DNA of 37,933 bases. Source: Nitrospirota bacterium. Its GTDB lineage: Bacteria; Nitrospirota; Thermodesulfovibrionia; UBA6902. Shown here in pieces: positions 1 to 37,933 of this stretch; position 1 is the first letter of the stretch; each line of letters begins with the position of its first letter. The notes beneath the pieces are model-generated. The model did no database searches. It was not told the DNA's origin and was given only the letters and a program-made list of their open reading frames with translations. Location: assembly GCA_016222905.1 (NCBI GenBank), contig JACRPZ010000050.1, forward strand, positions 1 through 37,933, read 5' to 3'. The position numbers and the translations under genes were made by a program.

Positions 1-73
1 AGCAAGAGTTATACAGATTGAACGCTCAAAAACGATCTCCAAAGAAGAAAAAGGCTGCCTGATGAACTATACC

Positions 74-137
74 TTTTGTATAGATTTTTACATGAGGCAA
101 CGTATATCATTTTGTATCGATTCTTATGTGAGGCAAC
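74..137. repeat. Two spaced 28-bp direct repeats
   Basis: Bases 74-101 and 110-137 match at 24 of 28 positions. Both start TTTTGTAT and end TGAGGCAAC, and their period is 36 bp. They lie just outside the guaA 3'-end copy at 159-205. That position would suit arm-type recombinase or excisionase sites beside an attachment core, but this role is inference. The repeat is visible; no protein is assigned. Confidence 0.7.
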
Positions 138-158
138 AGGTGAGTGTCGCTTTTCGGT

Positions 159-205
159 TACTCCCGGGCTATAGTGCCGGGAGGTTTGGAGATCATATCG
201 AATAC
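159..205 (-). pseudogene. Decayed duplicate of guaA 3' end (att-like)
   Basis: This segment aligns without gaps to the end of intact guaA at 3029-3075, with 40 of 47 bases identical, including an exact 18-bp run (174-191 versus 3044-3061). On the minus strand it reads VFDMISKPPGTIARE-stop in the same frame, against [15 protein letters not shown]-stop in the real gene. Nothing further upstream of GuaA is present. Direct-repeat copies of a gene 3' end on both sides of accessory genes are what site-specific integration leaves behind, and the guaA 3' end is a known island insertion site. No integrase is visible here. Confidence 0.8.
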
Positions 206-347
206 AAAATTTTCAAAAAAAATACTGCCTTTTTCCCTTGACAATACACATATCACGGCTATATTATTCTTATAATACTATTTTTTCTTAGCTGAAAATT
301 TTAAATACAATTCAGCACAGGATAAAACAGATGGCATCAGGCTTGCT

Positions 348-363
348 CAGTCAGTCAGTCAGT
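348..363. repeat. CAGT tetranucleotide repeat, 4 units
   Basis: Four perfect tandem CAGT units lie in non-coding DNA between the guaA relic and the terminator hairpin. This is a simple microsatellite. No gene is altered by its length. Confidence 0.8.
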
Positions 364-396
364 TTTGCCCCTTAGCAGAAAAAAACATTTCACAGT

Positions 397-442
397 ATAG
401 AGGCATGGAGTCCTTTTTGGGACGCCATGCCTCTATTGTTTT
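397..442 (+). terminator. Strong rho-independent terminator hairpin
   Basis: ATAGAGGCATGG (397-408) pairs perfectly with 425-436. An inner GTCC/GGAC pair (410-413 with 420-423) extends the stem across one A/G mismatch. A T-rich tail (437-442) follows on the plus strand, and an A-rich tract precedes the stem, so it may act in both directions. No gene that it would serve is visible to its left inside the window. Confidence 0.75.
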
Positions 443-521
443 CTGAGGATGGTGTGGTGAATTTAAGAAGGCAGAGCGAGGGATGGATAAAGAGTGTGCG
501 GGGAAGTAACAACCACCCCTG

Positions 522-545
522 CCCCTCCTTAAAACCAAGGAGGGG
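522..545. repeat. GC-rich hairpin before first DUF1566 gene
   Basis: CCCCTCCTT (522-530) and AAGGAGGGG (537-545) form a perfect 9-bp stem with a 6-nt loop, ending about 20 nt before the ribosome binding site of the gene at 577. It could be a terminator, an attenuator or a small palindromic repeat. The T-run at 557-562 follows with a gap of about 11 nt, so terminator strength is uncertain. Confidence 0.6.
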
Positions 546-576
546 AGTTTAGATGATTTTTTAAATGGAGGTATAT

Positions 577-1269
577 ATGAAGAGATTGATATTTGGAAGT
601 AAAAGCACCCCGCCTGATTCAGGAGGGGTGTTCGAAGTTTCGGGACGGGGTGGTAAGTGGTTGTTGCTCTTCTGCACTGTGGTTCTGCTGCTCTCCGGTA
701 CTGCCAATGCCTTCAATCTTCCCGACACAGGGCAGACGAAATGCTATCAAAGCGTCAGCCCTTTTGCTGAGATCCCCTGCGCCGGAACAGGTCAGGACGG
801 GGCGTACAACATTAACCCGATGAGTTTCACGAACAACGGCAACGGAACGATAACAGACAACAACACGGGACTGATGTGGCAGAAGTGCAGTGTCGGACAG
901 AACAACGATTCAACTTGCAGCGGCACGGCCCAGTATTACAACTGGTATAGGGCTTCGGGCACATATCACGCGACGTATAATCCATCTTCACAGTATGTCT
1001 GCGGTGAGAGGACGACAGGCGGTTACACAGACTGGCGTCTGCCGTCCAAGAAGGAACTGATAACGATTGTGGATTATTCAATCCCATATCCGGGACCGAC
1101 AATAAATACAACATATTTTCCGAATACAGTAGCGTCCGCCTACTGGTCGTCTACTACCTACGCCTACTATCCGAGCTTCGCGTGGTACGTGGGCTTCTCC
1201 AATGGCTACGTCTTCATCAACTATAAGTACTATAGCCACTACGTGCGGTGTGTTCGGGGCGGACAGTGA
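577..1269 (+). CDS. Secreted DUF1566 protein with DGR-type variable C-terminus
   Basis: This is a 230-residue DUF1566 (Lcl C-terminal-like, C-type-lectin-fold relative) protein, probably a surface or secreted binding protein. I chose ATG 577 over ATG 565 because the GGAGG at 567-571 sits correctly before it. A hydrophobic segment (about residues 29-46, LLLF to ANA) looks like a signal peptide. It is preceded by an unusual charged and Pro/Gly-rich stretch encoded by a palindrome (606-630). Family motifs include NNGNGT, TGLMW and TDWRLP. The last 41 codons (1144-1266, TGG to CAG) match the paralogue at 1645. Fourteen codons differ between 1174 and 1239, always in base 1 or 2 and never in base 3, as expected for adenine-directed DGR mutagenesis. 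The ligand is unknown. Confidence 0.85.
   Translation: MKRLIFGSKSTPPDSGGVFEVSGRGGKWLLLFCTVVLLLSGTANAFNLPDTGQTKCYQSVSPFAEIPCAGTGQDGAYNINPMSFTNNGNGTITDNNTGLMWQKCSVGQNNDSTCSGTAQYYNWYRASGTYHATYNPSSQYVCGERTTGGYTDWRLPSKKELITIVDYSIPYPGPTINTTYFPNTVASAYWSSTTYAYYPSFAWYVGFSNGYVFINYKYYSHYVRCVRGGQ
606..630 (+). repeat. Palindrome inside signal-peptide region
   Basis: CACCCC (606-611) pairs with GGGGTG (625-630), and CCTGA (613-617) with TCAGG (619-623). The hairpin is translated in frame as STPPDSGGV, between the basic start and the hydrophobic core of the signal peptide of the gene at 577. This resembles a palindromic repeat inserted into a coding region. The parallel gene at 1645 lacks it and has a normal short n-region. 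Confidence 0.6.
1144..1266 (+). repeat. DGR-like variable region 1
   Basis: This 41-codon segment corresponds codon for codon to 1963-2085. Fourteen codons differ non-synonymously by 19 substitutions, all at first or second positions. Every variable codon ends in C or T, and the third base is the same in both copies. Each is derivable from an AAC or AAT template codon. Only two synonymous third-base differences (GCC/GCA, GGC/GGA) lie outside the variable codons. The constant end encodes YVRCVRGGQ. I see no template repeat in the window. Confidence 0.85.
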
Positions 1270-1289
1270 GGAACGGCAGAGGAACAGCG

Positions 1290-1429
1290 CAATAGAGCAG
1301 TAGCACAGTAGAGCAGTAGAACGGCCGGAAGGACAAAAGATAACGAAATGGAGTACAACAGAAGACAAGAACAACAGAGCAGCAGGTCAGTAGTTTTTAC
1401 TGCTGCTCTATTGCTCTACTGGTCTATTG
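1290..1429. repeat. Inverted pair of 8-bp unit arrays (CARTAGAG)
   Basis: This fills most of the 375-bp gap between the two DUF1566 genes. On the plus strand 1290-1321 is four octamers (CAATAGAG, CAGTAGCA, CAGTAGAG, CAGTAGAA). From 1406 to 1429 the same unit runs on the opposite strand (CTCTATTG, CTCTACTG, GTCTATTG). The facing arrays can pair, and an additional 10-bp stem (1376-1385 with 1400-1409) lies at the inner edge. No gene is seen in the gap. The stretch 1430-1633 shows nothing further that I recognise. Confidence 0.7.
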
Positions 1430-1644
1430 ATCTGGGCATCAGGATTAACTTATGATGGCTAATAACTTTGACAGAGAGGTGACTTTGACGCCGTTAACGG
1501 CGGCCACGCTTTGCCGCCCTGACTTCTTTTATTGCTTCAGAGATGTAAGCTTCAATCTCTTCCGGGGAGAATTTTGCGGTTTGTTTATGTAATGATGGAA
1601 TAAATATAAATAGATATAAACTGACTATATACAGGGAGGGATTT

Positions 1645-2853
1645 ATGAGGAGAAAGATATTTTTTATTTTGGTTGCGGCGCTGTGGCTCTGCTGCTCTGC
1701 CGCGCTATCCTTTGCCGCGCCTTTCACGAACAACGGCAACGGGACGGTGACTGATAATCAAACGGGACTTGTGTGGCAGCAGTCAGAGCCGGGATATATG
1801 ACATGGGGTCCTGCTCTTTCGTACTGTAACGGGCTTTCCCTCGGAGGCAGGACTGACTGGCGTTTGCCGAACATAAAGGAACTTGAGTCCTTAACAGACG
1901 ATACGAGATATAACCCTGCTATAGATATCAATTACTTTCCGAATGCACATGCGTCCTACTACTGGTCGTCTACTACCTACGCATACTATCCGAACCTCGC
2001 GTGGGACGTGGACTTCTTCGATGGCCACGTCGACTACGGCAGTAAGGGCGATAGCTACTACGTGCGGTGTGTTCGGGGAGGACAGTCTGGGTCATTTGGT
2101 AATTTAGTAACCTACTACTACAACAGCATCCTTAACAGGGCACCTGAGCCCGGGGGAGCAGAGGGCTGGACATCAGAGATAGAGCGAATTGACTTGCTTG
2201 GCATAGATATAAAAGAGGGATTCATAGCCCTTGGCAAGCTCTTCCTAAACTCAGGAGAGTATCTGAATATGAATACAACAGATGATGCATATGTTATAGA
2301 TCTGTATGAGACCTTCCTCGGCAGGACACCGTCACAGTCAGAAGCGGATTACTGGGCAGGTGAGCTTTCAGGCGGATTAACACGAAACCTCTTATTAAAC
2401 TACTTCATATTCAGTCAGGAGTTCAGGCAATACATGACTGGCATATTCGGCGACACAACAGTAAGGCCTGAGCATAACCTTGTAAATGACCTCTACAGGG
2501 GATTTCTGAGCAGGCTGCCTGACGACGCCGGGTTCAACTACTTACTTGGAGAGATGCAGACAGCTCAGTGCAGTGGTAATGCTCAGGCGATAAGAGACCT
2601 AACCAGTCAGATGGCATTAAACTTTCTTAACAGTCAGGAGTACGCGGACAGGAATACGAGCAACAGCGAGTATATAGAAGACCTGTATAACGGGATACTC
2701 AGAAGAGGCGCGGAGCTTGCGAGTTACCAGGCATGGCTTGGAGCGCTCAACGGAGGCGCCTATACAAGGGCGGAGATGCTGCAGCTTTTTGTGAACTCAG
2801 CGGAGTTTCAGGCAAGGGTGCAACAGGTCATTGATGCGGGGTGCAGCCCTTAA
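1645..2853 (+). CDS. Secreted DUF1566-DUF4214 protein with internal DGR-type variable region
   Basis: A 402-residue secreted protein. ATG 1645 follows a clear AGGGAGG. Residues 1-25 form a signal peptide ending AALSFAA. Residues 26-147 are a DUF1566 domain (NNGNGTVT, TGLVWQ, TDWRLP) closely related to the gene at 577. The variable region (1963-2085) ends in YVRCVRGGQ. Unlike most DGR targets the protein then continues. Residues about 153-400 contain four DUF4214-like helical repeats (YYNSILNR, LYETFLGR, LYRGFLSR, LYNGILRR), a type seen in secreted or S-layer-associated proteins. The likely role is a surface-displayed binding protein with a diversified ligand face and a helical attachment region. 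Partner and ligand are unknown. Confidence 0.85.
   Translation: MRRKIFFILVAALWLCCSAALSFAAPFTNNGNGTVTDNQTGLVWQQSEPGYMTWGPALSYCNGLSLGGRTDWRLPNIKELESLTDDTRYNPAIDINYFPNAHASYYWSSTTYAYYPNLAWDVDFFDGHVDYGSKGDSYYVRCVRGGQSGSFGNLVTYYYNSILNRAPEPGGAEGWTSEIERIDLLGIDIKEGFIALGKLFLNSGEYLNMNTTDDAYVIDLYETFLGRTPSQSEADYWAGELSGGLTRNLLLNYFIFSQEFRQYMTGIFGDTTVRPEHNLVNDLYRGFLSRLPDDAGFNYLLGEMQTAQCSGNAQAIRDLTSQMALNFLNSQEYADRNTSNSEYIEDLYNGILRRGAELASYQAWLGALNGGAYTRAEMLQLFVNSAEFQARVQQVIDAGCSP
1963..2085 (+). repeat. DGR-like variable region 2
   Basis: Partner of 1144-1266. Its variable codons (1993-2058) are AAC, CTC, GAC, GAC, TTC, GAT, CAC, GAC, TAC, GGC, AGT, GGC, GAT and TAC. These face AGC, TTC, TAC, GGC, TCC, AAT, TAC, TTC, ATC, AAC, TAT, TAC, TAT and CAC in copy 1. 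The intervening codons (GCG TGG, GTG, GGC, GTC, AAG and the GTG CGG TGT GTT CGG end) are identical. The region is internal to the protein rather than at its C-terminus. Confidence 0.85.
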
Positions 2854-2890
2854 CCGGACACTGCCTCATTTTTGTAATGAACAAAAAAGA

Positions 2891-2946
2891 GGGAAGTACG
2901 TGCAGTCTTTGCAGTACATGCAGTCTTTGCAGTACTTCCCTTTTGT
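2891..2946 (+). terminator. Hairpin of 9-bp repeats, likely terminator
   Basis: GGGAAGTAC (2891-2899) and GTACTTCCC (2932-2940) form a perfect 9-bp stem followed by TTTTGTT, with an A-rich tract before it. Between and into the arms run four 9-mers from 2901 to 2936 (TGCAGTCTT, TGCAGTACA, TGCAGTCTT, TGCAGTACT). It lies 37 bp after the stop of the DUF1566-DUF4214 gene and probably ends that transcript. Because guaA converges on it from the other side, it may serve both directions. Confidence 0.65.
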
Positions 2947-3027
2947 TCTTGAAAAGGATAGAATTTAAAAAACCGCTTCGCCAAAGAGAGGGGGGAGATT
3001 ATTCGACAGGCGATATATTAAAGACCG

Positions 3028-4566
3028 CTACTCCCATTCAATCGTGCCGGGAGGTTTGGAGCTTATATCGAATACGACCCTGTTTACGCCTGTAACTTCG
3101 TTGATTATCCTGTTTGAGATTATTCCAAGCAGATCATACGGCAGCTTTGACCAGTCAGCGGTCATCCCGTCGAGGCTGTTCACCGCTCTTACGGCAATGA
3201 CATTCTCATAAGTCCTCTCATCGCCCATAACACCTACGGTCTTTATAGGCAAAAGGACTGCAAATGCCTGCCAGATGCTGTTATAGAGCCCTGCCTTCTT
3301 TATCTCCTCTATGACTATGGCATCTGCTTTTCTGAGTATTTCACATCTTTCGGGTGTGACTTCCCCGATGACCCTTATCGCAAGACCGGGGCCCGGAAAG
3401 GGATGCCGGTTGAGTATATCTTCAGGCATCCCAAGTTCTCTCCCAAGCGCCCTAACTTCATCCTTAAAGAGCTCGCGCAATGGTTCAACAAGTGCAAGCT
3501 TCATATTATCCAGAAGGCCTCCGACATTATGGTGGCTCTTTATAATAGCCGAGGGACCTTTGAATGAGGTGCTTTCAATAACATCGGGATACAATGTGCC
3601 CTGCGCAAGAAATTTTACGCCTTTGATCTTCTTTGCCTGAGCCTCAAAGACCCTGATGAATTCATTGCCGATGATCTTTCTCTTTTTTTCAGGGTCGCTG
3701 ACACCCTTGAGTTTGCCGAGGAACCTTTTTGATTCATCAACGCAGATTATGTTCATGCGGAAGTGTTTCTTAAGTGTCTCTTCAACCTTTGTTGCCTCGC
3801 CGGTTCTCAACACGCCGTTATCAACGAAGACGCAGGTGAGCTGCTTCTTTACTGCCCTGTGCATCAGGACTGCTGTAACTGCCGAGTCCACGCCGCCGCT
3901 TATGGCGCAGACAACCTTGCTTTTTCCCACCTTCTTCTTTATATCCCTTGTCGCAGACTCAATAAAGGATTCCATTGTCCATCCGGCTCTGCATTTGCAA
4001 ACCTTGAAAATGAAGTTCTTCAGCATCTCTTTGCCGTACTCGGTATGTACAACCTCCGGATGAAACTGGAATGCGAAGAAACTCCTCTTCTTATCAGCCA
4101 TCGCAGCAACAGGTGAATTATCGGTGCACGCAATAGGCTCAAAGCCGGAAGGCCTGCGAAGGATCTTGTCGCCGTGACTCATCCAGACAACTTTGTTTTG
4201 AGGGATGCTCTTAAATAGATCTTTTCTATCAGCAATCTTAAGGACAGCCCTGCCATACTCGCGTTTACTGCTTCTGGCGACCTTTCCGCCGAAGACTTGC
4301 GCCATTAACTGCATGCCGTAACATATGCCGAGAACAGGGACCCCCAGCTCAAAAATCCTCTTGTCAGGAATAGGGGCGTTCTTTTCATAGATGCTTGAGG
4401 GGCCGCCTGAGAGGATTATCCCTTTGGGCGAAAAAGCCTTGATGCTGTCAAACGGGGCATTATACGGCAGTATCTCCGAGTAGACATGATTCTCCCTTAT
4501 GCGCCTTGCTATAAGCTGCGTATATTGTGAGCCAAAATCCAGGACTAATACATTCTCTTCATGCAT
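3028..4566 (-). CDS. guaA: GMP synthase (glutamine-hydrolysing)
   Basis: Makes GMP from XMP, glutamine and ATP in the cytoplasm. The 512 residues are normal full length. The N-terminal class I glutamine amidotransferase has the triad Cys82 (GICYGMQ) with His169 and Glu171 (FHPE). The ATP pyrophosphatase domain begins near residue 215 with the P-loop SGGVDS (223-228). The C-terminal dimerisation domain ends in KPPGTIEWE. It lies 4 bp after guaB on the same strand, so the two are surely one operon feeding IMP to GMP. Its last 47 bp, including the stop, are the intact copy of the direct repeat whose decayed partner is at 159-205. Its stop faces the DUF1566 block convergently. Confidence 0.98.
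3029..3075. repeat. Intact guaA 3'-end repeat (att-like)
   Basis: This is the functional member of the direct-repeat pair with 159-205 (40 of 47 identical, same orientation). Together the two copies bracket about 2.8 kb of accessory DNA holding the two DUF1566 genes. An island entering at the 3' end of guaA would keep guaA whole on one side and leave a partial copy on the other, which is what is seen. Confidence 0.75.
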
Positions 4567-4570
4567 ATCG

Positions 4571-6146
<1,576 letters not shown>

Positions 6147-6151
<5 letters not shown>

Positions 6152-7127
6152 TGTTTAAAGTTATCTCTATGTAAGCCGTTTCCCTTAGCTCTTTTATCCA
6201 TTCATCAAGCTTCAAATTGAAAGCCTCTTCAAAAAGAATGCTCTTTATCTCTTCCCTCGCCTTCCCGACATCGGCACCTGTTCTATCCACAACTTTTATG
6301 ATATGAAGCCCCGCAGAGCTCCAGAACGGCTTGCTGTTTTCACCCGGCTTCAGCGAAAATGCAGCCCCTTCAACCTCTTTAAACAATCCGCCCCGCTTAA
6401 TATATCCAATGTCCCATACGGATTCTCTGTCGGGATTTTCCGAGTATTCGGCTGCAAGCTTCGCAAAATCCTCGCCCTTCTGAATCCTCTGTATTATATC
6501 CTGCGCCTTTGCTTCAATAGCAGCCTTCTTTGAATCATCTGCCGGTAAGGCAAAGAATATCTGCATTATCCTCACCTTCTCATCTTTCTGAAACTTTCCT
6601 ATATTGGCTTTGTAATACTCTTCAATAGCTTTATCAGAGATAAACACCTTTGATTTCACATTATAATTTATGACCTTTAATAAGAGTATCTGATCCGAAA
6701 GGTTTGTCCTGTACTCTTGCAGCGTAAGGCCTTCTTTTCTCAGGGAGTTATCCAATGTTTCATCTGTAAGATTATATTTCCTTTTAATATCATTAACAGC
6801 ATCATCTACTTCAGAAGCGCTCACATTAAACCTCATTTTCCGTGCCTCCTGAAGTTGAAGCTTCATATCAATTAATTTATTAAGAAAAGGCTTCTCAAGC
6901 TCTTTTATCTTCTTCTCCCGCTCCTCACCGGTAAGGCCTGACAGAAGTTCCCGTGAGTCAAGCTCTATCGCTTTCCTTAATTCGCTCCATGTTATTATCT
7001 CGTCATTCACAGCCGCGACAACCCTGTCTAGCAAAACAGCGCCATCAGATTTCCCGGCTGTAAGCAGGTTTCCGGCAAGCAATAGGATTAAAACAGAGGC
7101 AAAACTTAAAAACCGTTTCTTCATCAT
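6147..7127 (-). CDS. SurA-like periplasmic peptidylprolyl isomerase
   Basis: A 326-residue exported foldase or chaperone of the SurA/PpiC type, expected to help outer-membrane protein maturation. Residues 1-30 are a signal peptide (LILLLAGNLL core). Residues about 31-165 match the SurA N-terminal chaperone region (VVAAVNDEIIT). Residues about 178-280 form one parvulin domain (RIMQIFFAL, YSENPDRE, GYIKRGG, FSLKPGE, GLHIIKV). E. coli SurA has two parvulin domains and is longer, so this is a one-rotamase family member. It could also be a PrsA/PpiD-type protein. It precedes guaBA on the same strand. Its stop lies inside a heptamer array. Confidence 0.85.
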
Positions 7128-7344
7128 ATAAATTTCCTGAATGTAACGTTTTCCTTAACTACCTGTAGAATCAGAATTTTTAAGATATCAGTGCTGGCAA
7201 GCAAGATAATAAGTAAAGGAAATTATGCCATTCTCCGGCGTTTTAATCAAGTCAGGGAGGTTTATGGAAGGGGGCTTAATCGGCAGGTGATTTGCTTTAG
7301 AAAAAAATTGCTCTCGGTAACCGGCGTTCCATTCACAGATAATT

Positions 7345-7653
7345 TCACCTTTGTTCTTTTTCCCATAATGTCTTTAAGTCTCTCCTCCCATGGATAAGAC
7401 CCAAAATATCAACACGTACTTCTTCAACATGGTAAATAAGACGATAATTCTTTATGAAAAGTTCACGGATAGAAGGATTTGACAACTCAGGAACAAGACG
7501 GCCTCGTTCTGAAAATTCATTTAGGGAGCGGCTTGCTTCACGGACTTCTATAACAAATGATGCCGCATAAAAAGTGGAATCTTTTGCAATATAATCGGCA
7601 ATCGTTTCGAGGTCAGCAGTTGCTTCGTAAGACCAGATTACTGTTCGAGCCAT
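7345..7653 (-). CDS. ParE/RelE-family toxin
   Basis: A 102-residue type II toxin of the RelE/ParE superfamily. The small fold is signalled by the pattern WSYEATADLETIADYI, SFVIEVREA, GRLVPEL, IRELFIKNYRLIYHV and ILGLIHGRRDL. It reads more like ParE (a gyrase poison) than RelE, since the conserved Arg in IRELFIKNYR and the C-terminal HGRRDL are ParE-like, but mechanism cannot be settled from sequence alone. Its start overlaps the end of the antitoxin gene by 16 bp, giving translational coupling. It lies between housekeeping genes and beside the ychF-flanked cassette, a typical accessory location. Confidence 0.85.
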   Translation of the reverse strand: MARTVIWSYEATADLETIADYIAKDSTFYAASFVIEVREASRSLNEFSERGRLVPELSNPSIRELFIKNYRLIYHVEEVRVDILGLIHGRRDLKTLWEKEQR

Positions 7654-7826
7654 TTTGACATCTTTTTCTCAACTTCTTCCTGTGAATAAAAGCGCCCTTC
7701 CTCTATATCTTTTAAGCCGCGTTCAATTTTCTGAAGGACATAAAGATGATATTGAACATCCTCTAAGGTACAATCATCCGGCAAACGATTGAGAAGTTCG
7801 CTCACCTCTTGTTTGGCTGTTTGCAT
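7638..7826 (-). CDS. Antitoxin of the ParE-type pair
   Basis: A 62-residue acidic protein upstream of and overlapping the toxin gene. It is helix-rich (VQYHLYVLQKIERGLKDIEEGR) with a C-terminal segment EEVEKKMSKWL resembling toxin-wrapping tails of small antitoxins. I see no clear N-terminal ribbon-helix-helix or HTH signature, so autoregulation is inferred only from position. A purine-rich AAGGGGGG ribosome site precedes ATG 7826, and a TATAAT-like element sits about 15 bp further up. The family name is uncertain; the role follows from the gene order. Confidence 0.75.
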   Translation of the reverse strand: MQTAKQEVSELLNRLPDDCTLEDVQYHLYVLQKIERGLKDIEEGRFYSQEEVEKKMSKWLEQ

Positions 7827-7956
7827 ATTCGCCCCCCTTCTTTATTAAATTATACAAAATTGACCGTGAATTTAGCTTAATGTTGTGGTTCAGCAGATAC
7901 TGCGATGGCGAGACTTGCGATAAATATTCTCCAGTCCCGTTTTGACAGTGGTCTGG

Positions 7957-7982
7957 AAGTTAATTATATCCCCGTCTTTGAC
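7957..7982 (-). pseudogene. Relic of the ychF 3' end (TGS domain)
   Basis: This 26-bp segment matches 23 of 26 bases of the ychF gene at 10094-10119, in the same orientation. In the matching frame it encodes VKDGDIINF, identical to the end of the YchF TGS domain. No start or other YchF sequence is present; the frame is closed by a stop at 8013-8015 on the N-terminal side. Together with intact ychF it brackets the regulator/reductase/membrane-protein cassette at 8108-10018. The match is short, so I treat it as probable rather than certain. Confidence 0.6.
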
Positions 7983-8033
7983 GGTCCCGCATTCTGTTGT
8001 ATTTAGTAAATTTTACTTTTCAATAATTCCCCC

Positions 8034-8062
8034 TTGACATTGCCGAATTCTTTTGATATAGT
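8034..8062 (+). promoter_or_regulatory. Sigma70-type promoter of the GbsR-like gene
   Basis: A perfect -35 TTGACA (8034-8039), a 17-bp spacer and -10 TATAGT (8057-8062). The -10 lies inside the left arm of the inverted repeat 8051-8096, so a protein bound there would block polymerase. Confidence 0.8.
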
Positions 8063-8096
8063 TTGTTCAGAACTAACTAAACAAACTATATCAAAA
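8051..8096. promoter_or_regulatory. Operator-like inverted repeat, 17-bp arms
   Basis: Bases 8051-8067 and 8080-8096 are perfect reverse complements of 17 bp (left arm begins TTTTGATATAG) with a 12-bp spacer. Centred on A8069 is a second, nested palindrome, GTTC-A-GAAC, extended to an imperfect TAGTTtGTTC-A-GAACtAACTA. The nested form covers the -10 and expected transcription start, as a MarR/GbsR dimer operator would. The long arms could also form an RNA hairpin if transcription starts earlier. Autoregulation is inferred. Confidence 0.7.
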
Positions 8097-8107
8097 AGGA
8101 GGGCGTC

Positions 8108-8635
8108 TTGAACTCTGAACTTGTCGAATCGCGTGAGTATTTTATACAGGGATTGAGCCGTATCGCTAATTTCTGGGGCCTGCCAAAGGCTATGGGTGCT
8201 TTATATGCAGCAATATACCTTTCTCCGACACCGCTTGCTCTTGATACCATGTGTGAGCAGGTTGGCATCACAAAGGGGGCTGTAAGTACCAATGTGCGGA
8301 ACCTGGAACGGCTTGGGATGATATACAAAAAATTCAAGGTTGGTGAGAGGAAAGATTACTACATAGCTGAAACGGATTTCTGGAAAATAGTCAGAGGGAT
8401 ATTGAAAGAACGTGGTAAGAATGAGTTTAATCTCGCTCTTAAGACTGTTGGTGAGAGTTTAGAGATTTTAAATAAAGCGAAGCTCACTAAAGATGAAGCT
8501 GAATTGTCTGAATTTTACCAGGTAAGGATGAATGAAATGAAAAAGTTCTTCGACAGCATAGACAATCTGGTAGCTACTGTTCTTGCTCTTGATGAGCTCA
8601 GGTTAAAAACAATAAAAAAAGTTTTTGGAAAGTAG
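8108..8635 (+). CDS. GbsR/MarR-family transcriptional regulator
   Basis: A 175-residue winged-helix regulator of the GbsR branch of MarR proteins (COG1510-like). The N-terminal LSRIANFWGLPKAMGALYAA and the recognition region MCEQVGITKGAVSTNVRNLERLG are typical, followed by a wing (KVGERKDYYIAE) and a helical C-terminus for dimerisation. The start is TTG 8108, preceded by AAGGAGG at ideal spacing; no in-frame ATG is better. It has its own promoter with a large inverted repeat, so it probably represses itself and the following reductase gene, 13 bp downstream. The inducer is unknown. GbsR relatives respond to choline or other osmolyte-related ligands, but nothing here shows that. Confidence 0.88.
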   Translation: MNSELVESREYFIQGLSRIANFWGLPKAMGALYAAIYLSPTPLALDTMCEQVGITKGAVSTNVRNLERLGMIYKKFKVGERKDYYIAETDFWKIVRGILKERGKNEFNLALKTVGESLEILNKAKLTKDEAELSEFYQVRMNEMKKFFDSIDNLVATVLALDELRLKTIKKVFGK

Positions 8636-8648
8636 AAAGAGGTGAGAT

Positions 8649-9593
8649 ATGTCCAAAGAGAAGATACATATGGTCACGGGAGCATTCGGATATTCTGGTA
8701 AATATATTGCTCAGCATTTACTGAACAAGAACAAAGAGGTCAGGACATTGACCAATTCCTTCGAGAGAAGGAATCCTTTTGGAGAAAAAGTGAAAGCATA
8801 TCCATTTAATTTTGATAGACCGGATAAGCTTGCGGAAACATTAAGAGGTGTATCCGTTCTTTACAATACTTACTGGGTAAGGTTTAATCATAAAAGTTTT
8901 GATCACGAAACCGCTGTAAGAAATTCTATCACTTTGTTCCATGCTGCAAAAGTGGCTGGGGTTGAGAGGATCGTGCATGTCAGTATCACTAACCCTTCCG
9001 AGGAATCAAACCTCGAGTATTTCAGCGGCAAAGCCAGGATAGAGAAAGCATTAATTGGTTGCGGGGTTTCTTATGCCATACTTCGTCCCGCTGTTCTTTT
9101 TGGTGAAGAAGATATTCTGATAAATAACATTGCCTGGATGCTTCGTAAATTTCCAATCTTTCCTGTTTTTGGTAATGGCAGCTACAGACTTCAGCCAATA
9201 TATATTCACGATCTTGCAGAGATAGCGGTTCAGCAGGGGGAAAGCAGAGAAAATACCATTCTAAATGCTATAGGCCCTGAAACATTCACCTATAAAGGTT
9301 TTGTAGAGAAGATAGGAGAGATTATCGGTGCAAAGAGGCTGATAGTCTCGGTCTCACCGGCATTGGGATACTGCGCAGGAAGCGCTATCAGCAAAATAGT
9401 GCACGATGTCGTTATTACACGTGAAGAGATCGAAGGGCTTATGGCGGAGCTTCTTTATGTTGATTCACCATCAACCGGAAAGACAAAACTGACGGATTGG
9501 GCGAAAGAACATGCTGACTCTTTAGGCAAGGTTTACGCGAGTGAACTTGCGCGCAGAAGGGACAGATCGATAGAGTACAAATTGGCTTCATAG
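8649..9593 (+). CDS. NmrA-like NAD(P)-binding SDR protein
   Basis: A 314-residue atypical short-chain dehydrogenase or epimerase-like protein with an N-terminal Rossmann fold (glycine motif TGAFGYSG, residues about 10-17). Later motifs are HVSITNPSEES, SGKARIEKAL, YAILRPAVLFG and an IYIHDLAEI segment, resembling NmrA and NDUFA9-like proteins. The usual catalytic YxxxK of classical SDRs is not obvious, so it may be a redox sensor or quinone/sugar-type reductase of unknown substrate. It lies 13 bp after the GbsR-like regulator and ahead of a small membrane protein, apparently one operon. All three sit inside the interval bounded by the ychF 3'-end repeat. Confidence 0.8.
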   Translation: MSKEKIHMVTGAFGYSGKYIAQHLLNKNKEVRTLTNSFERRNPFGEKVKAYPFNFDRPDKLAETLRGVSVLYNTYWVRFNHKSFDHETAVRNSITLFHAAKVAGVERIVHVSITNPSEESNLEYFSGKARIEKALIGCGVSYAILRPAVLFGEEDILINNIAWMLRKFPIFPVFGNGSYRLQPIYIHDLAEIAVQQGESRENTILNAIGPETFTYKGFVEKIGEIIGAKRLIVSVSPALGYCAGSAISKIVHDVVITREEIEGLMAELLYVDSPSTGKTKLTDWAKEHADSLGKVYASELARRRDRSIEYKLAS

Positions 9594-9619
9594 CATTCTA
9601 ATTAAAGGAGATAACTTCA

Positions 9620-10018
9620 ATGAAAAAAACTATAGTTGAGATTTACGCATTAGCCGTATGTTTCACAGCGATTGTCTGTTTTGTTATTTCTTTAGGGATT
9701 GGGATATATGACATAGTTCAGATAGCAAATCCTGGATTCACATTAAGTTCCTGTGAATATAATAAACATCAGACTAATGATGCTTTCTGGAGTGACCATT
9801 GTAATTATGCCAAAGATGATGAGAAAAGAATACGCCCTCAAGAAGCTGAATTAACAAGAACAAGAGAAGAAAGTTTACAGAGAGCATTAAAAGCAGAACA
9901 AAGAAACGCGTTTCAAAGCGTTATAAGAATCTTAATTATTATTTCAATCAATACGCTTGTTTTTTGGATCCACTGGCGTATTGCAAAACGCGCCGGTGAG
10001 AATAATGGGACAGCATAG
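9620..10018 (+). CDS. Small two-helix membrane protein, unknown function
   Basis: A 132-residue protein I do not recognise. AAGGAG lies 9 bp before ATG 9620. A hydrophobic helix spans about residues 8-31 (YALAVCFTAIVCFVISLGIG) and another about 103-121 (VIRILIIISINTLVFWIHW). Between them is a hydrophilic, charged stretch with two Cys residues and a probable helical region (EAELTRTREESLQRALKAEQR). It is the last gene of the cassette with the GbsR-like regulator and convergent to ychF. A role in the same response is only suggested by position. Confidence 0.7.
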   Translation: MKKTIVEIYALAVCFTAIVCFVISLGIGIYDIVQIANPGFTLSSCEYNKHQTNDAFWSDHCNYAKDDEKRIRPQEAELTRTREESLQRALKAEQRNAFQSVIRILIIISINTLVFWIHWRIAKRAGENNGTA

Positions 10019-10077
10019 TTTGCCAAATTTGAAAATCATTAAAAATGTTTTTGCCTAACAAAACAGGAAAGAGTGTC

Positions 10078-11187
10078 TCACACATTAAACTTAAAATTAA
10101 TAATATCACCGTCTTTGACTTCGTAGGTTTTACCCTCCTGACGGAAGAGTCCTTTTTCTTTAGCCTTGACCATGTCTCCGCCTGAGGCGATGAAGTCTTC
10201 ATAGCTGACGGTCTCTGCCCTGATAAATCCTCTTTCTATGTCTGAGTGTATTTTGCCCGCTGCCTGCTGTGCATGCAGGCCTTTTTTGATAGTCCAGGCT
10301 CGTACCTCATCTGTGCCTGATGTCAGGAAAGAGATAAGCCCGAGCGCATCGTAGGATACATGGCAGAGCTTCTTCATCGCAGGCTCTTCAATGCCGAGTT
10401 CATCCAGAAATTCTTTTGCCTCATCAGGAGGAAGCTGTGCTATCTCCATCTCAATCTTTCCGCATAGGGCCAGGATCTGAGGCACTGCGCCTTTGCCTTT
10501 TTCCTTAAAGAATGTTTCAACCTTATTCTGAAGATCTTTTGCCTTATCAGAGTTGATATCGCTCTCATTAATATTAAGGACGATTATCTCTTGCATGGCG
10601 GTGAGGAACTGGTAGGGGAGCATCTGTCTCTTCTCATCATCATTAAACTCAATGTCCCTTAAGGATATCTCATCTTCAAGAGCGGTTTTACATTTCAGAA
10701 AAAGGTCTTTGTCAGATATCTCAGGCTTCTTGCCTCGCTTTGACTGCTCTTCTATCTTCTTAAGCCTTTTTTCGACAAACTCAAGGTCGCCTAATATCAG
10801 CTCAGCCTCAAATGAGGAGACATCCCGCAAAGGGTCAACGCTCTTCATCGGGTGGATTACCGAGGCATCATCAAATGCGCGGACAACGTGTACTATCGCG
10901 TCGGCATCCTTCAGAAGATTGAATACCTTGACGTTCTGAGACGTATCGCCTGAAGTTATTCCTAAATAATCAAGATACTCTACTGTTGCATAGGTAGTCT
11001 TCTTGGGTTCATAGATGCTAACGAGCTTGTCGATCCGCGCATCAGGAACTTTTACAATGCCGTGATGCGGCTCAACATCAGCGGCTATTGAAGTTGAGTA
11101 AGCAGTGGTCTCAAGAGCCTGGCCTGTCAGGGCGTTAAAGACTGTTGTCTTGCCTGAATTTGAAAAGCCGGTTATTATGAGCTTCAC
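10078..11187 (-). CDS. ychF: YchF/OLA1-type GTP/ATP-binding protein
   Basis: A 369-residue member of the Obg-like YchF family, a ribosome- and stress-linked ATPase. G1 is GFSNSGKTT (residues 7-15) and a DxxG-like DYLG follows. The base-recognition motif is NINESD, the NxxE form typical of YchF rather than NKxD, and accounts for adenine preference in the family. The C-terminus is a TGS domain ending [13 protein letters not shown]. The P-loop and G3 region diverge from the common YchF pattern (LPNVGKST), so it is a variant subfamily. Its start overlaps hemL's stop by 4 bp (translational coupling). Its 3' end has a partial copy at 7957-7982. Confidence 0.88.
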
Positions 11188-12476
11188 TTTATTTCCCTGA
11201 AACTCTCGTAAGCTGCACGCGCGGTCTTATTTATATCAGCGCTTGTATGCGCAAGCGACATGAAGCCCGCCTCATATCCTGAAGGAGCGAGGTTAATTCC
11301 TTTGTCGAGCATGCTTCTGAAGAACTTAGCGAATGCAGCCATGTCTGTCTTTGCAGCGTCGGTGAAATTATAAACCTCTCTATCAGTAAAGTATGTGCAG
11401 AACATTGTGCCTGCCCTGTAGAACTTTGTCTTTATGCCGGCGCGCTTTGCAGCGTCTTTAAGGGCTTCTTCAAGCTCCTCTGATTTTGCCATGAGCTTTT
11501 TATATGTCTCAGGCTTTGACAGAATCTTTAGTGTCTCAATACCGGCTGTCATTGCAAGCGGGTTTCCTGAGAGTGTTCCTGCCTGATATACAGGCCCGTC
11601 AGGCGCAATCTTTCTCATTATATCTTCCCTGCCTCCGTATGCGCCGACAGGAAGTCCGCCGCCGATAACTTTTCCAAGGCATGTCATGTCCGGTTTAATT
11701 TTAAATACCTTTTGAGCGCCTCCATATGAAACCCTGAAACCAGTCATCACTTCGTCGAATATAAGAACAATCCCATGCTTCTTCGTCACACTTCTTAAAC
11801 CTTCAAGATATCCCGGCTTGGGCAGGATACAACCGCTATTTCCAACTACTGGCTCAATGATGACACACGCGATATCCTTGCCTGCCTTTTCACATATCTT
11901 CCTGAATGCATTAAGGTCATTGTAAGGAAGAGTAATAGTATTTCTCGCGTAATCCTTCGGCACTCCTGGGCTTGTGGGAACGCCGAATGTTGCCGCGCCC
12001 GAACCTGCTTTTACAAGAAGTCCGTCAGCATGTCCGTGGTAGCATCCCTCAAACTTTACGATCTTGTCCCTTCCTGTAAAACCGCGCGCAGCCCTGATCG
12101 CGCTCATGGTTGCCTCAGTGCCTGAGCTGACCATCCTCATCACTTCCATTGAGGGGTATACCTTACGTACCATGCCTGCAAGCTCCACCTCAAGAGGTGT
12201 GGGGGCTCCAAAACTTGTGCCTTTTTCAGCTGCCTTCTGAAGAGCTTTTATGATCGTTGGATGCGCGTGGCCGAGTATCATCGGTCCCCATGAAAGTACG
12301 TAATCTATATATTCATTTCCGTCAACGTCATATATCTTTGAACCCTTTGCGGAATCTATAAAGATAGGGTTGCCGCCGACCGCCTTAAATGCGCGGACAG
12401 GGCTGTTTACTCCGCCCGGAATTATGCGTTTTGCTTTGTTGAATAGTTCTTTGGATTTTTTGTGATTTAGCGCCAT
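11184..12476 (-). CDS. hemL: Glutamate-1-semialdehyde 2,1-aminomutase
   Basis: Converts glutamate-1-semialdehyde to 5-aminolevulinate, the PLP-dependent last step of the C5 route to tetrapyrroles. The 430 residues are full length. Family features are [10 protein letters not shown] near the N-terminus, [22 protein letters not shown] and the PLP lysine Lys269 in [13 protein letters not shown]. An organism with this many multiheme cytochromes has a high haem demand. ychF overlaps its 3' end by 4 bp. The upstream gap to the M48 gene is 76 bp. Confidence 0.97.
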
Positions 12477-12552
12477 AACTTGCTCCTGTTAATAGGTTAA
12501 GTGACATTATCAGAAATGTTATTTAACTATAAAATGCGGGCAGATGTCAAAA

Positions 12553-13800
12553 TTATTTCAGCATATCCCGTATCTGCTTTATCCTCTGAAGCACAGGCGG
12601 GTGGGAGTAATGAAACAATGCATATAGAGGATGCGGATGGAGGTTTGAGAGATTATCTTTTGAAAGCTTTACGAGCGAGCTTATCATGCCCTCAGGATTT
12701 CCTGTGAGTTTATATGAAAAGCGGTCGGCATCTTTCTCGTGCCTTCTTGAAAACCAGTTGAAGATAGGCGAGAAGGGAAAGCTGACTATTGAGAGTATGA
12801 AGGAAAATATGATGATCTTTGCAAAGAATGTGCTTTCGGTGATATTGAAAAGTTTTATCAGCGAATCGTTTTGTGTTGCTTTAAAGGCGATGAAGGTAAC
12901 TGCCAATGCGATGACCTCTGTAACCGCCAGCATCTTCAAAAGATGCTTCTTCTTCCAGTGCCCTGCCTCATGAGCAAGCACAGAGAGTATCTCATCCTTA
13001 TCAAGCTTCTCTAACAAAGTGTCAAATAGAACTATCCTCTTTACCTTCCCAATCCCTGAGAAATAAGCGTTGGTATGCTTTGTCCTCTTTGACGCGTCCA
13101 TCTTAAATACCCGGTTGACCTTTATGCCAGCCTTCTGCATGAGGTTTTTTATATCATTTACAAAAGCCTCATCCTCAATCGGTGTGAATTTATTGAATAG
13201 AGGTTCAAGAACATAGGGCGAAATATACATCATAAAGATAGTGAAGGCAAAGAAGAAGCACCAGGCCCAAAACCACCAGAGTTCAGGACTTTTCTGAATT
13301 ATAAGAAGCCCGATTGACAGGAGTATTCCCATCAAAACGGTTGACAGGGCCAGTGATTTAATAAAATCTATTATCCACAGCTTCATAGTCATTGTGTTGA
13401 AGCCATACTTCTTTTCTATTTTGAACGTGCTGTAAAGACTGAATGGCGTCGAGATCATTGTCTGTGCGTATGTGAGAAGCAGGAAGAAGGCGAGGCCGGA
13501 GAGGATGAAGTGCATCTGCATTGAAGCGATCCATGAGTTGTAGATGTTCAATATCCCGCCAAAGAGAAAGAGGAGAAGGATGATATTATCAAAGATTGAA
13601 GAGATAAAACCGAATTGTGTCTTCTCAACCGTGTAATTTCTTGTTTTTGTTAGAAGCTCCTGATCTATCTTCCCCTCAAATTCAGGCGGGATGATCGAAC
13701 CGTATTTCTTCAGGTTAGAGAGGTTGATGTAATCAAGCCAATAGCCGAAGGTAACCACAGCGAGATAGGCGAAGATTATTAAGATAAGGTAAGTGTTCAT
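12553..13800 (-). CDS. M48-family membrane metalloprotease (Ste24-like)
   Basis: A 415-residue integral membrane zinc protease of family M48A, like Ste24/CAAX prenyl protease 1. There are several transmembrane helices, among them residues 3-22, 68-86, 97-113, 145-167 and 177-196. The catalytic HEAGH is residues 277-281, and a later ExxxD-type ligand region follows (HEKDADRFSY, about 359-368). Bacterial homologues act in membrane protein quality control rather than prenyl processing. The gene seems to be transcribed alone: the reverse-transcriptase gene upstream ends 46 bp away and hemL lies 76 bp downstream on the same strand. Confidence 0.92.
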   Translation of the reverse strand: MNTYLILIIFAYLAVVTFGYWLDYINLSNLKKYGSIIPPEFEGKIDQELLTKTRNYTVEKTQFGFISSIFDNIILLLFLFGGILNIYNSWIASMQMHFILSGLAFFLLLTYAQTMISTPFSLYSTFKIEKKYGFNTMTMKLWIIDFIKSLALSTVLMGILLSIGLLIIQKSPELWWFWAWCFFFAFTIFMMYISPYVLEPLFNKFTPIEDEAFVNDIKNLMQKAGIKVNRVFKMDASKRTKHTNAYFSGIGKVKRIVLFDTLLEKLDKDEILSVLAHEAGHWKKKHLLKMLAVTEVIALAVTFIAFKATQNDSLIKLFNITESTFFAKIIIFSFILSIVSFPFSPIFNWFSRRHEKDADRFSYKLTGNPEGMISSLVKLSKDNLSNLHPHPLYALFHYSHPPVLQRIKQIRDMLK

Positions 13801-13846
13801 TATAAGCTATTGTTTTTTATTCCACACATCCACATGTAGAGAAGGT

Positions 13847-15787
13847 TTATGAAGGAGAAAAGTCGACTGACCATTTAGTACGTGCCGATATCTCCTTATA
13901 ATGAAAATCCAGTTTACTACTTTTTGTTCTGCCAAGGTGTGTTATTGTTTCGAATACTTTTTGAGCTATTTTTTTATTATCGGTCGAACTGGCAGCATAT
14001 AATTGAGGTAAACGCTTTATTATTGTATTGTCCTGAACTCTACCTTTATGTATCTGTGCTAATTCAGTAAAAGAAAAATCCTTGTCTGAACATATACTTT
14101 CCAAGTATTGTGATAGACGTAAGACTTCTGAATCAGGATGCATAGTAAGTTCTCGGAGATGCTTCCTCACTTTATCTTTAGGTGCCCTTGTTAACAATGC
14201 TACGGCAGCTCTCCGCACTAAAGTATTTTGGTGCTTAATATAGTTTAGAGCGATCCTAAATATAAACTTCTCTTGATAAGGAAAAGACATGAGCGCTTCT
14301 AATGCTTTCTGAATAACAAACCAGTCATTATTTTTCTTTAGGTTCGATCCGAAGGCATAACTTCTAATTCTGGATCCGATCCCCTTTGCATCTAAAGGGT
14401 GAAATAACACCATTGCTTCTAAAACTGTCGCTATTTGATATGGGAACAAAAGAGTTCCAGCTTCCAAAGCGCTTAAAAGCTCATTTATTGATTGGCTGTG
14501 AGTTTTGTAGTCAAGATGAGTTAAATATGAAAGACATCTGCGTAGAATTCGCAGATCCGGCAACTCAGCTATTGCACAAAAAATGGCCTTACTAAGACCT
14601 TTGCGAGTCCTTCCGGCTATCCCGTATGTTGCAAGCAATCTTCTAAATAGACGGTTTTCCTTACCTGTTAACCCACGAACAGAGTCGGGCAACCCCACGG
14701 TAAAAGGCTTGCAATATCCTGATATTTTATTAAGTTCTGCGGAAATTTCTCCTGATGATTTTTTCTGCAAAGACAGTTTTTTTATGTTATCAAAAACATC
14801 ATTTACCCTGTCCATTTTGGTTGTATCATGCTCTTGATAAAAACGTTCACCATAAAGAATCTCTGTTTTGCTGCCTTGTAGATTTAGATGCAACTGCCGT
14901 AGCGCTTCGTTAATAATAAATACGGCTTCCCGAGCATTTTTCTCGCTTTTTGTGTATACCTTTACATCATCAACATACCTAAACCATCTGCCCCCATTTG
15001 AAGAGCAAAATTTATTCAATGCTCTATCCAAAGGAATTAAGTAAATATTTCCGAGAAATGAGCTAACATCGTTACCTTGTGGAATGCCACGTGTAATGGG
15101 CATGCCTGCACTTGACGATCTTGTCCAACCGCTCATTATCCTGAAGAGCAACTGAAGAATCTTTTCTTCCTCTGTCTTGAGCAGCGATCGAATTAAGTCG
15201 TGAAGCAACCTAAGATCAATATTTTCAAAGTATGATGAAATATCTGTTTTTGTTAAATGTGTATAACCTTCTTTTTCGACGCTATCTTTAGCATCTTTCT
15301 CAAAAGCCGGCCATCGTTCATACCAAGCCTCAAAGGGGTTGATTGAATGAATTGTGCGACTTTTAAGGAAAGGAAGATCAATGTCAATTTCACGAAATAG
15401 GGATTCCCCCTTTTTTGCTTTTTTCTCCCATTCTTGATGCAATCTATATGAATACACAGAATCAGACAATTTTTTGTCGAGCTTAGGTGAAAGGAGATAA
15501 ATAATAGAGTGAAGTATTGATGCCTCTTCTATCGGAAGGACATTTCCAGGTCGAACACTCAATCCAGATTTTGGTACGTCAACTTCAATTAGATGACGTG
15601 GCCTATAACGATGAGCTTCAACCTGTTCTATCAAATAGAATAAACGGTCAGACAGGTTACTAGCGTAATCTGCATATCCAACAGGATCACGCACAAAATC
15701 ATCACGGCTGTCACCTTGGGCAAGGTGCCAGCCAATTCTTATGATTTCTGGCCTGCAAAGCTCTTTGAATAATTGATCGTTAGACAT
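13847..15787 (-). CDS. Reverse transcriptase with C-terminal helical repeats (Abi/UG-like)
   Basis: A 646-residue RNA-directed polymerase. The palm motifs are TDISSYFENID (first aspartate Asp182), GIPQGNDVSS (234-243) and YVDD (271-274), so all catalytic aspartates are present. An N-terminal region of about 170 residues precedes the palm. Residues about 380-640 look like alpha-helical HEAT-type repeats (VRRAAVALLTRA, LRELTMHPDSEVLRL) in place of maturase or endonuclease domains. That architecture is typical of Abi and 'unknown group' defence RTs. Motif 4 lacks the SQ of DGR RTs, and no intron domain is present. The neighbour upstream is a Fic gene 64 bp away. Flanks of 46 and 64 bp leave little room for a separate non-coding RNA. 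Confidence 0.85.
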   Translation of the reverse strand: MSNDQLFKELCRPEIIRIGWHLAQGDSRDDFVRDPVGYADYASNLSDRLFYLIEQVEAHRYRPRHLIEVDVPKSGLSVRPGNVLPIEEASILHSIIYLLSPKLDKKLSDSVYSYRLHQEWEKKAKKGESLFREIDIDLPFLKSRTIHSINPFEAWYERWPAFEKDAKDSVEKEGYTHLTKTDISSYFENIDLRLLHDLIRSLLKTEEEKILQLLFRIMSGWTRSSSAGMPITRGIPQGNDVSSFLGNIYLIPLDRALNKFCSSNGGRWFRYVDDVKVYTKSEKNAREAVFIINEALRQLHLNLQGSKTEILYGERFYQEHDTTKMDRVNDVFDNIKKLSLQKKSSGEISAELNKISGYCKPFTVGLPDSVRGLTGKENRLFRRLLATYGIAGRTRKGLSKAIFCAIAELPDLRILRRCLSYLTHLDYKTHSQSINELLSALEAGTLLFPYQIATVLEAMVLFHPLDAKGIGSRIRSYAFGSNLKKNNDWFVIQKALEALMSFPYQEKFIFRIALNYIKHQNTLVRRAAVALLTRAPKDKVRKHLRELTMHPDSEVLRLSQYLESICSDKDFSFTELAQIHKGRVQDNTIIKRLPQLYAASSTDNKKIAQKVFETITHLGRTKSSKLDFHYKEISARTKWSVDFSPS

Positions 15788-15851
15788 TACTTATTTAGTT
15801 CTATTCCATAACAATCAGTAACCTCTTTTCTTTATTTGAAGAAAAGTTAAT

Positions 15852-17006
15852 TTATTTACGCTCCGGCAGAAATGACAGCATTATTATTTTGTTCGCAACG
15901 TAACCGTTTCCTTCTCGACGGATCAGGTTGTGTTTTAGCAGATAAGCAACATCACGGCTAATGGTTCTTTGCGTTTTTGTAGCGTACAATTCTGCTATCC
16001 GTGGGCTAACCTGATGGAGCTTGGCCAGCAGAATAGGCTCTTTATGCGCAGATAGATCCAAAACAAGTTTCCTGAGGCGTTCATTTATCTTTCCCGTTTT
16101 GTCTCTGAAATGTTCATAAATAAAATCTCGCCATGCAACGAGTAACTGCTGCTGCTGAATGACCTTAAGCTGCGAACGCAAGCCGTCAACAAAACCTTCT
16201 ACCGCATATTGAATAAAGGGAATGATGTCGCCTTTTGATTTGCTCGCATGGTCGAGCTGACGGTAATATTCGGTCCTTGTAAGGTTATAATGATTGCTCA
16301 GAAGGTGCGCCGCAGGAGTGGGGATGCCGGAGGAGAGAAGTATCTTGAATTCAAGCAGCCTAGCGGTGCGGCCGTTCCCATCTCCGAAGGGATGAATCCA
16401 CGCGATATAAAGGTGAGCAACGATAGCGCGCAGAACGCCATAAGCGATTCGATGTTCCTGCGGGTTAAAATCTTTTTCATTCAACCATTCGCACATGCGC
16501 CGCAGCAGATATTCGCAATCCTCGGCAGGAGCTCCACGATAACTGGCGACTCCGACTGAATATTTTCTGATCTCTCCGGGCACAATTTCTTTCCCGAGTT
16601 CAAGGCCCTCTAAAACTATCTTGTTGAACGTCTTGATTTCATCTGCAGACAAGTCATCTGCGCTGCCTTTCATCAGTTGTTCCCCTATATTGTTACAGCC
16701 TTTCACGATATTATCGACTTCTTTCCCGAGGTATTCCCTTGAAGGAGGCAATGCAAGCTTTCCCTCAATTCGCTCAATGACCTCTTCTTCAGACAGGGTG
16801 TTCCCCTCAATTGCTGTGGTAGCTCTCACCCCTTTTGCAAGGTACAACATATGGAGATTTTCTGCTGTGGCAGGTTGTAGTGGTACGCCAGAGATATGCT
16901 CACATTTTGAATCGGCTTCTCCAAGAGCCATCCAAATCTTATGATTTAACCTTCTCAAATCAAGTTGAAATGATAACCAAGGATGTGTCTTCTCAAATGT
17001 CTTCAT
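15852..17006 (-). CDS. Fic-domain protein with winged-helix C-terminus
   Basis: A 384-residue Fic protein, an enzyme class that usually transfers AMP from ATP to target hydroxyls. The catalytic motif is HPFGDGNGRTAR (205-216), with every key residue present. An N-terminal inhibitory helix motif, TTAIEG (63-68), fits [ST]xxxE[GN], so this is a class II, self-inhibited Fic. The C-terminal 100 residues include a winged-helix-like segment (TKTQRTISRDVAYLLKHNLI), which may bind DNA or a partner. It precedes the RT gene and probably shares its transcript. Chromosomal Fic proteins often act as toxins or phage-response effectors, but the target here is unknown. Confidence 0.9.
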   Translation of the reverse strand: MKTFEKTHPWLSFQLDLRRLNHKIWMALGEADSKCEHISGVPLQPATAENLHMLYLAKGVRATTAIEGNTLSEEEVIERIEGKLALPPSREYLGKEVDNIVKGCNNIGEQLMKGSADDLSADEIKTFNKIVLEGLELGKEIVPGEIRKYSVGVASYRGAPAEDCEYLLRRMCEWLNEKDFNPQEHRIAYGVLRAIVAHLYIAWIHPFGDGNGRTARLLEFKILLSSGIPTPAAHLLSNHYNLTRTEYYRQLDHASKSKGDIIPFIQYAVEGFVDGLRSQLKVIQQQQLLVAWRDFIYEHFRDKTGKINERLRKLVLDLSAHKEPILLAKLHQVSPRIAELYATKTQRTISRDVAYLLKHNLIRREGNGYVANKIIMLSFLPERK

Positions 17007-17051
17007 TAATGTCCAATATTATACAATTATATCTTATTGATAATAATATGA

Positions 17052-17080
17052 AAATTAACAAATTATAAATATTTTGTCAA
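17052..17080 (-). promoter_or_regulatory. Putative promoter of fic-RT pair
   Basis: On the minus strand, a perfect TTGACA (17075-17080) is followed 17 bp later by TAATTT (17052-17057), about 45 nt before the Fic start. The surrounding 100 bp is very A/T-rich, with other TATAAT-like choices nearer the gene, so the exact -10 is uncertain. Confidence 0.45.
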
Positions 17081-17106
17081 GATAAATGTCCTAATATTTG
17101 TCCATT

Positions 17107-17943
17107 TTAAAACTCTAACCTCATAAGCGCTTCAGGGTTTATGCTCACGCCCTGAAGTTTTACGCTCATGTGAAGGTGGGGGCCTGTTGCCCTGCCTGTC
17201 ATGCCGACGAACCCTATCACATCCCCTTTTGCCACTTCAGCTCCACTCTCAACATTAAAGCCTGAGAGGTGCATGTATACGGAGAGGAGGCCCATGCCGT
17301 GATCTATTATCAGGGTATTGCCGCCGTAAAAGAGCTCTGCACGCATGACGACTTTGCCGGAATTTATCGCCTTTACCGGAGTTCCGCTCTTGCCCTTCAT
17401 ATCAATACCGAGATGCACGGAATTTTTCTTCTCATTCATAATGCGTTTTACGCCGAATTTTTCAGAGACGGCCGTATCTGTTGGTGATATGAACCCTCCG
17501 CCCCACGACTTTTCAGTGGCATATTTCCATATCTCTTCCTGCATGAGGTACTCTTTTTCTACCCGCATGCTGTCCTCAGGGCTGAGCGTCACCTTTTCTT
17601 CGGGCAGGGTTATCTTCTTTGTAGGAAAGGCGTAGGGTTTTATCTTGACGCTAAGGCTTACGCCTGATTTTACATCTATGCTGTAATCATCAGGCGGAGT
17701 GTTTATGTCAACAGGCATAAGCGCGCCGTATTCATTGCCTTGAAGTTTATAAAACTTAATCTCTTTGCCGCGGAAGACCGCCACTGGGAGAGAGGTTTCA
17801 TCAGATGTCATCTTGAAAAATATTACATCGCCGGGGAATACCTCTACGGGCTGTGCCTTAATATTAAATGCATTAGAAGTGCAGGGTGTTAAGAGTATAA
17901 ATAGAACCGGAATATAAAATTTATGAATGAACTTTAATAGCAA
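17107..17943 (-). CDS. Exported M23 peptidase (LytM-type)
   Basis: A 278-residue periplasmic or envelope protein with a signal peptide (residues 1-25, LFILLTP to SNA). A beta-rich middle part is followed by a LytM/M23 domain (about 175-275). Zinc-site motifs are HLGIDMKG, with the motif His and Asp, and HLHMS near the end, preceded by YMHLSG, so it may be an active peptidoglycan endopeptidase. The best start is TTG 17943. A TATAAT (17952-17957) only about 9 nt upstream suggests a nearly leaderless mRNA. It diverges from serS, with 56 bp between them. Confidence 0.88.
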   Translation of the reverse strand: MLLKFIHKFYIPVLFILLTPCTSNAFNIKAQPVEVFPGDVIFFKMTSDETSLPVAVFRGKEIKFYKLQGNEYGALMPVDINTPPDDYSIDVKSGVSLSVKIKPYAFPTKKITLPEEKVTLSPEDSMRVEKEYLMQEEIWKYATEKSWGGGFISPTDTAVSEKFGVKRIMNEKKNSVHLGIDMKGKSGTPVKAINSGKVVMRAELFYGGNTLIIDHGMGLLSVYMHLSGFNVESGAEVAKGDVIGFVGMTGRATGPHLHMSVKLQGVSINPEALMRLEF

Positions 17944-17962
17944 GGTGTTGTATTATAACAAA

Positions 17963-17990
17963 TTGCTTTTGCTTGAAAAACCATTAAAAT
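17963..17990 (+). promoter_or_regulatory. Putative serS promoter, leaderless start
   Basis: TTGCTT (17963-17968), a 16-bp spacer and TAAAAT (17985-17990), with the serS ATG at 18000. Transcription would begin within a few bases of the ATG, and no Shine-Dalgarno sequence is seen. The divergent M23 gene has an equally close TATAAT. Confidence 0.45.
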
Positions 17991-17996
17991 ATTTAA

Positions 17997-19286
<1,290 letters not shown>

Positions 19287-19310
19287 AAGATTTTCATTTC
19301 TAATTTTAGT

Positions 19311-19396
19311 GGAGGAGTGGCCGAGTGGCCGATGGCGGCGGTCTTGAAAACCGTTGAGCGAAAGCTCCGTGGGTTCAAATCCTACCTCCTCCGCCA
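19311..19396 (+). tRNA. tRNA-Ser (UGA)
   Basis: The acceptor stem GGAGGAG (19311-19317) pairs with CTCCTCC (19386-19392), with G73 and an encoded CCA (19394-19396). The anticodon loop CTTGAAA carries TGA at 19345-19347. A long variable arm (TGAGCG-AAAG-CTC region) and GGTTCAAAT T-loop are typical of serine tRNA. It directly follows serS. I found no second copy of its 3' end in the window. Confidence 0.97.
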
Positions 19397-19411
19397 AATT
19401 TTTCCTTATCC

Positions 19412-19489
19412 TTACCCCTTCATCCTTTCATAGATCTCTTCAAATTTTGAGGCGGTCTGTTTGAAGGCATCATGAAAATTGGCGCGTTT
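19412..19489 (-). other. Open frame just past the cNMP/rhodanese stop
   Basis: On the minus strand, a frame shifted by one base from the preceding gene stays open through its TAA. It gives TLKRANFHDAFKQTASKFEE followed by IYERMKG and a stop at 19412-19414. The composition is that of an amphipathic helix and looks coding. It could be a C-terminal extension lost by frameshift at the AAAAA tract (19495-19499), or the relic of another gene end. Confidence 0.35.
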
Positions 19490-20574
19490 TAAGGTTTTTC
19501 CGGCATGTGTATGCCGTCCGAGCCAGTCACTACCTGCCCAAGCCAGCCGCTCATCCCTCCCCGTAGGCATTTGGCGTCGAACCCTCTGTTTTTAAGGAGA
19601 AAAGCCGCGACCATGCCACGCGAATCATTCAGGCAGTAGGCGATATATTTCTTTGTCTTGTCAAAATGAGCGCACTTCTGACGCAAGTCCTCAACCGGGA
19701 TATTGACCGCGCCGTATATATGCTCTTCTTCATACTCAGGCGGAATTCTCGCATCTATGATCACGTAATCCTGAAGGCAGGTGTCAATTGCAATATCTTC
19801 AGGGAAAATGTTTTCGATGAACGCGCCTTTAAGTATCTGAGAGAAGTCCTTCTTATTCAAGACAAGGACGGTCGTATCCTCCATGGCCCGGCATGTTGCG
19901 TTGCGCGGGTCGTCCCTTATGAGCGCTTCTTCGCCGAATGCCTCCCCGTCAGATAATACAGCGATCTGCTTGTATTCATTCTCGTCTTTTTTCTTCTTCA
20001 GGACGGCAACGAGGCCGGATTTGATAATGTAATAATTATCGCCCTTTTCCCCCTGAACGATTATATCCTCTCCCTGAGCATATCTCTTTTCGGTCAGCTT
20101 CTCCATGACAATATGCATCTTCTCAGGCTCAAGCAGGGCAAAAGGCTGAAGGGTCTTGATCCTGTCAAATTGACTGTGGTCTTTGCTCTTTCTGTATAGG
20201 GCATATTTAAAAGACGCCTCGTTTATGACAACATCCTCAAATACCGCCTTCTCTATTTTATAAAGAGTCGCATCCGTCACCGCGCGTACAGAGCTTGAGC
20301 GTATGGAGCATGTCAGTAAAGCCATCTCTCCGAACCCCTGCCCCTCAACAATTACGGAGAGTTTTGCTTCAGGCCCGAATTTTGTCTTTTTCGTGACCTC
20401 AAGCCTTCCATGCTTGACGAAATAGAAGGCATCCCCTGTTTCGCCTTCCCTGACTATATAGCTGCCTGCAGGGAAAACAGCCTCCGAAACGCTGCCGGCA
20501 AGTGCCTCCAGCGAACTCTCTGAGAGACTCGAAAAAAAGCTGTACCTTCTTAGATCATCAGGATAAAGTTCCAT
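19489..20574 (-). CDS. Tandem cyclic-nucleotide-binding domains plus rhodanese
   Basis: A 361-residue cytoplasmic protein. Two CRP-like cNMP-binding domains (about 12-125 and 141-255) each have the phosphate-cassette pattern (GEMALLTCSIRSSSVRA; GEEALIRDDPRNATCRA). They are followed by a rhodanese domain (about 262-355) with Cys314 in the active loop YCLNDSRG. There is no DNA-binding helix, so it is not a transcription factor. It probably couples a nucleotide signal to sulfur or persulfide handling or to protein interactions. The order cNMP-cNMP-rhodanese is seen in some anaerobes, and the function is unassigned. It is convergent with serS/tRNA-Ser. A possible frameshifted tail is noted at 19412. 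Confidence 0.88.
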   Translation of the reverse strand: MELYPDDLRRYSFFSSLSESSLEALAGSVSEAVFPAGSYIVREGETGDAFYFVKHGRLEVTKKTKFGPEAKLSVIVEGQGFGEMALLTCSIRSSSVRAVTDATLYKIEKAVFEDVVINEASFKYALYRKSKDHSQFDRIKTLQPFALLEPEKMHIVMEKLTEKRYAQGEDIIVQGEKGDNYYIIKSGLVAVLKKKKDENEYKQIAVLSDGEAFGEEALIRDDPRNATCRAMEDTTVLVLNKKDFSQILKGAFIENIFPEDIAIDTCLQDYVIIDARIPPEYEEEHIYGAVNIPVEDLRQKCAHFDKTKKYIAYCLNDSRGMVAAFLLKNRGFDAKCLRGGMSGWLGQVVTGSDGIHMPEKP

Positions 20575-20737
20575 TGTTAACCATTATAGTGATTATTATT
20601 AAATCGAGCAAGTAAAAAACAGCGCCCGAATCCTTGACATTTTTGGTGCTAAAACCTGAGAATATATTGCGGATGGTTCATGCTTCATTCATAAAAAATT
20701 CATCTTTAAGTAAGATAATAACCGTAAGGGAGAAAAA

Positions 20738-21739
20738 ATGAGGTCAAACGGTCGCGGTTTTTTGAAGGTTGTTTTATTCTGTCTTACTTTTCTACTGTCA
20801 GTTAATAGTTCACACGCTACAAGCGCCGATAAATGCGTATATGTAACCAGCGCCAGTAACAACACTCTTACGATAATTGATACAACAAATAATAAGGTAG
20901 TGATGACGCTGAGGGTCGGCGTATGGCCTGCGGGTCTGGCGATAAATCCTGAAACAAAAAGAGGATATATTATCAATGGCGGAGACGGCACAGTTTCTGT
21001 TATAGACCTTGTGAGCAATTCCACATTAGATAAAATAAAGGTCGGCAAAGGCCCTATGCATATAGCGCTCAATCCATCTGACAATCTTGCCTACGTGACA
21101 AATACTGACGATAAAAGCCAGACTGTCTCTGTAATTAATCTTAAAAACAATACCGTGACACAAAACATAAAGGTGGGCAAAGAGCCTTTTGAGACTGCTA
21201 TTGACGTGGCAGGCAATAAAGCGTTTGTTGTTAATTCAGGCGATAATAATGTGTCGGTTATTGACATTAAGAAGAACAGCGTAATAAAGACGATAGAAGT
21301 CGGCTCTATCCCTCTCGGCATAGCCTTTAACAAGGCTAATAAGAGGGCTTATGTAGCCAATCACGACGACGGCACTGTCTCGGTGATTGATACCTCAAAT
21401 GACAGCGTAGTAAGCATCATTAAAGTCGGCAAGAGTCCTTGGTACATTGGGCTTGACTCTGCAAAGAACAGGATATACGTCACCAACAGAGGCGATAATA
21501 CTGTATCTGTTATTAACACTGCGGACAATCGTGTAATTGAGACAATAAAAGTCGGCGCTCAGCCTCTCGGCATTGCCGTTGATGCTGACAATCACAGGGC
21601 TTATGTAGCCAACCACAAGGATCTTTCAGTCTCAGTAATTGATACGACAACCAATAAGGCGATAGGTGAAGTTAAGCTCAGCTTTACAGATCTTGACAGC
21701 TCTTATGTTGGATCGCCTTGGGGTATTGCAGTGTATTAG
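20738..21739 (+). CDS. Exported YVTN-family beta-propeller protein
   Basis: A 333-residue protein with a signal peptide (residues 1-28, VVLFCLTFLLS to SHA). About seven blades of 40-43 residues follow, with the repeating pattern YVTN/YVAN-x-GDNTVSVIDT-xNxVIxTIKVGxxPxGIA. This is a YncE/YVTN propeller, usually a periplasmic or cell-surface scaffold or binding protein. No catalytic residues can be named. The ATG follows GGGAGA. The gene lies upstream of a triheme cytochrome gene, but the 140-bp gap suggests separate control. Internal repeat identity at DNA level could allow blade-number changes. Confidence 0.9.
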   Translation: MRSNGRGFLKVVLFCLTFLLSVNSSHATSADKCVYVTSASNNTLTIIDTTNNKVVMTLRVGVWPAGLAINPETKRGYIINGGDGTVSVIDLVSNSTLDKIKVGKGPMHIALNPSDNLAYVTNTDDKSQTVSVINLKNNTVTQNIKVGKEPFETAIDVAGNKAFVVNSGDNNVSVIDIKKNSVIKTIEVGSIPLGIAFNKANKRAYVANHDDGTVSVIDTSNDSVVSIIKVGKSPWYIGLDSAKNRIYVTNRGDNTVSVINTADNRVIETIKVGAQPLGIAVDADNHRAYVANHKDLSVSVIDTTTNKAIGEVKLSFTDLDSSYVGSPWGIAVY

Positions 21740-21879
21740 ATCTGTTTGTATGCCCATAAGGGTTTTCTAAGTTATTTTTATAAATTTATTTATTTTTTTT
21801 AGTTGCTCAAACTTCGGACAAGCAATATGGTAAAATAGTAAGCTGTTCTGTTAACTCATTAGAGAAAGGAGGTGAAAAA

Positions 21880-22209
21880 ATGAGGATAATCACAATAATA
21901 TTGGCGATTGCGGTTTCAGTTGCTTTTATTGGCAGTGCAATGGCAGTTGCTCCGGGTAAGACACTTGAATTTCCGGGTGGAGACTCAGGAAAAGTTGTTT
22001 TTGACGGCAAGACACATGCCGATGCGGGGAATAAGTGTAAAGACTGCCACCCGGCCATTTTCCCTATGAAAGGTCCTGGAAAAGAGGGTGCGGCTACAAT
22101 AACTATGGCTGACATTAACGCTGGCAAGTTTTGCGGCACATGCCATAACGGTGAGAAAGCTTTTAAATCAAGCGACGCCACTCTCTGCGGGAAGTGCCAC
22201 AAAAAATAA
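21880..22209 (+). CDS. Small periplasmic triheme cytochrome c
   Basis: A 109-residue c-type cytochrome with a signal peptide (1-23, AVSVAFIGSAMA). Three haem motifs are CKDCH, CGTCH and CGKCH. Extra His residues, for example in KTHADAGN, can serve as distal ligands, so it resembles cytochrome c7/c3-type soluble electron carriers. It probably shuttles electrons in the periplasm for the membrane complexes encoded nearby. AGGAGGTG sits 8 bp before ATG 21880, and a strong terminator follows 18 bp after the stop, so it is a monocistronic, well-expressed gene. Confidence 0.92.
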   Translation: MRIITIILAIAVSVAFIGSAMAVAPGKTLEFPGGDSGKVVFDGKTHADAGNKCKDCHPAIFPMKGPGKEGAATITMADINAGKFCGTCHNGEKAFKSSDATLCGKCHKK

Positions 22210-22227
22210 GTAATTTCAACAAAAAAG

Positions 22228-22254
22228 GCGACCTCTACGGAGGTCGCTTTTTTT
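22228..22254 (+). terminator. Rho-independent terminator
   Basis: GCGACCTC (22228-22235) and GAGGTCGC (22240-22247) form a perfect 8-bp stem with a 4-nt loop, followed by seven Ts. It ends the triheme cytochrome transcript. Confidence 0.95.
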
Positions 22255-22263
22255 GTTAACCCC

Positions 22264-22384
22264 AAAAATGCAGATATTGTTCAAGAGGCAGAAGACTTTA
22301 AATAAAATACTGCACGCTCAGGTTGGCTAATATTGCGGTTAAGGTATCGTCCCGAAGCATCGGGATCACAACGTCTGCATTTTT
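22264..22384. repeat. 121-bp segment with 11-bp terminal inverted repeats
   Basis: AAAAATGCAGA (22264-22274) and TCTGCATTTTT (22374-22384) are perfect inverted repeats at the two ends of the gap between the triheme cytochrome terminator and the NrfD gene. A small hairpin, TCCCGA-AGCA-TCGGGA, lies inside. It may be the terminator of the long minus-strand respiratory operon or a tiny inverted-repeat element. There is no coding sequence. Confidence 0.5.
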
Positions 22385-22401
22385 AGGAATGTCCCTCAAA
22401 A

Positions 22402-23640
22402 TTATTCTTTTCTCTCAAAACCAGATGACTTAAATCTCAGCTCTCCGGTATAAACAGGGAGAGCGAATTTCAGGAAGAGAGTAAAGAACAGCGCGCCGGC
22501 AGCCCAAATTCCCAGTGCCACGCCCTTTTCAATTAAGGAAGGGCCGTACTCATATATCTCACCCAATACATCAGGAATAAAGCCGGGAACAATCAAACCC
22601 ATGCCTTTTTCGATATAAACCCCAGTAATTATTAAAACGCAAGCCAGATTCAGGGTGAAGAAATTCTCCCTTGTCTTGGGTCTTAAAAAGATGAAGAAGG
22701 CTGTCAGATTAAATATAAAGGCAAGCCACATCCAGATAACCAGGTTTGAGTGGCCGTGAAGTCCGAAATAAAGATACTGCATTGGAGCAAGGTGCACGCT
22801 TCCTGAATAGAATTCCTTGAAGAATTCAGCGGCAAATAAGAAGAGATTTAATCCCATAGTATAAGCTATCAGCTCCGCTATCTTGAATATGGCGGTATTG
22901 GATATTTCCATTTTGGAGACTCTTCTGACGATCTGAAAGATTAAAAGCATCAGAGCAGGCCCCGAGCAAAGTGCGGAAGCTATAAATCTTGGCGCCAATA
23001 TAGATGCATTCCAGAACGGCCTGGCGGATAGGCCGTTATAAAGAAAGGCTGTTACCGTATGGATACTTATAGCCCATGGAATTGACAAAATAATAATCGG
23101 CCATAGAACGGACATTTTATATTCCTTGCCTAATGAGAGCCTGTAAAGGACATAAAAGACCGCTATGCAATTGATGGCGAGGTATCCGTTAAGAACAAGC
23201 ACATCCCATGCAAGAAGCGAAGCCGGGAAATGCATTGCGCCTATAAGTGGAAGGATATGCCATCCCCTCTCCGGCCTTCCAAGATCGGAAATAACAAACA
23301 TCAGACACATGATGATAGCTGTAATGGCAAGTATCTCGCCCAAAAGGACAATCTCCTTAATGGGCTTGAAGTTATACAAATAGGCAGGCACAACCAGCAG
23401 CACGGCTGCCGCAGCCACCCCGACAAGAAATGTGAAATTGGATATATAAAATCCCCATGATACCTGGTCTCTCATCGCGGTCAGTATCATGCCCTTATCA
23501 AGCTGTTTTATGTACGAAATAGCCCCGATGAAAATAAATAATGACAGGAGGGCAAGCCACCCGTAGTACCATTTGCCGCCTTTTGCTACGAACTTCATTG
23601 CTGTGAACAGATTTTTTGCCGGCTGAAACAGATCGGACAT
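22402..23640 (-). CDS. NrfD/PsrC-type quinone-interacting membrane subunit (2)
   Basis: A 412-residue integral membrane protein of the NrfD/PsrC/DsrP family with about ten transmembrane helices and no haem or Fe-S motifs. Such subunits bind menaquinone and pass electrons to or from a partner Fe-S protein. Recognisable stretches are MRDQVSWGFYISNFTFLVGV near the N-terminus, FVISDLGRPERGWHIL, NASILAPRFIASALCSGPAL and YLYFGLHGHSNLVIW. It is the last gene of the minus-strand unit and follows its partner Fe-S gene after 20 bp. A paralogous pair lies at 28884-30948, and no catalytic subunit accompanies either. Confidence 0.9.
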   Translation of the reverse strand: MSDLFQPAKNLFTAMKFVAKGGKWYYGWLALLSLFIFIGAISYIKQLDKGMILTAMRDQVSWGFYISNFTFLVGVAAAAVLLVVPAYLYNFKPIKEIVLLGEILAITAIIMCLMFVISDLGRPERGWHILPLIGAMHFPASLLAWDVLVLNGYLAINCIAVFYVLYRLSLGKEYKMSVLWPIIILSIPWAISIHTVTAFLYNGLSARPFWNASILAPRFIASALCSGPALMLLIFQIVRRVSKMEISNTAIFKIAELIAYTMGLNLFLFAAEFFKEFYSGSVHLAPMQYLYFGLHGHSNLVIWMWLAFIFNLTAFFIFLRPKTRENFFTLNLACVLIITGVYIEKGMGLIVPGFIPDVLGEIYEYGPSLIEKGVALGIWAAGALFFTLFLKFALPVYTGELRFKSSGFERKE

Positions 23641-23660
23641 ATGATTTCTCCTTTATCGAA

Positions 23661-24593
23661 CTAAATCGAAAAGAAATAATAAAATTTCGGCGATGTATTC
23701 AGGTCTTCTTTAAGTCGGAATACTCTCTTGTTTTCAATGCAATAACGTATCTCGCTTTCCGGATCCAGCAGGTTCCCGAACTTTCTAGCGCCAACCGGGC
23801 AGATCTCTACGCAGGCCGGGTATCTGCCGGGGTTTTCCCTCGTCCTCTGAATACAGAATGTGCATTTTTCAACAACTCCCTTGTATCTTGGACGGTTGCC
23901 GAAATAATGAACATCCGGATTTATCTCGCTTTTGTCTATATGCGGTTTCCCCCAGTTAAAATGCCTTGCCCCATACGGGCAGGCAGCCATGCAGTATCTG
24001 CAGCCTATGCACCAGTTATAATCAATTACTACGATCCCGTCTCGCTCCTTCCATGTCGCCTGAGTGGGACAGACCTTTACACACGGCGGATTTTCACATT
24101 GCTGGCACTGAACAGGCATATAAAAATGCCCTTCTTCGGGGACTTCCTGAGGATTATAGTATCTGTCTGCCTCTTCAAAGACGTTGACCCATCTCTCACC
24201 ATTTTTAAACTGTAAAACCGTTATCCAATGGATTTGCGGATCCCTGGACTGATTGTTCTCTTTTACGCAAGCATAAACGCATCTCCGGCATCCTATGCAT
24301 AATGAGAGGTCAAGACCGTAGCCAAATTTTACTCCGGGCAGAGGTCCTGTGGTCTTTATCTTAAAATCTGTCTTGTACTCATCCGCATACTCTTTCTCCA
24401 TGCGTTTTATGACCGACTTTATCTCATCATCATCCATCTCGCGGAAATGCTTCTGAAAGAAGGCATCCCATACAGAGGCATCAGACGTGCCAAAAGGTAT
24501 TGCAAGTGAGGCGAGTCCAAACGCGGTCCCCTTAAGAAATGAGCGCCTGTCAACTGACTTATATAAAGGATGCTTGCCGGTTTTTTTTAACAT
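23661..24593 (-). CDS. Tat-exported four-cluster Fe-S subunit (2)
   Basis: A 310-residue periplasmic ferredoxin-like electron-transfer subunit of the NrfC/DsrO/HybA type. The twin-arginine signal is DRRSFLKG (about residues 15-22) followed by a hydrophobic stretch. Cysteine groups for four [4Fe-4S] clusters are CIGCRRCVYAC, CQQCENPPCVKVC, CIGCRYCMAAC with PYG, and CTFC paired with CVEICPVG. It should receive electrons from the NrfD protein encoded 20 bp downstream and from the cytochromes just upstream. It is longer than the paralogue at 30169, with an extra N-terminal segment (residues 40-80). Confidence 0.93.
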   Translation of the reverse strand: MLKKTGKHPLYKSVDRRSFLKGTAFGLASLAIPFGTSDASVWDAFFQKHFREMDDDEIKSVIKRMEKEYADEYKTDFKIKTTGPLPGVKFGYGLDLSLCIGCRRCVYACVKENNQSRDPQIHWITVLQFKNGERWVNVFEEADRYYNPQEVPEEGHFYMPVQCQQCENPPCVKVCPTQATWKERDGIVVIDYNWCIGCRYCMAACPYGARHFNWGKPHIDKSEINPDVHYFGNRPRYKGVVEKCTFCIQRTRENPGRYPACVEICPVGARKFGNLLDPESEIRYCIENKRVFRLKEDLNTSPKFYYFFSI

Positions 24594-24603
24594 ATATGCC
24601 TGT

Positions 24604-25164
24604 TCACTCCTTAATGCTGTTTAACGGATTTAATGGTATCTGCTCTATTGTTTTGTATTTAGAATCTTCCGGCCTTACCGGAGGCGGCAAGGGCTTTAAA
24701 GGCTTAAACCTCGGCTGATGAGGACTGTGGCAATGCACACAAAGACGATATTCTTTTCTGCCATTCCACAATCCTGTTCTCTTGCCGTGCACACCGACCT
24801 TCCAGTTACGGAACTTCTCACCGTGGCACTGGCCGCAGAGATACTCCGACTCTTTGAAAGTGATTATCTTGCCGCTTGCCAGCCTTAGCACATCTCTGTT
24901 GTCGGGATTATGACAATTGAAGCACCATCCGTCAAAGTGCTTCAGTTTAATATCTTCGTGAAATGAAAGTTCCCTGATGTTAGTATTAACTTCCATGCCG
25001 GCATGGCAGCCCGAACAGGGGAAGATACCCTCGGAAAAAGGCGGCGGCGGCACTGGGTAATCAGTGGTCTCATCAGCGGATATTGCATGTGATGACAGCA
25101 GTGATAGAAAGACGACAGGGATTGAAACAATAAGAAATATTTTGGATATACTCTTTAAGTTCAT
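24604..25164 (-). CDS. Periplasmic tetraheme cytochrome c
   Basis: A 186-residue exported cytochrome. Residues 1-30 are a signal peptide (IFLIVSIPVVFLSLLSSHA). Four haem motifs are CSGCH, CFNCH, CGQCH and CVHCH, followed by a proline-rich tail (PLKPLPPPVRPED). I do not recognise a named family. It sits between the pentaheme cytochrome and the Fe-S subunit of the same transcript, so it probably hands electrons between the Rieske/b core and the Fe-S/NrfD module. Confidence 0.88.
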   Translation of the reverse strand: MNLKSISKIFLIVSIPVVFLSLLSSHAISADETTDYPVPPPPFSEGIFPCSGCHAGMEVNTNIRELSFHEDIKLKHFDGWCFNCHNPDNRDVLRLASGKIITFKESEYLCGQCHGEKFRNWKVGVHGKRTGLWNGRKEYRLCVHCHSPHQPRFKPLKPLPPPVRPEDSKYKTIEQIPLNPLNSIKE

Positions 25165-25239
25165 GTCCTTATTGTCGGGTGAGGCTAACTTACAAAAGAA
25201 AGAAGTTAAGACATTAACAAGACGTTAAACCGACAAGAC

Positions 25240-26088
25240 TTAATCTTTATATGTCTTTGACAATATTGAAAGAACCACCCCGATCACGATAAAGAGCAGT
25301 GAGAGGAAAGCGGAGAAATTTCTCCTGAACCGCAGTTCATCAAAGGTGGCTTTTATCTCTTCTTCAAGCTGGGTCAATATCTTGGCGAACTTATCAGTGC
25401 TTTCATTAACAAGGGATACATCTACAGTATGAAAGAGCGTCCTGAATTCCGCCTGTGTACGGAAGAGGGTCTTTTCTTCCTCACTAAGAATTACACCATC
25501 TGCCTTCAACTTCCTGAGGTTATCTTCGATAGCCTGCATTTTGGTTTCAGTAAGAAAGAGCGCCTGTTTTATGACCTTTGCTCTTTCGTAAGAATGGCAT
25601 TGAGTGCAGCGCCGTCCATAGATAATATCTATATTTGCTTTCTGTATGTTGTGAGAGCCGTGGCAAGTTACGCAATTGGGGCCTGTGCCCGAAAATAGGA
25701 GGGCTTTCCCGTGGCCGCTTTGAAGATAATTACTCAAAATGCCTATATGGCATTTTCCGCAGAAGTCCGGGACTTCAGCGTATTTTGGAGATCCCGTAAA
25801 TCCCCTTTGATGCGACATTGACATGCCCGCATCAGAGGGATCTCCGCCGTGGCAGTCATGGCAGGAGACATTGTTCTGAAAATGCCAGCTTGTCTTCCAC
25901 TCCTGAGGGATCTTCTGGAGGTCGGCGTCCATAGTTTCGGAAGAATGGCATTCAATACAGGCGCTTTCTGCAAGCATTTCTCCGCCCCATGGTTGATTCA
26001 GGAATTCTTTTTCAAAAATTTCTTTATAATCTGCTGACGCCGGCAATACAAGCGCAACTATTATCAGCGCTGAAAAAAGATATCTCAA
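25240..26088 (-). CDS. Membrane-anchored pentaheme cytochrome c
   Basis: Five haem motifs (CIECH, CHDCH, CGKCH, CVTCH, CTQCH) lie in the N-terminal 190 residues. A long charged coiled-coil-like region (about 190-260) and a C-terminal membrane helix (FLSLLFIVIGVVLSIL) follow. I place the start at TTG 26088, giving MRYLFSALIIVALVLPASA as signal peptide. This TTG overlaps the cytochrome b TGA (TTGA) and has a G-rich site just before it. The longer ATG 26121 start would put 11 extra residues before the signal peptide. By position it replaces cytochrome c1 as electron acceptor of the Rieske/b core, though it shows no c1 similarity. Confidence 0.88.
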   Translation of the reverse strand: MRYLFSALIIVALVLPASADYKEIFEKEFLNQPWGGEMLAESACIECHSSETMDADLQKIPQEWKTSWHFQNNVSCHDCHGGDPSDAGMSMSHQRGFTGSPKYAEVPDFCGKCHIGILSNYLQSGHGKALLFSGTGPNCVTCHGSHNIQKANIDIIYGRRCTQCHSYERAKVIKQALFLTETKMQAIEDNLRKLKADGVILSEEEKTLFRTQAEFRTLFHTVDVSLVNESTDKFAKILTQLEEEIKATFDELRFRRNFSAFLSLLFIVIGVVLSILSKTYKD

Positions 26089-27200
26089 GAGTACCCCCCC
26101 CAGATTGTTAATACTGCCCATACAACAAGCAGAAGTATAATGAAACTAAGGAGAACAGGTCTCTTCAATATGTTTCGTTCCTTTTTTAAATCAATAAAAG
26201 GCCAGAAGAGGAAAATTCCAACAAGGATTATTTGTATGCTTATGCCAAAGAACTTATTGGGGATAAGTTTTAACATCTGATAAGGCGCAAGAAAATACCA
26301 TTCAGGTTTTATATGAGCCGGTGTCCTTAAAGGGTCTGCCGGAGTATTTGCAGCCTCCGGGAGAAAGATCGTCGGGAAGAAAGATATTATGAAGAAAGTT
26401 ATGGCCAGAAATACCGAAATCATAAAAGCCTCTTTCAGCACAAAATTAGGAAAGAAGGGATAGCTGCTTTTAATGAAGGGATCGCTGCTTTTATAATCAG
26501 CACGCTTGGATTCGGGCCATGCTTCTTTTTCTCCAGCATGCTCGCCAAAAGGGGTGGTTGATAATCCGATACGCCATACCATAAACATATGAAGCCCCAC
26601 AATAAAGAGGAAGAGGGGCGGCAGGAACGCCACGTGAAGGGCAAAAAATCTGTTCAGCGTTATTGCTGTTACATTATCACCGCCTCTTAGAATATTTGCA
26701 ATAAGATCACCGACAACAGGAAATGCTGTGGGTATATTGGTCGCAATAGTGGTAGCCCAGTAGCTTCTCTGGCTCCATGGGAGCAGATAGCCGCTGAGAC
26801 AAAATGCAAGTGTAACAAGAATCAGCAAGCCTCCAGCAATCCAGGTTATTTCCCTTGGCTTTTTATAGCTCCCCATAATAAATATTGATACAAGATGCAT
26901 AAAGAGGACTATAAGCATCAGGTTGCTTGCCACAATATGTACCATTCTGACAAGCCAGCCAAACGGCACCGTGTTTATAATTACCTGTGTGCTGCTGAAG
27001 GCGTACTCGGTATGGGGTACGTAATACATCACCAGAAAATAGCCTGAAACAGCCTGCAGCATATATGCAAAGAACGCAACAATGCCCAGCGTGTAAAAGA
27101 TATTGGTCCCTTTGGTTATCCTGTACCTCTTTAGTCTGTTTTCGATAAGGTCATCAAGCCCTATCCTTGCATTAATGCCGTTTATTATTTTTTTGCACAT
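26085..27200 (-). CDS. Cytochrome b (b6 plus subunit IV type fusion)
   Basis: A 371-residue quinol-oxidising cytochrome b with about eight transmembrane helices. Haem ligands are His88/His102 and His189/His204. The second pair is spaced by 14 residues, as in b6 rather than bc1 proteins. The C-terminal part carries the Qo motif PEWY in the subunit-IV region (about 295-305), so the b6 and IV halves are fused. The segment NIFYT has Thr37 where b6 proteins have the Cys (NIFYC) that holds the extra haem ci, so that haem is probably absent. The gene follows the Rieske gene after 4 bp. An 8-G tract lies at its 3' end. Confidence 0.95.
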   Translation of the reverse strand: MCKKIINGINARIGLDDLIENRLKRYRITKGTNIFYTLGIVAFFAYMLQAVSGYFLVMYYVPHTEYAFSSTQVIINTVPFGWLVRMVHIVASNLMLIVLFMHLVSIFIMGSYKKPREITWIAGGLLILVTLAFCLSGYLLPWSQRSYWATTIATNIPTAFPVVGDLIANILRGGDNVTAITLNRFFALHVAFLPPLFLFIVGLHMFMVWRIGLSTTPFGEHAGEKEAWPESKRADYKSSDPFIKSSYPFFPNFVLKEAFMISVFLAITFFIISFFPTIFLPEAANTPADPLRTPAHIKPEWYFLAPYQMLKLIPNKFFGISIQIILVGIFLFWPFIDLKKERNILKRPVLLSFIILLLVVWAVLTIWGGYS

Positions 27201-27204
27201 AGAG

Positions 27205-27627
27205 TTAACCTATTATAATATTTCCGCCCTCAACGCTAAGAGGTAGTGTCTGTAAAGGTTTTGGCGGCGGCCCGGATAAGACATGTCCTTCGAGATCAAA
27301 AAAGCCTGCATGACATGGGCAGACCAGCTTCTGTTCTCCCTTATCATACTGAACAAGACAGCCGAGGTGAGTGCAGACCCTTGTGAGGGCTATATACCCT
27401 TTACCGGCCACATTTATAATAATTGCCGGCGTACTGCCAAGAACTATCTCTTTTGCTTCACCTGAGGCTATATCATCTTTCCTGATAGTCAGTTTTTGGA
27501 TGTTGGTCTTCATCTTTGGCGGAGCAACGAATCGAAGAAGGGGATAAGCAAAGGAAGCTATTGCAGTTGAACCTAAAGCAGTTAATAAGATGCTTAAGAA
27601 ACGCCGCCTCTCCAAATTTTCCTCCAC
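27205..27627 (-). CDS. Rieske [2Fe-2S] protein of the cytochrome b complex
   Basis: A 140-residue Rieske subunit with an N-terminal signal/anchor (RRRFLSILLTALG, residues 7-35). Cluster ligands are Cys85 and His87 (CTHLGC) and Cys103 and His106 (CPCH), with disulfide partners Cys90 and Cys105. After the second ligand pair the chain reads HAGFF where high-potential Rieske proteins read HGSxY. Both the Ser and Tyr hydrogen-bond donors that raise the redox potential are missing. That suits a low-potential, menaquinol-linked complex. It is the first gene of its transcript, with a good promoter at 27664-27692. Confidence 0.95.
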   Translation of the reverse strand: MEENLERRRFLSILLTALGSTAIASFAYPLLRFVAPPKMKTNIQKLTIRKDDIASGEAKEIVLGSTPAIIINVAGKGYIALTRVCTHLGCLVQYDKGEQKLVCPCHAGFFDLEGHVLSGPPPKPLQTLPLSVEGGNIIIG

Positions 27628-27663
27628 TATTAAAGAAATGTGCTAAATATGTGAGTTAATAAA

Positions 27664-27692
27664 ATTTAACAGAAAGAAGTTCTTAGTGTCAA
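27664..27692 (-). promoter_or_regulatory. Promoter of the Rieske-cytochrome b unit
   Basis: On the minus strand, TTGACA (27687-27692), a 17-bp spacer and TTAAAT (27664-27669), about 37 bp before the Rieske start. The same layout (TTGACA-17-TTAATT) precedes the upstream respiratory unit at 31446-31474, suggesting similar control. Confidence 0.7.
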
Positions 27693-27756
27693 TCAAAAAT
27701 AAAAAAAAGCTTTTAAAATTAAAGCTAAACCGTTTAAAAAATCAATATTGAGATGT

Positions 27757-27790
27757 CAATAAAGCTCCGCCCGCAGGCAGAGCTTTATTG
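27757..27790. terminator. Hairpin between the two respiratory units
   Basis: CAATAAAGCTC (27757-27767) and GAGCTTTATTG (27780-27790) form a perfect 11-bp stem. Inner pairs (27769-27771 with 27776-27778) tighten the loop. It sits 39 bp after the end of the 11-heme cytochrome gene and before the Rieske promoter. There is no strong T-run, so it may be a partial terminator, an mRNA-stabilising stem or a REP-like palindrome. Confidence 0.6.
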
Positions 27791-27829
27791 AAAATTATCA
27801 AGCCCGTAAATAAGACAGCGGTTTTTTTA

Positions 27830-28873
27830 TCATTTTAAAAAATTACCGGGATCTCTGTATTCATGACACTCTATGCAAAGCGTCTTTGAAAGCTTCTTTG
27901 TAACTTTCCATGAATGTGGCTTATGACAATGTGTACATTTAATCTCGGCATCTTCAATATGTACCTTATGTTTACCTACTTTATCTTCATTCGGATGACA
28001 GCTTAAGCATGTTCCAATGTCGTCAGGCCTTACCTGGCCATGCGGCTTATGACATGTGGAGCAGAAGAACTGCATAGGGGCATCTTTGGGCCTGTCAATC
28101 TTTGTGGCTTTATTGATAAGCTCCGCAGAAGGCTTGAAGTATTTCACATCAATAGTGTTGTCAATGAGGAGCTGCTCCCTTACAGCACCATCGCCATGGC
28201 AGAAGAGGCATTTGCTGGTTCCAGGCTTAAGATCAGGAGTTCTGTCGGTATGACAATTCAGACACGCAAGACCTTCCATCCCCTCGCCATGCACTTCCTT
28301 GCCTTTATGACACTCAAGGCAGTATCTCTGTTCAGGCTGAAATTGGTGCACTTTATATCCATGACATTTAGCGCACTCAATCTTCTCTATAAAATAATGC
28401 TTGGCATGCAGTCTTGAATCATTTATCTTCTTAGCTTCAGGATAATGTTCGTTCTCTTCCCAGTGGCAGCCCATGCAGTATTTCCATGGGACAATGATCT
28501 TGCCGTATCTTACAGGAACCTTTTCGGTCCTCTTTATAAAGGCGCTTACCATGAGTGCGTTAAGCTCTGCAACTGAAAGATGGTGGCATTCATGACAGTT
28601 GATCTGGGCATGTTCGCTCTTTTCCCACGCGGCAAATGATTCATTCATTATGTGGCATGAATTACAGAATTTAGGGTTGTTCTGCGTAAAGTTATAAGTT
28701 GTAAATGCGGTAAAGCCTGCCCCGCCTATACTTAAAAGAATCAGCAATGCGATTATGGTTTTTGCCGCAACAGGCACCTTGTCCCTGAAGGCTCTCCATC
28801 TGTCCAGCAGCCCTTTTAACCCTTTTCTAAAAGGTGGTTTTTCCGCAGGTTCTTTTTCTTCCATCTCTTCCAT
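27830..28873 (-). CDS. Membrane-anchored undecaheme cytochrome c
   Basis: A 347-residue cytochrome with a cytoplasmic basic N-terminus, one membrane helix (about 38-60, TIIALLILLSIGGAGFTAF) and eleven CxxCH motifs (CNSCH, CHECH, CMGCH, CAKCH, CLECH, CLNCH, CLFCH, CSTCH, CLSCH, CTHCH, CIECH). The first part resembles NapC/NirT-type quinol-linked cytochromes; the rest resembles repeated multiheme modules. It is encoded 10 bp after the NrfD gene and should carry electrons from that quinone module into the periplasm. It could also be a DsrJ/ActA-like connector, but it has many more haems. Confidence 0.92.
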   Translation of the reverse strand: MEEMEEKEPAEKPPFRKGLKGLLDRWRAFRDKVPVAAKTIIALLILLSIGGAGFTAFTTYNFTQNNPKFCNSCHIMNESFAAWEKSEHAQINCHECHHLSVAELNALMVSAFIKRTEKVPVRYGKIIVPWKYCMGCHWEENEHYPEAKKINDSRLHAKHYFIEKIECAKCHGYKVHQFQPEQRYCLECHKGKEVHGEGMEGLACLNCHTDRTPDLKPGTSKCLFCHGDGAVREQLLIDNTIDVKYFKPSAELINKATKIDRPKDAPMQFFCSTCHKPHGQVRPDDIGTCLSCHPNEDKVGKHKVHIEDAEIKCTHCHKPHSWKVTKKLSKTLCIECHEYRDPGNFLK

Positions 28874-28883
28874 TAATTGTCTC

Positions 28884-30161
28884 CTATTCTTCTCCCTGCT
28901 TGAATTTCAAACACGGGACGATTTTGTTGAATATCCAGAACAGCACAAAAGGCAGAACACCCATGAAGAGGGCACCGAATAACCCCTCCTTAAATGTTTC
29001 CGCATTATGAGGGATAATCGGGAGGTGATAATGCATAAAGCCTGCAAAGGTAAGAGAAAAAGCCTGCCCCCCAATAACCACATTCCATCTCATCATAAAG
29101 ACCCCGAAGAGGACCAGCACGGCAGCAACAGCAGCCCTTCTGACCGTTAATCCCGGCAGGAGGAGCAATATGAATGGAACAACATTGCCCATGCCGTACT
29201 GCATGATAAATATCTTGTTAAAGTCCTTTTCATATATTACAGTACGAAGTATATCCCATGATTTCATTGCCGTATATCCCCTGAATATAAGATCAATAAG
29301 TTCAAGCGTTATGGCGGCAATCAAAAATCCTAAAAGATATGTTGATGTCTTTTTAATAATGTGAATCTCAGCGCCACCAATCTCTTCAGCGGTCATCTCC
29401 CATGGTTTCTTTGAGGTCTTGACCCTGAATTTTTTCCATTCCATTATAACTATATCGGTAAGCATGCAAAGCGCAATGCCGGAAACGATTGCTGACATGA
29501 TAAAAATTACAGGCATAAGCGGTGTCATCCAGAGAGCGTTTGCCTTGACCGAGCCAAATATAAATCCTGCATAGCCGTGCAGAAAACACGCAACAGGGAT
29601 ACCAAGTCCGGCAAGTAATTTTACAGCCCTCTCGTCTTTGTGAAGCGCCTCTTCGCTTACATCATATGCGCCAAGAGTGAGGATATTGTAAAGGTATCTC
29701 AGCAGGGTATTCCCGATGCCTTCCTTCGTTTTTAGGGCGATAGTCTGCTCAACAAAGAATTTCCTGTATACGAACCATATTTCTGAAGCCACTATTGCCA
29801 TGTAAAAAGAGTAGACCATTCCAAATGCGGCTATTGCTGATGTGAAGTGGGGCGTAAGCATGACCTCAAAATTTCTCTGGGGCTGCTGGAGATGGAACAA
29901 CAGCGGCATCGGCGCTACAATAAGAAGGGCAAAAGAGAAGACCAGGGCAAATTTTGCTATATTCTTCAGTTCATGCTGCCCGAATACGTGATAAAGAGAC
30001 GAGAGCACAAAAGCTCCGGCAACCAGCCCCGTCAGATATGGATACATCACTATCTGGATAGTCCAGTATATGTATTCATTCGGATAAGTAAATAATTCTT
30101 TAATTGTCCATTCTGCGCCGTGAATTGCCAGTTCCGCGCCATGTGCTGCTTCAGGTATCAT
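28884..30161 (-). CDS. NrfD/HybB-type quinone-interacting membrane subunit (1)
   Basis: A 425-residue polytopic membrane protein (about ten helices) of the NrfD superfamily. Recognisable stretches include YIYWTIQIVMYPYLTGLVAG, HQPQRN-like QQPQRNFEVMLTPHFTSAI and GYAGFIFGSVKANALW. It should bind menaquinone and exchange electrons with the Fe-S protein encoded 7 bp upstream. It is clearly diverged from the paralogue at 22402, so the two modules are not a recent duplication. Confidence 0.9.
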   Translation of the reverse strand: MIPEAAHGAELAIHGAEWTIKELFTYPNEYIYWTIQIVMYPYLTGLVAGAFVLSSLYHVFGQHELKNIAKFALVFSFALLIVAPMPLLFHLQQPQRNFEVMLTPHFTSAIAAFGMVYSFYMAIVASEIWFVYRKFFVEQTIALKTKEGIGNTLLRYLYNILTLGAYDVSEEALHKDERAVKLLAGLGIPVACFLHGYAGFIFGSVKANALWMTPLMPVIFIMSAIVSGIALCMLTDIVIMEWKKFRVKTSKKPWEMTAEEIGGAEIHIIKKTSTYLLGFLIAAITLELIDLIFRGYTAMKSWDILRTVIYEKDFNKIFIMQYGMGNVVPFILLLLPGLTVRRAAVAAVLVLFGVFMMRWNVVIGGQAFSLTFAGFMHYHLPIIPHNAETFKEGLFGALFMGVLPFVLFWIFNKIVPCLKFKQGEE

Positions 30162-30168
30162 AATTTGG

Positions 30169-30948
30169 TTACCTCACATTATCATCCAGGCCAAGATAAA
30201 AGACCTGTGGTTTTGTGCCGAATGCATCCTTTAAAATTCCGATTCTTTCAGTCATTACTATTTTGGTAACAGGGTCATTGGGGTCTTTCAGATTGCCTAT
30301 CTTCCGTGCGCCAAAGGGACAGGCATCAACACATGCCGTCTTCATCCCTTTTGTGATGCGGTGATAGCAGAAGGTGCATTTTTCAGCCACTTTATGTATG
30401 GGGTGAAAGAACCTTGCGCCGTAAGGGCATGCCATAATGCAGTAGCCGCATCCTATGCACCATGTTCTGTCAACAAGGACTACCCCGTTTCCTGTCTGAT
30501 AAGTGGCTCCGACAGGACAGACCTGAACACAGGGCGGGTTTTCACACTGGTTGCATAGTTTGGGGACAAAAAAGGCCTTTGCTATATTTTTTGGATCTAC
30601 ATCCTTCTCCTGCACCTTCTGTTCGGTAAAACCTTCTCTTCCGCCGTGAGGGGTATCTATAAGCGTCTTACCATCCTTCAACACAACATACCGTTCAACC
30701 CATGTCCTCGTTACAGGGACGTCATAAGGAACCTCATTCTCATTTTTGCATGCCTTAACGCAGAATCCGCAGCCTACGCATTTGTGAGTATCAACAAGAA
30801 ATCCCCATCTGACATTGGCTTCTTTAATCGCAGCCTTTGCCTCTGAAGGGCTCAATATCTTAAAAGCGCTCAAAGGCAGCGCTGCAACAGCAGCGCCCTT
30901 TACAGCAGTCATTATAAAATCTCTTCTTGTCAGTTTCATGTTTGTCAT
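30169..30948 (-). CDS. Tat-exported four-cluster Fe-S subunit (1)
   Basis: A 259-residue periplasmic electron-transfer subunit. The Tat signal is LTRRDFIMTA with a hydrophobic stretch to residue 38. Four [4Fe-4S] clusters are predicted from CVGCGFCVKAC, CNQCENPPCVQVC, CIGCGYCIMAC with PYG, and CTFC with CVDACPFG. ATG 30948 overlaps the stop of the upstream tetraheme gene (ATGA); a second ATG three codons later is also possible. NrfD follows after 7 bp, completing the quinone module. Confidence 0.93.
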   Translation of the reverse strand: MTNMKLTRRDFIMTAVKGAAVAALPLSAFKILSPSEAKAAIKEANVRWGFLVDTHKCVGCGFCVKACKNENEVPYDVPVTRTWVERYVVLKDGKTLIDTPHGGREGFTEQKVQEKDVDPKNIAKAFFVPKLCNQCENPPCVQVCPVGATYQTGNGVVLVDRTWCIGCGYCIMACPYGARFFHPIHKVAEKCTFCYHRITKGMKTACVDACPFGARKIGNLKDPNDPVTKIVMTERIGILKDAFGTKPQVFYLGLDDNVR

Positions 30949-31409
30949 TCCATATCCGGCTTATGAGGGTCATGACACATGCTGCACTCCTCACCCGGAT
31001 TATGTTCATCAGGATTGATGCCTTTAATCTCTCCCCTATGGCTTGTTGGGTAAGGGAGTTTCGCATGGCATCTTATACATAGGGCTCTGCTCTTGTCAAT
31101 AACGAGTTTTGCAGGATTGTCAGGGTGATCAATTGCAGGACCGTGGCAGTTTTCACATTCTATAAGATTGTGTTTTGACGCCATATTGCTCTCATACTTA
31201 TCTTCATGGCATTCCTTGCAGTACTCCTTTGTAAGATATTTTACCTTGAAGGCTTTCCAATCATCTTCATTGCTCTTTCTGTGAAAGCCGTACATAAAGC
31301 CTCTTTCACCGACTCCAAAGTCTGAAGGCACCACAAAGTGCCTTGCAACCAGAGCAAGCGCAATAACGCCTAAAAGAACCCATAGTGGACGCCAAACGTG
31401 ACTTTTCAT
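30945..31409 (-). CDS. Membrane-anchored tetraheme cytochrome c
   Basis: A 154-residue cytochrome. An N-terminal helix (residues 8-26, PLWVLLGVIALALVARHFV) acts as signal or anchor. Four haem motifs are CKECH, CENCH, CIRCH and CSMCH. It is the first gene of the upstream respiratory unit, with a promoter at 31446-31474, and overlaps the Fe-S gene by 4 bp. By analogy with DsrJ- or NrfB-like partners of Fe-S/NrfD modules it should be the periplasmic electron exchange subunit. No closer family name is justified. Confidence 0.88.
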   Translation of the reverse strand: MKSHVWRPLWVLLGVIALALVARHFVVPSDFGVGERGFMYGFHRKSNEDDWKAFKVKYLTKEYCKECHEDKYESNMASKHNLIECENCHGPAIDHPDNPAKLVIDKSRALCIRCHAKLPYPTSHRGEIKGINPDEHNPGEECSMCHDPHKPDME

Positions 31410-31445
31410 TTTGGATTAAATGAATCGGAGAAAAATTAGTTGTTA

Positions 31446-31474
31446 AATTAACTCAAATTAATAATGCATGTCAA
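31446..31474 (-). promoter_or_regulatory. Promoter of the upstream respiratory unit
   Basis: On the minus strand, TTGACA (31469-31474), a 17-bp spacer and TTAATT (31446-31451), about 37 bp before the tetraheme gene. The arrangement nearly copies that at 27664-27692. Confidence 0.65.
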
Positions 31475-31637
31475 AACAAAAAAAATTATTGGAATATAAT
31501 TTTAGTTTATAAATATTATAAAGCAAATACGCAACGTGAACATATTCAGAAGCAGGCATGAAAAATTGTATAATGTAATACGATGGAAATAGATATGCTT
31601 ATAACCCAACCTCTTTCACGATCAGCCCTGATTTAGT

Positions 31638-32057
31638 ATGTTTTATGTAAGTCCTGAAAAAGAGAGAGCGCTCAGAGAAAAGCTGAAGAGTCTGGGCATT
31701 GCTGAAAAAGACCTGGAAGAGAAATTTATCCGCTCTCAGGGCAAGGGCGGCCAGAATGTCAACAAGACATCCACATGCGTTTACCTCAGGCATATCCCCA
31801 CAGGTATTGAGGTTAAATGTCAGAAGACGCGTACGCAGGTATTGAACAGATATTATGCAAGGACGCTGTTATATACAAAGTTAGAACAATCAATAAAGAA
31901 AGAGGAGAGCGAAGAAGAGAAGCGCATTGCAAAAGTAAAACGGCAGAAGAGAAAACGTTCAAAAAGGGCAAAAGATAAGATGCTTGCTGATAAGCGCCTG
32001 CAATCACAGAAGAAAAATAAGAGGACATTTAAATATAGCACTGAAGATGAAGTATAA
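31638..32057 (+). CDS. Release-factor-like GGQ protein (RF-1 domain, ArfB-like)
   Basis: A 139-residue protein made of the peptidyl-tRNA hydrolysis domain only. The GGQ loop is SQGKGGQNVNKTST, with Gln39 catalytic. The stop-codon recognition domains of RF1/RF2 are missing. The C-terminal 50 residues are extremely basic (KRQKRKRSKRAKDK), as in ArfB and mitochondrial rescue factors, where the tail enters the empty mRNA channel. The likely role is rescue of stalled ribosomes, but such stand-alone proteins are also annotated only as release-factor-like. It is the first gene of a plus-strand run with the HAD, dapL and folK genes. Confidence 0.88.
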   Translation: MFYVSPEKERALREKLKSLGIAEKDLEEKFIRSQGKGGQNVNKTSTCVYLRHIPTGIEVKCQKTRTQVLNRYYARTLLYTKLEQSIKKEESEEEKRIAKVKRQKRKRSKRAKDKMLADKRLQSQKKNKRTFKYSTEDEV

Positions 32058-32093
32058 TTAAGAGCGCCGATTATTTTTTATTGGAGGTATCTA

Positions 32094-32564
32094 ATGCTTG
32101 AGATAGATATACCGGGCTTTGGGAATGTTAAATTAAAACATCTTGTCTCTGATTATACAGGGACGCTTTCGGTCAACGGAAAGCTTCTGCCTGGGGTAAA
32201 AGAGCGGCTGGAAAAAATATCAAAAATACTGACGATCCATGTCCTGACCTCAGACACTTACGGAACAGCCAAGGCCGAACTCATGGGACTTCCTTGTAAA
32301 GTGCATATATTGGAGGGGGAGTACCATGATGTCCAGAAGGAAGAATATGTGGGAAATCTCGGAGCAACATCGGTTGTTGCCTTTGGCAACGGGAATAACG
32401 ACAGGAAGATGCTCAGGGCTGCGCGTGTAGGCATTGCGGTAACAGAGGGTGAGGGATGCGCCGTTGATATACTGATGGCAGCAGACATACATGTTCCAAA
32501 TGTAAAGGCAGGATTAGATCTTATACTTTACCCGAAGAGATGCAAGGCAACACTGAGGTATTAG
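32094..32564 (+). CDS. Soluble HAD phosphatase resembling P-type ATPase P-domain
   Basis: A 156-residue cytoplasmic HAD protein. Motif I is DYTGT (nucleophile Asp20), close to the DKTGT of P-type ATPases. Motif II is LTSDT and motif IV GNGNNDRKML, matching the GDGxND magnesium site with an Asn change at the first acid. There is no membrane part, so it is a free phosphatase. The substrate is unknown. GGAGG lies 8 bp before ATG 32094. It probably belongs to the same transcript as its neighbours. Confidence 0.85.
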   Translation: MLEIDIPGFGNVKLKHLVSDYTGTLSVNGKLLPGVKERLEKISKILTIHVLTSDTYGTAKAELMGLPCKVHILEGEYHDVQKEEYVGNLGATSVVAFGNGNNDRKMLRAARVGIAVTEGEGCAVDILMAADIHVPNVKAGLDLILYPKRCKATLRY

Positions 32565-32600
32565 TCATCTGATTTTTAATAAGTTACAGAGGAGAAGAAA

Positions 32601-33782
32601 TTGCGTAGAAAAGTATCTATTGAACCTGCTGACAGAGTAAAAGATCTGCCGCCTTACCTTTTTGCAACTATTGACAAGATGAAGCAGGATGCGCTCAAAA
32701 AAGGCATTGACCTGATAGATTTGAGCATAGGCGACCCTGACATTCCTACGCCGAAGCATATTGTTCAGAGAATGAAGAAGGCTGTTGAGAATCCTGAACA
32801 CCACCGCTATCCGTCATATGTCGGAATGCTCTCTTTCAGACAGGCGGTTGCGGACTGGTACAAAACAAGATTCAATGTGGATATTGATCCCAATACAGAA
32901 GTCCTCTCGCTCATCGGCTCAAAAGAGGGCATCGGGCATATGCCGCTTGCCTTCATCAATCCCGGCGATGTCGTGCTTGTGCCTTCACCGGGATATCCGG
33001 TTTATCCTGTTTCCACGCTCTTTGCCGGAGGGAAGAGCCACATTATGCCGCTTATTGAGAAGAACAACTATCTTCCCGAGCTGAAGGCGATTCCGCAGAG
33101 TGTTTTGAAGAAGGCGAAGCTTATATTCATCAATTATCCGAATAATCCGACCTCTGCTTGCGCTGGAAGAAGTTTTTATAAAGATGTAATTGACTTTGCC
33201 GCAAAGCACAATATCATCGTGTGCCATGATGCGGCGTATTCTGAGATTTATTATGACGGCAAAAAGCCCTTAAGCTTTCTCCAGATACCTGGGGCAAAGG
33301 ATGTCGGGATAGAATTTCATTCACTCTCAAAGACATACAACATGACAGGATGGAGAATCGGTTTTGCAGTTGGTAATGCCGCCGCAATAGCTGGACTTGG
33401 AAAGATAAAGTCAAACCTTGACTCAGGCATATTTCAGGCGGTTCAGGAAGCCGGGATAGAGGCGTTAAATACAGAAGATTCTGTTCTGGAAAAGATCCGA
33501 GACACATTTCAGCAGAGAAGGGATGTTCTGTACAATGGTCTGAAGAAAATAGGAATGGAAGTTCAAAAACCGCAGGCAACTTTTTACCTTTGGGCAAGAG
33601 TGCCGAAAGGTTTTACGTCTTCTGAATTTGTCGCTCACCTGCTCAACAATGCAGGCGTACTCGGCACCCCCGGGAATGGCTTCGGTGCTCCGGGCGAAGG
33701 CTACATCCGCTTTGCCCTCACAGCTTCGGTAAAGAGGATCAAAGAAGCTGTCGAGAGGATAGGGAAGGTAGTATATTTTTAA
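32601..33782 (+). CDS. dapL: LL-diaminopimelate aminotransferase
   Basis: A 393-residue class I/II PLP aminotransferase. It resembles DapL, which makes LL-diaminopimelate directly from tetrahydrodipicolinate for lysine and peptidoglycan. Key parts are DLSIGDPDIPTPKHI, NYPNNPTSA, the Asp-Ala-Ala-Tyr segment at 210-213 and the PLP lysine Lys244 in SLSKTYNMTGWRIG. TTG 32601 follows AGAGGAG, and no ATG suits better. folK overlaps its stop by one base. The alternative is another aminotransferase of this subclass, but the length and motifs favour DapL. Confidence 0.85.
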   Translation: MRRKVSIEPADRVKDLPPYLFATIDKMKQDALKKGIDLIDLSIGDPDIPTPKHIVQRMKKAVENPEHHRYPSYVGMLSFRQAVADWYKTRFNVDIDPNTEVLSLIGSKEGIGHMPLAFINPGDVVLVPSPGYPVYPVSTLFAGGKSHIMPLIEKNNYLPELKAIPQSVLKKAKLIFINYPNNPTSACAGRSFYKDVIDFAAKHNIIVCHDAAYSEIYYDGKKPLSFLQIPGAKDVGIEFHSLSKTYNMTGWRIGFAVGNAAAIAGLGKIKSNLDSGIFQAVQEAGIEALNTEDSVLEKIRDTFQQRRDVLYNGLKKIGMEVQKPQATFYLWARVPKGFTSSEFVAHLLNNAGVLGTPGNGFGAPGEGYIRFALTASVKRIKEAVERIGKVVYF

Positions 33783-34246
33783 TGCCCACTGCATACATCG
33801 GCATCGGCTCCAATCTCGGCAACAGGGAGAAAAACTGCGAGAGGGCAATTAAGCTGCTAATTAAGAATGGTATAACGGTTAATAAACGCTCATCCATGAT
33901 TGAGTCCGAACCGTGGGGAGTGGAAAACCAGCCCAAGTTCATCAATATGGCGGTTGAAATTGAGACGGGTTTAGAGCCTGAAGAATTATTGTCTCTTCTT
34001 AAAAGGATAGAATGTGAGATTGGAAGACGCCCTACAGAACGCTGGGGACCAAGAAAAATAGACCTCGATATCTTGCTTTATGACGGACTTATTATAAAAA
34101 GGCCGAAACTGGAGATACCGCACTCGCATATCGCAGAGAGGGAATTTGTGCTTCAGCCTCTTTCAGAGATAGCACCTGAGAAGATTCATCCTGTTTTGAA
34201 AAGAAGCATCAAAGACCTTTTCTCACAATTTCCCCGAAATTCTTAA
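33782..34246 (+). CDS. folK: HPPK: hydroxymethyldihydropterin pyrophosphokinase
   Basis: Transfers pyrophosphate from ATP to 6-hydroxymethyl-7,8-dihydropterin in folate synthesis. The 154 residues are normal length. Signature parts are YIGIGSNLGNRE, VEIETGLEPEELL and RWGPRKIDLDILLYDG, with the paired Asp residues for magnesium, and HSHIAEREFVLQPL. The ATG overlaps dapL's TAA by one base, so translation is coupled. The 3' end overlaps the convergent hisH gene by 38 bp. Confidence 0.96.
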   Translation: MPTAYIGIGSNLGNREKNCERAIKLLIKNGITVNKRSSMIESEPWGVENQPKFINMAVEIETGLEPEELLSLLKRIECEIGRRPTERWGPRKIDLDILLYDGLIIKRPKLEIPHSHIAEREFVLQPLSEIAPEKIHPVLKRSIKDLFSQFPRNS

Positions 34247-34862
34247 GCACTCGTAATCCAACAGCCTGACTCTTTTCAGGGTGGAATTGAACCGCGAAGA
34301 TATTGTCTTTCCACACTGAAGAAGTAAACTCAATGCCATAATCTGTTGTGGCAGCGATAATCGCATTATCTTCAGGGACAACATAAAATGAGTGCACGAA
34401 ATAAAAATAGCTCTTATCAGGGATTCCCTTAAAGAGGGGATTGTCTTTCTGTATCTTTATCTCGTTCCATCCCATGTGAGGGACCTTTAAAGTTGAGAGT
34501 TGAGAATTGAGAGTTGAGAGTTTTTGATCTCCGAAATTAAATCTCACAACCTTCCCCCTTAAAACATCAAGACCCCCGCACTTGCCGAATTCCTCTGATT
34601 CGCTGAAGAGCACCTGAAATCCAAGACAAATTCCGAGATAAGGTTTTCCATCCTTTACTGCTTTAACAACAGCATCTATCAAATGAAGATCCGTAAGTTC
34701 CCGCATGCAGTCCTTAAACGCGCCAACGCCGGGCAGAACGACCGCGTCCGCTTTCTTGACGACATCGGGCTTGTTTGTAACCGTAACGTCAACTCCGACC
34801 TTAAGAAAGCCTTTTTCAACACTCCTTAGATTCCCCATCCCGTAATCAATAATAGCTATCAT
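34209..34862 (-). CDS. hisH: Imidazole glycerol phosphate synthase glutaminase subunit
   Basis: The glutaminase partner of HisF in histidine synthesis. At 217 residues it is slightly longer than usual. The catalytic triad is Cys79 (GICLGFQ) with His194 and Glu196 (FHPEKS). Other motifs are DYGMGNL and VPHMGWN. Residues 114-125 (KLSTLNSQLSTL) are an extra, in-frame insert encoded by tandem heptamers, placed just before VPHMGWN. The insert lies between conserved blocks, so activity may be kept. It is a lone minus-strand gene between two plus-strand runs and overlaps folK tail to tail. Confidence 0.95.
   Translation of the reverse strand: MIAIIDYGMGNLRSVEKGFLKVGVDVTVTNKPDVVKKADAVVLPGVGAFKDCMRELTDLHLIDAVVKAVKDGKPYLGICLGFQVLFSESEEFGKCGGLDVLRGKVVRFNFGDQKLSTLNSQLSTLKVPHMGWNEIKIQKDNPLFKGIPDKSYFYFVHSFYVVPEDNAIIAATTDYGIEFTSSVWKDNIFAVQFHPEKSQAVGLRVLKNFGEIVRKGL
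34491..34523. repeat. Heptamer array inserted in hisH
   Basis: The plus strand reads AGTTGAG, AGTTGAG, AATTGAG, AGTTGAG and AGTTT in tandem. On the coding strand it gives the in-frame peptide LSTLNSQLSTL. The unit length and G/A-rich character match the heptamer arrays at 6054-6151. Confidence 0.8.
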
Positions 34863-34917
34863 GTTTTTATAATAGATTATTTAGCCGAGCTGCGTAAATA
34901 GTAAATAAAATTTGTGC

Positions 34918-34946
34918 TTGTAAAAATCAATCAATTTAGGTTATAT
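34918..34946 (+). promoter_or_regulatory. Putative promoter of arginine decarboxylase-agmatinase pair
   Basis: TTGTAA (34918-34923), a 17-bp spacer and TTATAT (34941-34946), about 36 bp before the decarboxylase ATG, in an A/T-rich 119-bp gap shared with the divergent hisH gene. Confidence 0.5.
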
Positions 34947-34981
34947 TTCAATCTATACAAAGCAGTTTTTCAAAAGAGATT

Positions 34982-35530
34982 ATGGATTTGATACCGAAAC
35001 AGATATTTTTCACTAAGGGAGTTGGAATACACAAGGACCGGCTTGCGTCTTTTGAGCTGGCGCTGCGCAAGGCAGGCATAGAGAAATGTAACCTTGTATA
35101 TGTATCGAGCATATTCCCTCCGAATTGCAAGATAATAAGCAAATCAAAAGGTCTCCAGTTGATCAAACCCGGACAGATCACATTCTGTGTAATGGCAAGA
35201 AGCGATACGAATGAGCCTAACAGGCTTATTTCCTCCGCAGTGGGACTGGCAGTTCCGAAGGACAGGGAACATTACGGTTATATCTCGGAGCATCACTCTT
35301 GCGGCGAAACAGCAAGAAAGGCAGGCGACTATGCCGAAGACCTCGCTGCAACCATGCTTGCCACAACGCTTGGCATTGCATTTGATCCGGACGAAGCCTG
35401 GGACTCAAGAAAACAGGTTTACAAGGCGAGTAAATATATCTTCAAATCCACAAATATCTGCCAGTCCGCAGAAGGCGATAAATTCGGAAAATGGACAACG
35501 GTTATTGCCGCTGTTGTGATGCTTTTCTAA
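34982..35530 (+). CDS. Pyruvoyl-dependent arginine decarboxylase
   Basis: Decarboxylates arginine to agmatine. The 182 residues have the expected size. The self-cleavage site is Ser42-Ser43 in VSSIFPP, where the second Ser becomes the pyruvoyl group, giving a short beta and a longer alpha chain. Other conserved parts are the N-terminal FFTKGVG and SEHHSCGET. The next gene, two bases after its stop, is agmatinase, so the pair makes putrescine from arginine. This enzyme type is common in archaea and scattered in bacteria. Confidence 0.92.
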
Positions 35531-35531
35531 T

Positions 35532-36383
35532 TTGAAAAATAAAACCCCCAACAATTTCGGCGGGCTCCCTGCAAAATACTCAAACTACAAAGACTCAAAA
35601 ATAGTTATACTGCCTGTCCCTTTCGATAAAACCAGTTCATGGCTAAAAGGCTCCGCCAAAGGACCTCAGGCGATCATCGACGCTTCCAAAAATATGGAGT
35701 TATATGATATTGAGACGAATTCAGAGGTCTACAAAAAAGGGTTGCACACTCTAAAAGCTTTAACTGCAGACACATCAAAGAAGATGATAGCTGATGTTTA
35801 CAGACAGACTAAAAAATTAATTAAAGATGATAAATTTGTAGTGACTTTAGGCGGCGAGCATACGGTCTCTCTGGGCGCTATCATGGCGCATGCCGAGCTT
35901 TTCGGCAATTTCAGCATACTGCATCTTGACGCGCATTCTGACAGGAGAGATACCTATGAGGGGAATAGATACAGCCATGCCTGTGTCATGGAAAGGGCCG
36001 GAAAATTTACAAAAGAAATAATTTCGGTAGGGATAAGGAGCATGGACTCGTCTGAGCTTAAGAATATTGACCAGCGCAAAATCTTTTATGCGTCGGATAT
36101 TTATCAAGGACGGGACTGGATAAACAAGGCTGTCGGAATGCTTTCTGATAATGTATATGTAACAATTGATATTGATGTCCTTGACCCATCCATAATGCCT
36201 TCAACAGGCACTCCTGAACCGGGGGGGATGGGCTGGTATGAAATTCTTGCTCTATTAAAAAGCGTCTCTGAAAAGAAGAGAGTCGTCGGCTTTGACGTTG
36301 TAGAATTCTTACCTTCTGAAAATAAGTCGCCCGACTTCCTTGCCGCAAAATTGATATACAAATTACTGAGCTTTATTTTTTAA
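35532..36383 (+). CDS. speB: Agmatinase (ureohydrolase)
   Basis: Hydrolyses agmatine to putrescine and urea. At 283 residues it has the normal arginase fold. The manganese-binding motifs are GGEHTVSLG, LHLDAHSDRR and DIDVLDPS followed by TGTPEPGG. TTG 35532 is the likely start: it comes directly after the decarboxylase stop (translational coupling), no Shine-Dalgarno sequence is seen, and the next in-frame ATG would delete conserved sequence. The phrase LPVPFDKTSSW near the N-terminus is family-typical. Confidence 0.94.
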   Translation: MKNKTPNNFGGLPAKYSNYKDSKIVILPVPFDKTSSWLKGSAKGPQAIIDASKNMELYDIETNSEVYKKGLHTLKALTADTSKKMIADVYRQTKKLIKDDKFVVTLGGEHTVSLGAIMAHAELFGNFSILHLDAHSDRRDTYEGNRYSHACVMERAGKFTKEIISVGIRSMDSSELKNIDQRKIFYASDIYQGRDWINKAVGMLSDNVYVTIDIDVLDPSIMPSTGTPEPGGMGWYEILALLKSVSEKKRVVGFDVVEFLPSENKSPDFLAAKLIYKLLSFIF

Positions 36384-36510
36384 TACCTTTGTTTCGTGGA
36401 TTTGCGCTTGTGAGCACCGATCTTTTTATACAGCATCATTTTGCAATGTGGAAGAGATCTGGAATCCTTGACTGAGTAATTGATTGCCTGAAATTACGGG
36501 GAGAGGCTGT

Positions 36511-37932
36511 ATGCTGAAGAAGAGATTAGGAACAGTTCTACTGTTTATCATAGATATAGCCGCTGTTTTCCTTATTCTGCAGATCTCGATTTTTTTAAGA
36601 AAGAACACCTTGCCGTACTTTCTGCAATTCCCGGATTTTCCGGTAAAAGGCTACGTGGTCTTTGTATGGGTTCTGCCTGTCTGGCTTCTCTTTTTTATTT
36701 ATGAAGGGCTCTATACAAAGAGATTTTCTTTCTGGGACGAGATCAAGGTGTTGTGGAAGAGCACTTTCTTCTCCACATTAGCGGTCTTCAGCATTCTTTA
36801 TTTAGGCAAAGTTGGAGAACAGATATCAAGGACAGTTATAGTCCTGATGGGTTTTATTGCTTTCCCTGTTCTCCCTCTCATAAGGCTGAATGCAAAGAAA
36901 TTCCTGATGAATAAAGGCTTAATCAAGAGTAAAGCGCTTATCCTTGGCGCTGGAAAGACAGGCGAGCTTATACTGAACGCTCTGAGGAGGGATGCCAACC
37001 TTGCCTTTGATGTTGTCGGGTTTCTTGATGATGATCCCCTGAAGATAGGTCAGAAAGTAGGAGGCATCAAGATACACGGCAATGTGGATAAGGCGCAGAA
37101 GTATGTCGGCAGATACGGCATACAGGACATTATTATCGCCATGCCGGGCTGTGACAGCAAAAGGCTCGCAAAAATTATTAACAGCCTTCAGCATAATGTC
37201 CAGAATATTCTCTTTATTCCAGATATCTTCGGGATAGCGGTGTTAGGGACAAAGTTGCAGCACTTCTTTCAGGAACAGGTCATCGGGCTTGAGGTGAGCA
37301 ATAACCTTGCGGCCCCGGTCAATATTTTTACAAAAAGGGTATTTGACCTTATTGCCAGCTTGGTTTTGCTCGTTGTTTTTTTTATCCCGATGATTGTAAT
37401 AGCGATTCTTACAAGAATAAATTCAAAGGGCAGCCCAATATTTTCACAGGAACGAATAGGCAAGAATGACAAGCCGTTTCAGTGTTACAAATTCAGAACC
37501 ATGTACCATGATGCAGAAGAGAGGTTCGAGGAACTTCTAAAAAATAGTCCTGAGGCGAGTAGTGAATGGGAACTCAACTATAAGCTGAAAAATGACCCAA
37601 GGATCACAAAGGTCGGCGCATTTTTAAGAAAGACCTCGCTTGACGAACTGCCCCAGTTATTAAATGTTTTAAAGGGCGAGATGAGCGTTGTAGGCCCAAG
37701 GCCCGTGACCAGGAAAGAGATAGACGATTATTATCAGGAGACCGCAAAACTATGTTTCGGGGTCCCCCCAGGAATTACCGGCTTGTGGCAGGTGAGCGGC
37801 AGGAGCAGCACCGGCTATGCTTACAGGGTCGCCCTTGATTCATGGTATGTAAGAAACTGGAATCTCTGGCTTGACATTGTTATTCTGTTAAAGACAGTAA
37901 AGATAGTCATCAAAAAAGAAGGCGCCTGGTAA
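36511..37932 (+). CDS. Polyprenyl glycosylphosphotransferase (WbaP/WcaJ type)
   Basis: A 473-residue membrane enzyme that starts exopolysaccharide or O-antigen units by transferring a sugar-1-phosphate to undecaprenyl phosphate. ATG 36511 has GGGGAGAGG just upstream, better than TTG 36484. Four N-terminal helices (within about 1-115) are followed by a Rossmann-like CoA-binding-type domain (GAGKTGELIL, about 142-250). A re-entrant helix and catalytic sugar-transferase domain (about 275-473) carries CYKFRTM, LRKTSLDELPQLLNVLKGEM, GPRP and PGITGLWQVSGRSS. The stop lies one base from the window end, so a polysaccharide cluster may continue to the right. The 127-bp gap before it shows no clear promoter. 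Confidence 0.93.
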   Translation: MLKKRLGTVLLFIIDIAAVFLILQISIFLRKNTLPYFLQFPDFPVKGYVVFVWVLPVWLLFFIYEGLYTKRFSFWDEIKVLWKSTFFSTLAVFSILYLGKVGEQISRTVIVLMGFIAFPVLPLIRLNAKKFLMNKGLIKSKALILGAGKTGELILNALRRDANLAFDVVGFLDDDPLKIGQKVGGIKIHGNVDKAQKYVGRYGIQDIIIAMPGCDSKRLAKIINSLQHNVQNILFIPDIFGIAVLGTKLQHFFQEQVIGLEVSNNLAAPVNIFTKRVFDLIASLVLLVVFFIPMIVIAILTRINSKGSPIFSQERIGKNDKPFQCYKFRTMYHDAEERFEELLKNSPEASSEWELNYKLKNDPRITKVGAFLRKTSLDELPQLLNVLKGEMSVVGPRPVTRKEIDDYYQETAKLCFGVPPGITGLWQVSGRSSTGYAYRVALDSWYVRNWNLWLDIVILLKTVKIVIKKEGAW

Positions 37933-37933
37933 T

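Follow-up and report, generated by a model that had tools for sequence, protein, structure and literature searches.

Two DUF1566 genes of a Nitrospirota bacterium are very probably remote targets of a diversity-generating retroelement encoded on another contig

Two neighbouring DUF1566 genes of a Nitrospirota bacterium share a repeat whose copies differ in the first two bases of particular codons and keep the third. What process rewrites these codons, and from where does it act? The window, that is, the whole stretch of 37,933 nucleotides that was analysed, is the entire contig C29 of a 2.84 Mb genome in 90 contigs (bin completeness 100, contamination 1.53). An initial annotation, made with no template in view, had assigned the repeats to a diversity-generating retroelement (DGR), a known kind of element in which an unchanging template is copied and random errors arise wherever it has an A. 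Here, a template repeat, a reverse transcriptase (RT) and a bAvd gene were found on a second contig of this genome, C53, and the two window genes are very probably remote targets of a single DGR with its core on that contig.

The target genes and their variable repeats

The features of the window are as follows.

565-1269, plus strand: target gene 1, 234 aa; Lcl_C (DUF1566) domain at residues 94-231 (Pfam PF07603, 5e-34)
1132-1267, plus strand: variable repeat 1 (VR1), at the 3' end of gene 1; 82% identity to the C53 template over the whole 136 bases
1241-1267, plus strand: conserved 3' segment of VR1, in the IMH position; C to T at 1251 relative to the template copy
1645-2853, plus strand: target gene 2, 402 aa; Lcl_C domain (33-144) and DUF4214 repeats (PF07603, 2.7e-39; PF13946, 9.4e-39)
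1720-2085, plus strand: Lcl_C domain of gene 2, with a C-type-lectin-like fold in an AlphaFold2 model
1951-2086, plus strand: VR2, inside gene 2 at the end of the Lcl_C domain; 82% identity to the template
2060-2086, plus strand: conserved 3' segment of VR2, in the IMH position; mismatches to the template at 2070 and 2079

Both gene products have a hydrophobic stretch at the N-terminus, which in gene 1 is a likely signal peptide as judged by eye, and both are probably exported. In each gene, the Lcl_C domain ends at the VR (Pfam). The AlphaFold2 model of the gene 2 domain has a pLDDT of 95 and a pTM of 0.87, and its best PDB match is 8q4e, the C-terminal domain of Legionella Lcl (E 2.6e-4, TM 0.66), followed by C-type lectins. 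The 20 variable residues map to the last three strands of this model and to their loops. For gene 1, the model of the domain reached a pLDDT of 56 and was discarded, and a search of its sequence alone against the PDB gave no match. DUF1566/Lcl_C, with its C-type-lectin fold, is reported to be the commonest Pfam domain of DGR target genes (PMC6642488), which, together with the gene 2 model, agrees with what the initial annotation had said of this family. Given the placement of the variable residues at the end of a C-type-lectin-like domain, in its final three strands with their loops, and the probable export of the proteins, the likely outcome of diversification is a binding surface that varies. 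Family members outside the DGR also exist in this genome: a 3305-aa open frame at C58:16997-18796 (L072) has four Lcl_C domains, none of which matches the template.

The initial annotation had aligned 1144-1266 with 1963-2085. These intervals lie within the repeat, which extends further at its 5' side to span 1132-1267 and 1951-2086, and the added part includes a codon, 1138-1140, that also differs between VR1 and VR2. A recount over the shorter intervals gave 21 differences. Of these, 19 affect the first or second base of a codon and are spread over exactly 14 codons, the numbers originally reported; all 14 codons end in C or T and have the same third base in both copies. That every change affects position 1 or 2 is correct for these 19, and it does not extend to two third-base differences outside the variable codons. 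One is at 1164/1983 (GCC/GCA), where the template base is A, and thus fits adenine mutagenesis; the other, at 1260/2079 (GGC/GGA), is in the conserved 3' end.

Codon comparison shows gene 1 to be a paralogue of the target gene within the C53 cassette, and gene 2 to be a paralogue of both ends of a 1259-aa C53 target gene, so that the sequence outside the VRs could serve as a control. Gene 1 and its paralogue differ in this flank (531 bases) at 31, 25 and 62 sites in codon positions 1, 2 and 3, respectively, whereas the counts inside the 132-base VR are 10, 8 and 1 (Fisher test for third positions, p ~9e-5). For gene 2, the counts are 16, 13 and 38 outside the VR (303 bases) and 12, 8 and 2 inside it. 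Ordinary divergence in these genes is therefore biased to the third base, as the initial annotation had expected, and the VR escapes it.

Downstream of the pair is guaA (3028-4566, minus strand), the 3' end of which (3029-3075) is repeated at 159-205 with 85% identity over 47 bases, so that both target genes sit between direct repeats. In 29 relatives, the 1.5 kb next to guaA yielded no DUF1566 pair; one motif match, in L101, stands apart. The lack of DUF1566 genes beside guaA in relatives suggests that the target pair is an insertion at the guaA 3' end. In some relatives, the guaA frames are longer and possibly bear inserts.

The template and its cassette on C53

When the genome was searched with VR1, nine matching sites were found on C29, C53, C25 and C46, and a single one of these, C53:9010-9145, is a template repeat. 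The cassette around it has, in minus-strand order, the following parts.

C53:10286-10648, minus strand: bAvd gene (PF22296 bAvd, 41.4 bits against a cut-off of 40)
C53:9534-10220, minus strand: Lcl_C target gene of the cassette
C53:9010-9145, minus strand: template repeat, with AAC or AAT at 20 of 20 variable codons
C53:7012-9075, minus strand: DGR reverse transcriptase, with PIGNLTSQ and YVDD motifs, adjoining the template
C53:6495-2716, minus strand: 1259-aa target gene with Lcl_C, LCAT, TSP3 and DUF4214 domains

The initial annotation had predicted mutagenesis of adenines in AAC or AAT codons, and had proposed that a template reading AAY at the variable codons and a DGR-type RT with the SQ motif be sought in the genome. 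Both were found, the RT directly behind the template, and the template does read AAY at each of the variable codons. VR1 departs from it at 24 positions, 22 of which are template adenines, and VR2 at 23, with 21 on adenines (enrichment over the whole VR, p 7e-11 and 3e-10, respectively). Within offsets 7-118, where adenines are 44 of 112 positions, the differences are on adenines without exception (22/22 for VR1 and 21/21 for VR2), and VR1 and VR2 differ from one another there only at template adenines (21/21; hypergeometric p ~7e-11).

The same pattern is seen elsewhere in the genome. In the two C53 VRs beside the template, all differences are on template adenines (17/17 and 19/19), and in VRs on C25 and C46 the fractions are 21/23, 20/26 and 22/31. 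The C25 protein (an open frame of 2040 aa) and the C46 protein (666 aa) have two VRs each; C46:11550 is a further, degenerate copy of the repeat. Overall, the template has matches in no fewer than eight VRs, which belong to six genes and are spread over four contigs, and the window pair is accordingly placed among its remote targets. As the DGR core is on a different contig from the window in a 90-contig assembly, it is the assembly or the bin that ties C53 to C29.

The C53 RT aligns with Brt of the Bordetella phage BPP-1, the PIGxLTSQ and YxDD blocks being common to both; BLASTP against Brt gave 9e-39 for the insert-free RT relative in L054. The bAvd gene is kept in relatives, and its product also matches the NCBIfam Avd model, below the cut-off of that model. 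No relative of the C53 RT was found among the viral contigs of IMG/VR, and phage records contained only distant DGR-type RTs with less than 60% identity, so that the element looks like a chromosomal DGR as opposed to a phage-borne one.

The genome has other RTs as well. The window itself encodes a 646-aa non-DGR RT (13847-15787, minus strand), which was considered as the DGR enzyme and rejected: it is of the UG21/DRT type (PADLOC RT_UG21, 2.8e-121, a candidate defence RT class) and has weak HEAT repeats at its C-terminus; the template, in addition, is on C53. It adjoins a Fic/DOC-family gene (15852-17006, minus strand; PADLOC SoFic, 9e-58), and the two possibly form one defence island. The RTs of C26 and C65 resemble, by eye, those of group II introns. 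An RT region on C28 (L002), with a TAG inside the matched frame, is directly upstream of a Cas1-like gene and is probably a CRISPR-associated RT.

Two other genomes of this family, G034 and G033, also have the cassette; their templates are 96% and 93% identical to that of C53, and the RT DNA adjoining the template 86% and 84% identical, respectively. Further members are found in Nitrospinota and Desulfobacterota MAGs, and relatives of the RT also in one Elusimicrobia MAG and one unclassified MAG. Every template-bearing cassette has adenine-diversified VRs that match its own template.

The replaced tract and alternative explanations

In BPP-1, reverse transcription of the template RNA places random bases opposite A, and the resulting cDNA is substituted for the VR on the upstream side of the IMH, a conserved 3' segment (PMC12875486). 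By analogy with this phage system, from which the retrohoming steps are taken, template-repeat RNA would be copied by the DGR RT with the help of bAvd, random bases would be put in opposite the template adenines during copying, and the cDNA would then take the place of both window VRs and of six or more others. Mutagenesis of AAC or AAT template codons alters the first two bases and leaves C or T as the third, which allows as many as 15 amino acids at each such codon and no stop codon.

The conserved segment TACGTGCGGTGYGTTCGGGGMGGA is present as a putative IMH, and the window VRs have one or two differences from its template copy. By their position, the conserved 3' segments would act as the IMH. 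A C-to-T change at offset 119 is common to both window VRs and is just inside this segment; that it was not overwritten is expected if replacement stops before the 3' segment. At the other end, non-A differences before offset 7 in several VRs place the 5' limit of the replaced tract, it seems, near offset 7. If the 3' segment is the IMH, its mismatches may make homing to the two window targets weaker. A stem-loop 3' of the IMH is an aid and no strict requirement (PMC12875486); a simple scan for a perfect stem of at least 6 with a loop of 3-9 after each of seven VRs found none.

It is conceivable, if rather unlikely, that DGR diversification belongs to the past and that the window genes are now relics, either their changed 3' segment or the insert-laden RT no longer working. 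Both window VRs mismatch the template in the 3' segment, and the C53 RT has three in-frame repeat inserts, which make its activity less than certain; the G033 RT has lost its C-terminal domain. Two of the inserts (C53:8310-8511 and 7653-7769, minus strand) are 91% alike, and their ends of about 25 bases are dispersed genome-wide. Against decay, the C53 RT frame is open and its catalytic motifs are intact. At the sites of the two larger inserts, G033 and G034 have inserts as well, from a different repeat family, and these relatives nevertheless keep matching templates and VRs. Further, neither window VR has a non-adenine difference at offsets 7-118, whereas the flanks are about 20% diverged from their paralogues. 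The DGR may still be active at present.

The divergence of the flanks also bears on a second possibility, that the window VRs were seeded by whole-gene duplication or recombination from the cassette, with their diversity inherited and no rewriting in place. The paralogy of gene 1 to the cassette gene and of gene 2 to the 1259-aa gene is in keeping with this, as is the absence of the pair beside guaA in 29 relatives, bar the one match in L101. At the flank rate, however, about 20% non-adenine differences would be expected in the VRs and offsets 7-118 have none, which makes this explanation very improbable; that the VRs match the template at non-A sites in spite of such flanks points instead to rewriting from the template after duplication. 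A third explanation, in which the genes are ordinary paralogues shaped by strong diversifying selection and no retroelement takes part, can be dismissed: the non-synonymous changes are all clustered in the putative binding surface, as selection would have it, and yet selection leaves unexplained why the differences are confined to sites where a separate, non-target copy has A (by coincidence, p ~1e-10 per VR), why third bases are frozen in the VR against 62 third-base changes in the flanks, and why the non-target copy adjoins a DGR RT and Avd. The reading of the two window genes as remote DGR targets draws on sequence evidence of five kinds: the template, RT, Avd, adenine bias and fold.

Relation to known systems and a MutS-like domain

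The BPP-1 DGR (brt, avd, TR and the mtd VR; NC_005357) resembles the C53 system in having the template directly upstream of the RT and Avd in the cassette, a homologous RT with LTSQ and the catalytic YxDD, adenine-specific VR differences, and a target, Mtd, with a C-type-lectin fold. It differs in that the C53 system is bacterial, lies outside a phage contig and has many targets, several of them remote. Moreover, the C53 Avd, though in the bAvd family, could not be aligned by BLASTP to phage Avd; a Brt-type spacer is absent at C53, where the RT frame opens inside the template, and the C53 RT is fused to MutS domain I.

A multi-target DGR with remote DUF1566 targets is of a type already known, and 28.6% of DGRs have multiple VRs (PMC6642488). 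No Nitrospirota case is given in the text of that paper. In Treponema denticola, similarly, one template serves two to seven target genes per isolate, some of them remote (PMC4891356). Those DGRs belong to another lineage and have an accessory protein of another type, for which HRDC is discussed (PMC4891356); here, six genes have at least eight VRs between them, and two of these genes have two VRs each.

The C-terminal part of the C53 RT corresponds to MutS domain I (PF01624, 3.5e-7, above the cut-off). Phmmer matched it to Taq MutS at 1.6e-7, and the Phe-x-Glu (FxE) motif, which in MutS reads mismatches, is kept as F-C-E. The domain is present in most RT relatives, across several phyla, and is partly degraded in two. 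A separate MutS-like DGR accessory protein named MSL also belongs to PF01624 (PMC10053308); the two cases differ in that MSL is encoded by its own accessory gene, whereas the domain here is part of the RT polypeptide. The fusion of an RT to MutS domain I may already have been described. Overlap of TR and RT as such is known from DiGReF group 3 (PMC3521204). At C53, the RT frame has just one standard start codon, which is inside the template (MATSTTTI...), an arrangement kept in six genomes; in more distant RT relatives, the start is just past the corresponding point of the template. A tentative proposal, possible rather than probable, is that a sub-lineage in Nitrospirota, Nitrospinota and Desulfobacterota is defined by a MutS-fused RT that keeps the Phe-x-Glu motif and starts in the template, whose RNA would then double as the beginning of the RT mRNA, and that the fused domain could hold or shield the mismatched cDNA/target duplex, which would keep mismatch repair from erasing the new mutations.

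Surveys restricted to the vicinity of the RT miss remote targets, which is a stated limit of such work (PMC8144416). The window targets could be recognised from their own sequence before the template or enzyme had been seen, and they would provide a clean example of one template rewriting many remote genes. They also point to a DGR lineage whose RT carries a MutS-like domain, through which the part that mismatch recognition plays in retrohoming could be tested.
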